Shown here: positions 1-64,000 of the stretch, one piece after another | Numbering within the stretch: the first letter of the stretch is position 1 | Layout of the letters: every line of letters starts with the position of its first letter | NCBI RefSeq assembly: GCF_030177755.1 | Contig: NZ_CP126539.1 | Span: 1,698,001-1,762,000 of the forward strand | From: Devosia sp. RR2S18 | GTDB lineage: Bacteria; Pseudomonadota; Alphaproteobacteria; Rhizobiales; Devosiaceae | Length of the DNA: 64,000 nt | Direction: 5' to 3' | Notes under the pieces: generated by a model | What the model was told of the DNA's origin: nothing | The model's database searches: none | The model's input: the letters and a program-made list of their open reading frames with translations, nothing else | Made by a program: the position numbers and the translations under genes

Positions 1-1
1 C

Positions 2-463
2 GAGCGGCTCGACGCCACCTATGTGGCCGAAGACGGCAGCCGCAAATGTGCGGTGATGCTGCATCGGGCGATCCTGGGGTCGCTGGAGCGCTTCATCGGC
101 ATGATGATCGAGAACTATGCCGGCAAGATGCCGATGTGGCTCGCGCCCACCCAGGTGGTGGTGGCGACCATCGTCTCGGAGGCGGACGAGTATGCCCAAA
201 GACTGGTGCGCCAGTTGCGCGACGCCGGTATTCGGGCCGAGCTTGATACCCGCAACGAGAAGATCAACTACAAGGTGCGCGAGCACTCGGTGGGCAAGGT
301 GCCGCTGATGTTCGTGGTCGGCCGCCGCGAGGCTGAGGAGGGGACCGTGTCGGTACGCCGGCTCGGCACCGAGGGGCAGAAAGTGGAGCCATTTATGGAC
401 GCCATGGTGGCGCTCATGGCCGAAGCTACTGCACCCGACCTCAAGGCGAAGGCTGCTGCCTGA
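2..463 (+). CDS. thrS: Threonine--tRNA ligase, C-terminal part (5' end outside window)
   Basis: This is the last ~153 residues of a class II threonyl-tRNA synthetase, which charges tRNA-Thr in the cytoplasm. The reading frame is open from base 2 and has no start in the window. The class II motif 3 region is visible near the start ([21 protein letters not shown]), followed by the anticodon-binding domain beginning [13 protein letters not shown] and ending with the [21 protein letters not shown] strand. The stop codon overlaps the start of the next gene by one base (TGATG), so the two are probably co-transcribed and translationally coupled. Confidence 0.93.
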
Positions 464-693
464 TGCCGCAACGGCCATCCAATCGTGAGATGAAGGCCCT
501 CTACCATCTGGGCGAGGACAATGTCCTTGGCCCGGATGACTTTAAGGACGTCGGCGAGAAGGTCTTTGCCGGCATGCTGAAGAAGCAGTGGATCGAAGCG
601 GTGGAGGGCCAAGAGAGCAAGTACCGGACCACCGAGAAGGGCCGCGTCATCCACGACGAGGAAGTTTACTTCACCGGCCGCTGGAAGCGTTAG
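463..693 (+). CDS. Small uncharacterised protein, winged-helix-like
   Basis: A 76-residue protein whose ATG overlaps the thrS stop codon. I do not recognise a named family. The pattern of a short helical N-terminus (MKALYHLGEDNVLGPDDF), a second helix (FAGMLKKQWIEAV) and a possible wing ending YRTTEKGRVIHDEE resembles small winged-helix proteins, in which a TEKGR-type turn is common; this is inference from sequence style only. It has no signal peptide or membrane segment. Its stop codon lies inside the left arm of the large palindrome that follows. Confidence 0.7.
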   Translation: MPQRPSNREMKALYHLGEDNVLGPDDFKDVGEKVFAGMLKKQWIEAVEGQESKYRTTEKGRVIHDEEVYFTGRWKR

Positions 694-834
694 AGGCCAT
701 CTGGGAGCCGTTGCGCCGGCCGCCTGACACGCTTTTCTGCGCTTCCGGTGCTCACGTACAACAAGTACGCTCCGCTCCGGTTCTCAAACAGCGCGCCAGT
801 CGCCTCGGCGCAGCGGCTCCCAGATGGCCTCTAA
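690..834. repeat. 145-bp imperfect palindrome after the thrS operon
   Basis: Bases 690-718 pair with 806-834 as a 29-bp stem with one G-T wobble. The symmetry axis (base 762) is shared by an inner CGTAC-AACAA-GTACG hairpin at 755-769. The bases between the two stems are only partly complementary. The outer arm starts at the stop codon of the preceding gene and the element ends 23 bp before the Shine-Dalgarno sequence of arfB. There is no T-tract, so it is not a classical intrinsic terminator. The size and symmetry suggest a dispersed palindromic element, but whether other copies exist cannot be seen here. Confidence 0.75.
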
Positions 835-864
835 GTGGCTTGTACGTAGAAGTGACAGGATCCC

Positions 865-1296
865 ATGGCCGAGCCGATCAAGATCACGCGCTCTGTTTCG
901 ATCGATCCGGGCGAGATCGAGGAGAACTTTGTGCGCGCGTCGGGGCCGGGCGGGCAGAACGTCAACAAGGTCTCGAGTGCCGTGCAGTTGCGCTTCGACC
1001 TGGCCAATTCCCCGAGCATTCCCGAGCCGATGAAGCGACGGGTGGCGAGCCTTGCAGGCAAGCGGCTGACCAAGGATGGCGTGCTGGTTATCACGGCTAA
1101 CACCCATCGCGACCAGCCCATGAACCGGGCAGACGCGCTGGAGCGACTCGTCGGACTGCTGGTTGCGGGTGCGTATGTGCCCAAGGCGCGGATTGCGACG
1201 CGACCGACGCTTGCCTCCAAGCAGCGGCGCTTACAGGGAAAATCCATTCGCTCGGGCGTCAAGCAGTTGCGCAAGATCAAGCCGGACATCGATTAG
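865..1296 (+). CDS. arfB: Alternative ribosome-rescue factor ArfB (peptidyl-tRNA hydrolase)
   Basis: A 143-residue member of the ArfB/YaeJ family, codon-independent release factors that hydrolyse peptidyl-tRNA on ribosomes stalled without a stop codon. The catalytic GGQ motif sits in RASGPGGQNVNKVSS (about residues 25-39). The C-terminal tail is strongly basic (SKQRRLQGKSIRSGVKQLRKIK), as expected for the segment that enters the empty mRNA channel. The length matches the family (~140 aa). The ATG is preceded by AGGA five bases upstream. It lacks the codon-recognition domain of RF1/RF2. Confidence 0.93.
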   Translation: MAEPIKITRSVSIDPGEIEENFVRASGPGGQNVNKVSSAVQLRFDLANSPSIPEPMKRRVASLAGKRLTKDGVLVITANTHRDQPMNRADALERLVGLLVAGAYVPKARIATRPTLASKQRRLQGKSIRSGVKQLRKIKPDID

Positions 1297-1323
1297 AATT
1301 CCACCAGCGATCAGAGGGACCAA

Positions 1324-2727
1324 GTGATCGGCAGTAGTCTCAAATTCGGAACCAGTGGGCTCAGAGGTTTGGCGAGCGAGCTGGAGGGGCAGGCTGCCCG
1401 CCAGTACACCGCCGCCTTCCTGCGGCACATGGCAGAGAGCGGGCAAAAGGCGCAGGGAAAAATCTTTCTGGGCCGCGATTTCCGCTACTCCAGTCCCACC
1501 ATTGCCGAGGATTGCGCCGCGGCGATTACTGCGGCGAGGCTGGAGCCGGTAGATTGCGGCGCCATGCCGACTCCCGCACTGGCGCTGCATGCGATGGCGG
1601 CAGGGTGCGGCGCCATCATGATCACCGGCAGCCATATTCCGGTGGACCGCAACGGGCTCAAATTCTATGTGCCCGGCGGGGAGATCAGCAAGGCTGACGA
1701 GGCTGGCATCGTGGCGGCGCTGAGCAATGAGGCGGTGCCGGACAGTCCGAAGCCCATGAGCGACGAATTCGAGGTTGCACAGCAACGCTATCTGGAGCGG
1801 TTCACCGGTTTGTTGTCGGAAGGCGCGCTCAAAGGGCTGCGCATCGGGGTGTTCGAGCATTCGACAGTGGCACGCGATCTGCTCAAGACAGTTCTGGCAG
1901 ACGCTGGTGCCGAGGTTGTCGGCCTGGGCCGGCAGGACGACTTTGTCGCCGTCGATACCGAGGCTTTCGGAGACGCGGTGTTCTCGCCATTGCGCGGCTG
2001 GCTCGAACACGAGAAGCTCGATGCAATCGTCTCTGCTGATGGCGACGGGGATCGGCCGCTGCTGATGGATGGCAAGGGACAGTTCGTGCGCGGTGACGTG
2101 CTGGGTTTGTTAGCGGCGCAGTTCCTAAACGCCAAGACGGTCGTCACTCCGGTGACGTCCAACTCGGCAATCGAGCGAACGGGCTTCTTCCCGCAGGTGC
2201 TGCGCACCAAAGTCGGCTCTCCCTATGTGGTGGCGGCTATGGAGAATGAGAGTGATGCTGTCGTCGGCTTCGAGGCGAATGGCGGCACATTCGTGGGCAG
2301 GGGCGTGACGATCAACGGACGCCCGCTTGAGCCGCTCGCCACCCGCGACGCCATCCTGCCGCTGCTTTGCGCATTGGGTTTGGCGGCGAAGGAAGGCAAA
2401 AGCATCGACGAGATTGTCGCGGCGCTACCCTTGCAGCATGCCTTGGCCGATCGGTTGCAGAACGTGCCCGGTGAGAAGAGTGGAGCCTTTCTCACGCGCC
2501 TCGAGAGCGACAACGGGTTCGCACAAGAGTTCTTTGGTGAGCACGGGATCAGCGGGCTCTCGGCCATCGACGGGCTGCAGTTCCGCACCGGTTCTGGCGA
2601 CATGGTGCATTTCCGCGCTTCGGGGAACGCGCCGGAGCTGCGCTGCTATGTCGAGGGCGGCACGCCAGAGAAAGCCCAGGCGCTGCTGGATTGGGCCATG
2701 GGCGCAGCGCGGCACGAGGTAGCCTAG
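1324..2727 (+). CDS. Phosphomannomutase/phosphoglucomutase family protein
   Basis: A 467-residue alpha-D-phosphohexomutase, which interconverts hexose-6-phosphate and hexose-1-phosphate for nucleotide-sugar synthesis. The N-terminal GTSGLRG motif is present. The phosphoserine loop is MITGSHIPVDRNGLKFY (the Ser accepts the phosphate; here IP follows SH where NP is usual). The Mg2+ loop is DGDGDRP, the sugar-recognition loop GFEANGG, and the C-terminal phosphate loop RTGSGDMVHFRASGNAPELR. The start is GTG with AGAGGGA upstream. It is likely a phosphomannomutase, but substrate cannot be assigned from sequence; GlmM is less likely. Confidence 0.88.
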   Translation: MIGSSLKFGTSGLRGLASELEGQAARQYTAAFLRHMAESGQKAQGKIFLGRDFRYSSPTIAEDCAAAITAARLEPVDCGAMPTPALALHAMAAGCGAIMITGSHIPVDRNGLKFYVPGGEISKADEAGIVAALSNEAVPDSPKPMSDEFEVAQQRYLERFTGLLSEGALKGLRIGVFEHSTVARDLLKTVLADAGAEVVGLGRQDDFVAVDTEAFGDAVFSPLRGWLEHEKLDAIVSADGDGDRPLLMDGKGQFVRGDVLGLLAAQFLNAKTVVTPVTSNSAIERTGFFPQVLRTKVGSPYVVAAMENESDAVVGFEANGGTFVGRGVTINGRPLEPLATRDAILPLLCALGLAAKEGKSIDEIVAALPLQHALADRLQNVPGEKSGAFLTRLESDNGFAQEFFGEHGISGLSAIDGLQFRTGSGDMVHFRASGNAPELRCYVEGGTPEKAQALLDWAMGAARHEVA

Positions 2728-2763
2728 GCTCGGCATGTGAGCCCAGGGCTTCAACTTACGAAA

Positions 2764-2786
2764 AAGGGCCGCACGTAGCGGCCCTT
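2764..2786 (-). terminator. Intrinsic terminator shared by converging genes
   Basis: A 9-bp stem AAGGGCCGC / GCGGCCCTT with a 5-base loop, flanked on the 5' side by AAAAA, so the minus-strand transcript ends in a U-run. It lies 5 bp past the end of the minus-strand gene at 2792 and also follows the mutase gene, and probably serves both, more strongly the minus strand. Confidence 0.85.
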
Positions 2787-2791
2787 CTGCG

Positions 2792-4585
2792 TTATTCGGC
2801 TGTGGCCTGGATGTTGACCTTGCCGATGAGGACGCTGGGGTCTTCCTCGGCTGCCACGAAGTCGGCGAGCCCCAGCCCCGGGTTTTTCTTCGCCGTCATG
2901 TTGATGGTCAGGTTCGTGGCGTCGCCGCTGACGAAGTCGCTGATGGCGCTGCCGACGTTCTGTGCTTCGGCTGCCCCAGCCAGAAGGCCGATAACGGTGC
3001 CCTGGGCAAGCCCGGCAAAGACCGGGCGCAGGGTCGCTGCGTCGGCGCCCTGTTCGGCCGCGACCTGCTCCATGATGATGTCGGAGAGACCAAAGTCGGT
3101 GACATCGAGATTGAGCTCATTGATCGCCACCTGCATGCTGGCGGCGAGAGCCTCGTTCTCGTCCACGGCGAAGAGGGCTTCGGTGGCGTTGGCGATCACA
3201 CCTGAAAGGACAACACTGGCGAGGTCAGCGGCGCTGACCGAAACCTCGTCGATAGCGATGGTCTGTTCATCCTCGTTCCAGGAGGCCGCCAGCCGGAAGC
3301 CGGTATCGACTGAGGTAATCCCTAACGCCAACAGCTGTTGTACCGGCTCATCCTCGCTGTTTTGTGGCAGGTCGAAGACGAGGTTCTCAACCGTCGTCGA
3401 GACGTCGGTCGGGATGCCATTGAAATATTCGCCAAGGCTCAGGTCAAAGGCGCCGAGGCTCGCAACGATCCGAGCTCCCTCGACGTCGGGATCGGGAACA
3501 TCGACTGCGACATCGCTGAAGGAAAAGCCTTCAAACGCTGGAATAAGGGCGCGTGCGTTTTCGGTGAACCACGCCTCGTCGACCATGTCGGGGATAGAAG
3601 CCAATGCGGCGAGCGGGGCCGACAGATCCATCTCCTTAAAGGTGAAGTTCCCCAGTGAGATGTAGCCATCATCTTCAACGGCGATCTCAATGCCGTCAAC
3701 CGAGATAGCAGGGTAGGTGCCGGGCTGCATCTCGCCTATGGACATGCTGCCGATCGCGACATTTATCGGGCGATCCTCTTCGTCCACTCCGTCACAGCTG
3801 AAGCCGTCAAATTGGTACGCGTCCGATTCAAAGGCGGTGAAAAGTTCGGCGTACATGCGCAGGAACTGCCCCATCAGCTCGGGCGGTACCTCTTCGCCGG
3901 CTTCTTCCATGGTCTCCGCCAGGGCGACCAGTTCGAGCATGTTGAACGAGAGGGGCCGCGCGCGGAATTCCCCAGCTGAAACCGCGCCGATCTCGCAGGT
4001 GACGTCTTCGGCTGCGAAGGTTGCCCCATCAAATGACAGTTCGGAATAGATGGTCTGCATCTCAGAACTGCCGCTTTCAACGGCGCCATAGAAGGCCAGA
4101 AGCGCCGCGATATTGAAGTCGCTGCCGGTCAGGCTACCCATTCCGAAGCTGCCCATATCGCCTGAATCGGCACTCGCACCTGCCACGGCGACCGAGCCGG
4201 CAACGCCGTCCACCACATCGGTCAGCACGATGTCGGTGTAGGTGGTCGTGAAGCTGACGGGCTCGTCGTCAACAACCGTGTCGACGGTGACGGTAATCTC
4301 AGGAATGGTGATGCTGGTGGCATCGAGCGCTGCCAGATCGACCGCGTTGCTCAGGATCTCGCCGCTGAAGATTTCCCGCAGGGTGCCTTCATCAAGGCTG
4401 GAGTCAACGGTCTCAATCGTAGGGATGTCGACGCTGATCTCGTTGGCGCTTGGCGCTGTGGTTTCAGTGGTGGTCTTGTTTTTGACCTTCTGAGCAAAGG
4501 CCGTGCCCGCAGGCAGCGCAACACTCAGAAGGACAGCCGCAGCGAGTGCGGCGAGTCCCGGCCGAGACTGAATACGCGTCAGCAT
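2792..4585 (-). CDS. Uncharacterised secreted acidic protein
   Basis: A 597-residue protein with a clear Sec signal peptide (LAALAAAVLLSVALPAGTAFA, cleavage near residue 31). The mature part is strongly acidic and rich in D, E, S, T and V, with recurring amphipathic beta-strand patterns such as ISVDIPTIETVD and FSFSDVAVDVPDPDVEG. I see no membrane anchor or catalytic motif. The repeated alternation suggests a large beta-rich periplasmic or secreted protein, perhaps AsmA- or DUF945-like, but I cannot assign a family. It lies 90 bp downstream of another secreted-protein gene on the same strand, so the pair may form one unit. Confidence 0.8.
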   Translation of the reverse strand: MLTRIQSRPGLAALAAAVLLSVALPAGTAFAQKVKNKTTTETTAPSANEISVDIPTIETVDSSLDEGTLREIFSGEILSNAVDLAALDATSITIPEITVTVDTVVDDEPVSFTTTYTDIVLTDVVDGVAGSVAVAGASADSGDMGSFGMGSLTGSDFNIAALLAFYGAVESGSSEMQTIYSELSFDGATFAAEDVTCEIGAVSAGEFRARPLSFNMLELVALAETMEEAGEEVPPELMGQFLRMYAELFTAFESDAYQFDGFSCDGVDEEDRPINVAIGSMSIGEMQPGTYPAISVDGIEIAVEDDGYISLGNFTFKEMDLSAPLAALASIPDMVDEAWFTENARALIPAFEGFSFSDVAVDVPDPDVEGARIVASLGAFDLSLGEYFNGIPTDVSTTVENLVFDLPQNSEDEPVQQLLALGITSVDTGFRLAASWNEDEQTIAIDEVSVSAADLASVVLSGVIANATEALFAVDENEALAASMQVAINELNLDVTDFGLSDIIMEQVAAEQGADAATLRPVFAGLAQGTVIGLLAGAAEAQNVGSAISDFVSGDATNLTINMTAKKNPGLGLADFVAAEEDPSVLIGKVNIQATAE

Positions 4586-4675
4586 CGTCTATTCTCCCGT
4601 TTGGACGAGGCGGCAATCTGCTGCATCGGCACTCGCGCTTCAATAGACAAAGCGCAAGGAGACTTGTGCCCGATA

Positions 4676-5653
4676 CTAATAGACGGCGGTAAGCACTTCG
4701 ATTTCGCGGGGGGAGCCGGGCTGCACCTGGAATTCGCGGTTGAATACCTGCTCTCCGCGTTTGGCGAGCACCACGTAGTCACCCTCGGCGAGCACGGTAG
4801 CCGGAAACGCGCCGAGTTCGGAGAATATTGTCTCTCCAGCCGCATTCTGCACAGTCCAGTCCACGTCGGCAATTGCCTCCCCACCTTCTTCCGAAACCAG
4901 TTTGAAGGACACTTGGCTGGCGTGATGAAAGAGAGTGGCGTCGGTCAATTGCCCCGGCTCGACGCGCAGGTCAGCGCGGACAACGGCATTGATCGTGCCG
5001 AAACGCGAGACGATGTGGTAGGTGCCGGCCGTTAACGTGACAATCTCATTGGCCGAGAGACCTTCGGCAATAAGGGTGCGAGTGGCTTCATCGCCGCCGG
5101 TATAGACGTCAAAAGTGAGCAGCGGCGGCGGAATGGGTATGTCGCCGGTGACCGCCGAGTTAAGGCGCAGGGCGCCCGCCTGAAGCACGAAGCTCCTGTT
5201 GTTCTGACCGGGAACGATGGTGACGGTCTCGCTGATCTGGGCGCGCCCATAGGCGGCGTGTACGACGTATTCGCCGGGCGGGAGCTCGAGACTGGCAACA
5301 GCGTCGTCGGACTTCGCAACAAGGGCCAGTTCACCGCTTGCGTCAGGCTCTGTTTCGAAGATGCGCCAGACGACGCCATCGGGAATGGCTTCGCCGCCTT
5401 CGGTGATCGTGGCGGAAAAAGAGACCGGCTGAGGTGCTGAGACCGCCGCAGAAATGGCGGCGGTGGCAGGTGTATCGCTGGAGCCCGCTGGAGCCGCCGT
5501 GCCGCCGTCCGAGAGTGTCGCTGGGTCGGGGCGGGGTCGGGGGAGGGGTGGCATCGCCTGGGCATCCTGCGCCAGCACTGGTGCAATAGAAGCAAAGGCG
5601 GCGGAAAGCGAGGCCAGGGCAAGCAACAGCACAAAAACGGGTCGCAAGCGCAT
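4676..5653 (-). CDS. Uncharacterised secreted protein with three beta-sandwich-like repeats
   Basis: The frame is open to 5782, but ATG 5653 is chosen because it is preceded by AGGAGA and begins a classical signal peptide (MRLRPVFVLLLALASLSAAF, cleavage after VLA). After a Pro/Ala-rich linker, three related segments of roughly 75-85 residues follow. Each has a pattern of EGGEAI...W, then LPPGEYVV.A.YG or AEGDYVVLAKRG, then V.PG (mature residues ~80-155, 165-235 and 236-325). The pattern resembles carboxypeptidase-regulatory-like or other Ig-like folds. No enzymatic residues are evident. It is probably co-transcribed with the downstream acidic secreted protein. Confidence 0.8.
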   Translation of the reverse strand: MRLRPVFVLLLALASLSAAFASIAPVLAQDAQAMPPLPRPRPDPATLSDGGTAAPAGSSDTPATAAISAAVSAPQPVSFSATITEGGEAIPDGVVWRIFETEPDASGELALVAKSDDAVASLELPPGEYVVHAAYGRAQISETVTIVPGQNNRSFVLQAGALRLNSAVTGDIPIPPPLLTFDVYTGGDEATRTLIAEGLSANEIVTLTAGTYHIVSRFGTINAVVRADLRVEPGQLTDATLFHHASQVSFKLVSEEGGEAIADVDWTVQNAAGETIFSELGAFPATVLAEGDYVVLAKRGEQVFNREFQVQPGSPREIEVLTAVY

Positions 5654-5846
5654 CGGGTCTCCTGGCGTCTCCGCTGAATCGGAACATGGCCTAAGCGGCC
5701 AATGGGGAAAAGCTGTGTCATACCGCAGGCAGGATGAAAACAGCTGCGTTCTCCACATGCCTAAATTTGCCGTGCTCGGCAAGCAGAGCTGGCCCTGGGC
5801 GGGAGGAATGCGCTAACCCTCTCCGCGAAAAAAGGAGCCGAACTTC

Positions 5847-6428
5847 ATGCCTGCGAACATTGCCCTGCGTGACTATCTGCTGACCCGGCGTTCTGTCGGC
5901 ATTGCCTTTCTGCAGGAGCCGGGGCCCAGCGACGCCGAACTGGAGCAGATCCTGACCATCGGCACGCGGGTGCCCGATCACGGCAAGCTTGCGCCCTGGC
6001 GCCTGGTGCTGATCCGGAGCGAGAACCGCGCGGCGGCGGGCAAGAAGCTAGCGGAGATCGCACATCGCAGGAATCCAGAGATGGATGAGGCATCGCTCGC
6101 GGTCGAGGAGAACAGGTTCCTCCCGGCGCCGCTGACCATCATGGTGGTTTCCGCGCCCAAGGAGCACCCGACCATACCGCCGCTGGAGCAGTTGCTCTCG
6201 GCGGGGAATGTCGCCTTCAATCTCGTGCATGCCGCCTACGCCCTCGGCTTTGCCGCATCCTGGGTCACGCGCTGGTATGCCTTCGACGAGGAGGCTGCGA
6301 CAATGCTGGGTGCCGGGCCGGGGGAGCAGGTGGTAGGCTTTATTCATATGGGCACGCCGACAGCCAGCATCGAGGATCGGCCACGGCCGGATCTCAGCAC
6401 GGTGGTCAACGAGTGGATGACCCGCTAG
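5847..6428 (+). CDS. Nitroreductase family protein (YdjA-like)
   Basis: A 193-residue flavin-dependent nitroreductase, expected to bind FMN as a dimer and reduce nitro- or quinone-type substrates with NAD(P)H. The N-terminal RDYLLTRRSVGIAFL contains the phosphate-contacting RRS. It continues with RVPDHGKLAPWRLVLI, and the central helix GNVAFNLVHAAYALGFAASWVT is typical of the compact YdjA/TdsD branch. The C-terminus is VVGFIHMGTP. AAGGAG lies a good distance upstream of the ATG. The natural substrate is not predictable. Confidence 0.88.
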   Translation: MPANIALRDYLLTRRSVGIAFLQEPGPSDAELEQILTIGTRVPDHGKLAPWRLVLIRSENRAAAGKKLAEIAHRRNPEMDEASLAVEENRFLPAPLTIMVVSAPKEHPTIPPLEQLLSAGNVAFNLVHAAYALGFAASWVTRWYAFDEEAATMLGAGPGEQVVGFIHMGTPTASIEDRPRPDLSTVVNEWMTR

Positions 6429-6484
6429 TTCTGCAACATTCTGCCTTCGCCCCGCGTTCCCCTGGCGGGTAGGAGGAGGCAGCA

Positions 6485-6733
6485 ATGACTGCACAACATT
6501 ATATCGTGGCCCGGCATGAAGGACAGTGGAAGGTGAGCTTTCACGGGACCGATCAGGGGCCATTTCCGAGCAAGGACGAGGCTGTCGAAGTTGCAATCAC
6601 CGACGCGCAGACACTGCACGAACGTGGGCTCGACGTGGAGGTTCTGGTTCAGGACATCGACTCAAGTTTCCGTACCGCCTGGTCTTCCAAGCCGGGCGGC
6701 GGTGAAGCAGAGGACCTGGGCAGCACGGCCTGA
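6485..6733 (+). CDS. DUF2188-like small protein
   Basis: An 82-residue protein with the DUF2188 pattern: HYIVARHEGQWKVSFHG, where a short beta hairpin with W-K-V is followed by FPSKDEAVEVAITDAQ. It has a very strong ribosome-binding site (TAGGAGGAGG). The domain is common in stress-related and hypothetical bacterial proteins and has no established biochemical function. The C-terminal 20 residues are low-complexity. Confidence 0.7.
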   Translation: MTAQHYIVARHEGQWKVSFHGTDQGPFPSKDEAVEVAITDAQTLHERGLDVEVLVQDIDSSFRTAWSSKPGGGEAEDLGSTA

Positions 6734-6738
6734 CATGG

Positions 6739-6754
6739 TTAACGAGGGGTTAAC
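6739..6754 (+). promoter_or_regulatory. CtrA-type box upstream of the SLT muramidase gene
   Basis: TTAACGAGGGGTTAAC matches the full CtrA consensus TTAA-N7-TTAA(C) without mismatch. It begins 6 bp after the preceding stop codon and 48 bp before the start of the SLT-domain gene at 6802. CtrA is the alphaproteobacterial cell-cycle regulator that controls motility and envelope genes, which suits a muramidase target. Binding is inferred. Confidence 0.65.
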
Positions 6755-6801
6755 CCTGCCGGGGTGAAAATCGGCAGAACGATTCTGCGGATAGAATACC
6801 T

Positions 6802-7611
6802 ATGGGCGTACAGCCGATCTCCGTCCCACAGAGCCTGGCTCATGTGCTGACCTCTGCGGGCGATCGCAGCGGCGTGGATTTCGACTATCTGCTGCAGACT
6901 GCCATCCGCGAGAGCAGCCTCAATCCGCAAGCCAAGGCACAAACCTCGTCGGCGACGGGACTCTTCCAGTTTCTTGAAAGCACCTGGCTGCAGGTCATCA
7001 AGCAGGAAGGACCGCGGCTGGGCTATGGCGAAATTGCCCAGCATGTGGAGCGGACCGGGGGCGGCGACTACGTGGTGCGCGATCCGCAGTTGCGGGCGCA
7101 GATCCTCGATATGCGGAAAGATCCGCAAATGGCAGCCGATCTAGCCGCAGCCTTCACAAAGTCGAACGGGGACTACCTCCAGCAGCGGTTCGGTCGCATG
7201 CCAAGTGCCGGAGAACTCTACATCGCGCATTTCCTGGGGGCGCAGGGCGCGGAGCGTATGTTTCAGGCGGGCCTGCAGAACCCTGACCAGATTGCGGCCG
7301 AACTCTTTCCCCGGCAAGCCGATGCCAACCGCTCGATCTTCTATAATGGAGGGCAGCCGCGGACCATCCGCGAAGTCTATCGTGTGCTCGTTGCCAAGCA
7401 TGAGGGGGGCGGTGTTGACGCAAGTTTTGCGGCCCAGCAGATGACGGGCGAGAGTGTTGCGCCAGAACTGCCAGTGGTGCCGTCGCGCTTTTCCCAGGAG
7501 AACATGTCGTTCACGGGCCTGTTCAAGACCGAGGCGGAACTGCCGGAGGAGGGTGCCAACACCGAGGGTGGCGAAGGGAGTGCCTTCTTCACGCAGCTCT
7601 ATGTGCGTTAA
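6802..7611 (+). CDS. Transglycosylase SLT domain protein
   Basis: A 269-residue protein with a lysozyme-like SLT domain: the catalytic Glu is in IRESSLNPQAKAQ (about residue 37), followed by TSSATGLFQFLESTWL. A second conserved patch is AGELYIAHFLGAQGAERMF. Such proteins cleave peptidoglycan, and this form without an obvious signal peptide resembles muramidases that assist flagellum or secretion-machine assembly, which fits the CtrA box in front of it. The C-terminal ~70 residues are unstructured-looking. The Shine-Dalgarno sequence is poor. Confidence 0.85.
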   Translation: MGVQPISVPQSLAHVLTSAGDRSGVDFDYLLQTAIRESSLNPQAKAQTSSATGLFQFLESTWLQVIKQEGPRLGYGEIAQHVERTGGGDYVVRDPQLRAQILDMRKDPQMAADLAAAFTKSNGDYLQQRFGRMPSAGELYIAHFLGAQGAERMFQAGLQNPDQIAAELFPRQADANRSIFYNGGQPRTIREVYRVLVAKHEGGGVDASFAAQQMTGESVAPELPVVPSRFSQENMSFTGLFKTEAELPEEGANTEGGEGSAFFTQLYVR

Positions 7612-7749
7612 GGTTTTGGTTGCCATGGCATATAACGGGCGGCGGAAAGCTGGCAGATCGATACAATTGTAGCAAACCGGGCAAGGGTCTGTTGAGGGAG
7701 GCGGCGCTTAGTGAGGGCAGCGAAACCGAATTCGCCCAAGGAGCACGAG

Positions 7750-7905
7750 ATGCACGACGGCATCGTCCCAGCAGAGAGCGCAACCAGCACGACCATTCCG
7801 CGCGGCTGGATCATCCTGGGTGCGGCTGTGACGAGCTGGGCGCTGGTGCTGAGCGTCGGCGCTGGCGCAACGCAGCTGTTTGGGTATGTGGCAAGCGCCA
7901 TCTAG
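7750..7905 (+). CDS. Small single-span membrane protein
   Basis: A 51-residue protein. ATG 7750 is preferred over the upstream GTG at 7711 because AAGGAG lies 7 bases before it. It has about 18 polar residues, then a hydrophobic helix (GWIILGAAVTSWALVLSVGAG) and a short tail. No family is recognised. It lies between the SLT gene and the DUF2336 gene on the same strand. Confidence 0.55.
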   Translation: MHDGIVPAESATSTTIPRGWIILGAAVTSWALVLSVGAGATQLFGYVASAI

Positions 7906-7988
7906 CAGCCAATGGGTTACCAGACATGGTGAACCGTTCCTTAAGCCTTGCTGCATAGAGTGTTCTCTGCCGATGTGCGGAGAGCGGA

Positions 7989-9188
7989 ATGGTTGCTTAT
8001 CAGGAGTTCGTGTCACTTTCCCGGTCGCCAGACAGCGAGGAGAGGGGCAAGGCCGCGCACCTAGCCGCCTACGCTTATCTTAATCATGTGGGGCCGGCTG
8101 ATGAACACGCGGCACTCTACGCCGCCCTTTTTGGCTTCCTCGATGACCCATCGGTAAAGGTGCGAGCGGCACTTGCCTATGGCTTGCTGCACTCGAGCGA
8201 AGCACCTCGCACGATCATGCTGGCGCTGCTTCGGGATAGTGCCATCATCTCGCGTGCCGTGGCGCAGTATTCTCCGGTGTTCATCGACGCCGACTTAATG
8301 GGGCTGATCCGAAGCGCTGACTTGCCTATGCTGACTGCACTGGCACAGCGCGCGAACATGAGCGAACGGGTGGCGGAGGCGCTGGTCGGACGCGAAGACC
8401 CTCAGCTGACACTCCGTCTCCTGCGGCGAGGAGACATCATACTTGGCGGGATGCTGCTGCAGCGACTAGCGGGTGATTTCGGCTCGGACGCAGCGATGCG
8501 TGGGGCGCTGCTGTCGCGCGCGGACCTGCCCGCCGCGGCACGGCTGCTGCTGGTGCAAAAGGTTGCCGAAGACCTGCGGCAAGCCCGCGTCGTCAAGGGG
8601 GCCTTGGCGGAGGAGCGGCTCGGCCGCGTGCTACGCGACAGCACCGATACAGCCGTGTCGGTGATTGGCGAGAAAGAGGCTGCGAAGGCCCAGGCTGACT
8701 ATGTGACCGACCTTGTCGGCTCGGAGCGCCTAAACACAAGGGTGCTGCTGCATGCGGTGGTGACCGGTCATGTGCTGTTCTTTGCCGATTGCCTTGCCGA
8801 ACTGGCGCAGACGCCCCGGCACAAGGTGTTCACCCTGCTTGAACATGGCAGCCGGCCCGCGCTCAACGCCTTGTTGGCACGCTGCGGACTGGGTGAGGGC
8901 GTGCGCAACCTCCTGGCGCGATTGGTGCTGCATGCACGTGCGAGCGATCTCGCCGATGATGTGGCGGCGCGGCATTATGTCGTGACTGCGCTGACCGAAG
9001 AGCTGATTGCTGAACACGCGGGTGCCATTCCCCCCGAGCTGGAAGAGGCATTCGCCTATCTCAGCGAGCAGAACGTCGTCTTGGCGCGCAAGGCGGCGCG
9101 CGGCGTAATGAGGGCGTTCGCCGAAGAGGCCACCGTGCCGATGGCGGCCATGAAGCTCGAGCACCAATTGGCACTACCTGCAGCCTGA
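7989..9188 (+). CDS. DUF2336 domain-containing protein
   Basis: A 399-residue all-helical protein with HEAT-like repeats (for example FLDDPSVKVRAALAYGLLHS and VAEALVGREDPQLTLRLLRR), typical of the alphaproteobacterial DUF2336 family. It has no signal peptide or membrane segment. Family members are often encoded near motility or cell-cycle genes, but no reaction is known. The ATG is preceded by GCGGAGAG. It converges with nadK, with 7 bp between the stop codons. Confidence 0.82.
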   Translation: MVAYQEFVSLSRSPDSEERGKAAHLAAYAYLNHVGPADEHAALYAALFGFLDDPSVKVRAALAYGLLHSSEAPRTIMLALLRDSAIISRAVAQYSPVFIDADLMGLIRSADLPMLTALAQRANMSERVAEALVGREDPQLTLRLLRRGDIILGGMLLQRLAGDFGSDAAMRGALLSRADLPAAARLLLVQKVAEDLRQARVVKGALAEERLGRVLRDSTDTAVSVIGEKEAAKAQADYVTDLVGSERLNTRVLLHAVVTGHVLFFADCLAELAQTPRHKVFTLLEHGSRPALNALLARCGLGEGVRNLLARLVLHARASDLADDVAARHYVVTALTEELIAEHAGAIPPELEEAFAYLSEQNVVLARKAARGVMRAFAEEATVPMAAMKLEHQLALPAA

Positions 9189-9195
9189 GCTTCGA

Positions 9196-9972
9196 CTAGA
9201 AGCGGAACTGCTCGCTCAAGACGCGCTCTTCCAGGCTGGTGCCGGGATCAAAGAGCAGGGTCACGCCGTGGGAGCGGTCCTCGCGCACCGTCACCTCGAG
9301 GATGTTCTGGAACTCGACGTTGTCGGCCACGGCGCTCACAGGACGCTTGCTTGCTTCCCGCGTGATGAACTTGACGATGGCCCGGTTGGACAGGATCGCA
9401 CCGCGCCAGCGACGCGGCCGGAACGGTGAGATCGGCGTTAGTGCCAGCAGTTGCGCTTCGATGGGGAGAATGGGGCCGTGAGCGGAAAGATTGTAGGCGG
9501 TGGAGCCGGCGGGCGTTGAAAGCAGCACTCCGTCGCAGATCAGTTCCTCCATCCGCGTCTCCCCATCCACGATGATCTGGATCTTGGCGGCCTGATAGGT
9601 GGATCGAAACAGCGAAACTTCATTGAGCGCCAGCGCACTATGGGTGCCGCCCCCCGTGTCGAGCGCCTGCATCGCCAGGGGGTAGATGCGGGTGTGCTGC
9701 ACCTGTGCCAGGCGTTGATCGAGGTGGTCTTCGGAGAAGGTGTTCATCATGAACCCGACGGTGCCGAAGTTCATGCCATAGACGGGAATGCCCCTGTCCA
9801 TAACCTTGTGCAACGTCTGAAGCATGAGCCCGTCGCCACCCAAGGCGACCACGACGTTTGCTTCGCTGAGCGAGTGGTCGCCATAGCGCAGGCGTAGACG
9901 CGCCGCAGCAGCATCGGCATCGAAAGTGCCATTCGTCACGAAGCAGATGCGATCAACGGCAAAGTCCGGCAC
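9196..9972 (-). CDS. nadK: NAD kinase
   Basis: A 258-residue NAD kinase, which makes NADP+ from NAD+ and ATP (or polyphosphate). The diagnostic GGDG motif is in [15 protein letters not shown]. The NAD-binding segments [13 protein letters not shown] and ALNEVSLFR (NE motif) and the loop [24 protein letters not shown] are present. The short form without an N-terminal extension is typical of alphaproteobacteria. It is transcribed away from the decayed polysaccharide genes and toward the DUF2336 gene. Confidence 0.93.
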
Positions 9973-10046
9973 GGATGCACTCCACTGAATGGGCGTGCTT
10001 GCCTATCACGGCTTTGTCGGGGGAGCCAGCATCAGCCACACCGGCT

Positions 10047-11843
10047 TCAGTAAGGCTTACCTGGCGCTTCCTGATGATTGAGTACACCGACGACCTTAAC
10101 AGCTTCGAGCTTGGATGCGTTGAGGATCTCAACGGCACGCCGCATCTCGGATTGGGCGGTGGTGACCGCACGTACGACGAAGACAATGAGGTCGGCGAAG
10201 AGCGTCAGTAGATTCCGTCGACAGCACGGGCGAGCGGTGGAGTATCGAGGATGATGATATCGAAAGACTTGCGTGCCGCTGCCATCAGCCGCTGGAAAGC
10301 GCACCCGGCGATCAGTTGATCGGTGGGGAAGTCGCTGGCTTGCGAGCCAACCAAGACAGTCAGTCCGGTGCTTTCATCACGTCCGACGATGGCACTCATG
10401 CGATCTTCCAGAAAATCGTCGGAGAGAAGATTCTTCAGGCCATATTGCGGGGCGATATCGAGATGGTGCGCAACGCTGGGCTTGCGCAGTTCGCGATCGA
10501 TCAGGAGCTTGCGCTGGCCTGCGAGTGCATAGGCGCGGGCTAGCGACAGGGCCACCGTGGTCTTATCTTCGCCCGCCGATGAAGAGGTCACCATGATGAT
10601 ATGGCCGCCGCTGGCTCCCGTCGGATGCCGACGCAGCACCTGGTCGACACTGGCTCGCACCCGCCTAACGGCCTCTTCGAAGACGGAGAGGGGCGCATGC
10701 ATCAAAGCATCCGAAATGCTGCGGTGCTCTGCCCGCCCAGGGCGGTGGCGCGGCATGGAGACCATCAGGCGCGATCCCAGAACTGCCGACGCTTGGCCTT
10801 CGGTGATGATGCCGCCGATGAAACGCTCATAAAGTGCGGCAAGAGCCAGCCCGAGACCCGCAGCCCAAGTACCGAGAGGACTAGCAGAAGCGGCCGGTTT
10901 GGGCCCGAAGGCGTACCTGGCGGCAAGGCGGGGGCGGCGATTCGGCTGTCGGCAAAGCTGGAGAGATGCTTCCGCCTGGAGCTGTTGGGATCTTGCAAGG
11001 AGAGAGCCTGATAATGGCGGCGCGCCAGTTCGGAAGATTGCTGCAGGGTCGAGAGTGCCGCCAGTTGTGCGTTGAGGCTCGCCTGCTCAGCGGCATTTTG
11101 GGAAGCGGCGAGGCGTTCGAGCAAACCTTGACGCGAACTCTCCAGTTGTGCCGCTGCCTGTTCGGCAACAAGTACAGGTCCCAAGTGCGGCCATAGCTGC
11201 GGACTGGCAGGGTCGAGGGTGCCCGCACTCGAGCTTTCCTGCCAAGTGGCACCGATGTAAGCCGAGAGAGCGTCGCGTGATCGCGTGGCGCTGGCGATCT
11301 TCGAGGTCAACTGGTTGTCGATGTCCGTTTGCGCAATGGAGTTGGCTATCCGAGCAGCCTTTTTGGGATCCTCCGAGCGTACGCTGATCGTAATCAGAAA
11401 GGTGAGACCCCGGCGCTGCACGCTGGTACGGGCGAACAGCTTGCCGAGGGCTCGCTGCAGAACCTGCTCTTCACTTCTGAATTCCGGCGCCCAGTGATAG
11501 GGGGCAGCAGAGTTTGGATGAAACCGCTGCTGCCGCCAAATTCCGGATCGGTCATCAGGTTCTGCTCTTTGAGCACCGCCAAAAGCACGTGATCGGATTT
11601 GGCGAGTTCGACCTCGCCGTCCACACGGGAATTTTCCAAACCACTCGGACCATAGTCTCGCTCGGGCGCAAGGACACTTCGCGCAGTCGGGTCGACCATG
11701 ACGATAACACTCGCCGTGTACATATCGGACTATTGACGACAGCGATGATCGCAAGAGCCAGCAGCAGGATCGCCGTGCCGAAAATTATGCGGAATTGCCG
11801 CCGAACCAGGCTGCCCCCTCCGCAAGTCAGACACAGCGTCCAT
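10047..11843 (-). pseudogene. ExoP/Wzc-like polysaccharide chain-length regulator and BY-kinase, frameshifted
   Basis: A Wzz domain plus bacterial tyrosine kinase spread over several frames. The N-terminus is MDAVSDLRR, then RRQFRIIFGTAILLLALAII (membrane helix), the Wzz segment VIVMVDPTARSVLAPERDYG, a coiled middle, a second membrane region (LGLALAALYERFIGG) and a kinase. Frame breaks lie near 11815, 11715, 11500, 10830 and 10210. The last four can each be closed by adding one base to a short run (for example GGGC to GGGGC). The Walker A reads SAGEDKTT with Asp where Gly is expected, and the second kinase motif is LLIDRELRKPS rather than D-A-D. Both suggest genuine decay in addition to frameshifts. 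The intact protein would be about 600 residues. Confidence 0.82.
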
Positions 11844-12085
11844 GGCAGACCTTCTATGCGGAGGGTGCAGGTGGAAGTGAAGTAACAGGGTATCTGAAAT
11901 CTGATACGGCAAACTACTGATGTCACATAATTCTTATCAGCGTGCCGCGAGTTCTTCCAAATACCGTGAGCAGGTGAGTGCGTCGCTTGCGGCGGAGGTC
12001 GGCAAGGGAAACCATACCGACACAGGGTTCTAGTCACAAAGGGTACTCTCCTTTAGGAAGAGCACACCAATTGTGAGGGACTGCC

Positions 12086-13429
12086 ATGAAGATTGCCGTT
12101 GTTGGGTCTGGTTATGTTGGTCTGGTCAGCGGGGCGTGCTTTGCAGACTTCGGTCACGAAGTGACCTGCATCGACCTCGACGAGCGCAAGATCACAGCGC
12201 TGAACAATGGCGAGATACCAATCTTCGAGCCGGGGCTGGAGCAGTTGGTCGCCGACAACAAGGCGGCCGGGCGGCTGTCCTTCACCACGAGCCTCGACGA
12301 GGCTGTTGCTGGCGCCCAGGTGGTGTTCATTTCGGTGGGCACGCCGTCGCGACGCGGCGATGGCCATGCTGATCTCAGCTATGTCTATGCAGCGGCAGCC
12401 TCGATCGCCAAGGCGGTGACCGGCTTCACCGTCGTGGTGACCAAATCCACCGTGCCGGTAGGAACCGGTGACGAGGTAGAGCGCATCATCCGCGAAACTA
12501 ATCCGCAGGCAGATGTGGTGGTGGTCTCCAACCCCGAGTTCCTGCGCGAAGGCGCTGCCATCGAGGACTTCAAGCGCCCCGACCGGATTGTAGTTGGGAT
12601 CGAGGACGAGCGCGCGCGCGAGGTGATGTCGGAAGTCTACCGCCCGCTTTATCTTAACCAGGCGCCGCTCCTGTTCACCGGCCGTCGCACGGCTGAATTG
12701 ACCAAGTATGCCGCCAATGCGTTCCTCGCCATGAAGATCACCTTCATCAACGAGGTCGCCGACCTTTGCGAGCGCGTCGGCGCCGACGTGCAGGACGTGG
12801 CGCGGGGTATCGGCCTCGACAATCGCATCGGTTCGAAGTTCCTCAATGCCGGTCCTGGCTATGGTGGCTCGTGCTTCCCCAAGGATACGCTAGCCATGGT
12901 CAAGACCGGCCAGGACTATGACAGCCCACTGCGGCTGGTGGAGACCACCATCTCCATCAACGACCAGCGCAAGCGCGCCATGGGCCGCAAGATCATTGCC
13001 GCCTGTGGTGGCGATGTACGCGGCAAGACCATCGGCTTGCTTGGTCTTACCTTTAAGCCCAATACCGACGACATGCGCGACGCGCCCGCCATTGCCATTG
13101 TGCAGACCCTGGTGGATGCCGGAGCCAAGGTGCGGGGCTATGACCCCGAGGGGATGCAGGCGGCCAGACACGTGCTCGAGAACATCGAGTACGGGACCGA
13201 CGCTTATGATGTGGCGAGCGGAGCCGATGCGCTGGTGCTGGTCACCGAGTGGAACGCTTTCCGTTCGCTCGATTTTGATCGGGCGCGCAGCGTCATGAAC
13301 AGTCCCGTGCTGGTGGACCTGCGCAATGTCTATCGTCGCAAAGAAGTCGAGGCGAAGGGCTTCACCTACTACAGCATCGGCAAGCCAGCGCGCGCCGAAG
13401 CTGCGGGCGTGGCGCAAGCTGCCGAATGA
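12086..13429 (+). CDS. ugd: UDP-glucose 6-dehydrogenase
   Basis: A 447-residue enzyme oxidising UDP-glucose to UDP-glucuronate with two NAD+, supplying capsule and lipopolysaccharide uronic acids. The N-terminal Rossmann motif is [19 protein letters not shown], and the catalytic cysteine is in [13 protein letters not shown] (about residue 263). The central helix carries [18 protein letters not shown], and the C-terminal domain contains [22 protein letters not shown] precedes the ATG. The stop overlaps the next start by 4 bp, coupling it to the epimerase that uses its product. It is intact although genes on both sides are broken. Confidence 0.96.
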
Positions 13430-14460
13430 AGGCACTAGTTACTGGATCGGCGGGCTTTGTGGGGTTCCACCTCGCCCGCCGCTTGTTGGCTGAGGGGCAT
13501 GAGGTTCTCGGCTATGACGGTATGTCGGCCTATTACGATGTCGAGCTGAAGCGCCGACGCCATGCCATTCTCCGTCAGGAGGCGCGGTTCACCGCCGTCG
13601 AGGCCATGCTGGAGGACAAGGCAGAGCTCGACCGGGCTGTTGCGGACTTCCAGCCCGACATGGTGTTTCATCTCGCCGCACAGGCTGGGGTGCGCTATTC
13701 TATCGAGCAACCCGAGACCTATGTCAGCTCGAACCTGGTGGGCACCTTCAATCTGCTTGAGGCCATGCGGGCGCATCCGCCGCAGCACCTGCTGATCGCT
13801 TCCACTTCATCGGTCTATGGCGGCAATGAACAGATGCCGTTCGGCGAAGTGGACCGGACGGACTTCCCGATCTCCTTTTATGCCGCAACCAAGAAGGCCT
13901 GCGAGGCGATGTCGCATTCCTATGCGCATCTCTATGCGATCCCGACCACCTGCTTCCGGTTCTTCACGGTGTTTGGGCCGTGGGGCCGGCCCGACATGGC
14001 GCTGTTCAAGTTCGTGGACGCGATCGAGAAGGGCGAACCTATCGACATCTACGGCATGGGCCAGATGCGGCGGGACTTCACCTATATCGATGACCTGATC
14101 GAAGGCATTGTGCGGCTGATGGATGTGGTGCCCGTTGCGGGGCAGCCGGTGCAGGTGGAGGGAGTGACGGATTCTCTTTCGCCTGTCGCACCCTGGCGCG
14201 TGGTCAACATTGCGGGGGGCGAACCCACCGGACTGCTCGACTTTGTCACTGCCGTCGAGGCGGCGATGGGCATGCCGGCCAAGCGCAATATGCTGCCACG
14301 CCAGCAAGGCGACGTGGTGGATACATTTGCCGACGAGAATTTGTTAGCGGCGCTGACCAAATTTGTACCGCAAACAGACCTCGCCACCGGCGTGCGCGCC
14401 TTCGTTGCATGGTATAGGCACTACAAGTCTGGCCGAGCGAAAGTAAGGCGCCGCGCTTAG
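13426..14460 (+). CDS. NAD-dependent epimerase, probably UDP-glucuronate 4-epimerase
   Basis: A 344-residue extended short-chain dehydrogenase. [15 protein letters not shown] is the glycine-rich NAD site, the Ser of STSSVYGG and Tyr/Lys of YAATKKACE form the catalytic triad, and [19 protein letters not shown] is the segment shared by UDP-glucuronate 4-epimerases (LpsL type). Overlap with ugd (ATGA) supports conversion of its product UDP-glucuronate to UDP-galacturonate. Substrate is inferred from family resemblance and context. Confidence 0.88.
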
Positions 14461-14561
14461 TCGCTGTCGTGGTGCAATTTTTCTCTGAGTACGTATTTAC
14501 CTCTAGTATAGCCGACTAGAGGCGAAACTTGCGCCGGGCTCCAATCCGAAGGCGTATTGTA

Positions 14562-14991
14562 TTGAAGATATTGATTGTCGGCCTCAACTATGCACCCGAG
14601 TGCATGGGGATCAGCGTCTATACAACGGGTTTGGCAGAGGCGCTTGCTGCTGCGGGGAACGAAGTTAAAGTCATCGCCGGCGTGCCATATTACCCGCGTT
14701 GGCAAGTGTTCCAAGTGGTGGGACGGCCTGGACCGATCCGGCACTTGAAGATGGTGTGTCGATACAGCGGGTGCGGCACTACTTGCCGCATAGACCTAGC
14801 GGCCTCGGACGACTGCTCCATCACTTTAGCTTTGCGGCCAACACCCTCCTGCCGGCGGTGTTGGCGGCCCGCTCCATGCGTCCGGACGTCGTGTTCACGG
14901 TGGCGCCTTCCTTAGCTTCAGCTCCAATAGCCAAATTGGCGGCAATTCTCTGCGGCGCCCGCGCTTGGCTGCATTTCCAGGATTTCGAGCT
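14562..14991 (+). pseudogene. WcaI-family glycosyltransferase, 5' fragment
   Basis: It begins at a TTG (LKILIVGLNYAPECMGISVY), the N-terminus of a GT4-type WcaI glycosyltransferase that adds a sugar to a lipid-linked repeat unit. The frame breaks near 14730; adding one G to the GGG at 14719-14721 joins it to TAWTDPALEDGVSIQRVRHY. Reading continues to LHFQDFEL, where an insertion sequence cuts the gene. The four bases AGCT at 14988-14991 are the left copy of the target duplication. The 3' fragment lies at 16275. Confidence 0.85.
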
Positions 14992-16274
14992 GGAGACCCG
15001 CAAAAACTCTCGCAGCATCGATGCTATCGTGATTCACTGATGTCGCCCGATCATGGAGCTGCATCATGGACCCACACTCGCTGTTCAGTCTCAACGATCA
15101 TCTTGAGGCGCTGAGTCAGCATGGCGATCCGCTCGAGGTGTTGGAGCAGACGGTAGACTTTGAGTACTTCCGGTCTTGGCTGGTCGAAGGGCTGGGTTAT
15201 GGCGATGGCAGCAAGGGTGGCCGCCCTCCGTTCGATCCGGTAGCCATGTTCAAGATACTGATCCTGCAAGCCCAGCACAACTTATCCGATGCCCGCATGG
15301 AGTTCATGATCCGGGATCGGCTCAGCTGGATGCGGTTCCTGGGGTTCTCGCTCGGTGACCGCACCCCCGATGAGAACACCATTCGCCATTTCCGCAACCG
15401 GATGACCGAGACCGGCACGCTCAAGCGGGTGATGAAGGCGTTCGACTGGCAACTGCACAAGAAGGGCTACATCCCTATGTCGGGGCAGATCGTCGACGCC
15501 TCCCTGGTGCCTGCGCCCAAGCAGCGCAACACCGATGGCGAGCGGGACGCCATCAAGGCTGGCAAGACGGCACAGGAGATATGGCCTGACGAGCCGGCCA
15601 AGGCGGCGCAGAAGGATACCGATGCGCGCTGGACGCTCAAGATTGGCGGCAGGGTGCGGTATCGGCCAGATGGCACGCCGTTGCCCATGATCGCGCTGCC
15701 GGTGTTCGGATACAAAAGCCATATCAGCATCGACCGGCGCTATGGCTTCATCCGGGCCGCTGCCGTGACCTCGGCCAATCATCCCGATGGACGCATGCTG
15801 CGCCAGGTCATCGACCGACAAAACACTGGCAGCGAAGTCTGGGCCGACAGCGCCTACCGCTCACAGAGCAACGAGGCTTGGCTCGCCGACCGCATGCTGA
15901 CCAGCCGCATCCATCGGCGCAAGCCCAAGGGCAAATCGATGCCGATCGCGACCGCCAGAGCCAACGCGGCCAAGTCTGCGATCCGTGCCAAGGTCGAGCA
16001 TGTCTTTGCCCATCAGAAAAACCGGTTCGGCCTGTTCATCCGCACCATCGGCATCACCAGAGCCGAAGCCAAACTCACCTTGGCCAATCTCGCCTACAAC
16101 TTCGACCGCCTGATCTTCCACGAAAGGTGCGTTGCCAAGGCATGAGTCCGCCCGAAGCACCTCGAAAACGCCTCCATGGGTCGCCACCCAGGGCCGAAGC
16201 CCTAGCCCGACACTGAACTCAGCCAGCACTCATGGAAAAGCTGGGGCTCACCAAAGCAGTTTTTGCGGGTCTCC
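14992..16274 (+). mobile_element. IS5-like insertion sequence, complete, 1283 bp
   Basis: The ends are perfect 17-bp inverted repeats GGAGACCCGCAAAAACT (14992-15008) and its complement (16258-16274). They are flanked by AGCT on both sides (14988-14991 and 16275-16278), a probable 4-bp target duplication. Removing the element and one AGCT restores the glycosyltransferase frame exactly (DFEL|EAAIATGLLR), which fixes the boundaries. It carries one transposase gene. Family placement in IS5 is from transposase resemblance; the 4-bp duplication agrees with the IS5 group. Confidence 0.92.
15066..16145 (+). CDS. IS5-family transposase (DDE type)
   Basis: A 359-residue transposase filling the insertion sequence. 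It has an N-terminal helical domain (FRSWLVEGLGYGDGSKGGRPP, DPVAMFKILILQAQHNLSD) and RLSWMRFLGFSLGDRTPDENTIRHFR. The DDE catalytic core has the first Asp in GQIVDASLVPAPKQRN, the second in EVWADSAYRSQ, and a final acidic region in IRAKVEHVFAHQKNRFGL, the usual Y-K-H pattern of IS5 enzymes being replaced by AKVEHVFA. The ORF is intact, implying a recent insertion relative to the decay of the host gene. Confidence 0.9.
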   Translation: MDPHSLFSLNDHLEALSQHGDPLEVLEQTVDFEYFRSWLVEGLGYGDGSKGGRPPFDPVAMFKILILQAQHNLSDARMEFMIRDRLSWMRFLGFSLGDRTPDENTIRHFRNRMTETGTLKRVMKAFDWQLHKKGYIPMSGQIVDASLVPAPKQRNTDGERDAIKAGKTAQEIWPDEPAKAAQKDTDARWTLKIGGRVRYRPDGTPLPMIALPVFGYKSHISIDRRYGFIRAAAVTSANHPDGRMLRQVIDRQNTGSEVWADSAYRSQSNEAWLADRMLTSRIHRRKPKGKSMPIATARANAAKSAIRAKVEHVFAHQKNRFGLFIRTIGITRAEAKLTLANLAYNFDRLIFHERCVAKA

Positions 16275-16777
16275 AGCTTGAGGCGGCTATAGCAACTGGT
16301 CTGCTGCGCGAGGGTCGTGTCTGCCGGCTGGGGAGAGCCGTTGAGTGCCTCACCATCCTGATGTTTGACACGGTGAGTACTATCTCATCCGCAGATGTGC
16401 CGGAAACTTGCCGAGAAGGGCGTGCTTGCCCATCGAATTGTGCAACTGCGCAACTGGGCTGATCTGGAGCGGGTGCAGCCACTGGATGGGCCTTCCAGGT
16501 ACCGATCCGAATGGAATATTGCGACGCCGCATGTGGTGCTCTACTCCGGCAGCCTTGGGCTGAAGCAAGGAATGGACACCTTGTTAGAGGTGGCGCGATG
16601 CCTCTACCGACGCGAAGATTTGACCTTTGTCATCTGTGGGGAAGGGCCGGACCGCCGCGCCTTGGAAGAGGCGCGGTGGGACTATCCCGGGTTCAGTTCC
16701 ATGATCTGCAGCCCACTGAAAACCTCCCGCAATTGCTGGGACTCGCGACAGTGCACCTCTTGCCGAGGTTCACCTGA
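16275..16777 (+). pseudogene. WcaI-family glycosyltransferase, 3' fragment, truncated
   Basis: This continues the gene cut by the insertion sequence: EAAIATGLLREGRVCRLGRAV, then FDTVSTISSA and, after a frame break near 16393, MCRKLAEKGVLAHRIVQLRN. The donor-binding part is VLYSGSLGLKQGMDTLLEVA and FVICGEGPDRRALEEA. A further break near 16685 (adding a C to CCC joins YP to RVQFHDLQPTENLPQLLG) leads to TVHLLP, after which homology stops at about 16766. The expected final ~90 residues are missing, replaced by head-spike-like sequence on the other strand. Confidence 0.82.
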
Positions 16778-17308
16778 GCGCCCGTGCCGAGCCGGAAGGT
16801 CGTCACCACCGGCATTGCTGTGGCGACGACGTTTGCAGTGCTGCCCGCGTCCTTAACTGCGGCGTGGAAGGTCTTGGACTGCGCTGACTGGCTGGAGCGG
16901 ATGGCCCAGCCGCGCCGCCGCCATCGTGCCGATGTCCGATAATGTGGTGCCGTTGGCGATGGCGAATACCCGCACCACTTGGGAGGAGATGTCTCGTCGT
17001 ACTCTCAGGCAGTTGGTGCCATCGTCGAGTGAGTAGAGCACCTCGTTGCCCGTTGGGTGCTCCGCCACAAGTGCGTCGACCCGGACCTGCACCGAAGCGT
17101 CCGTCCAGGGAAAGGTGACGGGTCCACTGACCACGGCGCCTCCGATAGCGTTGAGAAACGCTCCTAGAGTGGCGAACTGGCGTCCATCCCGCCAAAAGCG
17201 ATTGCCGGCAAAGTCGAGGTGAGGGCGGCCTGGTCCTCCCACCAGCGATCGCGGAACCGGATTGCCGCTGTAACCCCCGATTGCCGCAACACCAAGCAAA
17301 CCGCCCAT
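16766..17308 (-). pseudogene. Phage/GTA head-spike fibre-like protein, frameshifted and truncated
   Basis: Begins at ATG 17308 (MGGLLGVAAIGGYSG), directly after the spike-base stop. It contains the LDFAGNRFWRDGRQFATLGAF motif typical of phage head-spike fibre domains, then VTFPWTDASVQVRVDALVAE, a jelly-roll-like stretch. The frame ends at 16853, but one added A near 16875 lets it continue as KTFHAAVKDAGSTANVVATA and PVVTTFRLGTGAQVNLGK, ending at the junction with the glycosyltransferase remnant. The family call rests on motif resemblance to proteins encoded next to the RCAP_rcc01079 type. Confidence 0.6.
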
Positions 17309-17310
17309 GG

Positions 17311-17566
17311 TCAGCACAGCCCAAGAGATAAGTGGCGGTGGTTGCCGCGAGAACTTTCCGTACCCCCAGCGGCAGGAGCGTTCCGCCGGGCACCGCCTTC
17401 AATGTGACCTCGCCGCCCCACGCCATCTCCACGGCAAGATCACCTCCCGCGCCAACATTAATCGCGCGCGTGATTTCTTGTAGATTGTTAGTGTCGGATG
17501 GCACGAACTCATATCCCGAGATGGCTGGGCCAGTGTCGCTAAGCGCCTATTCTCAAACCGGTCCAT
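17311..17566 (-). pseudogene. Spike base protein, RCAP_rcc01079-like, frameshifted
   Basis: ATG 17566 is preceded by a perfect TGGAGG. The start MDRFEN runs out of frame after six codons; adding one G to the GG at about 17546 gives RALSDTGPAISGYEF and then PSDTNNLQEITRAINVGAGG, DLAVEMAWGGEVTLKAVPGG and TLLPLGVRKVLAATTAT, the signature of the spike-base family (head-spike base of the Rhodobacter gene transfer agent and related phages). Adding another G near 17325 gives the normal end YLLGLC-stop immediately before the fibre ATG. The repaired length is ~85 aa. Confidence 0.72.
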
Positions 17567-17964
17567 TTCAACCTCCAATATTGCCCACCTAGGGTAATGG
17601 AGGTCCGCACCGCGGGGATGAGCGGTACAAGTGCGGGGGCGGAGGGGGCGCTGTAGACCCTGTGGGTCCTAGATGCTGACGACGGTCAACCCGCCACACT
17701 GAACTCAACTGCAGACCCGCCGACGCTCCCATGCAGGCGGCCCTCGTGGCGCGACCGGGCCACAGCGCATTTGCCAACCGCAACACCAGGGCTACGATTG
17801 ATTGGCAAGTCCAGGAGGCAGTCTAACCGCTGGGCGAGACGAAAGCTGGGGAGGAGGGGTTTGATTGCCATTCTGGCGGATGGCCCGGTGCGTCATCCGG
17901 TTCTTCGACAGCGCCGAAGGGGCAGGAACAGGGAGCGGCGTTCGGAACTAGACACCAATAGAAA
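17567..17964. other. Gene-free stretch
   Basis: About 400 bases with short open frames in several phases but none with a convincing start, family or codon pattern. It may hold further degraded phage-type sequence (minus-strand fragments such as GGSAVEFSVAG), but I cannot support a gene. I see no repeat or promoter here. Confidence 0.5.
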
Positions 17965-17984
17965 GACCCCGCCGAAGCGGGGTC
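17965..17984 (-). terminator. Intrinsic terminator of the acidic membrane protein gene
   Basis: An 8-bp stem GACCCCGC / GCGGGGTC with a CGAA loop. On the minus strand it is followed by TTTC, and it lies 28 bp after the stop of the gene ending at 18013. Confidence 0.8.
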
Positions 17985-18012
17985 CGTAATTCTTGGGCTC
18001 AAATCGTCTAGA

Positions 18013-18438
18013 TTACTGAACCGGAGTGATGGTCGGAGCAGGGATTGTCTCTTCATCGGTTTCCAGCGGCTCAGCGTCGTCCTCGACGGGAGCTACGACC
18101 ACAGCGTCAGGCTCGGCTGGCTCGACAGCATCAACCGGCTCAACTTCGGTAACGACAGCGTCGACCTCAGGGGTGGCCACCGGTTCTGCATCGATCGGCT
18201 CAACGATTGGCTCGACCTCTTCCACGATGGGCTCTTCCTCGACGATCGCAGGCTCAGTCTCGGTGATAACTGGAGTTTCCTCGATGACCGGCTCTGGCTC
18301 ATCGGTAGCGAACCAGCCCAACAGCCAACCAAGCAGCAGCAGGGCGAGAATAACGGCGATCGCAATGCCGATCCACTTACCAGCACCGCTGCTCTTATTA
18401 CCGCCGTCGGTGACCTTTGGGTCTCGATAATTTGCCAT
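18013..18438 (-). CDS. Membrane-anchored acidic Pro/Glu/Val-rich protein
   Basis: A 141-residue protein: a short cytoplasmic part (MANYRDPKVTDGGNKSSGAG), one hydrophobic helix (WIGIAIAVILALLLLGWLLGW, residues ~22-42), then ~95 residues made almost only of E, P, V, D, A and T in irregular PVIEETPVITETEP-type repeats. The tail should be extended and highly negative, probably periplasmic. No family is recognised. GGAAG precedes the ATG. It lies 37 bp downstream of the 18476 gene and may be co-transcribed. Confidence 0.75.
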   Translation of the reverse strand: MANYRDPKVTDGGNKSSGAGKWIGIAIAVILALLLLGWLLGWFATDEPEPVIEETPVITETEPAIVEEEPIVEEVEPIVEPIDAEPVATPEVDAVVTEVEPVDAVEPAEPDAVVVAPVEDDAEPLETDEETIPAPTITPVQ

Positions 18439-18475
18439 TTCTTGTTCTTCCGCTTTTATGTTGATGGTTTAGGGG

Positions 18476-18934
18476 TCAAAGGGCGCCACGACGGTAAGAC
18501 CGTACATATGGGTCCGTGTAGGCAGGGTCGCGTTCTGCCGAGCCGCCACGCAAATTGGTGTATGGGTCGGCATCGCTGCGGGGGTACACCGTCTGGTCGG
18601 CGTAGTCGCTATCGGTGAGGTCGAGGTTATAGGCCTCATCCTCGGGCCGGCGCATGATCTTCTGAACATTGGCGATGTCGCCGTCGTCAGCCACCTCGGC
18701 CGAAACGACAAAGTCGCCACGCCGCACGCAGTTCTGATAGGTGCGAAGGTCATTTTCCGGCAGGTGAAGGTCGTGCAGCCGGTCATCATGCGACTGGTAG
18801 TCACCGCCGCTTGCCTGCGCCTGATCTGGAATGATGTGGATATCGCCGCGCGATAGGCCGATCGCCTCCAGTTCCTGTCGAACCAGATCGGCAACGGCGT
18901 GGGTACGGTAGATTGCTGTCACGTTGCGTGCCAT
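18476..18934 (-). CDS. Uncharacterised protein with stress-protein-like N-terminal domain
   Basis: A 152-residue protein. The N-terminus NVTAIYRTHAVADLVRQELE, continuing to IGLSRGDIHIIPDQ, resembles the ferredoxin-like fold at the start of YsnF/general-stress-protein 17M-type proteins, which bind no known ligand. The second half is rich in D, Y, R and S and looks disordered. It is probably linked in one transcript to the acidic membrane protein downstream. The functional link to stress is inference. Confidence 0.68.
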   Translation of the reverse strand: MARNVTAIYRTHAVADLVRQELEAIGLSRGDIHIIPDQAQASGGDYQSHDDRLHDLHLPENDLRTYQNCVRRGDFVVSAEVADDGDIANVQKIMRRPEDEAYNLDLTDSDYADQTVYPRSDADPYTNLRGGSAERDPAYTDPYVRSYRRGAL

Positions 18935-19069
18935 GTCTGCTTATCCCAAGCTCGTGTAAGGTCTCCACTCAACTCACTGCCTCACGCATGGTTCCCATTC
19001 CCGTGAGCGGCTGCGTAGTGCGGAAGAGTCTTCTATCTCAGAGCAATCGGGAGAAGTGCAGTATGGCCT

Positions 19070-20731
19070 CTATGAGGGGGCGTGCACCAGCCTGGAGCTT
19101 AGGAGTTCGCCATTGTCGCTCAGGATCGAATAGGCGATCCCGCTGAGGAGGGAGTTGATCCGCCGCAGCGCGTGGATTGTCTCGAGGTGTAGGTCACTGG
19201 TGGCGATACTGGTGGCGTTGCCCACCCGCAGCCGCGCGAAATGGAGATCCATGCTGCGGCGCTCGAGGACCCCGATTTCGTCCTTCTCCGCTACCAGCTG
19301 CCGAGCAGACTCGGTATCCTCTGAGACGAGAACATTCAGGGCGAGCTGCATGTTGTCGAGCACGCGGGCGTGGAGATCGGTCAGCTCCTGCCAGCCCTGC
19401 GGGGAAAAGGTGAGCCGCCGTTCTTGCTTTTGGTCTGCAAGCTTTAGCAATTGCTTGGCGATGATGTCGCCCGCCTGCTCAAGGCTGATGGCAAAATTGG
19501 TGAGGTCGGAGGCGCGCCGGGTCTGGATCTCGTCCATCTGGTCCCAGTCTAGCCGCGTAAGGAAGAGCTTGATCTCGCGATTAGCTTGATCCACTTCCAC
19601 CTCAAGGGCCTTGATCCGGCGGACGGCCGCCTTGTCGCCGCTCTGGTAGACATCCATCACCGGCTGCAGCATCACCTCAACCATCTCGCTCATGCGTAGC
19701 AATTCGCGGGTTGCACTGGCGAGGGCCGCATCGGCATTGCGGTAGTTGTTGGCGAGCAAGGCGGGTGTGCGCAGGCGAGCGACGTTAAGCTCCCCTTCAG
19801 TTGGTGGTTCGTTGATGAACTTGTCGGCCAGGTTTGCGGTGAGACGCGTTAACGGCAACCCCAGGATGAGGACGCCGAGATTGAACGCGATGTGCAACAC
19901 GCTGGCCTGCTGCCCCACGCCGCCGGGCAGTTCACCGATGTTACCACGGAGCAATTGGTAGAAAGCCAGGCACAAGAGCGCGGCGCCGCCGCGGAAGGCA
20001 AGGGCCCCCATGGCGATGCGGCGGGCGCGAATATCGGCGCCACGGGTGAGGCCGAGCGCAATCAGCGTGCCTCCGAGATTGGCGCCCAGCACAAAGGCCG
20101 CGGCAACATCGAACGGGATCAATCCGGCGGACCCGAAGGTGATGATGACAAGCACGCTCGCCACCGAGGAATAGGACATCCAGGTAATCAGCGCCGCGAC
20201 CAGGAAACCGGTCCAGAGATCCCCCTCCAGATAGCCGATGATGGTTCCGACCACGGCGCTGTCACGCCAAGGGGCGGTGGCCTCGGAGACCATCTCGAGG
20301 GACAGCAGCACGAAGGCGATGCCCAGCACCATGCGTCCCAATTGCTTGGTCTGCCGGCTGGTACCACGCAAGAACAAGATACCTCCCGCAATGATCAGGG
20401 GTGGCATAAGGAGGCTTAGATCGAACGAGAGAATGCTGGCGACGATCGCCGAGCCAAGATACGCCCCTAGCATCAAAGCGAGGCCCGTCGCCCCCTGCAT
20501 CAGCCCGCCGGCAGCAAAGCCCGAGGCGAGTGCAGCCACCGCTGTTGAACTCTGCAGGGCAATGGCCATCACAGTGCCGGCGCCGGCTGCTGCCACGCGG
20601 CTCTTGTCGGCATGTGCCAGCAGACGCTTGAGCTGCGCGGAGTAGGCGCGTTCCACCGCGGTGCGCACCATGCGTACGGCCCACAAGAGCAGAACGATTG
20701 CGGCAATCAGGTGTACGGCAATGAAGTACAT
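19070..20731 (-). CDS. Na/Pi cotransporter family protein with PhoU-like domain
   Basis: A 553-residue inner-membrane transporter of the NPT2/NptA type, driving phosphate movement with sodium. The first repeat carries the QSST motif (AGTVMAIALQSSTAVAALASG) and the second the related WMSYSSVASVLVII. There are about eight to ten membrane helices up to residue ~310. The C-terminal ~240 residues are a PhoU-like helical bundle (ATRELLRMSEMVEVMLQPVM, VDQANREIKLFLTRLD, ISLEQAGDIIAKQLLKLAD). The neighbouring glycerol-phosphate import operon makes a phosphate-economy theme plausible. Confidence 0.88.
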   Translation of the reverse strand: MYFIAVHLIAAIVLLLWAVRMVRTAVERAYSAQLKRLLAHADKSRVAAAGAGTVMAIALQSSTAVAALASGFAAGGLMQGATGLALMLGAYLGSAIVASILSFDLSLLMPPLIIAGGILFLRGTSRQTKQLGRMVLGIAFVLLSLEMVSEATAPWRDSAVVGTIIGYLEGDLWTGFLVAALITWMSYSSVASVLVIITFGSAGLIPFDVAAAFVLGANLGGTLIALGLTRGADIRARRIAMGALAFRGGAALLCLAFYQLLRGNIGELPGGVGQQASVLHIAFNLGVLILGLPLTRLTANLADKFINEPPTEGELNVARLRTPALLANNYRNADAALASATRELLRMSEMVEVMLQPVMDVYQSGDKAAVRRIKALEVEVDQANREIKLFLTRLDWDQMDEIQTRRASDLTNFAISLEQAGDIIAKQLLKLADQKQERRLTFSPQGWQELTDLHARVLDNMQLALNVLVSEDTESARQLVAEKDEIGVLERRSMDLHFARLRVGNATSIATSDLHLETIHALRRINSLLSGIAYSILSDNGELLSSRLVHAPS

Positions 20732-20791
20732 CGGGTCTCCTCGCTCAACTGCCGAGTTAATCTAAGCAGGAGCGTTTTTGATCCTATCATG

Positions 20792-20801
20792 TTCACATGA
20801 A
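20792..20801. promoter_or_regulatory. Possible DeoR/GlpR-type operator, distal copy
   Basis: TTCACATGAA is a 4-2-4 palindrome within TGTTCACATGAAAG. The same TTCA-N2-TGAA core recurs at 20920-20929, about 128 bp closer to ugpB. A repeated palindrome upstream of an operon that encodes its own DeoR-family regulator is suggestive. Assignment to that regulator is inference. Confidence 0.35.
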
Positions 20802-20917
20802 AGCTCGCGCGGCAATGGCCAGCGTGTTGTACCCGATCGCAGCAGCGCAGCTCAGCTTGTAACGTAAGTAGCATCAGTATCTTGTTCGGCGCTTATCACG
20901 TCGAGCATGCAGGGCTG

Positions 20918-20931
20918 TGTTCAAGTGAACA
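20918..20931. promoter_or_regulatory. Possible DeoR/GlpR-type operator, proximal copy
   Basis: TGTTCAAGTGAACA is a perfect 6-2-6 palindrome 91 bp upstream of the ugpB start; a further half-site TTGAAC follows at about 20948. It recalls the TGTTC...GAACA arms of the E. coli GlpR site with a shorter spacer. The cognate protein may be the DeoR-family regulator at 26114. Confidence 0.45.
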
Positions 20932-21021
20932 TTTTCGGCTTGCAAACTTGAACTCGGCTGCTACCACTTAGGTAAGCACGGGAGCGGGAGGCTCCTGGCG
21001 AATAAGAAAATGGGAGTGAGC

Positions 21022-22347
21022 ATGTTCAAGAACGCACTGTTCCTGTCTGCAGGAATGGCGGCCGTGCTGGCTGCAACGCCGGCCTTTGCGCAAACTGAGA
21101 TCAGCTGGTGGCATGCGATGGATGCCGAGTTGGGTCAGAAGCTTGAGGCGATTGCGCAGGGCTTCAACGAGAGCCAGGACGAGTTTGTTGTGGTGCCGAC
21201 CTATAAGGGCACCTATGCCGAGACGCTGACCTCGGCGATTGCCGCGTTCCGAGCCAATGAGCAGCCCGCCATTGTGCAGGTGTTCGAGGTTGGCACCGGC
21301 ACCATGATGGCGGCCGAAGGCGCCGTCCGCCCGGTCTACCAGCTGATGACCGACAATGATCAGCCCTGGGATCCCTCGGCATTCCTCGAGCCGGTGACCG
21401 GCTATTATTCGGACACCGAGGGCAATATCCTCTCGATGCCGTTCAACTCCTCGACCCCGATCATGTACTACAACAAGGACGTGTTCGAGGCTGCTGGGCT
21501 TGATCCCGAGACCCCGCCCCGGACCTGGGCCGAGCTCGAGGAGATGAGCCGCACCATCATGGAGGCGGGTGCTGCCCCCTGCGGCTTCACCACCGGTTGG
21601 GTAAGCTGGGTGCAGCTGGAGAACCTCTCGGCCATTCACGACCAGCCCTATGGCACGCTCGAGAACGGCTTTGGTGGCCTGGGCACCGAGTTCACCTTCA
21701 ATGGCGAGGTGCAGACCCAGCACTGGGAGAACCTCAAGGCCTGGGCTGACGAAGGCCTGTTCCAGTATGGCGGTCCGGTGGGTGGTGCCGATGCGCCGCC
21801 GAAGTTCTATGCGGGCGAATGCGCCATGTACATGAACTCCTCGGCTTCGCGCGCCGGCGTCATCGCCAACGCCACCGATTTCGAGGTCGGCTTTGCCCCG
21901 CTGCCCTATTACGACGATGCGATTGCAGAGCCCAAGAACTCGATCATCGGCGGGGCGACCCTGTGGGTGCTGAACGGCAAGGACGAGGCGGTCTATGACG
22001 GCGTTGCCCAGTTCTTCACCTATCTCTCGAGCCCCGAAGTGCAGGCCGAGTGGCACCAGGCGACCGGCTACCTGCCGATCACCAATGCCGCCTATGAGCT
22101 GGGCCAGGAGCAGGGCTATTACGGCGAGAACCCCGGTTCGGAAGTGGCCATTGAGCAGATCACCCGGGGTGAGCCGTCGGCCAACTCCAAGGGCATCCGC
22201 TTTGGCAATCTGACCCAGGTGCGCACCGTTATCGACGAAGAGTTCGAAGCTCTCCTGGCCGGCAACAAGACCGCCCAGGAAGCCCTGGACGCGGCTGTCG
22301 AGCGTGGCAACCAGATCCTGCGCGACTTCGAAGCCGCCAACAGCTAA
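21022..22347 (+). CDS. ugpB: Glycerol-3-phosphate ABC transporter, substrate-binding protein
   Basis: ATG 21022 is chosen over the in-frame ATG at 21010 because GGGAG lies six bases before it and it begins the signal peptide MFKNALFLSAGMAAVLAATP, cleaved after AFA. The mature ~420 residues form a periplasmic cluster-D solute-binding protein: SWWHAMDAELGQKLEAIAQG, FEVGTGTMMAA, LSMPFNSSTPIMYYNKDVF and CGFTTGWVSWVQLENL match UgpB, which binds sn-glycerol-3-phosphate. It is the first gene of the operon and is followed by two hairpins that may raise its mRNA level. Confidence 0.9.
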   Translation: MFKNALFLSAGMAAVLAATPAFAQTEISWWHAMDAELGQKLEAIAQGFNESQDEFVVVPTYKGTYAETLTSAIAAFRANEQPAIVQVFEVGTGTMMAAEGAVRPVYQLMTDNDQPWDPSAFLEPVTGYYSDTEGNILSMPFNSSTPIMYYNKDVFEAAGLDPETPPRTWAELEEMSRTIMEAGAAPCGFTTGWVSWVQLENLSAIHDQPYGTLENGFGGLGTEFTFNGEVQTQHWENLKAWADEGLFQYGGPVGGADAPPKFYAGECAMYMNSSASRAGVIANATDFEVGFAPLPYYDDAIAEPKNSIIGGATLWVLNGKDEAVYDGVAQFFTYLSSPEVQAEWHQATGYLPITNAAYELGQEQGYYGENPGSEVAIEQITRGEPSANSKGIRFGNLTQVRTVIDEEFEALLAGNKTAQEALDAAVERGNQILRDFEAANS

Positions 22348-22357
22348 GCCGCTGCCG

Positions 22358-22425
22358 CTGAGCCGCCCTGGCGGCTCAGCCACCCAATCTCCAAGGGGCC
22401 TGGCGCAGCCGTGCCAGGCCCCCTT
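22358..22425 (+). terminator. Tandem hairpins between ugpB and ugpA
   Basis: Two strong stems: CTGAGCCGCC / GGCGGCTCAG (22358-22379) and GGGGCCTGGC / GCCAGGCCCC (22395-22422), the second followed by CCTTCG with no long T-run. They resemble the intergenic hairpins found after periplasmic-binding-protein genes that protect upstream mRNA and reduce read-through, giving excess binding protein over membrane subunits. Confidence 0.6.
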
Positions 22426-22455
22426 CGATAGCAGCCTATTGCCGCCGGAGTGCCC

Positions 22456-23338
22456 ATGCAGGCCAAGCGCACCATCTTCCCCAACAAGCTCTTGCCCTAT
22501 CTGCTGCTGGCCCGCAGCTGGCGGTCACGCTGGTGTTTTTTATCTGGCCGGCGGCCCAGGCGGTGAAGTCGAGCTTTGAGCGCGAGGACCCCTTTGGCTT
22601 CCGCACCACCTTTATCTGGTTCGAGAACTACCAGCGCCTGTTTGCCGACCCCGGTTACGTCAACGCGCTCTGGGTCACGGGGGTGTTCGCCATCTCGGTA
22701 ACGCTGTTCTCGATGAGCCTGTCGCTGGTGCTGGCGGTGGCGGTCAACCGCGTGCTGCGCACCAATCGGATCTATACCACGCTGCTGGTCTGGCCCTATG
22801 CAGTGGCCCGGTGGTGGTGGGCATTTTATGGTGGTTCATGTTCAACCCCACCATCGGCATCGCCCCCTATCTGCTGCGGGGGCTGGGCATTGGCTGGAAC
22901 CATCGCGTCAATGGCGAGCAGGCCATGCTCCTGGTCATCATTGCGGCGAGCTGGAAGCAGATCTCCTACAACTTCCTGTTCTTCGTGGCGGGGCTGCAAT
23001 CGGTGCCCCAATCGCTGAGCGAGGCGGCGGCCATCGATGGCGCGGGGCCCATGAAGCGGTTCTGGACCATCATCTTCCCGCTCCTGTCACCCACCTCCTT
23101 CTTCCTTTTGATCGTCAACATCAACTACGCCATGTTCGACACCTTCGGCATCATCGATGCGACCACCTCGGGCGGCCCGGGGCAGGCCACCAACATCCTG
23201 GTCTACAAGGTCTATGCCGACGGCTTTTTGGGGCTCAACATCGGCTCCTCGGCAGCCCAGTCGGTGGTGCTGATGCTGATCGTCATCGCCCTGACGGTGG
23301 TGCAGTTCCGCTATGTCGAGCGGCGCGTGCAGTACTAG
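22456..23338 (+). pseudogene. ugpA: Glycerol-3-phosphate ABC permease UgpA, two frameshifts
   Basis: A binding-protein-dependent permease in three frames. It starts MQAKRTIFPNKLLPYLLLA and breaks at 22511-22513. It resumes as QLAVTLVFFIWPAAQAVKSS, breaks again at 22807-22809, and resumes as [20 protein letters not shown]. The EAA loop [20 protein letters not shown], which docks on UgpC, and the C-terminus are intact. Both breaks are in the same context (GGCCCG) and both are repaired by one extra C. With every other operon gene intact, sequence error is a serious alternative to real inactivation. Confidence 0.85.
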
Positions 23339-23361
23339 GGACCAGAGGGAAACAAAACATC

Positions 23362-24210
23362 ATGGTCGAAAACCGCCCCTGGCTGACGCTGCTCACCCAT
23401 CTGGTGCTGCTGGCCGGCGTCCTTGTCGTCGCCTTCCCGGTCTATCTGGCCTTTGTCGCCTCCACCCACACCAGCGGCGACTTCTTCCGCGGGCTGGTGC
23501 CGCTCCTGCCGGGTCCGCACCTGCTGGAAAACTACGGCCGCATGCTGACCGTGGGCATCTCCACGGCCGGCGCGCCACCGCTATGGATCATGCTCACCAA
23601 CTCGCTGATCATTGCGGTGATCATCGCGGTGGGCAAGATCATCATCTCGCTGCTGTCGGCCTATGCCATCGTCTTCTTCAAGTTCCCGTTCCGCCTTCTG
23701 GCCTTCTGGATCATCTTCATCACCCTGATGCTGCCGGTCGAGGTGCGCATCATCCCCACCTTTGCAGTGGTCGCCAATCTGGGCCTGCTCAACTCCTATC
23801 TGGGGCTGACCCTGCCGCTGATCGCCTCGGCGACGGCCACGTTCCTCTTCCGTCAGTTTTTCCTCACCATCCCCGATGAGCTGATGGAAGCAGCGCGGGT
23901 GGACGGGGCGGGGCCCATGAAGTTCTTCCGCGATATCCTGCTGCCGCTCAGCCGCACCAATATCGCGGCACTGTTCGTGATCCTGTTCATCTATGGCTGG
24001 GTGCAATATCTCTGGCCCCTGCTGGTGACCACCGACAGCCGCTATTACACGGTGGTCATGGGCATCAAGCGGCTGGCCGCCACGGCCGATGCCGAGCCGC
24101 AATGGCACCTGGTCATGGCCGCCGTGATGCTGGCCATGCTGCCCCCCGTCCTTATTGTCATCTTCATGCAGCGCCTCTTCGTTAAAGGCCTGGTCGAAAC
24201 GGAGAAATAA
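23362..24210 (+). CDS. ugpE: Glycerol-3-phosphate ABC permease UgpE
   Basis: A 282-residue inner-membrane permease with six predicted helices ([60 protein letters not shown] and later ones). The EAA loop [20 protein letters not shown], which couples to the ATPase, is canonical. ATG 23362 is the start (the frame is open upstream); GAGGGA lies 11 bp before it. It is UgpA's partner; without a functional UgpA the transporter would not assemble. Confidence 0.9.
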
Positions 24211-24214
24211 CCCC

Positions 24215-25258
24215 ATGGCCACGATCACCCTGTCCGGGGTCAAAAAGACCTATCCCGGTGGCGCCCAGGTGGTGCACGGGCTCGACCTCAACATCCTCGA
24301 TGGCGAACTGGTGGTGCTGGTGGGCCCTTCGGGCTGCGGCAAGTCCACGCTGCTGCGCATGATCGCCGGGCTCGAAACGGTGACCGAGGGCACCATCGCC
24401 ATCGACGATGCGGTGGTCAACGACAAGGAACCTGCCGAGCGCGACATCGCCATGGTGTTCCAGAACTATGCGCTGTATCCCCATATGAGCGTGCGGCAGA
24501 ACCTGGAATACGGGCTCAAGAACCGCGGCACGCCACGACCCGAGATCGACGCCCGCGTCAGTGAAGCGGCCCGCATCCTCGAGATCACGCCCTTCCTCGA
24601 CCGCAAGCCGCGCCAGCTCTCGGGGGGGCAGCGCCAGCGCGTCGCCATGGGCCGCGCCATCGTGCGCCAGCCCAAGGCCTTCCTGTTCGACGAGCCGCTC
24701 TCCAATCTCGACGCCAAGCTGCGCGGGCAGATGCGCATCGAGATCCGCCGGCTCCAGCGCTCGCTGGGCACCACCAGCGTCTATGTGACCCACGACCAGC
24801 TCGAGGCCATGACCCTGGCCGATCGGCTGGTGGTGATGCATGCCGGCCGCATCGAGCAGGAGGGCAAGCCCATGGACCTCTATGAGCGGCCCGCCTCGCT
24901 CTTCGTCGCGGGGTTCATCGGCTCGCCACCCATGAACCTCATCCCCCTCGATCAGCTTCGCGCCGCCGCCGGCACGCTGCCCGACCAGCTACCCCAAGGC
25001 GCCGACATCATCGGCATCCGCCCCGACGCCCTGCGTCTGGGTCCGGGCGAAGGCATCACCCTCACCGGCGTGGTTGAACTGATCGAGCCGGTGGGCGGGG
25101 AAAGCCACCTCTATGTGCGTCTCGACCCCCTCGCCGAACCGCTGATCCTGGTTACCCACGGCCGCGCCACCGTCTCCGAAGCCCAAACCATCACCTGCCA
25201 CATCCCACTCTCAGCCATCCACCCCTTCAACAGCCAATCGGGAAAACGAGTGGAGTAG
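24215..25258 (+). CDS. ugpC: Glycerol-3-phosphate ABC transporter ATPase UgpC
   Basis: A 347-residue ATPase of the MalK/UgpC type. Walker A is GPSGCGKST, the Q-loop [14 protein letters not shown], the signature [15 protein letters not shown], Walker [17 protein letters not shown], and the switch histidine is in [15 protein letters not shown]. The C-terminal ~110 residues are the OB-fold regulatory domain of this subfamily ([32 protein letters not shown]). The start ATG 24215 is 4 bp after the ugpE stop. Confidence 0.9.
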
Positions 25259-25346
25259 GGGGAAAGCCTTGCGCCCGCCCGGCACTGTCGCAAAACCGTA
25301 ACAGAACCGACATAGGGGCAGGCGAGCCCGTTCGGAAAGAAGCGTC

Positions 25347-26093
25347 ATGACTGAAACCGTGAAGAATGGTCCCGCCCGGGATGAAGTCCAGGCCCATCGT
25401 GGCGCCTCAGCCCTTGCACCGGAGAACACGCTGGCCGCGTTTCGGGTCGCTGCCGAGCAGGGCGCCAAATGGGTAGAACTGGACGTTGCGCTTCTCGCCG
25501 ATGGCACCTTGGTGGTCATCCATGATGACACGGTGGACCGCACCACCTCCGGCGCCGGATCCCTGGGCGAGCTGACGCGGGGCGACCTGGGCCGGCTGGA
25601 CGCTGGCGCCTGGTTCAAGGATCAGTTCGCCGGCGAGCGCATTCCCACCCTCGAAGAAGCGCTCAAGGTTCTGGGCGAGCTGGGTCTCAGCGCTAACGTC
25701 GAGATCAAGCAGCACAAGCACCACAAATCGCTGGATCAACTCACCAGCGCCGTGCAGGCCGCCTTGCGTACGCGCTCGCCGCAAACCGAAATCATGATTT
25801 CGAGCTTTGATCCCGGAGCGCTCAAGGCCATGCACCAGCTCGAGCCAGAACTCGAGATGGCCATGCTCTGGGTGCAGGTGCCGCAGGACTGGGAAGCTCA
25901 ACTCGCCGGCATCCCGGCCAAGACCATCCACATGCACTATAAGGCTGTCAGCATCGGCTTGCTGGAGGAGGCGCAAAAGCGCGGCATCAAGGTGCGGGTC
26001 TGGACCTGCAACGATCCGGACGCACTGGCTTCCTTCTGGCGGGCCGGCCTAGCCGGCGTCATCACCGACGATCCACGCCTGTTCCTGAGCTGA
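25347..26093 (+). CDS. ugpQ: Glycerophosphodiester phosphodiesterase
   Basis: A 248-residue GDPD-family enzyme releasing sn-glycerol-3-phosphate and an alcohol from glycerophosphodiesters, the usual partner of Ugp transporters. The signature is AHRGASALAPENTLAAF with catalytic His and Glu/Asn, then WVELDVALLADGTLVVIHDD with the metal-binding E, D and second catalytic His, and the metal ligand VEIKQHKHHKS. It has no signal peptide, so it acts in the cytoplasm. It lies 88 bp after ugpC. Confidence 0.9.
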   Translation: MTETVKNGPARDEVQAHRGASALAPENTLAAFRVAAEQGAKWVELDVALLADGTLVVIHDDTVDRTTSGAGSLGELTRGDLGRLDAGAWFKDQFAGERIPTLEEALKVLGELGLSANVEIKQHKHHKSLDQLTSAVQAALRTRSPQTEIMISSFDPGALKAMHQLEPELEMAMLWVQVPQDWEAQLAGIPAKTIHMHYKAVSIGLLEEAQKRGIKVRVWTCNDPDALASFWRAGLAGVITDDPRLFLS

Positions 26094-26113
26094 GCGGGGC
26101 ATGGGAGCGGGAC

Positions 26114-26884
26114 ATGCTGTCAGGCAGGCAACGCGACATCCTGGCTCTCATCGAGACCGAAGGCGCTCAATACATTGAAGCTCTGGCGGAACGTTATCAT
26201 TTAACTACGCAAACCATCCGGCGTGACATCAATGCCCTTTGCGATCTCGGCTATGCCCGGCGTTTCCATGGCGGGGTCGATGTGCCGGTCGAGGCGCGGA
26301 ACATCTCGGTTAACGCTCGCGCGGCCCTCAACAGCACAGCCAAGCAGCGGATCGCCCGGCGCATTGCCGAGGCTATCGAACCCCGCTCGACCGTGTTCAT
26401 GGGCATTGGCAGTACGGTGCAGTTCGTGGCCGAAGCGCTGCGCGGTCATGAGGGGCTGACGATCGTCACCAACAATATCGATGTGGCACTGACCCTGTGC
26501 GAAGCGCCCCATATCGAGGTGCACCTGACGGGCGGGCTTTTGCGCCACAATGACCGGGACGTGGTCGGCGCCGATGTGCTGCGCTTTTTCGAAAAGTTCT
26601 ACGCTTCCTACGCAGTCATCGGGGCCGGAGCCCTCCACCCGGCTAATGGCGTGCTCGACTTCAGCTACAGCGAGGCCCAGATCACCACAGCTTTGATCGA
26701 CAATTCCCGCGCGCAATTTCTGGCGGCTGACGCCAGCAAGTGGACGCGTGACGCCTCGGTGCGCGTGGTGCCGTTCAGCCGCGTCAGTTGCCTGTTTACC
26801 GATCGTCTACCCGATGACGAAATTGCGCGGACGCTCAAAGCAGCCGGCACCGAACTGGTGCTGTGCGAAGAGGTGCCGGCATGA
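26114..26884 (+). CDS. DeoR/GlpR-family transcriptional regulator
   Basis: A 256-residue regulator with an N-terminal DeoR helix-turn-helix (RQRDILALIETEGAQYIEAL, TTQTIRRDINALCDLG) and a C-terminal sugar-phosphate sensor domain (STVFMGIGSTVQFVAEALRG, LTIVTNNIDVALTLCE, VHLTGGLLRHNDRDVVGAD, LAADASKWTRDA). The position between the phosphodiesterase and a phosphatase, and its GlpR-like length, suggest that it represses this operon and responds to glycerol-3-phosphate. Palindromes upstream of ugpB are candidate operators. Confidence 0.88.
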   Translation: MLSGRQRDILALIETEGAQYIEALAERYHLTTQTIRRDINALCDLGYARRFHGGVDVPVEARNISVNARAALNSTAKQRIARRIAEAIEPRSTVFMGIGSTVQFVAEALRGHEGLTIVTNNIDVALTLCEAPHIEVHLTGGLLRHNDRDVVGADVLRFFEKFYASYAVIGAGALHPANGVLDFSYSEAQITTALIDNSRAQFLAADASKWTRDASVRVVPFSRVSCLFTDRLPDDEIARTLKAAGTELVLCEEVPA

Positions 26885-27651
26885 TCTTCCGTGGGGTCGT
26901 TCCGGCGGCCGATGAGCTGGCCCAGGTGCGGTATCTCTTCACCGACATCGACGACACCCTCACCACCGAGGGGCGGCTGCTGCCCCAGAGCTATCAGGCG
27001 CTGTGGGACCTGCATGAAGCCGGCATCGCCATCGTCCCGGTTACCGGTGGCTCTGCGGGTTGGTGCGAGCATATCGTGCGCGCCTGGCCGGTTGCAGCGG
27101 TAATCGGGGAGAGCGGCGCCTTTAAAATGCGCCGGGTCGGGGGGCGGGTCGAGGTGGAGTTCTGGGAAGGCGAGGAGGTCCAGGCCAAGCGCCAGCGCCA
27201 GCATCTTCAAGCCATCACGCCGCTCCTGGGCGAGAGCTTTCCCGTCGCGCACGATCAGGCCTTTCGTCTTGCCGACGTTGCCATCGATATTGGCGGGCAC
27301 AGCCGGGAGGCGATCGACGCCCTGGCCGAGGCGATCCGTGCCCAAGGGGGAACCGTGGCCATCAGCTCGATCCACATCAACACCTGGATCGGCGACTACA
27401 ATAAACGCGCTATGAGCGAGCGACTGCTGGGGCAGTGGGGCGTGGCGGACAGCGATGTGGCGCGTTCAACCGCCTTTGTCGGGGACAGCCGCAATGATGG
27501 TCCCATGTTCGGCTTTATCCGCAATTCCTTTGGGGTGGGAAATATCCTCCCCATCCTTGATGATCTGTTGTTCAAGCCGCAATGGATCGTCAACCGGCCG
27601 GCAGGCCTTGGTTTTGCCGACATTGCCACGGCCCTGCTGAGCGCTCGCTAA
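26881..27651 (+). CDS. HAD-IIB family phosphatase
   Basis: A 256-residue haloacid-dehalogenase-type hydrolase; ATG 26881 overlaps the regulator stop by 4 bp (ATGA). Motif I is FTDIDDTLTT (nucleophile Asp), motif II VTGGSAGWCE, the motif III lysine is in YNKRAMSERL, and motif IV is FVGDSRNDGPMF. A C2B cap of the Cof/sucrose-phosphatase type lies between motifs II and III. The substrate is a phosphorylated small molecule, possibly a sugar or glycerol phosphate given the operon, but the exact one is unknown. Confidence 0.85.
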   Translation: MIFRGVVPAADELAQVRYLFTDIDDTLTTEGRLLPQSYQALWDLHEAGIAIVPVTGGSAGWCEHIVRAWPVAAVIGESGAFKMRRVGGRVEVEFWEGEEVQAKRQRQHLQAITPLLGESFPVAHDQAFRLADVAIDIGGHSREAIDALAEAIRAQGGTVAISSIHINTWIGDYNKRAMSERLLGQWGVADSDVARSTAFVGDSRNDGPMFGFIRNSFGVGNILPILDDLLFKPQWIVNRPAGLGFADIATALLSAR

Positions 27652-28050
27652 AGCGAGCGGAGCAACCAGCTCGGCCAACGAGTGGCCGTTGGCGGTCGCA
27701 ATAAACGCCTCCAGAGCCTCGTTGAGAACCTGCGGCAGGCTACAGACGGGTGTGTGGGGGCAGTCCGCGCCGCTCATGCATCCGACCATGGCAAAGTCGG
27801 GTTCGGTTACCCGGATGATGTCGCCGATCATGATCTCACTGGCAGGCCGGGAGAGACAAAGGCCGCCGCTGCGACCGCGGCTGGGCCGCAGCAAGTTTTC
27901 GCGGGCAAGCAGGTTCGCCACCTTCATGAGGTGGAAGCGGGAGATGCCGTAGAAGGCGGCGGCTTCCTGAATGGTGACGCGTTGCCCGGACTTGGAAGCC
28001 ACATGCATCATCAATCGCAAGGCGTAATCGGTAAACTGGGTGAGACGCAT
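27466..28050 (-). CDS. nsrR: Rrf2-family nitric-oxide-sensing repressor NsrR
   Basis: A 194-residue Rrf2 regulator. RLTQFTDYALRLMMHVAS, YGISRFHLMKVANLLAREN and RGRSGGLCLSRP form the winged helix, EIMIGDIIRVTEPDFAMVGC leads into the Fe-S cluster loop, and three cysteines are spaced C-X5-C-X5-C (GCMSGADCPHTPVC). This closely follows NsrR, whose cluster is destroyed by NO. Family proteins are usually ~150 aa; the last ~60 residues here run antisense over the 3' end of the HAD gene (186-bp overlap), perhaps after loss of a stop. It is downstream of, and probably co-transcribed with, the DoxX-like gene. Confidence 0.82.
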   Translation of the reverse strand: MRLTQFTDYALRLMMHVASKSGQRVTIQEAAAFYGISRFHLMKVANLLARENLLRPSRGRSGGLCLSRPASEIMIGDIIRVTEPDFAMVGCMSGADCPHTPVCSLPQVLNEALEAFIATANGHSLAELVAPLALASAQQGRGNVGKTKACRPVDDPLRLEQQIIKDGEDISHPKGIADKAEHGTIIAAVPDKGG

Positions 28051-28103
28051 GCAAGCCTCAAAAATGAAGGCAGCCCCGCCACGTGCGAGACTGCCACTTT
28101 TGC

Positions 28104-29291
28104 TTACTGTGCGGGCTGCAGGACGGTGAGGCCGTGCGGGTGCTCGGGGTTGGGCAGGTGGGTCAGCAATTCGCCGTCTGGGGCGACCGGCCCGGTGTGG
28201 CGCTCATAGTCGTAGAACATGGCGTGGAGCCCCCAGTAGCTGCCGGCAATGACGACCAGGGCGGCGAGTAGTCCTGCTGGGATGCTGCCGACGGCAGGCA
28301 CGAGGCTCTTGAGCTTGAGGCCCGAAGGTGTCGGGTCGGCGGCGATCAGGAAGAGCGTGCCCATGATCAAAGCGTGGCCAACCAGGTCGATGCGGCCGAA
28401 AGGATAGACCGCGGCGATGAAGATGATCAGCAGCGCAATGGCCGAGAGGCGACGAATCAAGGGGGTCCAGAGGAGGCCAAAGCCCATGGTAAATTCGGCA
28501 ACGCCAGCCATCGGGATGAAGGTATCACGCGGCATGCCGAAGGTCAGGAACGGACGCTCGTCAACCAGTGGGTAGAACCATTCGGGATAGGCGAATTTCT
28601 CCAGGCTCGACCACATCAGCGCAATTGCCACGCCCCAGCGCAAGATGGTGAAGCGGTGCTGAAACCACTTGCCGTTCGGGTCGGCCGCAAGAACAAGGTA
28701 GCCAGCGACAGCCACGCCAAGAGCGAGATAGTCGAGCAGGTGGAAGAAGTCGTAGTCGCGCAGGGCGATGACCCATAGGCCGATAATGCCTGCGGCGGCC
28801 AAGGGCATGGTGCGGCGCGAAAATACCAGCGCAGCGATCAACAGCTGCAACCACGACACCCACTCATTGGGGGTCTGCAGGTCGGGGGTGAGGTAGACCC
28901 CGCCAACGGCGAAGATGGCGACGAAGAAGGCGCCGATAACGCACCGCATGAAGTCGTCCGAACGGGTCCACAGCGGAAGGCTGGCGCGGTCCAGGCCGGC
29001 AGCAATGGTCGGGCCAGCCTGGCTGCGCTCGAAGAACACCGTGGCGGCGAAGAAGGCCAGCACAAGGATGATGCCGAGCCAGAACCAGCCATTGGCCAAC
29101 GTGTCGGTGATTGGCGCAGGGGCTGCGCCCACCACATAGGGGGCAAACCACTTCACGTGTGCATAGGCGGGGGTGGCAAGGCTCATGGCGCCGCCAAGCG
29201 TCACGGCACCAGCGGCGAAAGGGGCGAGCCGGCGCAGCGCAGTCCGTCCGAACCGGCTGGCCATCTTTGGCTCTTGTTGCATGTGTTTCAC
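28104..29291 (-). CDS. DoxX-like multi-spanning membrane protein
   Basis: A 395-residue inner-membrane protein. GTG 29291 (GGAG six bases upstream) or ATG 29282 could start it. A signal-like segment ends ATPAYAHVKWFAPY, followed by about nine to ten helices, for example WFWLGIILVLAFFAATVFF, VIGAFFVAIFAVGGVYL and WGVAIALMWSSLEKFAYPEW. The latter region with GVAEFTMGFGLLWTPLIRRL resembles DoxX/MauE proteins. No cofactor motif is obvious, although conserved-looking His are present. An NsrR-type operator lies 50 bp upstream, and the next gene is nsrR, so NO response is inferred. Confidence 0.72.
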   Translation of the reverse strand: MKHMQQEPKMASRFGRTALRRLAPFAAGAVTLGGAMSLATPAYAHVKWFAPYVVGAAPAPITDTLANGWFWLGIILVLAFFAATVFFERSQAGPTIAAGLDRASLPLWTRSDDFMRCVIGAFFVAIFAVGGVYLTPDLQTPNEWVSWLQLLIAALVFSRRTMPLAAAGIIGLWVIALRDYDFFHLLDYLALGVAVAGYLVLAADPNGKWFQHRFTILRWGVAIALMWSSLEKFAYPEWFYPLVDERPFLTFGMPRDTFIPMAGVAEFTMGFGLLWTPLIRRLSAIALLIIFIAAVYPFGRIDLVGHALIMGTLFLIAADPTPSGLKLKSLVPAVGSIPAGLLAALVVIAGSYWGLHAMFYDYERHTGPVAPDGELLTHLPNPEHPHGLTVLQPAQ

Positions 29292-29340
29292 TTCCGACTC
29301 CTATAGTCCCTGCAAATCCTGCAGTCCGGAGACGGTTCTA

Positions 29341-29363
29341 AAGATGCATTTCGCCCGCATCTT
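29341..29363. promoter_or_regulatory. NsrR-type operator between divergent genes
   Basis: A 23-base imperfect palindrome with outer arms AAGATGC and GCATCTT. The left half AAGATGCATTT is identical to the NsrR half-site consensus and the right half GCCCGCATCTT matches it in its outer seven bases. It sits 50 bp from the DoxX-like gene and 71 bp from the DUF305 gene, so one site could control both directions. nsrR itself is in the leftward transcript, giving autoregulation. Match to consensus is seen; function is inferred. Confidence 0.65.
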
Positions 29364-29433
29364 TGATCTCGGTCAATCACGGGCGCCGGTTTTTGCGCGA
29401 TGGTCTGGTCACGAAATCGAAGGATCAAAGATC

Positions 29434-29874
29434 ATGGACATTATCAAATGGGGCACTGCGGCGGTGCTTGTCGCCGCCTTTACAGGCGCTCTGCTGGTGC
29501 GCGACAATCCCACCGTATCTGCCACCGAGGTGGCGCTACCGGCCATTTGTGGTGACATTCATGCCGATCATGGAGGCAGCTCGATGCAGGCGCATATCGA
29601 CATGATGGCTGCCGACGCCGGTGATGCACATGCCGCGCTCCTGCAAACCATGGAGCCCATGCACTCAGACATGATGCGGGGCATGACCGCCGAAGATTTT
29701 GAGGTCGCCTTCGTGTGCAGCATGATTCCGCACCATCAGGGGGCCATTAAGATGGCGCAGGTAGCACAGCAATATGGAACCGAGCCCTGGGTCATGATGA
29801 TGGCGCAGGAGATCATCGCCACCCAGGAACTGGAGGTCCGAGAAATGCAGGGCTGGTTGGCGCGCAAGGAATAG
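29434..29874 (+). CDS. DUF305 domain-containing exported protein
   Basis: A 146-residue protein starting at ATG 29434 with AAGGA upstream. The N-terminal hydrophobic segment (WGTAAVLVAAFTGALLV) is a signal or anchor. The DUF305 core shows the hallmark FVCSMIPHHQGAIKMAQVAQ and a Met/His-rich stretch (QAHIDMMAADAGDAHAALLQ, MHSDMMRGM), the sort of residues that bind copper in related proteins. It is probably periplasmic. It is transcribed divergently from the DoxX-like gene across the NsrR-type site. Confidence 0.85.
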   Translation: MDIIKWGTAAVLVAAFTGALLVRDNPTVSATEVALPAICGDIHADHGGSSMQAHIDMMAADAGDAHAALLQTMEPMHSDMMRGMTAEDFEVAFVCSMIPHHQGAIKMAQVAQQYGTEPWVMMMAQEIIATQELEVREMQGWLARKE

Positions 29875-29966
29875 CGAGAGCGCCGGCTGTTCGGCTGGCG
29901 TGATTACTGGGGGTGCGCCGGTCTCACGGTTAGGCGCTGAGACGGCGAGCACCTGCTCGACCGTCG

Positions 29967-30551
29967 CTAGAGCCAGCCCGCGAGCACGCCCACGCCGCAT
30001 AGGGTAAGCGCGCCTCCAGTAAGGCGCGCCATGGCAGTGCCATGACGACCGACCAGCTTGGCCACTCCGGCAGTCACACCAATCCCGGCCACATGGAGCA
30101 GGCCGGTGGCCACCAGAAAGCCCAGGCCATAAGTTAGTCCGCTGGCATCGGCCGGCATTTCGGCGCCGTGCGCGTGACCGTGGAAGACCGCGAAGATCCC
30201 GACGAGGACTGCAGCAAGGCTGACTGGCAGGGAGCGCCCCGCTGCCGCGAGCGCGCCAATAGCAAAGCTCGAAAGGGCGATGCCGAGTTCCACATGCGGC
30301 AGGCCGATGTGGGCCGACCTAAGCAGAAAGCCCACCAGCATCATGCCGACAAAGGAGAGGGGCACCGCCCACAGCGCCCGTCCACCCAGGACAAAAGCAA
30401 ACACGCCCACCGCGACCATAGCGAGGACATGATCGATCCCGCCGATGGGGTGTTCAAAGCCATGAACGAAGCCACCAGCATGGCCGCCGCTGTGGGCGAA
30501 GGCGAGAGACGGGCTCAGCAGCAATGTGGTGAGGGCGAGAAATAGGCGCAT
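29967..30551 (-). CDS. HupE/UreJ family membrane protein
   Basis: A 194-residue protein. ATG 30551 is chosen because GGAAGG lies six bases upstream and it starts a signal peptide (MRLFLALTTLLLSPSLAFA). The HupE/UreJ signature HSGGHAGGFVHGFEHPIGGIDHVLAMVAVG is complete, followed by five to six helices with histidine-rich FHGHAHGAE. The family is linked to nickel or cobalt uptake for urease and hydrogenase, but neither enzyme is in this window. Confidence 0.88.
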   Translation of the reverse strand: MRLFLALTTLLLSPSLAFAHSGGHAGGFVHGFEHPIGGIDHVLAMVAVGVFAFVLGGRALWAVPLSFVGMMLVGFLLRSAHIGLPHVELGIALSSFAIGALAAAGRSLPVSLAAVLVGIFAVFHGHAHGAEMPADASGLTYGLGFLVATGLLHVAGIGVTAGVAKLVGRHGTAMARLTGGALTLCGVGVLAGWL

Positions 30552-30730
30552 CGTCATCCTTCCGGGACGTTCATGTCCCTGAGTGATCAAACTGGCTTTC
30601 GCCACAGCTCCCGATCTCGCATCGCCTTTATCAATCTGTCCGTCGGCTTTGTAAATGGTCGCGGTGATCTCTTTACGGCCTGGAGCCGTTGGGAGCAGAG
30701 TGCCGCTACGATCACTGCCGGAACACCTTC

Positions 30731-31123
30731 ATGCTGCTGATAATTTTCCTCGTGCTGCTGCTGCTGCTCGTGCAAGTTCAATTGCCCGGCAAGTACCTCA
30801 CCGACCAGGTCGGTGCGAAGGCGCAGATGGGGCCAAGGGATGATCTCCCCGAGCCAACCGTGGCGCTTTCCCGTTCGCGACGCGCGCTCAACAATCTACA
30901 GGAAACGCTGCCGGCATTCCTCACCCTGGCGGTGCTGTCGATCGTCTTCGACGAACAGGGGTGGCTCTCGCTCGCCGGTGGGGCACTGTATTTCCTGGGT
31001 AGGGTTGCCCACATCGTGTGCTACATGAAAGGGGTATCGCCCTGGCGGTCGGTCAGCTTCCTCGTGGCGTCGATCGGTGTTCTTCTTGTGGCCATTCCGC
31101 TTGTTCCCCATATCTGGCGCTAG
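30731..31123 (+). CDS. MAPEG family membrane protein
   Basis: A 130-residue protein with four predicted helices, starting at ATG 30731 (LLIIFLVLLLLLVQVQ). The MAPEG pattern is seen in RSRRALNNLQETLPAFLTLA, where R, N and E bind glutathione or lipid in characterised relatives, and in LGRVAHIVCYMKGVSPWRS. Family members are eicosanoid/glutathione-related or simply structural; the bacterial role is unknown. Confidence 0.83.
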   Translation: MLLIIFLVLLLLLVQVQLPGKYLTDQVGAKAQMGPRDDLPEPTVALSRSRRALNNLQETLPAFLTLAVLSIVFDEQGWLSLAGGALYFLGRVAHIVCYMKGVSPWRSVSFLVASIGVLLVAIPLVPHIWR

Positions 31124-31182
31124 GCCAGTCAGAGGGTCTTGCGCGGCGCGTTCTTTGCTATTAGACACTGCCGCACGCCTGA

Positions 31183-31258
31183 AGGGGTTTAGCTCAGTTG
31201 GTAGAGCATCGGTCTCCAAAACCGAGGGTCGTGGGTTCGAGTCCCCCAGCCCCTGCCA
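31183..31258 (+). tRNA. tRNA-Trp (CCA)
   Basis: A complete 76-base cloverleaf: acceptor AGGGGTT / AGCCCCT, D arm TAGCTCAGTTGGTAGAGCA, anticodon stem CGGTC/ACCGA with loop containing CCA (TCTCCAAAA), T arm GTGGGTTCGAGTCCCCC, discriminator G and genome-encoded 3' CCA. In many alphaproteobacteria this tRNA directly precedes secE-nusG; here about 2.1 kb separates them. Confidence 0.97.
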
Positions 31259-31336
31259 GGCGGAAATCTTCCAAATCGATGATTTGATGCAAAGCCTCTG
31301 ACGCGAGTCAGCCGAGATCGCCTGCCTCAGAGATGT

Positions 31337-31477
31337 TCAGCGTGGCCTTTGCCGCACGCTCAAGCGCTTTAGCTGCCGCTCCTTTGCAGGCTTACGGAAC
31401 TCTTCGGACAACTCGCCCGCGTCGGAACGATAATCGAGCTCGGCATAAGGATCGGGATCGGCGGGGACGTGCGTCAT
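31337..31477 (-). CDS. Possible short basic protein
   Basis: A 46-residue frame beginning THVPADPDPYAELDYRSDAG and ending with a basic tail. There is no convincing Shine-Dalgarno sequence, so this is a weak call. The surrounding 31259-31588 stretch otherwise shows nothing that I can support. Confidence 0.25.
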   Translation of the reverse strand: MTHVPADPDPYAELDYRSDAGELSEEFRKPAKERQLKRLSVRQRPR

Positions 31478-31588
31478 AGCCGAGGATGTGAACCATCCGC
31501 TTCCTCCGTTCAAGTCAATCGTGAGCAACTTCCTTGTCACTTCCCCGTTTGGTTGCCGCGGGTGGCTTGAACTCTCCTGGAGGAGATC

Positions 31589-32422
31589 ATGAAGAGCGTT
31601 TCTTGTCTGGCTTTGGCAGCAGCCTTGGCCCTTTCGTTCTTGCCGATGTCCTATGCTCAATCTGCTAGCGCCACGATGGACGCTGCAGCTGGTGCTTCGG
31701 TTGACGCCACGGCTGGTGCCACTGTTGACGCTGCAACCGATGCTGCCGGTTCGGGAACCGGCGCGAGCACCACAACGGGTGCAAGCACTGATGCTTCGGC
31801 TGAGGTTGACGCTTCCCTGGACGGCGATGGCGATGGAACCGTCTCTGCAGAAGAGCAGGCTGTCGGCGGCAATGCTTCCGGTGGTACGACTGCGGGCGGA
31901 ACTGTATTGGGGGGTGCGACAGCTGGCGGTTCGGCTTCCGGTGGCACAAGTAGCGGAACAGCGGCTGGCACCTCCGGCACGGCTACTGAAGAGGAAAGCG
32001 GCGCGTGTTACCTCGCCGATTTCAGCTCCATGGCTTCGTGGACCGAAGAGGACATGGCGTCGCTGAATGCCGCGACCAACGCGCAGATCATCATGGTCAG
32101 CGGATGCGATGATGACGATGCGACGGTCTTGACCACAAACTCAACAACCAACGCGGATCTGAATGCCGCGGTGTTCGCCAATCAGAACCTTGCCTCGCAG
32201 CTGGCAGCACAAGGCATCGGTTCGGGAGAAGTGCTTGGCGTTGATCTAGAAGGCGGTAACGTCGTCCTCTATGTCGAGGACAATACGGCCTCTGAGGGCA
32301 GCAGCAGCGCTACCGAAGGTGCCATGAGCACCGAGGCGACCGGCACCACCGATGGATCCGCAACGACCGACACAAGCGGGTCAGTCGAAGGCTCGGTCAC
32401 GACCGAAGGCAGTAGCAACTAA
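31589..32422 (+). CDS. Secreted low-complexity protein with an EF-hand-like loop
   Basis: A 277-residue protein with a signal peptide (MKSVSCLALAAALALSFLPM, cleaved near SYA) and GGAGGAG before the ATG. The next ~120 residues are Ala/Gly/Thr/Ser repeats (ATMDAAAGASVDATAGATV and GGTTAGGTVLGGATAGGSAS). Embedded is DGDGDGTVSAEE, a textbook 12-residue EF-hand calcium loop. A more complex segment (CYLADFSSMASWTEEDMASL to VLGVDLEGGNVVLYVED) follows, then another Ser/Thr/Gly tail. No family is recognised; extracellular or periplasmic location and calcium binding are inferred. Confidence 0.78.
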   Translation: MKSVSCLALAAALALSFLPMSYAQSASATMDAAAGASVDATAGATVDAATDAAGSGTGASTTTGASTDASAEVDASLDGDGDGTVSAEEQAVGGNASGGTTAGGTVLGGATAGGSASGGTSSGTAAGTSGTATEEESGACYLADFSSMASWTEEDMASLNAATNAQIIMVSGCDDDDATVLTTNSTTNADLNAAVFANQNLASQLAAQGIGSGEVLGVDLEGGNVVLYVEDNTASEGSSSATEGAMSTEATGTTDGSATTDTSGSVEGSVTTEGSSN

Positions 32423-32433
32423 ACTAGAACCCG

Positions 32434-32457
32434 AAAGGGGCGGGGGACCGCCCCTTT
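32434..32457. terminator. Bidirectional intrinsic terminator
   Basis: A 10-bp stem AAAGGGGCGG / CCGCCCCTTT with a GGGA loop, between the secreted low-complexity gene and the converging small exported protein. Both strands end in short T-runs. Confidence 0.75.
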
Positions 32458-32459
32458 CC

Positions 32460-32732
32460 TCAAGGCGGATTCAGCCGTTGAAGATTGTTGAATCGCTGCT
32501 GTAGTTCCAGCCGCTTGATGTCCATTTGGAGAGCGCGCAGCTGGAGCGACTGGTCTCGAGCGGCAGCCGCAGCATTGGCCTCTAGTTGCAGACAGAGCAG
32601 GCGCTGTTGGTTTGCGGCGATCGCCTCGGCTGTTGTGGCGGGCACCGCAGCAGGACACCCGGCCCAGCTCGACGCGGTGCCGAGCAGCGTCGCCATGGCG
32701 GCAATAGAGAGTGACTTGGCTAGTTTGCGCAT
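32460..32732 (-). CDS. Small exported helical protein
   Basis: A 90-residue protein from ATG 32732 (MRKLAKSLSIAAMATLLGTA, signal peptide cleaved after SWA; the frame is open to 32771). The mature part has two cysteines (AGCPAAVP and RLLCLQLE) and a long helix (AANAAAARDQSLQLRALQMD, KRLELQQRFNNLQRL) that looks coiled-coil. No family is recognised. It may be a periplasmic assembly or stress factor, but this is only a guess from architecture. Confidence 0.6.
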   Translation of the reverse strand: MRKLAKSLSIAAMATLLGTASSWAGCPAAVPATTAEAIAANQQRLLCLQLEANAAAAARDQSLQLRALQMDIKRLELQQRFNNLQRLNPP

Positions 32733-32788
32733 GCTCCATACTTGGTCGCTGCCGCGCCTGAAGCAAATCACAAACGGTGGAGGGGCGC

Positions 32789-33121
32789 CTACTCAGCTGC
32801 CACGGCGAACTTTTGGGTGTGCCGCGACTTTAGCCGGTTAAGCTGATGGGCCGCATGCGCCAGCAGAGCCGTGCGCACCTCGTTGGAGGGCACATGGCCA
32901 ACATCAGCCTTCACCTTGAGGTCAAGGTTGTAGCGGCTCTTATTCCCCATGAACCGTTCTTCGATACCGACGCGCACCACGCCGGTGATGCGTCCCGATA
33001 TCGTCTTATGCGGTCCAAAGTATCGGACCTCGCATGCCGTCACGCTGAAAGCCGTATCCTCGAACCCCACGCCAAGGCCCTCCCGAAGCCATGTTTTGGT
33101 CGCAATCGGATCAAAGTGCAT
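32789..33121 (-). CDS. Uncharacterised protein
   Basis: A 110-residue frame starting HFDPIATKTWLREGLGVGFE. The centre (CEVRYFGPHKTISGRITGVV, RYNLDLKVKADVGHVPSNEV) alternates like a beta sheet; the C-terminus is helical and basic. It has no signal peptide or membrane segment, and no clear Shine-Dalgarno sequence, so start and coding status are uncertain. Confidence 0.5.
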   Translation of the reverse strand: MHFDPIATKTWLREGLGVGFEDTAFSVTACEVRYFGPHKTISGRITGVVRVGIEERFMGNKSRYNLDLKVKADVGHVPSNEVRTALLAHAAHQLNRLKSRHTQKFAVAAE

Positions 33122-33225
33122 CGCGCGGCGGAGTGCAAGAAGAATCCACAGCTTTTTCAGGATTCGTTAACACAGTGTCGTGGGCGTCACTGATTCGGTG
33201 GTCTTGGAATAGTTTGTGAACGCTG

Positions 33226-33254
33226 TTGCAATTGGCGCCGGCTTTCTCTAGATA
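33226..33254 (+). promoter_or_regulatory. Probable sigma-70 promoter for secE-nusG
   Basis: TTGCAA at 33226-33231 and TAGATA at 33249-33254 with 17-bp spacing, 72 bp before the secE start. No better pair is visible in the 33122-33326 gap. Activity is inferred. Confidence 0.55.
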
Positions 33255-33326
33255 CCCAAGCTCCAGCCGTGCGGGATTCCTGCGCGGCCTTTGGTTTTGC
33301 ACCAAAACACCAAAGAGTAGATTTCG

Positions 33327-33521
33327 ATGGCCCGTACCAACCCGATGACGTTCCTGCAGCAGGTGCGGCAGGAAGCTTCCAAGGTAACCTGGCCGGGCCG
33401 CAATGAAGTGCTGGTCTCGACCCTGATGGTTCTCGTCCTGGTCGCCTTCGCAAGCATCTTCTTTCTGGTCGCGGATCAGGTCATTTCCTGGCTGGTCTCG
33501 CTGATGCTTTCGATCCGCTAG
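33327..33521 (+). CDS. secE: Protein translocase subunit SecE
   Basis: A 64-residue single-span subunit that clamps SecY in the SecYEG channel. The conserved amphipathic part is TFLQQVRQEASKVTWPGRNE (KVTWP being the family hallmark), followed by one membrane helix (LMVLVLVAFASIFFLVADQV) and a C-terminal hydrophobic tail. Its size is normal for the short alphaproteobacterial form. nusG follows after 40 bp. Confidence 0.95.
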   Translation: MARTNPMTFLQQVRQEASKVTWPGRNEVLVSTLMVLVLVAFASIFFLVADQVISWLVSLMLSIR

Positions 33522-33561
33522 TCGGGTCACGAACACTAATATCTAGGAGCGGCGACGCGGC

Positions 33562-34092
33562 ATGGCCAAGCGCTGGTACATCGTTCAGGCTTACTCGAAC
33601 TTCGAGCGCAAAGTCGCCGAAGACATCAAGCAGAAGGTTGCCCAGAACAAGCTGGAAGACCTTTTCGAAGACGTCATCGTGCCGACCGAGAAGGTCGTCG
33701 AGGTGCGGCGCGGCCGCAAGGTCGATGCCGAGCGCAAGTTCTTCCCGGGCTATGTGCTGGTGAAGATGGAAATGACCGACCAGGCGTTCCACCTCATCAA
33801 GAACACGCCCAAGGTCACCGGCTTTCTCGGTTCGGACAACAAGCCGATGCCAATCTCGGAAAAGGAAGCCATGGCCATCCTGCAGCAGGTGCAGGAAGGC
33901 GTCGAGCATCCCAAACCTTCTATCAGCTTCGAGGTTGGTGAGAATGTGCGCGTGTCGGACGGTCCCTTCGCCAGCTTCAACGGCGTGGTGGAAGAGGTCG
34001 ATCACGAACGTGCCCGCCTCAAGGTGGAAGTTTCGATTTTCGGGCGTCCCACTCCGGTGGAGCTCGAATATGGTCAGGTCGAAAAGGTCTGA
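33562..34092 (+). CDS. nusG: Transcription termination/antitermination protein NusG
   Basis: A 176-residue RNA-polymerase-bound factor coupling transcription to Rho and the ribosome. The NGN domain spans residues 1-110 (WYIVQAYSNFERKVAEDIKQ, RKFFPGYVLVKMEMTD, VTGFLGSDNKPMPI), and the KOW domain begins DGPFASFNGVVEEVD. The length is typical. It is in one unit with secE. Confidence 0.96.
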   Translation: MAKRWYIVQAYSNFERKVAEDIKQKVAQNKLEDLFEDVIVPTEKVVEVRRGRKVDAERKFFPGYVLVKMEMTDQAFHLIKNTPKVTGFLGSDNKPMPISEKEAMAILQQVQEGVEHPKPSISFEVGENVRVSDGPFASFNGVVEEVDHERARLKVEVSIFGRPTPVELEYGQVEKV

Positions 34093-34199
34093 TCCCAGCG
34101 ATTGGCGTGAGCCAAATCGCACCAGCCCCCGGGCTGGGAAGCCGTGGGAGAGCAGGGCGGTCGCCAATTGCCCTTAAGTCTCGCACCACGGCGTCAAAC

Positions 34200-34215
34200 G
34201 CCTGCTTCGGCAGGC
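34200..34215 (+). promoter_or_regulatory. UUCG hairpin in the rplK leader
   Basis: GCCTGC-TTCG-GCAGGC, 17 bp upstream of rplK. A structured leader is expected here because the L11-L1 operon is usually repressed by binding of L1 to its own mRNA. Whether this hairpin is part of the L1 site is not resolvable by eye. The rest of the 140-bp gap shows a second GC-rich palindrome (CCAGCCC-C-CGGGCTGG) near 34123. Confidence 0.4.
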
Positions 34216-34232
34216 TCTAGAAAGGACGAAAA

Positions 34233-34661
34233 ATGGCAAAGAAAGTCGTTGGCTACGTAAAGCTGCAGGTGCCCGCTGGCTCCGCAACGCCGTCCCCGCC
34301 GATCGGGCCGGCCCTGGGTCAGCGCGGCCTGAACATCATGGAATTCTGCAAGGCCTTCAATGCGGCCACGCAGGAGATGGAAAAGGGTTCGCCCATTCCC
34401 GTGGTAATCACCGCCTACGCCGACAAGAGCTTCACCTTCGAGATGAAGCAGCCGCCGGTGACCTACTTCATCAAGAAAGCCGTGAACCTTAAGTCGGGCA
34501 GCAAGCTGCCGGGCAAGGAATCGGCCGGTACCATCACGACAGCCCAGCTGCGTGAGATCGCCGAAAAGAAGATGAAGGATCTCAACGCTGACAATGTCGA
34601 CGCCGCTGTGTCGATGATTGCCGGCTCCGCCCGTTCCATGGGCATTCAGGTCGAGGGCTAA
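34233..34661 (+). CDS. rplK: 50S ribosomal protein L11
   Basis: A 142-residue protein of the GTPase-associated centre, binding 23S rRNA helices 43-44 with L10. The N-terminal hinge with the thiostrepton-linked prolines is present ([20 protein letters not shown]), and the C-terminal rRNA-binding domain contains TVRS-like [19 protein letters not shown] and [20 protein letters not shown]. The length equals the family norm. AGAAAGGA precedes the ATG; rplA starts 4 bp after the stop. Confidence 0.97.
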
Positions 34662-34665
34662 GAGA

Positions 34666-35358
34666 ATGGCAAAGATCGCAAAGAAGGTCGCCAAGGCTCG
34701 CGAGGGCATCGACCGCAACAAGCTCTACAAGCTTGATGACGCCATCAAGATGGTCAAGGAACGCGCCACCGCCAAGTTCGACGAGACCATTGAGGTAGCA
34801 ATGAACCTGGGCGTTGACCCGCGTCACGCCGACCAGATGGTCCGCGGCGTCGTCAACCTGCCCAATGGCACCGGCAAGACCGTGCGCGTGGCTGTGTTCG
34901 CCCGTGGCGCCAAGGCTGAAGAAGCCACCGCTGCTGGCGCCGACGTGGTCGGTGCCGAAGACCTGCTCGAGACCATCCAGGGCGGCAAGATCGATTTCGA
35001 TCGCTGCATTGCCACTCCGGACATGATGCCGCTGGTCGGCCGTCTCGGTAAGATCCTGGGCCCGCGCAATCTGATGCCGAACCCCAAGGTCGGCACCGTG
35101 ACCATGGATGTCGCTGGCGCCGTCAAGGCTGCCAAAGGTGGCGCCGTGGAGTACCGCGTCGAAAAGGCCGGTATCATTCATGCTGGCGTTGGCAAGGTCT
35201 CGTTCTCGGACGAGCAACTGCTGCAGAACATCAAGGCGTTCACCGATGCCGTGCAGAAGTCCAAGCCCGCTGGCGCCAAGGGCACCTATGTGAAGCGCGT
35301 TGCCGTGTCTTCCACCATGGGCCCGGGCGTGCATGTCGAGCCCGCTTCGGCCGTCTAA
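34666..35358 (+). CDS. rplA: 50S ribosomal protein L1
   Basis: A 230-residue L1-stalk protein that helps release deacylated tRNA and, in many bacteria, represses its own L11-L1 mRNA. ATG 34666 is used; the frame extends upstream into rplK. Conserved segments are [52 protein letters not shown] and [16 protein letters not shown]. It overlaps nothing and is tightly coupled to rplK (4 bp). Confidence 0.97.
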
Positions 35359-35373
35359 GGCCGATCAAGAATT

Positions 35374-35395
35374 CCAGGCGGGTTCGCTCGCCTGG
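35374..35395 (+). terminator. Hairpin after rplA
   Basis: CCAGGCG / CGCCTGG with an 8-base loop, 15 bp past the rplA stop, followed by ATTGTTCCTT. The T-run is weak, so it may be a partial terminator or a processing site. Confidence 0.5.
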
Positions 35396-35659
35396 ATTGT
35401 TCCTTCGGGAACGAAAAGTCCTGTCCGAGACTGCCGGTACCAACCGATTTGGGTTGGCTTAATGCCACAAGGCGCCAGCATAGATGGGGTGAGAAACCGG
35501 ATTTCGGCCCGCAAGGGCAGGGGTGCGGATCGAACCTAAGCCAGAGCTTTCGAGCGCTTGGCTGGCAGGCACACTAACCGCTGATGTCCGGCTTGCCGGC
35601 ACCAGCATTTGGCAATGGTCCAAGGCTCCGTGCCGGACGACCAATTCGTGGAGACTGTA
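35396..35659 (+). promoter_or_regulatory. Leader region of rplJ-rplL (probable L10-type leader)
   Basis: A gap of about 260 bases without a gene between rplA and rplJ. In most bacteria this position holds the L10 leader, an mRNA structure bound by L10(L12)4 for autoregulation. Several small stems can be drawn (for example GTTCC-TTC-GGGAAC near 35400). The exact fold was not computed. Confidence 0.45.
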
Positions 35660-36178
35660 ATGGAAAGAGCGGAAAAGCGTGAAGTCGTCGCTTCGCTCCA
35701 GGCTGCCCTTGGTGGCGCTGGGTCGATCGTCGTCGCGCAAAACTCCGGCCTCTCCGTCGCTGCCTTTACTGACCTGCGCGTGCAGGTCAAGAAGGCTGGC
35801 GGACAGGTCAAAGTCGCCAAGAACCGCCTTGCCAAGCTCGCTCTGAAAGAAACCGACGTTGCGGATATCGCGGACCTGTTTACCGGTCCAACGGTCCTCG
35901 CCTATGCGGAAGACCCGGTTGCTGCGCCCAAGATCGCAGCTGCCTTCGCGGATAAGAACCAGAAGTTCATCATCCTCGGTGGCGCCATGGGTCAAACCGC
36001 GCTCGACGCCAATGGCGTCAAGGCGCTGGCCACGATGCCGTCGCTCGACGAACTGCGTGCCAAGCTCGCCGGTCTGGTTAAACAGCCGGCTGCGAAGATC
36101 GCAACCGTCGTCGCGGCGCCGGGCGCGGGCATTGCCCGTGTTTTGGCCGCTCATGCGGAAAAGAGCGAAGCGGCGTAA
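35660..36178 (+). CDS. rplJ: 50S ribosomal protein L10
   Basis: A 172-residue base of the L7/L12 stalk. ATG 35660 (GGAG six bases upstream) gives the standard length; an upstream in-frame start at 35609 would add 17 non-conserved residues. Conserved parts are [40 protein letters not shown] and [12 protein letters not shown]. The C-terminal helix that binds L12 dimers is [17 protein letters not shown]. Confidence 0.96.
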
Positions 36179-36223
36179 GGCCCTTCAATAGTTCGAACCC
36201 AACCCTATATAGAGAGAAACAAA

Positions 36224-36604
36224 ATGGCTGCTGATCTCGCCAAAATCGTTGACGACCTGTCCGCACTGACCGTCCTGGAGGCTTCCGAGCTCTCCAAGAT
36301 GCTCGAAGAGAAGTGGGGCGTTTCCGCCGCTGCTCCGGTTGCTGTTGCCGCTGCTGGCGGTGCCGGTGCTCCGGCCGCTGCTGCTGAAGAAAAGACTGAA
36401 TTCGACGTGATCCTCGCCTCCTTCGGCGACAACAAGATCAACGTCATCAAGGAAGTCCGTGCCATCACCGGCCTGGGTCTCGGCGAAGCCAAGGCTCTGG
36501 TTGAAGGCGCTCCCAAGGCGATCAAGGAAGCAGTGTCGAAGGCTGAAGCCGAAGACATCCAGAAGAAGCTGGAAGCTGCTGGCGCCAAGGTCGAACTCAA
36601 GTAA
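36224..36604 (+). CDS. rplL: 50S ribosomal protein L7/L12
   Basis: A 126-residue stalk protein that recruits translational GTPases. It has an N-terminal dimerisation region ([20 protein letters not shown]), an Ala-rich hinge ([19 protein letters not shown]) and a C-terminal domain ([49 protein letters not shown]). Its normal stoichiometry is four or six per ribosome. It ends 285 bp before rpoB. Confidence 0.97.
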
Positions 36605-36889
36605 GTTCGCCTCTGCCATAAAATTTGCGAAATGGCGCTATACGTGCCATTTCGTTTCTGCATCTCCGTGCGAGATGATTCGCTGGGCCGATTGGATGGG
36701 TCACAGGCGCCACTCTACGAAAATATGAAGAATTGGATGCCGATGGTCGGGCAATAGCCCCATGTGACCTCTCTTGAGGTGGCCGACGGAAGCCCATGAA
36801 TACCGGGCATATATCCCGATACCCGACGGCTGATAGTCGGGTCTTTGGATATGTGCCTCCGAGACAATCGCTAAAGAAGAGGAGCCCTT
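36605..36889 (+). promoter_or_regulatory. rplL-rpoB intergenic region with two hairpins
   Basis: It contains a 9-bp stem CGAAATGGC / GCCATTTCG (36628-36654) followed by TTTC, a likely partial terminator or attenuator. It also has ACCCGAC / GTCGGGT (36821-36842) followed by CTTTGG. In E. coli this gap holds an attenuator and an RNase III site that set the ratio of ribosomal protein to polymerase synthesis. A similar role here is inferred. Confidence 0.5.
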
Positions 36890-39800
36890 ATGGCTACCAC
36901 GTTCAACGGCCGCCGCAAGGTCCGCAAGTCCTTCGGTTCCATTCGCGAAGTCACGGAGATGCCCAACCTGATCGAGGTTCAGAAGGCCTCCTATGATCAG
37001 TTCCTCCTTGTGGACGAGCCAGAAGGCGGCCGCCCCGATGAGGGGCTTCAGTCCGTTTTCCGCTCGGTTTTCCCGATCACGGACTTCTCCAATACCGCTT
37101 CTCTCGAATTCGTGAAGTACGAGTTCGAGCAGCCCAAGTACGACATTGACGAGTGCCGTGCGCGCGACATCACGTTCGCTGCCCCGCTCAAGGTGACGCT
37201 GCGGCTGATCGTTTTCGAGGTGGACGAGGAGACCGGTGCTCGCTCTGTCAAGGACATCAAGGAGCAGGACGTCTACATGGGCGACATGCCCTTCATGACG
37301 TCTAACGGCACCTTCATCGTGAACGGCACCGAGCGCGTTATCGTTTCGCAGATGCACCGTTCGCCGGGCGTGTTCTTCGATCACGACAAGGGCAAGACAC
37401 ACTCGTCCGGCAAGCTGCTGTTTGCTGGCCGTATCATTCCTTATCGTGGTTCCTGGCTCGACATTGAGTTCGACGCCAAGGACATCGTCTATGCGCGTAT
37501 CGACCGTCGTCGTAAGATCCCGGTCACCTCACTGCTCAAGGCCCTGGGTATGGACGCCGAGGAAATCCTCGCGACCTATTACAACACCTTGCAGTACGAA
37601 AAGACCGAGAAGGGCTGGCGCGTTCCCTACGATGCCGAGAAGTGGAAGGGCGCAAAGCCTAGCCGCGACCTGATCGACGCTAAGACCGGCGACGTCGTGC
37701 ACGAAGGCGGCAAGAAGCTGTCTGCGCGCCAGGCCAAGAAGCTGGCCGAGGAAGGCCTAACGCATCTGCTCGCTACCGATGAAGACCTCTACGGCATGTA
37801 TGTCGCCGAGGACCTCATCAACATGAAGACCGGTGAGGTCTACATGGAAGCCGGCGACGAGTTGGACGAGAAGACGCTCACCAAGATGGTCGAGCTGGGC
37901 TTCGACGAGCTGCCAGTTCTCGATATCGACCACATCAGCATCGGTGCCTATCTCCGCAACACGCTTGCCGTGGACAAGAACGAGTCGCGGGAAGACGCGC
38001 TCTTCGATATCTACCGCGTGATGCGCCCAGGCGAGCCGCCGACCGTTGAGACGGCCGAGGCCATGTTCCAGTCGCTGTTCTTTGACTCCGAACGCTACGA
38101 CCTGTCGGCCGTAGGTCGCGTCAAGATGAACATGCGTCTCGAACTCGACGCTCCTGACACCATGCGGACCCTCCGCAAGGAAGATATCGTGGAGGTCGTT
38201 CGCACATTGGTCGACCTGCGCGATGGACGTGGCGAGATCGACGACATCGACAATCTGGGTAACCGCCGCGTCCGTTCGGTTGGCGAACTCATGGAGAACT
38301 CCTACCGCCTTGGCCTGCTCCGCATGGAACGCGCCATCAAGGAGCGCATGAGCTCGGTCGAAATCGATACGGTCATGCCGCAGGACCTGATCAACGCCAA
38401 GCCGGCGGCCGCCGCCGTGCGCGAGTTCTTTGGCTCGTCCCAGCTCAGCCAGTTCATGGACCAGACCAACCCGCTTTCGGAAATCACGCACAAGCGCCGT
38501 CTCTCGGCTCTTGGACCAGGTGGTCTCACCCGCGAGCGTGCTGGCTTCGAAGTCCGTGACGTGCACCCGACGCACTATGGCCGTATCTGCCCGATCGAGA
38601 CGCCGGAAGGCCCCAATATCGGTCTGATCAACTCGCTGTCGACCTTCGCCCGCGTCAACAAGTACGGTTTCATCGAAACTCCGTACCGCAAGATCGTGGA
38701 CGGCAAGCTGACCGAGGACGTGGTCTACCTTTCCGCCATGGAAGAGGCCAAGCACTACGTCGCTCAGGCCAACGTGCAGTTCAATCCGGATGGCACGCTC
38801 AAGGACGATCTGGTTGTGGCTCGCCACGCTGGTGACAACGGCCTGACGCCAAAGGAAAACGTCGACCTTATGGACGTTTCCCCCAAGCAGATGGTGTCGG
38901 TTGCCGCCTCGCTGATCCCGTTCCTTGAAAACGATGACGCTAACCGTGCTCTGATGGGCTCGAACATGCAGCGTCAGGCTGTGCCGCTGCTGCGTGCCGA
39001 GGCTCCCTATGTGGGCACCGGCATGGAAGCGGTGGTGGCTCGTGACTCGGGCGCTGCCATCGTGGCCAAGCGCAAGGGCATCGTGGACCAGGTGGACGCC
39101 ACCCGTATTGTTATTCGCGCAACGGAAGAAACCGATGCGTCGAAGTCGGGCGTCGACATCTACAACCTGATGAAGTTCCAGCGTTCGAACCAGTCGACCT
39201 GCATCAACCAGCGTCCGCTGGTGGTTGTGGGCGACCACATCAACGCCGGTGACATCATCGCCGATGGTCCCTCCACTGAACTGGGCGATCTCGCCCTGGG
39301 CCGCAACGTGCTCGTCGCGTTCATGCCGTGGAATGGCTACAACTTCGAAGATTCCATCCTGCTTTCCGAAAAGATCGCGATGCAGGACGTCTTCACCTCG
39401 ATCCACATCGAGGAATATGAAGTGATGGCCCGCGATACCAAGCTCGGCCCCGAGGAAATCACGCGCGACATTCCGAACGTGTCGGAAGAAGCGCTTAAGA
39501 ACCTCGACGAAGCCGGTATCGTCCACATCGGTGCGGAAGTTGCCCCTGGCGACATTCTCGTCGGCAAGATCACGCCCAAGGGCGAAAGCCCGATGACGCC
39601 GGAAGAAAAGCTCCTCCGCGCCATCTTCGGCGAGAAGGCTTCCGACGTTCGTGATACCTCGCTCCGCGTGCCGCCGGGCGATGCTGGTACTGTTGTTGAA
39701 GTGCGCGTGTTCAATCGCCACGGCATCGACAAGGACGAGCGCGCCATGGCTATCGAGCGCGAGGAAATCGAACGTCTCGCCAAGGACCGTGACGACGAGC

Positions 39801-41032
39801 AGTCGATCCTCGACCGTAACGTTTATGCGCGTCTCAAAGAGATGCTGTTTGGCAAGGCTGCCACTGCTGGTCCCAAAGGCTACGTGGTCGGCACCAAGCT
39901 CAACGACTCGATCTTCGAGGCCCAGCCCCGGTCCAAGTGGTGGCAGTTTGCCGTCGACGACGACAAGGTGATGGCCGAGATGGAAGCCCTCCACGCTCAG
40001 TATGAGGAGAGCCGCCGTCTGCTCGAGCAGCGCTTCATCGACAAGGTGGACAAGCTGCAGCGCGGTGACGAACTTCCGCCCGGCGTGATGAAGATGGTCA
40101 AGGTCTTCATCGCGACCAAGCGCAAGATCCAGCCAGGCGACAAGATGGCTGGTCGCCACGGCAACAAGGGTGTGGTTTCCCGCATCGTGCCAGTGGAAGA
40201 CATGCCGTACCTTGAAGACGGTACGTCGGTCGATATCGTGCTGAACCCACTGGGCGTTCCTTCGCGCATGAATGTGGGCCAGATCCTCGAGACGCACCTG
40301 GGCTGGGCTTGTGCCGGCATGGGTCGCAAAATCGACGAGATGGTTCGCATCTACCAGCAGAAGGGCGATCTGACACCGCTGCGTAACGAGGTGGCTACCC
40401 TCTTTGAGGGCGACACCTCGATCACCGATCTGGACGATGATGGCCTGATCCGCCTGGGAGAGCACCTTTCCAAGGGTGTTTCGATCGCTACGCCGGTGTT
40501 CGATGGTGCCAAGGAAGCCGACATCGTCGTGATGCTCGAGCGGGCAGGGCTCAAGGGCTCGGGTCAGTCGACCGTCTTTGACGGCCGTAGTGGCGAGCAG
40601 TTCGACCGGCAGGTGACCGTTGGGTATATCTATATGCTCAAGCTGGACCACCTTGTGGACAACAAGATCCACGCCCGTTCGATCGGACCGTACTCGCTCG
40701 TTACCCAGCAGCCGCTGGGCGGCAAGGCCCAGTTTGGTGGTCAGCGCTTTGGCGAGATGGAGGTCTGGGCTCTGGAGGCGTATGGCGCTGCTTATACGCT
40801 GCAGGAAATGCTCACCATCAAGTCGGACGACGTTGCTGGTCGTACCAAGGTCTACGAGGCGATCGTCCGCGGCGACGACACCTTCGAAGCGGGTATCCCG
40901 GAAAGCTTCAACGTTCTGGTCAAGGAAATCCGGTCGCTCGGTCTCAATGTCGAGCTCGAGAACCGCGAGATTGCCGGACCGGACTCGGAAGCCGAAGCGG
41001 AGCTCGCTCCTCCTCAGGAAGCGGCGGAATAA
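36890..41032 (+). CDS. rpoB: DNA-directed RNA polymerase subunit beta
   Basis: A 1380-residue beta subunit, the usual alphaproteobacterial length. The rifampicin region is fully conserved ([40 protein letters not shown]; Asp, His and Ser at the classical resistance positions), so no rifampicin resistance is predicted. Other landmarks are [20 protein letters not shown], the [20 protein letters not shown] loop and [17 protein letters not shown]. The C-terminal clamp ends in an acidic tail. It is translated from ATG 36890 with AGAGGAG upstream; rpoC follows after 79 bp. Confidence 0.98.
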
Positions 41033-41111
41033 TCCGGCACTTCCAAACCCTATCAACTTCCGTTCAGAATGCGTTCATAATCGCATCCTGAACGGATAGA
41101 GGAGAGAATTG

Positions 41112-44100
41112 ATGAATCATCATTCCCACGTCATGGATCCGTTCAACCCGGCGGTTCCGGTGCAGACCTTCGATCAGATGAAGATCTCCATCGCCAGCCC
41201 CGAAAAGATCCTGAGCTGGTCCTACGGCGAGATCAAGAAGCCCGAGACGATCAACTATCGTACGTTCAAGCCTGAACGCGATGGTCTGTTCTGCGCGCGC
41301 ATCTTTGGCCCCGTGAAGGACTATGAATGCCTGTGCGGCAAGTACAAGCGCATGAAGTTCAAGGGCGTCATCTGCGAGAAGTGCGGTGTCGAAGTCACCC
41401 TCAGCCGCGTCCGTCGCGAGCGCATGGGCCACATCGAACTCGCCGCCCCCGTCGCCCACATCTGGTTCCTTAAGTCCCTGCCGAGCCGCATCGCACTGCT
41501 GCTCGACATGACGCTGAAGGACATCGAGCGTATCCTCTACTTCGAGAACTACGTGGTTCTCGATCCCGGTCTGACGCCGTTCACCCAGAACGAGCTTCTG
41601 ACTGAAGAGCAGTTCCTCGACGCCCAGGACGAATACGGCGCTGACAGCTTCACCGCCAAGATCGGCGCTGAGGCTATTCGCGACATTCTGCTTGCACTCG
41701 ACCTCGAGAAGATCGCGGCCGACCTGCGCGTGGAGATCGCCGAGGCGACCACCGAGCTGAAGCCAAAGAAGCTGGCCAAGCGCCTCAAGATCGTCGAGCA
41801 GTTCATCGTTTCGGGCAACAAGCCCGAGTGGATGATCATGACCGTCATTCCGGTCATTCCGCCCGAGCTGCGCCCGCTGGTGCCGTTGGATGGTGGCCGC
41901 TTCGCCACCTCCGACCTCAACGATCTCTATCGCCGCGTTATCAACCGCAACAACCGGTTGAAGCGCCTGATCGAACTGCGTGCTCCGGACATCATCATCC
42001 GCAACGAAAAGCGCATGCTGCAGGAAGCTGTGGACGCGCTGTTCGACAACGGCCGCCGTGGCCGCACCATCACCGGTGCCAACAAGCGTCCGCTGAAGTC
42101 GCTATCCGACATGCTCAAGGGCAAGCAGGGCCGGTTCCGCCAGAACCTGCTTGGCAAGCGCGTCGACTATTCCGGGCGTTCGGTGATCACCGTGGGCCCG
42201 AACCTCAAGCTGCACCAGTGCGGTCTTCCCAAGAAGATGGCGCTCGAGCTGTTCAAGCCCTTCATCTATTCGCGTCTCGAGGCCAAGGGCTTCTCCTCGA
42301 CGGTGAAGCAGGCCAAGAAGCTGGTGGAAAAGGAAAAGCCGGAGGTCTGGGATATCCTGGACGAGGTGATCCGTGAGCACCCGGTTCTGCTTAACCGCGC
42401 ACCGACGCTTCACCGCCTTGGCATTCAGGCCTTCGAACCCATCCTGATTGAAGGCAAGGCCATCCGTCTGCATCCGCTCGTCTGCTCGGCCTTCAACGCC
42501 GACTTCGACGGTGACCAGATGGCTGTGCACGTTCCGCTGTCGCTCGAAGCGCAGCTGGAAGCGCGCGTTCTGATGATGTCGACCAACAACATCCTGCATC
42601 CGGCGAATGGTCAGCCGATCATCGTACCGTCGCAGGACATCGTGCTGGGCCTCTACTATCTCTCTCTCATGAACGAGCGTGAGCCGGGCGAAGGCATGGT
42701 GTTCGGCTCGTTCGCCGAGCTCGAGCACGCGCTCGACAACAAGGTCGTTACGCTCCACACCAAGATCAAAGGTCGCGTTCCTGCCTGGGACGAGAACGGC
42801 AACAAGACCACTCAGATCGTGGAGACCACCCCTGGTCGCATGCTGATCGGTCAGATCCTGCCGCTGAACCCTGCTGTGCCGTTCTCGACGGCCAATCAGC
42901 TGATGACCAAGAAAATGATCTCTAAGATGATCGATACCGTTTATCGCGGTTGTGGTCAGAAGGAGACGGTCATCTTCTGTGACCGCGTCATGCAGCTTGG
43001 CTTCAAGAATGCTTGCGATGCCGGCATCTCGTTCGGCAAGGACGACATGGTTATCCCTGCGTCCAAGTATACGATCGTGGATCAGACCCGTAAGCAGGTC
43101 GAGGAGTTCGAGCAGCAGTACAATGACGGCCTGATCACTCAGGGCGAAAAGTACAACAAGGTTGTCGACGCTTGGGCCAAGTGCGGTGACAAGGTCGCCG
43201 AAGAGATGATGGACGCGATCCGCACCGTGCAGATCGATGAGGAGACCGGTCGTCAAAAGCCGATCAACTCGGTCTACATGATGAGCCATTCGGGTGCGCG
43301 CGGTTCGCCGGCGCAGATGAAGCAGCTTGCCGGCATGCGTGGCCTGATGGCCAAGCCGGACGGCTCGATCATCGAGACGCCGATCACGGCTAACTTCAAG
43401 GAAGGCCTCAACGTTCTCGAGTACTTCAACTCCACCCACGGTGCCCGTAAGGGTCTGGCGGATACGGCGTTGAAGACTGCGAACTCGGGTTACCTGACCC
43501 GTCGTCTCGTCGATGTGGCGCAGGACGCCATCATCGTTGCCGAAGACTGCGGCACCGAGCGTGGCCTCACCATGGAGCCGATCGTTGACGCTGGCCAGGT
43601 TGTTGCCTCGATCGGGCAGCGCGTGCTGGGCCGTACCGCGGCCGACGACATTTTCCATCCGCTGACGGGCGATCTGATCGCTCCCAAGGGGACGCTCCTG
43701 GAAGAAAAGCACGTCGAGGTCATCGAGGAAGCCCGCATTCAGTCCATCCGCATTCGCTCGCCGCTGGTCTGCGACATGCGTCAGGGCACTTGTGCGGCTT
43801 GCTATGGCCGTGACCTGGCACGTGGTACGCCGGTCAACATGGGCGAAGCCGTCGGCGTCATCGCGGCGCAGTCGATCGGTGAACCCGGGACACAGCTCAC
43901 CATGCGGACGTTCCACATTGGTGGTACCGCGCAGGTGGTTGATACCTCGTTCCTGGAAGCTGGCGCGGAGGGCACCATTGCCATCCGTAACCCGAGCGTT
44001 GCCATGGTCGAAGGCGGCCGTCTGGTCGTCATGGCCCGTAACGTCTCACTCGCCATTCTCGATAGCGACGGCAAGGAACGTGCGACCCACAAGGTTGCCT

Positions 44101-45296
44101 ACGGCTCCAAGCTGCTCATCAAGGAAGGTGACCAGGTTCGTCGTGGCCAACGTCTGGCCGAATGGGACCCCTACACCCGTCCAATCCTCGCCGAAGTCGA
44201 GGGTGAGGTCGTGTTCGAGGATCTCGTCGACGGTGCCTCGGTGGCGGAGAACACCGACGAAGCAACCGGCTTCACCAAGCGCGTGGTCATCGACTGGCGC
44301 TCCAGCCAGCGTGGCGAAGGTCTCAAGCCAGCCCTTGCAATTGCTCGGGGTGGTCAGGTTGCCAAGGCCGATCGTGGTGGCGATGCCCGGTATCTGCTGT
44401 CGGTCGACGCGGTTATCGCGGTCGAACCAGGCGAGAAGGTCTCGCCGGGTGATGTGCTTGCCCGTATTCCGCTGGAATCGGCCAAGACCAAGGACATCAC
44501 TGGTGGTCTGCCGCGTGTTGCCGAACTGTTCGAGGCTCGTCGTCCGAAGGATCACGCCATCATCGCCGAGATCGATGGTACCATCCGCTTCGGTCGCGAC
44601 TACAAGAACAAGCGTCGCGTCATTATCGAGCCGAACGAGGACGGTGCCGATCCGGTGGAGTACCTGATCCCTAAGGGTAAGCCGTTCCACCTTCAGGAAG
44701 GCGACCCGATCGAAAAGGGCGAGTACATCCTCGACGGCAATCCGGCACCGCACGACATCCTGGCAATTAAGGGCGTGGAAGAGCTTGCTCGTTACCTCGT
44801 CAACGAGATCCAGGAGGTCTATCGACTGCAGGGCGTGTTGATCAACGACAAGCACATCGAGGTGATCGTTCGCCAGATGCTGCAGAAGGTTGAGATCGTG
44901 GAGCCCGGTGATTCTGGCCTGCTCAAGGATGAGCAGCTCGATAAGCTGGATTTCGACGAGCTCAACGACGCGCTTGTTGCCGAAGGCAAGAAGCCCGCAA
45001 CGGCCAATCCGGTCCTGCTGGGCATCACCAAGGCGTCGCTGCAGACCCGCTCGTTCATCTCGGCGGCCTCGTTCCAGGAAACCACTCGCGTCCTTACGGA
45101 AGCTGCGGTTTCGGGCAAGGCCGACCTGCTCGAAGGTCTCAAGGAGAACGTCATCGTTGGTCGCCTGATTCCGGCCGGTACGGGTGCGGGAATCTCGGCT
45201 GCCAAGCAGATCGCCACCAAGCGCGACGACCTCATCCTCGACGAGCGCCGTCGCCAGGCGAACACGGTGCAGATCCCGGCTCCTGCGGCCGAGTAA
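41112..45296 (+). CDS. rpoC: DNA-directed RNA polymerase subunit beta'
   Basis: A 1394-residue catalytic subunit. ATG 41112 (GGAG seven bases upstream) is taken, not the adjacent TTG. The first zinc site is [20 protein letters not shown], the catalytic magnesium loop [16 protein letters not shown], the bridge helix region AHSGARG-like [20 protein letters not shown], and the second zinc site [15 protein letters not shown] with the upstream Cys in EDCGTERGL. It is co-transcribed with rpoB and followed by a strong terminator. Confidence 0.98.
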
Positions 45297-45322
45297 GATC
45301 AAACCACGTTGCAGAAATAGGG

Positions 45323-45346
45323 AAGGGGCCTTCGGGCCCCTTTTCT
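45323..45346 (+). terminator. Intrinsic terminator of the rpoBC operon
   Basis: An 8-bp stem AAGGGGCC / GGCCCCTT with a TTCG loop, followed by TTCTTTGTT, 27 bp after the rpoC stop. Confidence 0.9.
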
Positions 45347-45386
45347 TTGTTCACTCCGCTAGATGGATCGGCCGCTTCCAAGCGCC

Positions 45387-45854
45387 TCAACGGTAGCCGA
45401 CATACTCCGCATACTGGTTGAGGACACGCTCCCATATCCCGAACTGAGCCTGGAGATACGCCTTCGTGACGCCAGGGGCGAGGTCGACATCCATTTCCAC
45501 GCAGGCATCCTCATCCTCGTCCAGATAGGCGCGGCTGAAGCGCATGTTGTAGTTCCAGGTATTAATGACTTCCAGACTAGGTTCTATATCTAGAAAGCCG
45601 AGGTAGAAGTTCAGATCTTCGCAGTCTTCGTTACTGCTGCAGTTGCGAAAATAGACTTGGTAGGCAATTCCGTTGATCTTTCCCGAGATCTGCGGATCGC
45701 CATTGGACTGGGTTACGAGGTTAGCTGATCCAAAGCTCTGCGCTATGTTGAGGATCTCGGAGGTGTCCGCTGCCGTCAGCAATTCCTGTCCTAGGGGCGC
45801 AGCCGTCATCGCCAACAGCATCCCAGCCCCGGCCCAGAAAGTGGTGAGCTTCAC
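45387..45854 (-). CDS. YbjN domain-containing exported protein
   Basis: A 155-residue protein with a signal peptide (MKLTTFWAGAGMLLAMTAAP). The mature part has the YbjN pattern of alternating strands and helices (AADTSEILNIAQSFGSANLV, GIAYQVYFRNCSSNEDCEDL, FYLGFLDIEPSLEVINTWNY, YLDEDEDACVEMDVDLAPGV). YbjN-fold proteins resemble secretion chaperones but have no established activity. It lies on the opposite strand between rpoC and rpsL, where most alphaproteobacteria have nothing. Confidence 0.82.
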   Translation of the reverse strand: MKLTTFWAGAGMLLAMTAAPLGQELLTAADTSEILNIAQSFGSANLVTQSNGDPQISGKINGIAYQVYFRNCSSNEDCEDLNFYLGFLDIEPSLEVINTWNYNMRFSRAYLDEDEDACVEMDVDLAPGVTKAYLQAQFGIWERVLNQYAEYVGYR

Positions 45855-46053
45855 TTGTCTTCCCCCCTTTATTGCTGCCTTCCCACGCGGCGTGGGGATG
45901 CAAACCTAGTGGACGATCCTACATATTTGAACGCGACCTGAAAGATGCGGATGGGTCAACTCGACTGCTCTGCGAGAGGTTAACGCCCTTATCACCGCCA
46001 AGTGTTCGAAAGTTTCCGCATGGCTCGCTCCCGGATTTTTCAAGAAAGAATCC

Positions 46054-46082
46054 TTGACGGCGCGAGTCATCGGCTCTAAACA
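46054..46082 (+). promoter_or_regulatory. Probable sigma-70 promoter for the str operon
   Basis: TTGACG at 46054-46059 and TAAACA at 46077-46082 with 17-bp spacing, 247 bp before rpsL. It is the best promoter-like pair in the 474-bp gap (45855-46328); the remainder of the gap would be a long leader with no gene that I can support. Confidence 0.5.
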
Positions 46083-46328
46083 GCGCCTACCTTAGCGGTC
46101 GGTCGTGATTGTCACACCGGGTCCCTGCCACCTAGCGCGGGAATCCAGGACAATCAAACACACTGTCGGGTAACTAGACGAAGCAAATCCTTGTGCGCAT
46201 GACTGCTGCCGAAAGGCGGGTGGTCCGCTGCAATTAGGGCGCTGCCGGCTCCAATATGGTGTCGGGTGAGCGCCGTTTTGGTTTGCTTGTGTTGACCGAA
46301 CTAAATTTTGGACGATGGAAAGAGCGCA

Positions 46329-46700
46329 ATGCCCACCATTAATCAGCTGATCCGCAAGCCACGCGCCAGCAAGCCAAAGCGGAACAAGGTTCCGGCCATG
46401 GAAGCGAACCCGCAAAAGCGCGGCGTTTGCTCTCGCGTTTATACGACGACCCCGAAGAAGCCGAACTCGGCTCTCCGTAAGGTTGCCAAGGTTCGCCTGA
46501 CAAATCAGCGCGAAGTCATCTCGTATATTCCGGGCGAAGGCCACAACCTGCAGGAGCACTCCGTGGTCCTGATCCGTGGTGGCCGCGTTCGCGACCTTCC
46601 CGGTGTTCGTTATCACGTGCTCCGCGGCGTTCTCGATACGCAGAGCGTCAAGGACCGCAAGCAACGCCGTTCGAAGTACGGCGCGAAGCGGCCGAAGTAA
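46329..46700 (+). CDS. rpsL: 30S ribosomal protein S12
   Basis: A 123-residue decoding-centre protein; ATG 46329 is the conserved start ([12 protein letters not shown]). The first streptomycin loop is normal ([13 protein letters not shown], Lys43). The second reads [14 protein letters not shown] with Arg at position 88, where Lys is nearly universal (see findings). The C-terminus [14 protein letters not shown] is standard. It is the first gene of rpsL-rpsG-fusA-tuf. Confidence 0.97.
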
Positions 46701-46711
46701 GGAGAATTTGA

Positions 46712-47185
<474 letters not shown>

Positions 47186-47197
47186 GAAGGATTACCG

Positions 47198-49288
47198 ATG
47201 GCTCGCGATTACGAAATCGGCAAATACCGCAACTTCGGCATCATGGCTCACATCGATGCCGGTAAGACCACCACGACCGAGCGTATCCTCTACTACACCG
47301 GCAAGTCCCATAAGATCGGCGAAGTCCATGACGGCGCTGCTACCATGGACTGGATGGAGCAGGAGCAGGAACGCGGGATCACCATCACTTCGGCTGCTAC
47401 CACGACCTTCTGGAAGGGTCGCGATGGCACCATGCACCGCTTCAACATCATTGACACCCCCGGCCACGTGGACTTCACCATTGAAGTTGAGCGTTCGCTG
47501 CGCGTGCTCGACGGTGCGATCGCGCTGCTTGATGCCAATGCTGGTGTTGAGCCGCAGACCGAGACCGTCTGGCGTCAGGCTGACAAGTACAATGTTCCGC
47601 GTCTGATCTTCGTCAACAAGATGGACAAGATCGGTGCCGACTTCTACCGCTGTGTCGAGATGATCGGCTCACGCCTCGGCGCCAAGGCCGTTCCCGTGCA
47701 GCTGCCAATCGGCGCCGAGAACGAGTTCAAGGGCGTTGTCGACCTGATCGAGATGAACGCACTGGTCTGGCGCAACGAAGAGCTCGGCGCGCAGTGGGAT
47801 GTCGTCGAGATCCCTGAAGACATGCGTGCGTCGGCCGAGAAGTACCGCGAGCAGATGATTGAAGCGGCCGTGGAAATGGACGATGCGGCTATGGAGTCCT
47901 ACCTGGAAGGCCAGGCTCCGGACAACATGACCATCCGTCATCTGCTGCGTCGCGGCGTGATCGACACCAAGTTCTTCCTGGTCTATGCGGGTTCCGCTTT
48001 CAAGAACAAGGGCGTACAGCCTCTGCTTGATGGTGTGGTTGACTTCCTGCCGGCTCCGATCGACGTTCCTGCTATCCAGGGCATCGATGCCAAGACCGAA
48101 GAGAAGATCGAGCGTCACGCTGACGACAGCGAGCCGCTGTCGATGCTGGCCTTCAAGATCGCCAACGACCCGCACATGGGTACGCTGACGTTCTGCCGCA
48201 TCTATTCGGGTCACCTCGAAGCCGGTGCGCAGCTGGAAAACACGGTCAAAGGCAAGCGCGAGCGCGTCGGCCGCATGTTCCAGATGCACGCCAATAGCCG
48301 TGAGCAGATCACTGAAGCCTATGCTGGCGACATCGTCGCGATCGTTGGCCTCAAGGATACCACGACCGGCGATACGCTCTGCCCGACGAGCTCCCAGGTT
48401 ATCCTCGAACGGATGATCTTCCCCGAGCCGGTTATCGATATCTCGGTGGAGCCCAAGTCAAAGGCCGATCAGGAAAAGATGGGCCTCGCGCTCAATCGCC
48501 TAGCTGCCGAGGATCCGTCGTTCCGCGTCAAGACCGACGAAGAATCCGGCCAGACAATCATCTCGGGCATGGGTGAACTTCACCTCGACATTCTTGTCGA
48601 CCGCATGCGCCGCGAGTTCAAGGTCGAGGCCAATATCGGTCAGCCGCAGGTGGCCTATCGCGAGACGATCACCCGCAAGACTGACAAGGACTATACCCAC
48701 AAGAAGCAGTCGGGTGGTTCGGGTCAGTTCGCGCGCATCAAGCTCATTGTTGAGCCCGGTGAGGCTGGCAAGGGTCTTGAGTTCGTCAACGCCATCGTTG
48801 GTGGCGCTGTGCCGAGGGAGTACATCCCTGGCGTATCCAAGGGTGTTGAATCAGTCATGGGCGCAGGCCCGCTGATCGGCTTCCCGGTGGTGGACGTGAA
48901 GGTGACGCTCGTCGATGGTGCCTACCACGACGTCGACTCTTCGGTCCTCGCCTTCGAAATCGCCGCACGTGCGGGCTTCCGTGAAGCTCTTCGTGAAGCT
49001 GGCCCGAAAATTCTCGAGCCAATCATGAAGGTTGAAGTTGTCACGCCGGAAGACTACATGGGCGACGTCATTGGCGATCTCAATTCGCGTCGTGGGCAGA
49101 TTCAGGGCACTGAAAGCCGTGGTGTTGTCCAGGTCGTGAACGCCTTTGTGCCGCTTGCCAACATGTTCGGCTACGTGAACTCGCTGCGCTCGATGAGCCA
49201 GGGTCGTGCACAGTACACGATGGTCTTTGACCACTACGAACAGGTTCCGCAGGCGGTCGCCGACGAAGTCCAGGCCAAGTACGCCTAA
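47198..49288 (+). CDS. fusA: Elongation factor G
   Basis: A 696-residue translocation GTPase. The G1 loop is [15 protein letters not shown], switch [22 protein letters not shown], and NKMD gives guanine specificity. Domains II-V follow ([40 protein letters not shown], and the domain IV tip region with [16 protein letters not shown]). The only fusA in the window, in the standard str position. Confidence 0.98.
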
Positions 49289-49343
49289 CTTAAAAACTGA
49301 AACGAGAGGTTGGCCTCCGGGCTGACGAATACGGAGAAAAGCG

Positions 49344-50534
<1,191 letters not shown>

Positions 50535-50548
50535 GTTTCTCTGAAACA

Positions 50549-50586
50549 TTCGCGGCGCGCGGATGATCGCGCGCCGCGATCCTTTT
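50549..50586 (+). terminator. Strong intrinsic terminator/attenuator before rpsJ
   Basis: A 12-bp stem (ATCGCGGCG-type left arm 50549-50560, complementary right arm 50569-50580) with an 8-base loop, followed by CCTTTTTC. The arms read TCGCGGCGCGC and its complement. The U-tract ends at about 50587 and the rpsJ Shine-Dalgarno AGGA is at 50592. No promoter is visible between, so read-through past this hairpin seems to be how rpsJ is expressed from upstream, or the promoter lies inside tuf. Confidence 0.85.
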
Positions 50587-50604
50587 TCGTCAGGATTTGA
50601 GAAG

Positions 50605-50913
50605 ATGAACGGTCAGAATATTCGCATCCGGCTTAAGGCGTTTGACCATCGCGTGCTCGACTCGTCGACCCGTGAGATTGTCAACACTGCAAAGCGGACG
50701 GGCGCGCAGGTTCGCGGCCCAATCCCGCTGCCGACGCGACTTGATAAGTTTACCGTCAACCGTTCGCCGCACATCGACAAGAAGTCGCGCGAACAGTTCG
50801 AGATCCGGACCCACAAGCGTCTGCTGGACATTGTGGACCCGACTCCCCAGACGGTTGATGCGCTGATGAAGCTCGATCTCGCCGCCGGCGTCGACGTCGA
50901 AATCAAGCTCTAA
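50605..50913 (+). CDS. rpsJ: 30S ribosomal protein S10
   Basis: A 102-residue 30S head protein that also acts as NusE with NusB in antitermination. ATG 50605 gives the conserved start [19 protein letters not shown]; 14 upstream in-frame residues are not part of the family. Conserved parts: [35 protein letters not shown] and [20 protein letters not shown]. It heads the S10 operon; rplC follows after 85 bp. Confidence 0.97.
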
Positions 50914-50998
50914 AAAGCACACGAGTTTCGCGCCTACCAAACAAAGGGTCCTCTGAAGTCATGACCCGGTACGGCGCCAAGAGAGAAGGTAATAACCG

Positions 50999-51700
50999 AT
51001 GCGTTCTGGATTGATCGCACAGAAGCTGGGCATGACCCGCATCTTCACCGAGGACGGCTCGCACGTTCCGGTCACGGTGTTGGAACTGCAGAACTGCCAG
51101 GTGGTGGGCCAGCGGACTGCCGAAAAGGATGGCTATGTCGCGCTGCAGCTCGGCGCCGGCCAGGCCAAGGCAAAGAACACGACCAAGGCAGAGCGCGGCC
51201 AGTTCGCCGTTGCCAAGGTCGAGCCGAAGCGCCACGTCGCTGAATTCCGCGTCGACGCCGAGAACCTCATCGAGGTTGGCGCCACGCTGCAGGCCGACCA
51301 TTTCGTCGAAGGCCAACTGGTGGATGTCACCGGTACTTCGATCGGTAAGGGTTTTGCCGGCGGTATGAAGCGCTGGAACTTCGGTGGTCTGCGTGCGTCG
51401 CACGGTGTGTCGGTTTCGCACCGCTCGATCGGTTCTACCGGTGGTCGTCAGGATCCCGGCAAGACCTTCAAGAACAAGAAGATGCCGGGCCATATGGGCG
51501 ATCGTCGCATCACCACGCAGAACGTCAAGGTCGTCAAGACCGACGTTGAGCGCGGGCTGATCATGATCCAGGGTTCGGTTCCGGGCGCCAAGGGCGCTTG
51601 GATCATGATCAAGGACGCGGTTAAGAAGCCGGCTCCCCAGGGCGCTGCCTTCCCGGGCTCGTTCAAGGCCGCCGCCGAAGTCGCGGGGGAAGGTAAGTAA
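50999..51700 (+). CDS. rplC: 50S ribosomal protein L3
   Basis: A 233-residue early-assembly protein whose extension reaches the peptidyl-transferase centre. [58 protein letters not shown] and [16 protein letters not shown] are conserved, including the Gln near the RQDPG turn methylated by PrmB in E. coli. The stop abuts rplD directly. Confidence 0.97.
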
Positions 51701-52321
51701 ATGGAACTCAAGGTAACAACCCTCGACGGCAAGGCTGCCGGCAAGGTTGATCTTGCCGATACCGTGTTCGGTCTGGAAGTCCGCCAGGACATCCTGCACC
51801 GCATGGTCCGCTACCAGCAGCTCAAAGCTATGGCTGGCACGCACGACGTCAAGAACCGTTCTGAAGGTGCACGCACCGGCAAGAAGTTCGTGAAGCAGAA
51901 GGGCTCGGGCGGCGCTCGCCATGGCGATCGCAAGGCTCCCCAGTTCCGTGGTGGTGGCCGTGCATTCGGTCCGACCCCGCGTAGCCACGCGATCGACCTG
52001 CCCAAGAAGGTCCGGGCTCTGGCTCTCAAGCACGCCCTGTCTGCCAAGGCCAAGGACGGCTCGCTGATCGTGGTTGACTCTGTTGTCCAGAACGAAGCCA
52101 AGACCGCAGCGCTCCGGACGACCTTCGGCAAGCTCGAATGGTCCAACGCGCTGATCATCGACGGTGCTGCTGTCGACCAGAACTTTGCTCTGGCCGCTCG
52201 CAACATTCCGAATATCGACGTGCTGCCGGTGCAGGGGATCAATGTCGTTTCGATCCTCAAGCGTGACAAGCTCGTCCTGACCAAGGCAGCGCTTGAAGCG
52301 CTGGAAGCGAGGTTCGCATGA
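51701..52321 (+). CDS. rplD: 50S ribosomal protein L4
   Basis: A 206-residue exit-tunnel protein and S10-operon regulator in gammaproteobacteria. Its extended loop carries the macrolide-tunnel segment [20 protein letters not shown] with wild-type spacing (no insertions typical of erythromycin resistance). The C-terminal domain is [20 protein letters not shown]. The ATG follows the rplC stop without a gap, and the stop overlaps rplW (ATGA). Confidence 0.97.
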
Positions 52322-52611
52322 ACAAGCTCAGCGCTTACGACATCATCCGCAACCCCGTCGTGACTGAAAAGTCCACGATGGCTTCGGAGCACAACCAGGT
52401 CGTTTTCGACGTGGCGATCGATGCTAACAAGACCGACATCAAGGCTGCCGTCGAGCAGCTCTTCTCGGTCAAGGTCAAGACAGTGAACACCCTGGTCCGT
52501 AAGGGCAAGGTGAAGCGCTTCCGTGGCCGTATCGGTACGCGCAACGACGTCAAGAAGGCCGTTGTGACCCTCGTCGACGGCCAGTCGATCGATATTTCGA
52601 CCGGCCTCTAA
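52318..52611 (+). CDS. rplW: 50S ribosomal protein L23
   Basis: A 97-residue protein at the tunnel exit, the docking point for trigger factor and SRP. The conserved [40 protein letters not shown], and [19 protein letters not shown] are present. The first 4 bp overlap rplD, a typical translational-coupling arrangement. Confidence 0.97.
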
Positions 52612-52629
52612 GGGACAAGAGACAGACAA

Positions 52630-53469
52630 ATGGCTCTAAAAACTTACAATCCCACCTCCGAAGGCCGTCGTCAGCTGGTCACGACCGACCGTTCGGAACT
52701 GTGGAAGGGCAAGCCGGTCAAGACCCTGACCGAAGGCCTTTCGAAGTCCGGTGGTCGCAACAATCGCGGCCGCATCACCTCGTTCCATCGTGGTGGCGGA
52801 CATAAGCGTACCTATCGCATGATCGACTTCAAGCGCGTGCGTTTCGACGCCGTCGCTACGGTCGAGCGGCTTGAGTACGATCCCAACCGCACGGCTTGGA
52901 TCGCGCTGATCAAATACGAAGATGGTGAGCTTGCCTATATCGTGGCTCCGCAGCGCCTTGCTGCTGGCGACAAGGTTATCTCGTCGATGAACACCGTCGA
53001 CGTGAAGCCCGGCAACGCCATGCCGCTCGAGCGTATGCCCGTCGGTACCATCGTGCACAACATTGAGCTCAAGCCCCGCAAGGGTGGGCAGGTCGCCCGT
53101 TCGGCAGGTGCCTATGCTCAGTATGTTGGTCGCGATCAGGGTTGGGCTATCCTGCGCCTCAACTCGGGCGAGCAGCGTCGTGTCCATGGTTCGTGCCTCG
53201 CCACTGTTGGCGCGGTTTCCAACCAGGACCACTCCAACACCTCGCTCGGCAAGGCCGGTCGTAACCGTTGGCTGGGCCGCAAGCCCGTCAACCGCGGTGT
53301 GACCATGAACCCGATCGACCACCCGCATGGTGGTGGTGAAGGCCGTACCTCTGGTGGCCGTCACCCGGTGACCCCATGGGGCAAGCCGACCAAGGGCAAG
53401 AGGACCCGCAGCAATAAGGCGACGGACAAGTTCATCGTTCGTAGCCGTCACTTGAAGAAGGGCAGGTAA
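52630..53469 (+). CDS. rplB: 50S ribosomal protein L2
   Basis: A 279-residue subunit-joining and peptidyl-transferase-support protein. The conserved N-terminal [20 protein letters not shown] and [20 protein letters not shown] lead into the SH3-like domain. The essential histidine-bearing loop is [20 protein letters not shown] near residue 230. The basic tail is [20 protein letters not shown]. Three bases separate it from rpsS. Confidence 0.97.
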
Positions 53470-53472
53470 GCC

Positions 53473-53751
53473 ATGACCCGTTCAATCTGGAAGGGGCCGT
53501 TCGTCGACGGCTACATGCTCAAGAAGGCCGAGAAGGCGCAGTCGTCTGGTCGCAACGATGTGATCAAGACCTGGAGCCGCCGATCGACCATTCTGCCGCA
53601 GTTCGTTGGTATTACCTTCGGCGTCCATAACGGTCAGAAGCATATCCCGGTCAACGTGACCGAAGACATGATCGGCCACAAGTTCGGTGAATTCGCGCCG
53701 ACCCGGACGTACTACGGTCACGCGGCCGACAAGAAGGCCAAGAGGAAGTAA
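53473..53751 (+). CDS. rpsS: 30S ribosomal protein S19
   Basis: A 92-residue 30S head protein forming bridge contacts with L5 and t[39 protein letters not shown] and [20 protein letters not shown] are conserved. It is separated from rplV by a single base. Confidence 0.97.
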
Positions 53752-53752
53752 G

Positions 53753-54133
53753 ATGGGCAAGCCAAAGACTGAGCGCGCTCTCAAGGATAACGAGGCTAAG
53801 GCTGTTCTGCGCATGCTGCGCATCAGCCCTCAGAAGCTGAACCTCGTCGCGCAGTTGATCCGTGGCAAGAAGGTCGAGAAGGCTCTGGCCGAACTCGAAT
53901 TCAGCCACAAGCGCATCTCCGGCCAGGTCAAGAAGGTGCTCGAGAGCGCCATTGCCAACGCCGAAAATAACCATGGACTCGACACCGACGCCCTCGTCGT
54001 TGCCGAAGCCTTTGTCGGCAACTCGCTGGTGATGAAGCGTTTCACCGCCCGCGGTCGTGGTCGTTCTTCGCGCATCGAAAAGCCGTTCTCGCATCTGACG
54101 ATCGTCGTGCGGCAAGTTGAGGAGGCCGCATAA
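53753..54133 (+). CDS. rplV: 50S ribosomal protein L22
   Basis: A 126-residue exit-tunnel protein; ATG 53753 is used although the frame is open upstream. [20 protein letters not shown] is the family signature. The beta-hairpin lining the macrolide tunnel is [20 protein letters not shown], with no insertion or deletion relative to sensitive forms. The stop overlaps rpsC by one base. Confidence 0.96.
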
Positions 54134-54870
54134 TGGGCCAGAAGATCAATCCAATCGGCTTCCGCCTCGGCATCAACCGTACGTGGGACAGCCGCTGGTT
54201 CGCCAACAAGGGCGAATATGGCACGCTGCTGCAGGAAGACCTGAAGATCCGCGAAATGCTGCTGAGCGACCTCAAGGCCGCTGCCGTTTCCAAGATCGTC
54301 ATCGAGCGTCCGCACCGGAAGTGCCGCGTGTCGATCCACACTGCTCGTCCGGGTATCGTGATCGGCAAGAAGGGCGCTGACATCGACAAGATCCGCGCCA
54401 AGGTGAAGAAGTTCACCGACAGCGAAGTGCACATCAACATCGTTGAAGTGCGCAAGCCCGAGACTGATGCGACGCTGGTTGCTCAGGGCATTGCCCAGCA
54501 GCTGGAACGCCGCGTGGCCTTCCGTCGTGCCATGAAGCGCGCTGTGCAAACGGCGATCCGCATGGGCGCCGGCGGTATCCGCGTCAACGTTGGTGGCCGT
54601 CTGGGTGGTGCCGATATCGCCCGTACCGAATGGTACCGCGAAGGCCGTGTGCCGCTGCACACCCTGCGCGCCGATATCGATTATGGCACTGCTGAAGCCG
54701 AGACCACCTACGGCATCATCGGCATCAAGGTTTGGATCTTCAAGGGCGAAGTCCTTGAGCACGATCCGAGCGCTCATGAGCGTCGCGCTACCGAAGGTAA
54801 CGAAGGCGGTCAGCGTAGTGAACGCGGCCCGCGGTCTGACCGCGGCGATCGCGACCGCGAACGCGCATAA
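54133..54870 (+). CDS. rpsC: 30S ribosomal protein S3
   Basis: A 245-residue mRNA-entry-site protein with helicase function. KH domain: ISKIV-like [20 protein letters not shown] and [20 protein letters not shown]. The C-terminal domain is [20 protein letters not shown]. It ends with a charged, probably disordered extension rich in E, R, D and G ([18 protein letters not shown]), a dozen residues longer than the E. coli protein. Confidence 0.97.
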
Positions 54871-54885
54871 GAAGGTTAGTTCATT

Positions 54886-55299
54886 ATGCTGCAACCTAAG
54901 AAGACCAAGTTCCGCAAGGCCCACAAGGGCCGCATCCATGGCAATGCCAAGGGCGGCACCGAGCTGGCCTTCGGTCAGTATGCTCTCAAGGCGACCGAGC
55001 CCGAGCGCGTTACTGCTCGCCAGATCGAGGCGGCTCGCCGCGCGATCACCCGCGAGATGAAGCGTCAGGGTCGCGTCTGGATCCGCATTTTCCCGGACGT
55101 GCCGGTTTCCAAGAAGCCGACCGAAGTTCGTATGGGTAAGGGCAAGGGTTCGGTGGAATACTGGGCCGCTCGCGTCAAGCCGGGCCGCATCGTGTTCGAG
55201 ATCGATGGTGTGCCGGAAGACGTTGCCAAGGAAGCCCTGCGCCTCGGCGCAATGAAGCTGCCGATCATGACGCGGGTTGTTACCCGCATTGCCGACTAA
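54886..55299 (+). CDS. rplP: 50S ribosomal protein L16
   Basis: A 137-residue protein next to the A-site tRNA elbow. [40 protein letters not shown] and [20 protein letters not shown] are conserved. The Arg of the MGKGKG region is the site hydroxylated in E. coli L16 or nearby. It precedes rpmC by 11 bp. Confidence 0.97.
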
Positions 55300-55310
55300 G
55301 GACAACGAGT

Positions 55311-55505
55311 ATGAAATCCAGTGATGTGCGGAGCAAGACCGCAGACGAACTGAAGGATCAGCTCGTCGACCTCAAGAAAGAACAGTTCAACCTGCGTTTC
55401 CAGCGTGCTACCCAGCAGCTGGAAAAGCCCGACCAGGTCAAGAAGGTCCGCCGCGATATCGCGCGGGTCAAGACGATCCTGGCCGAAAAGAACGCAGCTA
55501 AGTAA
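55311..55505 (+). CDS. rpmC: 50S ribosomal protein L29
   Basis: A 64-residue two-helix protein near the tunnel exit beside L23. [40 protein letters not shown] and [14 protein letters not shown] match the family. Its length is typical. Confidence 0.96.
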
Positions 55506-55517
55506 GGAATAAAAGCC

Positions 55518-55769
55518 ATGCCAAAGCGCGTTCTGCAGGGGACTGTCGTCTCCGACGCCAACGACAAGACCATCGTGGTCCGTGTCGAGCGCCGTTTCAC
55601 GCACCCGCTTCTCAAGAAGACGGTGCGTCGTTCCAAGAAGTACCACGCTCACGACGAGAACAACGTGGCCAAGGTCGGTCAGACCGTTTGGATCGAAGAA
55701 ACCGCGCCGATCAGCAAGAACAAGCGCTGGGCCCTGGTCCAGGAAGCTTCTTCTTCGCAGTCTGCGTAA
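55518..55769 (+). CDS. rpsQ: 30S ribosomal protein S17
   Basis: An 83-residue OB-fold primary binder of 16S r[43 protein letters not shown] and [20 protein letters not shown] are conserved. A slightly longer 66-bp gap follows before rplN. Confidence 0.96.
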
Positions 55770-55835
55770 GAGAATTTTAGTTTAGGTCGGCGCGCCGGAT
55801 GACGGTGCTGCCGGTAATCAAGAAGGCATCCAGTC

Positions 55836-56204
55836 ATGATCCAGATGCAGTCCAATCTCGACGTCGCGGATAATTCCGGCGCACGTCGCGTCATGTGCAT
55901 CAAGGTGCTGGGCGGTTCGCATCGTAAATACGCCTCGGTCGGCGACATTATCGTCGTTTCGGTCAAGGACGCTATTCCGCGTGGCCGCGTTAAGAAGGGT
56001 CAGGTCATGAAGGCCGTGGTGGTTCGCACCGCGTTCGACATTCGCCGCCCCGATGGCACCGTCATCCGTTTCGACAAGAACGCCGCGGTTCTGATCAACA
56101 ATAATAAAGAACCAATCGGCACACGTATCTTCGGACCAGTTCCACGCGAACTTCGCGCTCGGAACCACATGAAGATCATCTCGCTTGCACCAGAGGTGCT
56201 GTAA
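55836..56204 (+). CDS. rplN: 50S ribosomal protein L14
   Basis: A 122-residue protein at the subunit interface (bridges B5 and B8) and the binding site of the silencing factor Rsf[41 protein letters not shown] and the closing [20 protein letters not shown] are standard. The stop overlaps rplX by one base. Confidence 0.97.
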
Positions 56205-56515
56205 TGGCCGCAAAGATCAAAAAGGGCGATAAGGTCGTCGTCCTCACCGGCAAGGACAAGGGCAAGACCGGCCAGGTCCTGTCCGTCATTCCGACCGAGA
56301 CCAAGGCACTGGTTCAGGGTATCAACCTGGTCCGCCGCCACACCAAGCAGACCGCGTCGACCGATGCCGGCATCTTCACCAAGGAAGCGCCGATCCACCT
56401 GTCGAACCTCGCGATCGCCGATGCGAATGGCAAGCCCAGCCGCGTTGGTTTCCAGATCAAAGACGGCGTGAAGACTCGCGTCGCCAAGTCGACCGGAGAT
56501 TCGATCGATGGCTGA
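56204..56515 (+). CDS. rplX: 50S ribosomal protein L24
   Basis: A 103-residue assembly initiator with a KOW motif ([20 protein letters not shown]). [15 protein letters not shown] and [20 protein letters not shown] follow. It overlaps rplE by 8 bp, which is larger than the other junctions in the operon but usual at this position in alphaproteobacteria. Confidence 0.97.
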
Positions 56516-57065
56516 GACCGCTTACATTCCGCGTCTCCGGACCGAATATGAAAACGCGATCAAGCCGGCCCTGCGCGAGCAGTTCGGCTACAAGAACGTG
56601 ATGCAGCTGCCGCGCCTGGACAAGATCGTCCTCAACATGGGCGTTGGCGAGGCTGTCAACGACACCAAGAAGGTCCGCAACGCTGCGGCCGAGCTCGAGA
56701 AGATTGCCGGCCAGAAGCCTGTTGTCACTCATGCTCGCAAGTCGATCGCCGGCTTCAAGGTGCGTGAAGACATGCCGCTTGGCGTCAAGGTCACCCTGCG
56801 CAAGACGCGCATGTATGAGTTCCTTGACCGTCTGGTGAACATCGCGCTGCCGCGTGTTCGCGACTTCCGCGGGCTGAACCCGAACTCCTTTGACGGTCGT
56901 GGCAACTATGCCATGGGCATCAAGGAACACATCATCTTCCCCGAGATCAACTATGATCAGATTGATCAGGTTTGGGGTATGGACATCGTGATCGCCACGA
57001 CGGCCACCACCGATGATGAGGCGCGCGCGCTGCTTAAGGCATTCAACTTCCCCTTCCGCCAGTAA
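56508..57065 (+). CDS. rplE: 50S ribosomal protein L5
   Basis: A 185-residue 5S-rRNA-binding protein. [60 protein letters not shown] and the P-site loop region [19 protein letters not shown] are conserved. ATG 56508 lies within the end of rplX. Confidence 0.97.
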
Positions 57066-57095
57066 GCGGATAGGGAAGGGAAAAAGGATCAGGAC

Positions 57096-57401
57096 ATGGC
57101 AAAGACCAGCTCCATCGAAAAGAACAAGAAGCGCGCCACGCTCGCAAAGCAGTATGCTGCCAAGCGCGCTGCCCTCAAGGCGCAGACCAAGGATCAGTCG
57201 ATCCCAATGGACCAGCGCTTCGCGGCTCAGCTCAAGCTGGCCGAACTGCCGCGCAACTCGGCCAAGGTCCGCGTGCGCAACCGTTGCGAAGTCTCGGGTC
57301 GTCCCCGTGGCTTCTATCGCAAGCTCAAGATGAGCCGTATCGCTCTGCGTGAGCTTGGCAATATGGGCCAGATTCCGGGCCTCGTGAAGTCGAGCTGGTA
57401 A
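57096..57401 (+). CDS. rpsN: 30S ribosomal protein S14 (zinc-independent form)
   Basis: A 101-residue S14 without the CXXC zinc motifs of the short form. [40 protein letters not shown] and [20 protein letters not shown]; only a single Cys is present ([10 protein letters not shown]). It is the usual proteobacterial long type. Confidence 0.96.
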
Positions 57402-57414
57402 GGAGAACATCGAG

Positions 57415-57813
57415 ATGAGCTTTTCCGATCCTATCGGCGATATGCTGACACGCATCCGCAACGCCCAGCTGCGTCGCAAGAATTCCGTTTCGACCCCGGC
57501 TTCTACGCTGCGGGGCCGCGTGCTGGACGTGCTCCAGTCCGAAGGCTTCATCCGCGGCTACTCGGAGACCAAGTTCGAGAACGGCGCTGCAGAGTACGAG
57601 ATTGAACTCAAGTACTCCGAGAATGACCCGGTTATCCGCACGATCGAGCGCGTTTCGCGTCCCGGCCGTCGCGTCTATGCTTCGGTTAAGAATATTCCGC
57701 AGGTGGCTAACGGTCTTGGTGTGTCGATCCTCTCCACCCCCAAGGGTGTGATGGCCGACCACGAAGCCAAGGCTGCCAATGTTGGTGGCGAGGTACTCTG
57801 CCGCGTATTCTAA
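57415..57813 (+). CDS. rpsH: 30S ribosomal protein S8
   Basis: A 132-residue central-domain assembly protein, which in E. coli also represses the spc operon at rpl[21 protein letters not shown] and the closing [40 protein letters not shown] are conserved. Confidence 0.97.
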
Positions 57814-57863
57814 GGCCTTATGGCCTTGGAATCGTGGTAAGACGATTACTCAAGGAAATACAA

Positions 57864-58397
57864 ATGTCACGTACTGGCAAGAAACCGGTTGCACCGGTGA
57901 GCGGCGTTACAGTCACGATCAATGGTCGTACCGTCACCGCCAAGGGCCCGAAGGGCGAACTGAGCATGCAGCTCATGGATATCGTCAATGTGGAGCAGGG
58001 GGATGACGGCGTCGTCGTCCAGCCCGCCAACGATACGCGTGAAGCGCGTGCGGCCTGGGGTACCACCCGTGCACTGATTCAGAACCTGGTAACGGGTGTC
58101 AGTGCGGGCTTTGAGAAGCGCCTGGCCATCCAGGGTGTGGGTTACCGCGCCGCGATGCAGGGCAAGGATGTCAAGCTGTCGCTTGGCTTCAGCCATGAAG
58201 TCGTCTACGAGGCCCCCCAGGGCATCACGCTTGCCGTGCCGGCACCGACGGAAATCGTCGTTACCGGTTCTGACAAGCAGCAAGTTGGCCAGGTTGCAGC
58301 GAACATTCGTTCTTGGCGTCCCCCCGAGCCCTACAAGGGCAAGGGTGTGCGGTACCTTGGCGAGCAAGTGTTCCGCAAAGAAGGCAAGAAGAAGTAA
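57864..58397 (+). CDS. rplF: 50S ribosomal protein L6
   Basis: A 177-residue protein near the factor-binding site. ATG 57864 ([17 protein letters not shown]) is the family start; ten upstream in-frame residues are excluded. [15 protein letters not shown] and the C-terminal [34 protein letters not shown] are standard. Confidence 0.97.
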
Positions 58398-58409
58398 GGA
58401 GCGCCACCT

Positions 58410-58772
58410 ATGGCTATCAGTGCAAAAGGTGCGGAACGCCGCAAGGCTCGTGTCCGCAAGGCGCTCAAGGCTCGTGCCTTCGGTCGTCCTCGTTTGTCCG
58501 TGTTCCGTTCGGACAAGAACATCTACGCCCAGATCATCGACGACACGACCGGTCGTACTCTGGCTGCCGCCTCTACGCTCGACAAGGACATCAAGTCCTC
58601 GGTCAAGAATGGTGGTACCGCTGAGGCCGCTGCCACGATTGGTAAGCTGATCGCCGAGCGCGGCACCAAGGCCGGCGTTGCCGAAGTCGTCTTCGACCGC
58701 GGGTCGTACATCTATCATGGCCGTGTGAAGGCCCTTGCAGACGCTGCCCGTGAGGGCGGCCTGCAGTTCTAA
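58410..58772 (+). CDS. rplR: 50S ribosomal protein L18
   Basis: A 120-residue 5S rRNA binder. [40 protein letters not shown] and the closing [27 protein letters not shown] match the family. It is 12 bp from rplF. Confidence 0.97.
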
Positions 58773-58791
58773 CACGGCGAGGAAAGAAATT

Positions 58792-59328
58792 ATGAGCAGA
58801 GACGTTCAAGAGCGCGAAAGCGAATTCGTCGATCGCCTGGTCCACATCAACCGCGTGGCCAAGGTGGTCAAGGGTGGTCGTCGCTTCGGCTTCGCCGCAC
58901 TCGTGGTTGTTGGCGATCAGAAGGGTCGCGTCGGTTTCGGCCACGGCAAGGCCCGTGAAGTTCCCGAGGCGATCCGCAAGGCCACCGAGCAGGCCAAGCG
59001 CACCATGATCCGCGTGCCGCTGCGCGATGCCCGTACCCTGCACCACGACGTGCATGGCCGTCACGGCGCCGGTAAGGTCATCCTGCGTGCAGCCGTTCCA
59101 GGTACCGGCATTATCGCCGGCGGTCCAATGCGCGCTGTGTTCGAAACGCTTGGCATCAACGACATCGTTGCCAAGTCGCAGGGCACTGCCAACCCCTACA
59201 ACATGGTGCGGGCCACCTTCGATGCGCTTAAGCGCGTCGACAGCCCTCGCTCGGTCGCATCTCGTCGCGGCCTCAAGGTATCGGAACTGCAGGCTCGCCG
59301 TGGCGAAGCTGCGGTTTCCGAAGCCTGA
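58792..59328 (+). CDS. rpsE: 30S ribosomal protein S5
   Basis: A 178-residue protein of the 30S shoulder that controls decoding fidelity. ATG 58792 is the start; the frame is open upstream into rplR. The N-terminal loop [20 protein letters not shown], where spectinomycin-resistance changes occur, is intact, followed by [20 protein letters not shown] and [20 protein letters not shown]. Confidence 0.97.
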
Positions 59329-59348
59329 TCCGGAGCCGGAGAAAAGCA

Positions 59349-59537
59349 ATGGCCAAGGACAAGACCATCACCGTGCAGCAGATCGGTTCTCCGATCCGCC
59401 GCGAAAAGAGCCAGCGCGCGACCCTGATCGGTCTCGGGCTCAACAAGATGAACAAGCAGCGCGAGCTGGTTGATACGCCCGAAGTTCGCGGCATGATCAA
59501 CAAGATCCCGCACCTCGTCCGCGTCGTCGGCGAGTAG
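59349..59537 (+). CDS. rpmD: 50S ribosomal protein L30
   Basis: A 62-residue protein. [40 protein letters not shown] and [14 protein letters not shown] match the family. It is in the usual spc position between S5 and L15. Confidence 0.96.
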
Positions 59538-59554
59538 CAGAGAAGGTCCGACAA

Positions 59555-60055
59555 ATGACCCGTTTGAACGAACTTCGCGACAATCCCGGTGCCAACAAGC
59601 CACGCGTGCGCGTCGGCCGTGGCATTGGCTCGGGCGTCGGCAAGACCGGTGGCCGCGGCGGCAAGGGCCAGACGGCCCGTTCCGGTGTTGCGATCAATGG
59701 CTTTGAAGGCGGCCAGATGCCCCTTCACATGCGTATGCCAAAGCGTGGCTTCAATTCCTTCAATCCCAAGGATTGGAACCAGATCCGCATTGACCGCATC
59801 CAGGCCTATATGGACAGCGGCAAGCTGGACGCCAAGGGTGTCATCGACGCCCAGGCCCTGGTTGATGCCGGTGTAATCCGTCGCCCGCGCGACGGCGTGC
59901 GCCTCATCGGCGCCGAAGGCTTCACCGCCAAGAACGTCACCTTCAAGGTGGACTACGCGACCAAGGGTGCTACTGCTGCTGTTGAAGCGGCTGGCGGCAA
60001 GGTCGACGTCATCCCGGCTAAGCAGCCGTGGAAGAAGGCCCCACGCGCCGAGTAA
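59555..60055 (+). CDS. rplO: 50S ribosomal protein L15
   Basis: A 166-residue late-assembly protein. [40 protein letters not shown] and [18 protein letters not shown]; the acidic/basic glycine-rich N-terminus penetrates 23S rRNA. The tail is a little longer than in E. coli and basic. Confidence 0.96.
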
Positions 60056-60068
60056 TCCACTCGGCAGG

Positions 60069-60101
60069 GCGCACCCGGTCTTGCGGCTGGGTGCGCTCTT
60101 T
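60069..60101 (+). terminator. Hairpin between rplO and secY
   Basis: GCGCACCC / GGGTGCGC with a 12-base loop, followed by TCTTTTGG, in the 134-bp gap. It may lower secY-adk expression relative to the ribosomal proteins upstream. A full stop is unlikely because no clear promoter is seen before secY. Confidence 0.6.
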
Positions 60102-60189
60102 TGGTTTGTTGCGTTCCCTTTGCGGCAGATGCATCTGTCGCTCGGGGCGCTCCGAGCGCACCTGGCCTTGAAGCCATAGGGAGCGAATA

Positions 60190-61530
60190 ATGGCGTCCGC
60201 AGCCGAACAGCTGGCCCGTAATCTTAATTTTTCGACCTTTTCCAAGGCGAAGGCTCTGCAGCAGCGCATCTGGTTCACACTGGGCGCGCTGCTCGTCTAT
60301 CGTCTGGGCACTTTCATTCCAGTTCCCGGCATCGATCCGGATGCGTTCCGCGCGACCTTCGAGCAGTCGCAGCAGGGCATCATCGGCATGTTCAACATGT
60401 TCTCCGGTGGTGCCGTCGAGCGCATGGCGATCTTTGCGCTGAACCTTATCCCCTACATCACGGCCTCGATCGTCGTGCAGGTCGTCTCCACCGCTTCGCC
60501 GCGCCTTGAAGCGCTGCGCAAGGAAGGAGGCGAGGCCGGCCGTCGCAAGCTCAACCAGTACACGCGCTACTTGACTGTGCTGTTCTGTTCGGTGCAGGCC
60601 TATGGCATTGCCGTGGGTCTTGAGGCGAGCCCTGGCGTGGTTCTGGATCCAGGTTGGTTCTTCCGCATGTCGACCGTCATCACCCTGGTGGGCGGTACCA
60701 TGTTCCTGATGTGGCTGGGCGAGCAGATCACCGCGCGCGGTGTCGGCAACGGTATTTCGCTGATCATCTTCGCCGGTATCGTGGCCAATCTGCCTGCGAC
60801 GATCATCCAGACGTTCGAACTCAGCCGTACTGGGGCTATCCCGGGTGTTGCCGCTTTCGCCATGCCGGTGATTTCCCTGGCGGTTATTGCGGTGATCGTC
60901 TTCTTTGAACGCGCCCAGCGTCGGTTGCTGATCCAGTATCCGAAGCGTCAGGTCGGCAATAAGATGTTCCAGGGGGACACCTCCCATCTGCCGCTTAAGC
61001 TCAACACCGCCGGTGTTATTCCGGTGATTTTCGGCTCCTCCTTGCTGCTGCTGCCAGCGACCATCGCGTCGTTCGCGGCCCAGGGGAATGCGCCGGAGTG
61101 GTTGCAGGTAATCACGGCCCTTTTGGGTCGCGGGCAACCGCTCTATCTGGCGCTTTTTGCCTTCTTCATCATCTTCTTTGCCTTCTTCTACACCGCGATC
61201 GTCTTCAATCCGCAGGAGACGGCTGACAACCTCAAGCGTTCGGGTGGCTTCATTCCGGGTATTCGCCCGGGCGAACGCACCGCTCAGCACATCGACTATG
61301 TGCTGACACGCATCACGGTGATCGGGGCGATCTACCTAACGGTCGTGGCGTTGATCCCCGAGGTGATGTTCAGTCAGCTGGCGGTCAGTCAGTTTATCGG
61401 TGGTACTTCGCTGCTGATCATGGTCACGGTGACCCTCGATACCGTCAGCCAGATCCAGAGCCATCTGATCGCTCAGCAGTATGAAGGTCTGGTCAAGAAG
61501 TCCCGTCTTGGAGGAGGCAAGCGTCGATGA
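60190..61530 (+). CDS. secY: Protein translocase subunit SecY
   Basis: A 446-residue channel with ten predicted membrane helices. The plug region [20 protein letters not shown] and helix 2b-3 [17 protein letters not shown] are conserved. [35 protein letters not shown] and [38 protein letters not shown] (ribosome- and SecA-binding loop) follow. Its stop overlaps adk by 4 bp. Confidence 0.98.
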
Positions 61531-62096
61531 GGTTGATACTGCTCGGACCGCCAGGGGCGGGGAAGGGGACCCAGGCTAAGATTCTCGTGGAGGATTATGG
61601 CATCCCACAGCTCTCCACCGGCGACATCTTGCGGGCTGCCATTGCAGCCCAGACTCCTCTGGGTCTGGAAGCCAAGGCAATTGTTGATCGCGGCGACCTC
61701 GTTAGTGACACCATCGTCAACGGCATCGTGTCGGAACGTCTCGATGCCGAGGATTGCAAGCCAGGCTTCATCCTCGACGGTTTCCCTCGCACGATCGCCC
61801 AGGCGAATGCCTTGGATCAGATGCTCGCGCAAAAGGGCATGAAGCTCGACGCCGTAGTGGAGCTCAAGGCGGATGCCGATGAACTGGTGCGCCGGGTTAT
61901 CCAGCGGGCCAAGGATTCGGGCGGCGCCCGCGCCGACGATAACGAAGAAGTGCTGCGTAAGCGCCTCGGCGTCTACGCTGAGCAGACTGCCCCCTTGGTG
62001 AACTACTATTCGCAAAAGGGCCTGCTGAAGACGGTTGACGGGATGGCTCCAGTCGATCAGGTGACCTCGGCAATCAAAACGGCTATCGAGTCGTAA
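61527..62096 (+). CDS. adk: Adenylate kinase
   Basis: A 189-residue kinase converting AMP + ATP to 2 ADP. The P-loop is [10 protein letters not shown], with [20 protein letters not shown] and the conserved [13 protein letters not shown]. The LID is the short form without zinc cysteines, common in alphaproteobacteria. It is translationally coupled to secY. Confidence 0.97.
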
Positions 62097-62118
62097 TTAA
62101 TTGGGCTTGACTTCGCGG

Positions 62119-62147
62119 TTGACTCCTCGAAATCGAGCCCTTAAAGA
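62119..62147 (+). promoter_or_regulatory. Probable internal promoter for rpsM-rpsK-rpoA
   Basis: TTGACT at 62119-62124 and TAAAGA at 62142-62147 with 17-bp spacing, in the 178-bp gap between adk and rpsM, 127 bp before the rpsM start. The gap holds no gene. It would let the alpha operon be expressed separately from the spc operon. Confidence 0.5.
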
Positions 62148-62274
62148 ACCGCGTCAGTCTCATGGATTATTGGGCTGGATTCGGTTCTCCACACTGGTTG
62201 GGGGTCGAAATCCGGTCCCTTGTTGTTTTAGGGCGCCAACCGTGATGGTTCGCGCTGAATGAAGGAGAGCAGAC

Positions 62275-62643
62275 GTGGCTCGTATTGCTGGCGTCAACAT
62301 CCCGACGAACAAGCGCGTGATCATCGCGCTTCAGTACATCCACGGGATCGGCGAGAAGTTCGCCAAGGACATCACTGAAAAGGTCGGTATCCCGGCCGAT
62401 CGTCGGGTCAATGAATTGACCGACGCTGAAGTCATCCAGATCCGTGAAGCTATCGACCGCGACTACGTCGTGGAGGGTGATCTTCGCCGTAACGTGGCGA
62501 TGAACATCAAGCGCCTGATGGATCTTGGTAACTACCGTGGCCTGCGCCACCGTCGTGGCCTTCCGGTCCGCGGTCAGCGGACCCACACCAATGCCCGTAC
62601 CCGCAAGGGTCCGGCCAAGCCGATCGCCGGCAAGAAGAAGTAA
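62275..62643 (+). CDS. rpsM: 30S ribosomal protein S13
   Basis: A 122-residue head protein contacting P-site tRNA and L5. The start is GTG with AAGGAG upstream, giving [55 protein letters not shown] closes it. No rpmJ (L36) lies before it, as is usual outside gammaproteobacteria. Confidence 0.97.
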
Positions 62644-62662
62644 GAACCCGCTTCTCGGGTTC
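62644..62662 (+). terminator. Short hairpin between rpsM and rpsK
   Basis: GAACCCG / CGGGTTC with a 5-base loop directly after the rpsM stop, followed by TTCG. A partial terminator or RNA-processing element is possible. Confidence 0.4.
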
Positions 62663-62723
62663 TTCGATGTAGCTGCCGGGGCCTGAGGCTGACGGCAGCG
62701 CTGATATCGCTTAGAGGAAGTAA

Positions 62724-63116
62724 ATGGCTAGAGCTGAAGCTGCGCGCGTCCGCCGTAAGGAGCGCAAGAACATCACGTCGGGTGTGGCCCACGTGAATGC
62801 GTCGTTCAACAACACGATGATCACCATCGCCGACATGCAGGGCAACACGATTTCGTGGTCCTCCTCGGGCGTGATGGGTTTCAAGGGTTCGCGTAAGTCG
62901 ACCCCCTATGCGGCACAGGTTGCTGCCGAGGATGCTGCCAAGAAGGCGCAGGAACATGGCATGAAGACCCTTGAGGTCGAAGTTCGTGGTCCTGGTTCGG
63001 GCCGTGAATCGGCGCTCCGCGCGCTGCAGGCTGCCGGTTTTAACGTTACCTCGATCCGCGACGTGACCTCGATCCCGCACAATGGCTGCCGTCCTCGCAA
63101 GCGGCGCCGCGTCTAA
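62724..63116 (+). CDS. rpsK: 30S ribosomal protein S11
   Basis: A 130-residue platform protein that lines the E-site mRNA path. [40 protein letters not shown] and the closing [21 protein letters not shown] are standard. It is 80 bp after rpsM. Confidence 0.97.
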
Positions 63117-63133
63117 TCCAGACGGTTCTGGGC

Positions 63134-63159
63134 ACCCCTGGCCAGTTATGGCTGGGGGT
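63134..63159 (+). terminator. Hairpin between rpsK and rpoA
   Basis: An 11-bp stem with two wobble pairs, ACCCCTGGCCA / TGGCTGGGGGT, loop GTTA, followed by CCTTATTG. It probably tunes rpoA expression relative to the ribosomal proteins. Confidence 0.45.
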
Positions 63160-63219
63160 CCTTATTGCGTTTGCGGCAAGCGGCTGGGCTAGAGCCGCGA
63201 TTTTGAAAGGACATGAACC

Positions 63220-64000
63220 GTGACGATCCAGAGGAACTGGCAAGAACTAATCAAGCCGACCAAGCTGGAGATTGTTTCGGGCAGCGACAACGCGCGCGTG
63301 GCTTCGGTAGTTGCCGAACCGCTTGAGCGCGGTTACGGGCTTACCCTGGGTAACGCTCTTCGTCGCGTGCTGCTGTCGTCGCTTCAGGGCGCGGCAGTGA
63401 CTGCAATCCAGATTGAAGGCATTCTGCACGAATTCTCCTCGCTCCCGGGCGTGCGCGAGGACATGACCGACCTCGTCCTGAACGTGAAGGAAATCGCGCT
63501 CAAGATGGGCGGCGAGGGTCCTAAGCGCCTGCAACTGTCCAAGCAGGGTCCGGGTTCCGTTACCGCTGGCGATATTCGCGTAACCGGCGACATTGAGGTG
63601 CTGAACCCCGATTTGGTGATCTGCCATCTCGACGATGGCGCCGAGATCAACATCGAGTTCACCGTCGATACCGGCAAGGGCTATGTTGCCGCCGACAAGA
63701 ACCGTCCCGAAGACGCGCCGATCGGCTTTATCCCGGTCGACGCGCTGTTCTCGCCGGTTCGTCGGGTATCCTACAAGGTTGATGCGACCCGTGCGGGCGA
63801 GAGCCTCGACAAGGACAAGCTGACCCTGCAGGTCGAGACCAATGGCGCAATTTCCCCGGAAGACGCCGTGGCTTACGCTGCGCGCATCCTCCAGGACCAG
63901 TTGTCGGTGTTTGTGAACTTCGAAGAGCCCAGCAAGGAAAAGGCGCAGGATTCTGTGCCCGAGCTGGCGTTCAACCCGGCACTGCTCAAGAAGGTCGACG
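63220..64000 (+). CDS. rpoA: DNA-directed RNA polymerase subunit alpha (3' end outside window)
   Basis: The first 260 codons. The start is GTG 63220 ([18 protein letters not shown]), with GAAAGG ten bases upstream; the nearby ATG at 63213 is out of frame. The N-terminal dimerisation and beta-binding domain is seen ([59 protein letters not shown]). The frame stays open to the window end within the linker before the C-terminal DNA-binding domain. Confidence 0.97.

Follow-up and report, generated by a model that had tools for sequence, protein, structure and literature searches.

The closest described systems are the NsrR regulons reported by Rodionov et al. (2005), for which a consensus operator, gATGyAT-N5-ATrCATc, was derived from gamma- and beta-proteobacteria (PMC1274295). 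In the available part of that report, no NsrR orthologue is assigned to alphaproteobacteria except in R. capsulatus E1F1, and at hcp-hcr an FNR site lies next to the NsrR-type site. A single promoter that is both FNR-activated and NsrR-repressed has been described for Neisseria nirK (PMC3240639), and the cluster of S. coelicolor NsrR is held by three cysteines and D8 (PMC5411485). Among open PMC papers, none names DoxX with DUF305 and none names DoxX together with truncated hemoglobin and nitric oxide (NO). NsrR co-occurs with DoxX or DUF305 only in separate, unrelated passages of the accessible text, and the accessible part of one paper lists a DoxX gene in a table, outside any NO context (PMC4417242).

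The window analysed here, a 64,000-nt stretch of the Devosia sp. RR2S18 genome, contains a predicted FNR/FixK-type box and, adjoining it, a putative NsrR-type operator; both lie in the gap between two divergent genes, which encode a DoxX-like and a DUF305 protein (Table 1). The regulator, the DoxX-like protein, the palindrome and the DUF305 protein named in a preliminary description are all present at this locus; the FNR/FixK-type box, absent from that description, abuts the operator. The arrangement shares with the described regulons an NsrR-type regulator, a dyad and an nsrR gene beside its targets, and the neighbouring FNR and NsrR-type sites parallel hcp-hcr (PMC1274295). It differs in its targets, which are unmentioned in the available text of that report ('DUF' and 'doxD', 0 hits), and in a genome without an hmp-type globin. 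The likeness to the Neisseria nirK promoter lies in the two regulators, here on a different gene (PMC3240639). The module would extend NsrR-type control in alphaproteobacteria. A HupE/UreJ gene (29967-30572) was kept out of the module because the scan used for the module genes gave no match to it in L021-L100.

Table 1. Predicted features of the module, in window coordinates
Feature	Position	Strand	Remarks
nsrR-like gene	27466..28050	-	Rrf2 family; D8, C91, C97, C103
Terminator-like hairpin and T-run	28069..28095	-	Between DoxX-like gene and nsrR; consensus match only
DoxX-like membrane protein, 395 aa	28104..29291	-	A-x-A, HVKWF (H45), TH-PN-EHPH
NsrR-type operator AAGATGCATTTCGCCCGCATCTT	29341..29363		23-bp palindrome
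FNR/FixK-type box TTGATCTCGGTCAA	29363..29376		9/10 consensus bases; shares one base with operator
DUF305/CopM-like protein, 146 aa	29434..29874	+	N-terminal hydrophobic segment; Met/His-rich

The operator is an exact palindrome, AAGATGC-N9-GCATCTT, whose left half agrees fully with the NsrR consensus (7/7), as had been claimed, and whose right half agrees at 5/7 positions. Loose matches in the window are uninformative, because three places with at most three mismatches were found against 2.9 expected. Across the 3.97-Mb genome, the palindrome occurs twice exactly, never with one mismatch and 19 times with two (21 places in total; 3 for a reversed-pattern control). Each of the 19 places with two mismatches falls within a predicted ORF, although these ORFs were taken from stop to stop and a few may extend into 5′ regions; none of the 19 has an FNR-type box within 60 nt. 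The second exact copy (C1:1247111), with neighbours that the annotator reads as a clpS paralogue and a DUF1328 gene, was not counted as a target because it is unconserved in 17 other genus loci, where the best match between 300 nt upstream and 120 nt inside the gene has 3-6 mismatches. The genome offers no further good operator.

In all 14 of the 75 genomes searched that have both genes, nsrR adjoins the DoxX gene and the operator stands upstream of DoxX with 0-2 mismatches, a conserved module in genomes that form one clade and are not independent. These upstream counts leave out the DoxX genes of G071, G074, G083 and G091, which have no NsrR-type gene. In a detailed set of 16 loci (the window, L021-L032, L034, L107 and L109), a 0-2-mismatch operator is present in 12/12 loci with nsrR and 0/4 without; the latter, sister loci with no nsrR within 4 kb, all show 3-5 mismatches. 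Orthologous loci without the site had been named as grounds for doubting the module, and the site proved to have decayed only at loci where nsrR is not a neighbour. Information content, calculated from 10 of the 12 nsrR-bearing loci after two near-copies were dropped, is 1.72 and 1.75 bits in the half-sites, 0.66 in the centre and 0.60 and 0.52 in the flanks. A chance palindrome among three accidental neighbours would fit the chance-level loose matches in the window and the accidental look of the second exact copy, but it is barely credible for an operator that keeps a nearly fixed distance and decays where nsrR is absent.

The nsrR-like ORF encodes an Rrf2 protein (PF02082, 92.9 bits; cut-off 30), the domain of which stops at about residue 130, while the remainder overlaps a convergent HAD-type gene. 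Its C91, C97, C103 and D8 align with C93, C99, C105 and D8 of S. coelicolor NsrR. These ligands, and the NsrR-type operator that precedes the transcription unit of the regulator itself, agree with the regulator type first proposed. We use 'NsrR-type', and not NsrR equivalog, because the NCBIfam model NF008240 scores 105.2 bits, below its cut-off of 182. The hairpin that precedes nsrR could possibly attenuate it and weighs against the preferred account. A search of viral contigs with the NsrR protein gave nine pattern matches, none of them a relative.

Could this regulator instead sense iron or iron-sulphur status, like RirA or IscR, in a module for metal homeostasis? The RirA equivalog model NF008886 scores slightly higher than the NsrR model, at 109.2 bits (cut-off 193), so that both lie far under their cut-offs; the same three cysteines occur in other Rrf2 regulators, according to the accessible part of PMC5411485; and some relatives of the DoxX gene have copper P-type ATPase genes or a multicopper oxidase gene as neighbours. 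The window regulator, however, keeps the NsrR ligand D8 and has SRFHLMK, whereas the RirA-like paralogues of the genus have N8 and SELFLFK in 11/11 genomes read and in L002 of the own genome, a difference at residue 8 and in the recognition helix. Its operator is NsrR-type, regulators of the same clade elsewhere in the genus lie within what look like clusters for nitrate reductase and for nirK/nnrS, and nnrS and group III truncated haemoglobin (trHb3) genes accompany relatives of the module. An iron sensor thus appears quite unlikely, and an NsrR-type regulator is the preferred reading.

The gene neighbourhood bears on the same point. Among the best 80 of 188 loci, 42 have nsrR, trHb3 or nnrS within 4 kb at a 40-bit phmmer threshold (nsrR 27, trHb3 30, nnrS 4), and 38 have none of the three; a rough control with shorter stretches (~3 kb), taken throughout from the own genome and others of the genus, gave 0/58. 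Gene context thus ties the module to NO defence more firmly than the window could by itself, although the module also occurs away from NO genes; the suggestion of an NO-responsive module is supported in part. No classical target is adjacent in the window, as first observed, whereas nnrS and trHb3 share clusters with the module in other species. In Comamonas-type loci nnrS is a partner, as in the described regulons (PMC1274295, in part); an operator search near nsrR in Comamonas/Caenimonas-type loci found none. The own genome has three nirK genes, one whole nnrS, one trHb3 and no PF00042 globin; its nnrS and trHb3 lie outside the window module, and the palindrome (genome places with up to two mismatches) does not accompany them.

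Across the 75 genomes, DoxX and NsrR-type genes occur together in 14, DoxX only in 7, NsrR only in 5 and neither in 49 (p 1.3e-6, ignoring kinship). The DoxX gene shows no significant association with nirK, which is present in 12/21 genomes with DoxX and 17/54 without (p 0.064, kinship ignored), and genomes with both DoxX and NsrR do not track it either (7/14, p 0.37, kinship ignored). Two of these genomes do have nirK-family genes in the vicinity of the module, at 1.9 kb from nsrR in G030 and at 8.7 kb from DoxX in G026.

The FNR/FixK-type box, TTGAT-N4-ATCAA, is retained with 0-2 mismatches in 16/16 loci compared, including those without nsrR. This comparison omits the duplicates L101-L106, L108, L110-L113 and L115, which agree in their neighbour listing, and the broken copy L117/L118, which has five operator mismatches and no nsrR. 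Because the box is kept beside the operator, and even where nsrR is gone, control is probably composite, with oxygen and NO as its putative signals. In the genome, TTGAYYNNRRTCAA occurs at 9 places (0 for the reversed pattern); of the other 8, four lie beside two pseudoazurin genes, a PAS kinase gene and a 5-aminolevulinate synthase gene, and the remaining four within or next to genes that have no clear link. The best FixK model match in the own genome reaches 168 bits (cut-off 300), and there are four Crp-type HTH matches. Class II geometry is known for FNR promoters; read in the direction of DUF305, the operator comes first and the FNR box after it.

The same pattern could reflect a primarily low-oxygen (FNR/FixK) envelope or copper module, to which NsrR was added late and locally in one Devosia clade, with little effect. 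All 16 loci have the box but just the 12 that carry nsrR have the operator, DoxX genes without a nearby NO gene are common (the 38 above), and FNR-like boxes with at most two mismatches occur at some loci without an NO gene (L037, L048, L057, L062, L080, L081 and L085). We consider this reading unlikely, since nsrR or trHb3 is found near DoxX(-DUF305) again and again in widely separated parts of the DoxX tree (Salinarimonas, Roseobacteraceae and kin, Comamonadaceae, Rhizobium giardinii and Micavibrio), and an NsrR-like dyad with up to three mismatches lies within 50 nt of nsrR in 6, though only 6, of 21 nsrR-bearing loci outside the split Devosia type. Dual control by FNR and NsrR-type proteins remains the preferred interpretation.

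The DUF305 gene likely starts at the ATG at 29434 and not at the GTG at 29173 of the mechanical ORF. Its product belongs to PF03713 (66.2 bits; cut-off 27) and resembles CopM (E 7e-16; PDB 5fej, 5ffa, 7vw1 and 3bt5), sharing with these copper-binding proteins a Met/His-rich composition and an HHxxAxxM motif, while its score with the CopM metallochaperone model NF049983 is 83.2 bits, below the cut-off of 90. In contrast to CopM/DUF305 proteins, the window protein and its relatives are single short domains, encoded divergently from or fused to the DoxX-like protein, and the window gene lies beside FNR- and NsrR-type sites. DUF305 stands beside DoxX in 14/16 loci of the detailed set (exceptions L029 and L034) and is fused to it in 32 of the best 80 of 188 loci, outside this Devosia clade. 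Since they form a single protein in other lineages, the two are likely to act as one unit. No docking of the DUF305 domain on the membrane part is claimed, because the model of the fused protein has a pTM of 0.61 and a linker (346-395) with pLDDT <50. The early idea of a copper site is supported in part, because the DUF305 protein is CopM-like, and copper binding is inferred from this similarity. Taken together, the sequence data suggest that the pair works together, probably with copper, under NO; it may handle copper, protect copper sites or act as a catalyst.

The DoxX-like protein is predicted to be a many-helix membrane protein and has no Pfam or NCBIfam match at E≤1. Its label is therefore taken from what close homologues are called: among 120 of 1506 proteins listed (a second listing gave 120 of 2132), three are named 'DoxX family protein' and four carry PF07291. 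It resembles DoxX/MauE-like proteins in these names and in its many helices, and differs in its length, the missing Pfam match, a His-bearing tail and a histidine that would become N-terminal after cleavage of the predicted signal peptide. N-terminal histidine copper sites exist in other proteins. The A-x-A and HVKWF motifs near the N-terminus and TH-PN-EHPH at the C-terminus are invariant, although the conservation of HVKWF is partly circular for the best 80 of 188 loci, because AHVKWFAP was, with TPNEWVSW, a search word for picking them. HVKWF is also present in seven plasmid loci found by tblastn (L119-L125). A PDB-chain profile search with DoxX returned nine sequences, all WD40- or WRAP-type designs, and was judged an artefact; a Foldseek list headed by long-helix proteins, with E above 0.4, was not used. 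One lead is that the membrane part may resemble the membrane domain of vitamin K-dependent gamma-carboxylase (GGCX).

We propose that an FNR/FixK protein would turn the promoter on at low oxygen, while NsrR with an intact iron-sulphur cluster would bind the operator, which would cover the -35/-10 region of the DoxX-nsrR promoter, and so block transcription. NO would destroy the cluster and release the promoter. The DoxX-nsrR transcript would then be made only at low oxygen with NO, and nsrR would limit its own level. The DUF305 gene would share the FNR box and might also be repressed by NsrR. The DoxX-like and DUF305 proteins, as one unit, would most likely bind and handle copper at the outer face of the membrane during NO stress, and in other species may act alongside NnrS and the truncated haemoglobin. 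As a whole, this account of a small envelope system with dual FNR/NsrR control seems reasonably probable to us. A bolder version, which we find very doubtful, would make the pair a new envelope NO-defence machine: a membrane protein with a quinol-site-like (GGCX-like) fold would supply a copper site in the periplasm, formed by its N-terminal His, its HPH tail and the DUF305 domain, with electrons or copper(I), removing NO or repairing NO-damaged copper sites, and in Devosia would be split into two divergent genes with a common FNR box beside the NsrR operator.

Operator, neighbourhood, fusion and co-occurrence tie two widespread, little-known protein families to the NO response. The sister copies in the genus, and the two module copies in Devosia crocina, differ in nsrR and operator and are alike in the FNR box, and thus provide a natural experiment. 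A role of the DUF305/DoxX-like proteins in NO or copper stress would therefore be directly testable in soil bacteria that are harmless.

The four parts assigned to this module in the preliminary description, namely an Rrf2 regulator, a membrane protein, a DUF305 protein and an intervening palindrome, were all located in the window. The source genome is 3.97 Mb and Devosia-type, and the closest named DoxX relatives among the matches listed are from Devosia. A terminator-like hairpin may lower nsrR transcription. The tail of the nsrR ORF (27466-27651), an extension outside the Rrf2 domain, overlaps the 3′ end of a HAD-type gene converging on it; this overlap holds a short palindrome, CGCTCGCT...AGCGAGCG, at about 27642-27659. 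Convergent with the DUF305 gene is a HupE/UreJ permease gene (PF04955), which has no counterpart in compared loci L021-L100 in the same scan.

Features of the nsrR-DoxX-DUF305 module and its surroundings
Feature	Position	Strand	Remarks
Rrf2 regulator gene (nsrR-type)	27466-28050	minus	53 nt beyond the DoxX-like gene
Terminator-like hairpin	28069-28095		
DoxX-like membrane protein gene	28104-29291	minus	395 residues
Exact palindrome AAGATGC-N9-GCATCTT (operator)	29341-29363		between the DoxX-like and DUF305 genes
FNR/FixK-type box TTGATCTCGGTCAA	29363-29376		form TTGAT-N4-ATCAA
DUF305 protein gene	29434-29874	plus	146 residues; points away from the DoxX-like gene
HupE/UreJ permease gene	29967-30572		

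The published NsrR consensus is gATGyAT-N5-ATrCATc (PMC1274295). Upstream of DoxX, all 14 genus genomes with an adjacent nsrR have a site that departs from the palindrome core at 0-2 positions. Orthologous loci lacking the site had been named as a challenge to the proposal; in a detailed comparison of 16 Devosia-type loci, the operator has decayed solely in the four without nsrR within 4 kb (3, 3, 4 and 5 mismatches), and all 12 with nsrR keep it (0-2 mismatches). Both kinds occur in Devosia crocina, as one copy each (L021, L023). Across 10 aligned loci, information content is 1.72 and 1.75 bits in the half-sites, 0.66 in the centre and 0.60 and 0.52 in the flanks. The whole genome holds one further exact copy (L006, G000 C1:1247111-1247133), flanked by a clpS paralogue and a DUF1328-like gene; two-mismatch places number 19. 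The exact copy is unconserved in 17 other genus loci and the two-mismatch places all fall in predicted ORFs without an FNR box, so in this strain the regulator seems to serve this locus alone. Separately, genome G001 has, some 8 kb away from its intact DoxX-like gene, a broken second copy in two frames (L117/L118) that lacks both nsrR and operator.

The preliminary description named the operator but overlooked the adjoining FNR/FixK-type box. Its bases are as conserved as the operator itself in the 10-locus alignment. The box occurs with 0-2 mismatches in 16/16 detailed loci; in 15 of these its distance from the start of the operator is 13 nt (in L029 the operator is unplaceable). It is retained where nsrR is missing and the operator degraded. 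The form TTGAYYNNRRTCAA occurs at nine places in the genome (reversed control, 0). Of the other eight, two are at pseudoazurin genes (in one case with a Crp-family regulator on one side and pseudoazurin-nirK on the other), one is at a PAS histidine kinase (weak FixL match) and one at 5-aminolevulinate synthase; the remaining four are within or next to genes with no obvious connection. FNR boxes typically sit at -41.5 relative to the transcript. If this holds for the DoxX transcript, the operator would by arithmetic extend from about -35 to about -13, a placement suited to blocking the promoter. NsrR repression of DUF305 would not be implied, because the operator lies upstream of the box viewed from that gene. 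A single promoter that combines FNR activation with NsrR repression is on record for Neisseria nirK (PMC3240639), and an FNR site adjoining an NsrR-type dyad for hcp-hcr (PMC1274295). In Pleomorphomonas (L045, L052, L070), a Fur-box-like dyad, TTGAGAATGATTCTCA with one base changed in L052, precedes fused DoxX-DUF305 genes without nsrR.

The window regulator carries Asp8 and three Cys that align with the cluster ligands of S. coelicolor NsrR (PMC5411485). It misses the NCBIfam NsrR cut-off, and we therefore label it NsrR-type. Regulators of this kind (≥127 bits) are present in 19/75 genus genomes. Next, at 93.6 bits, comes the nsrR that adjoins a fused DoxX-DUF305 gene in G021 (L116). A second genus Rrf2 protein, 36-40% identical and found in most genomes among the matches listed, has Asn8 in 11/11 sequences read and in the own genome; it looks like RirA, and such proteins score ≤85 bits, below both. 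Some window-kind regulators sit in clusters that we read as nitrate-reductase/moaA, nirK/nirV/nnrS or iron-transporter/FmdE, with nirK in G086 alone confirmed by family scan. The apparent iron ABC transporter and FmdE-like genes adjoining NsrR-type genes in L165 (G061) and L166 (G084) may be a further NsrR context.

Three nirK genes in the own genome exceed the family cut-off, and the organism can therefore probably make NO itself. Each nirK region (L173, L174, L180) has an apparent pseudoazurin gene (a family scan confirms one of the three), and two contain an FNR-type box, TTGACCCCGGTCAA. A second nnrS (L168, G000 C1:1847680-1848299) is truncated, in two pieces, beside an apparent transposase gene. 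Elsewhere in the genus, G030 (C39:10057-16191) has two nirK-family genes just past nsrR-DoxX, 1.9 kb and more away, and G026 has one 8.7 kb from the module; across genus genomes, DoxX and nirK show no significant association.

Among the best 80 of 188 comparison loci, DoxX and DUF305 are fused in 32 and separate neighbours in 12. Within 4 kb, an NsrR-like gene occurs in 27/80, group III truncated haemoglobin in 30 (half of them Microvirga) and nnrS in 4; 42 loci have at least one of these and 38 none. As a rough control, identical queries gave 0 matches in 58 other stretches (184 kb). In the tree, a single supported Devosia clade (16 rows, 100/100) takes in 14/15 split cases; fused genes are spread over several other branches. 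Outside the split Devosia type, 6/21 nsrR-bearing loci have a dyad with ≤3 mismatches lying 35-50 nt ahead of nsrR; examples are AAGAGGTATTGTAAATGCATCTT (Rhizobium giardinii) and AACATGCAAGATAAATGCATGTA (Arsenicitalea). At this position a weaker dyad can be made out in several further loci by eye alone, and the search near nsrR found none in Comamonas and Caenimonas. A Comamonas antarctica plasmid typed as conjugative (L119) carries Rrf2, NnrS, group III truncated haemoglobin, cupin and DoxX/DUF305 in order. This set is flanked on one side by IS66 parts, and close to it lie a copper-binding protein and a further DUF305 gene. Some other DoxX copies have copper ATPases, a multicopper oxidase or no informative gene beside them; not every DoxX context points to NO.

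Precedents exist for NsrR control, for promoters under both FNR and NsrR, and for CopM-like proteins. In the passages retrieved from open PMC papers, the scope searched, NsrR is co-mentioned with DoxX or DUF305 solely in unrelated contexts, and DoxX and DUF305 are not co-mentioned in open PMC papers. The proposed control logic is well supported by the comparison of loci; we infer the NO response of the module from its regulator and neighbour genes. Most likely, low oxygen would switch the promoter on and NO would lift NsrR from it; the membrane protein, together with DUF305, would then handle copper or protect copper sites on the membrane's outer face.
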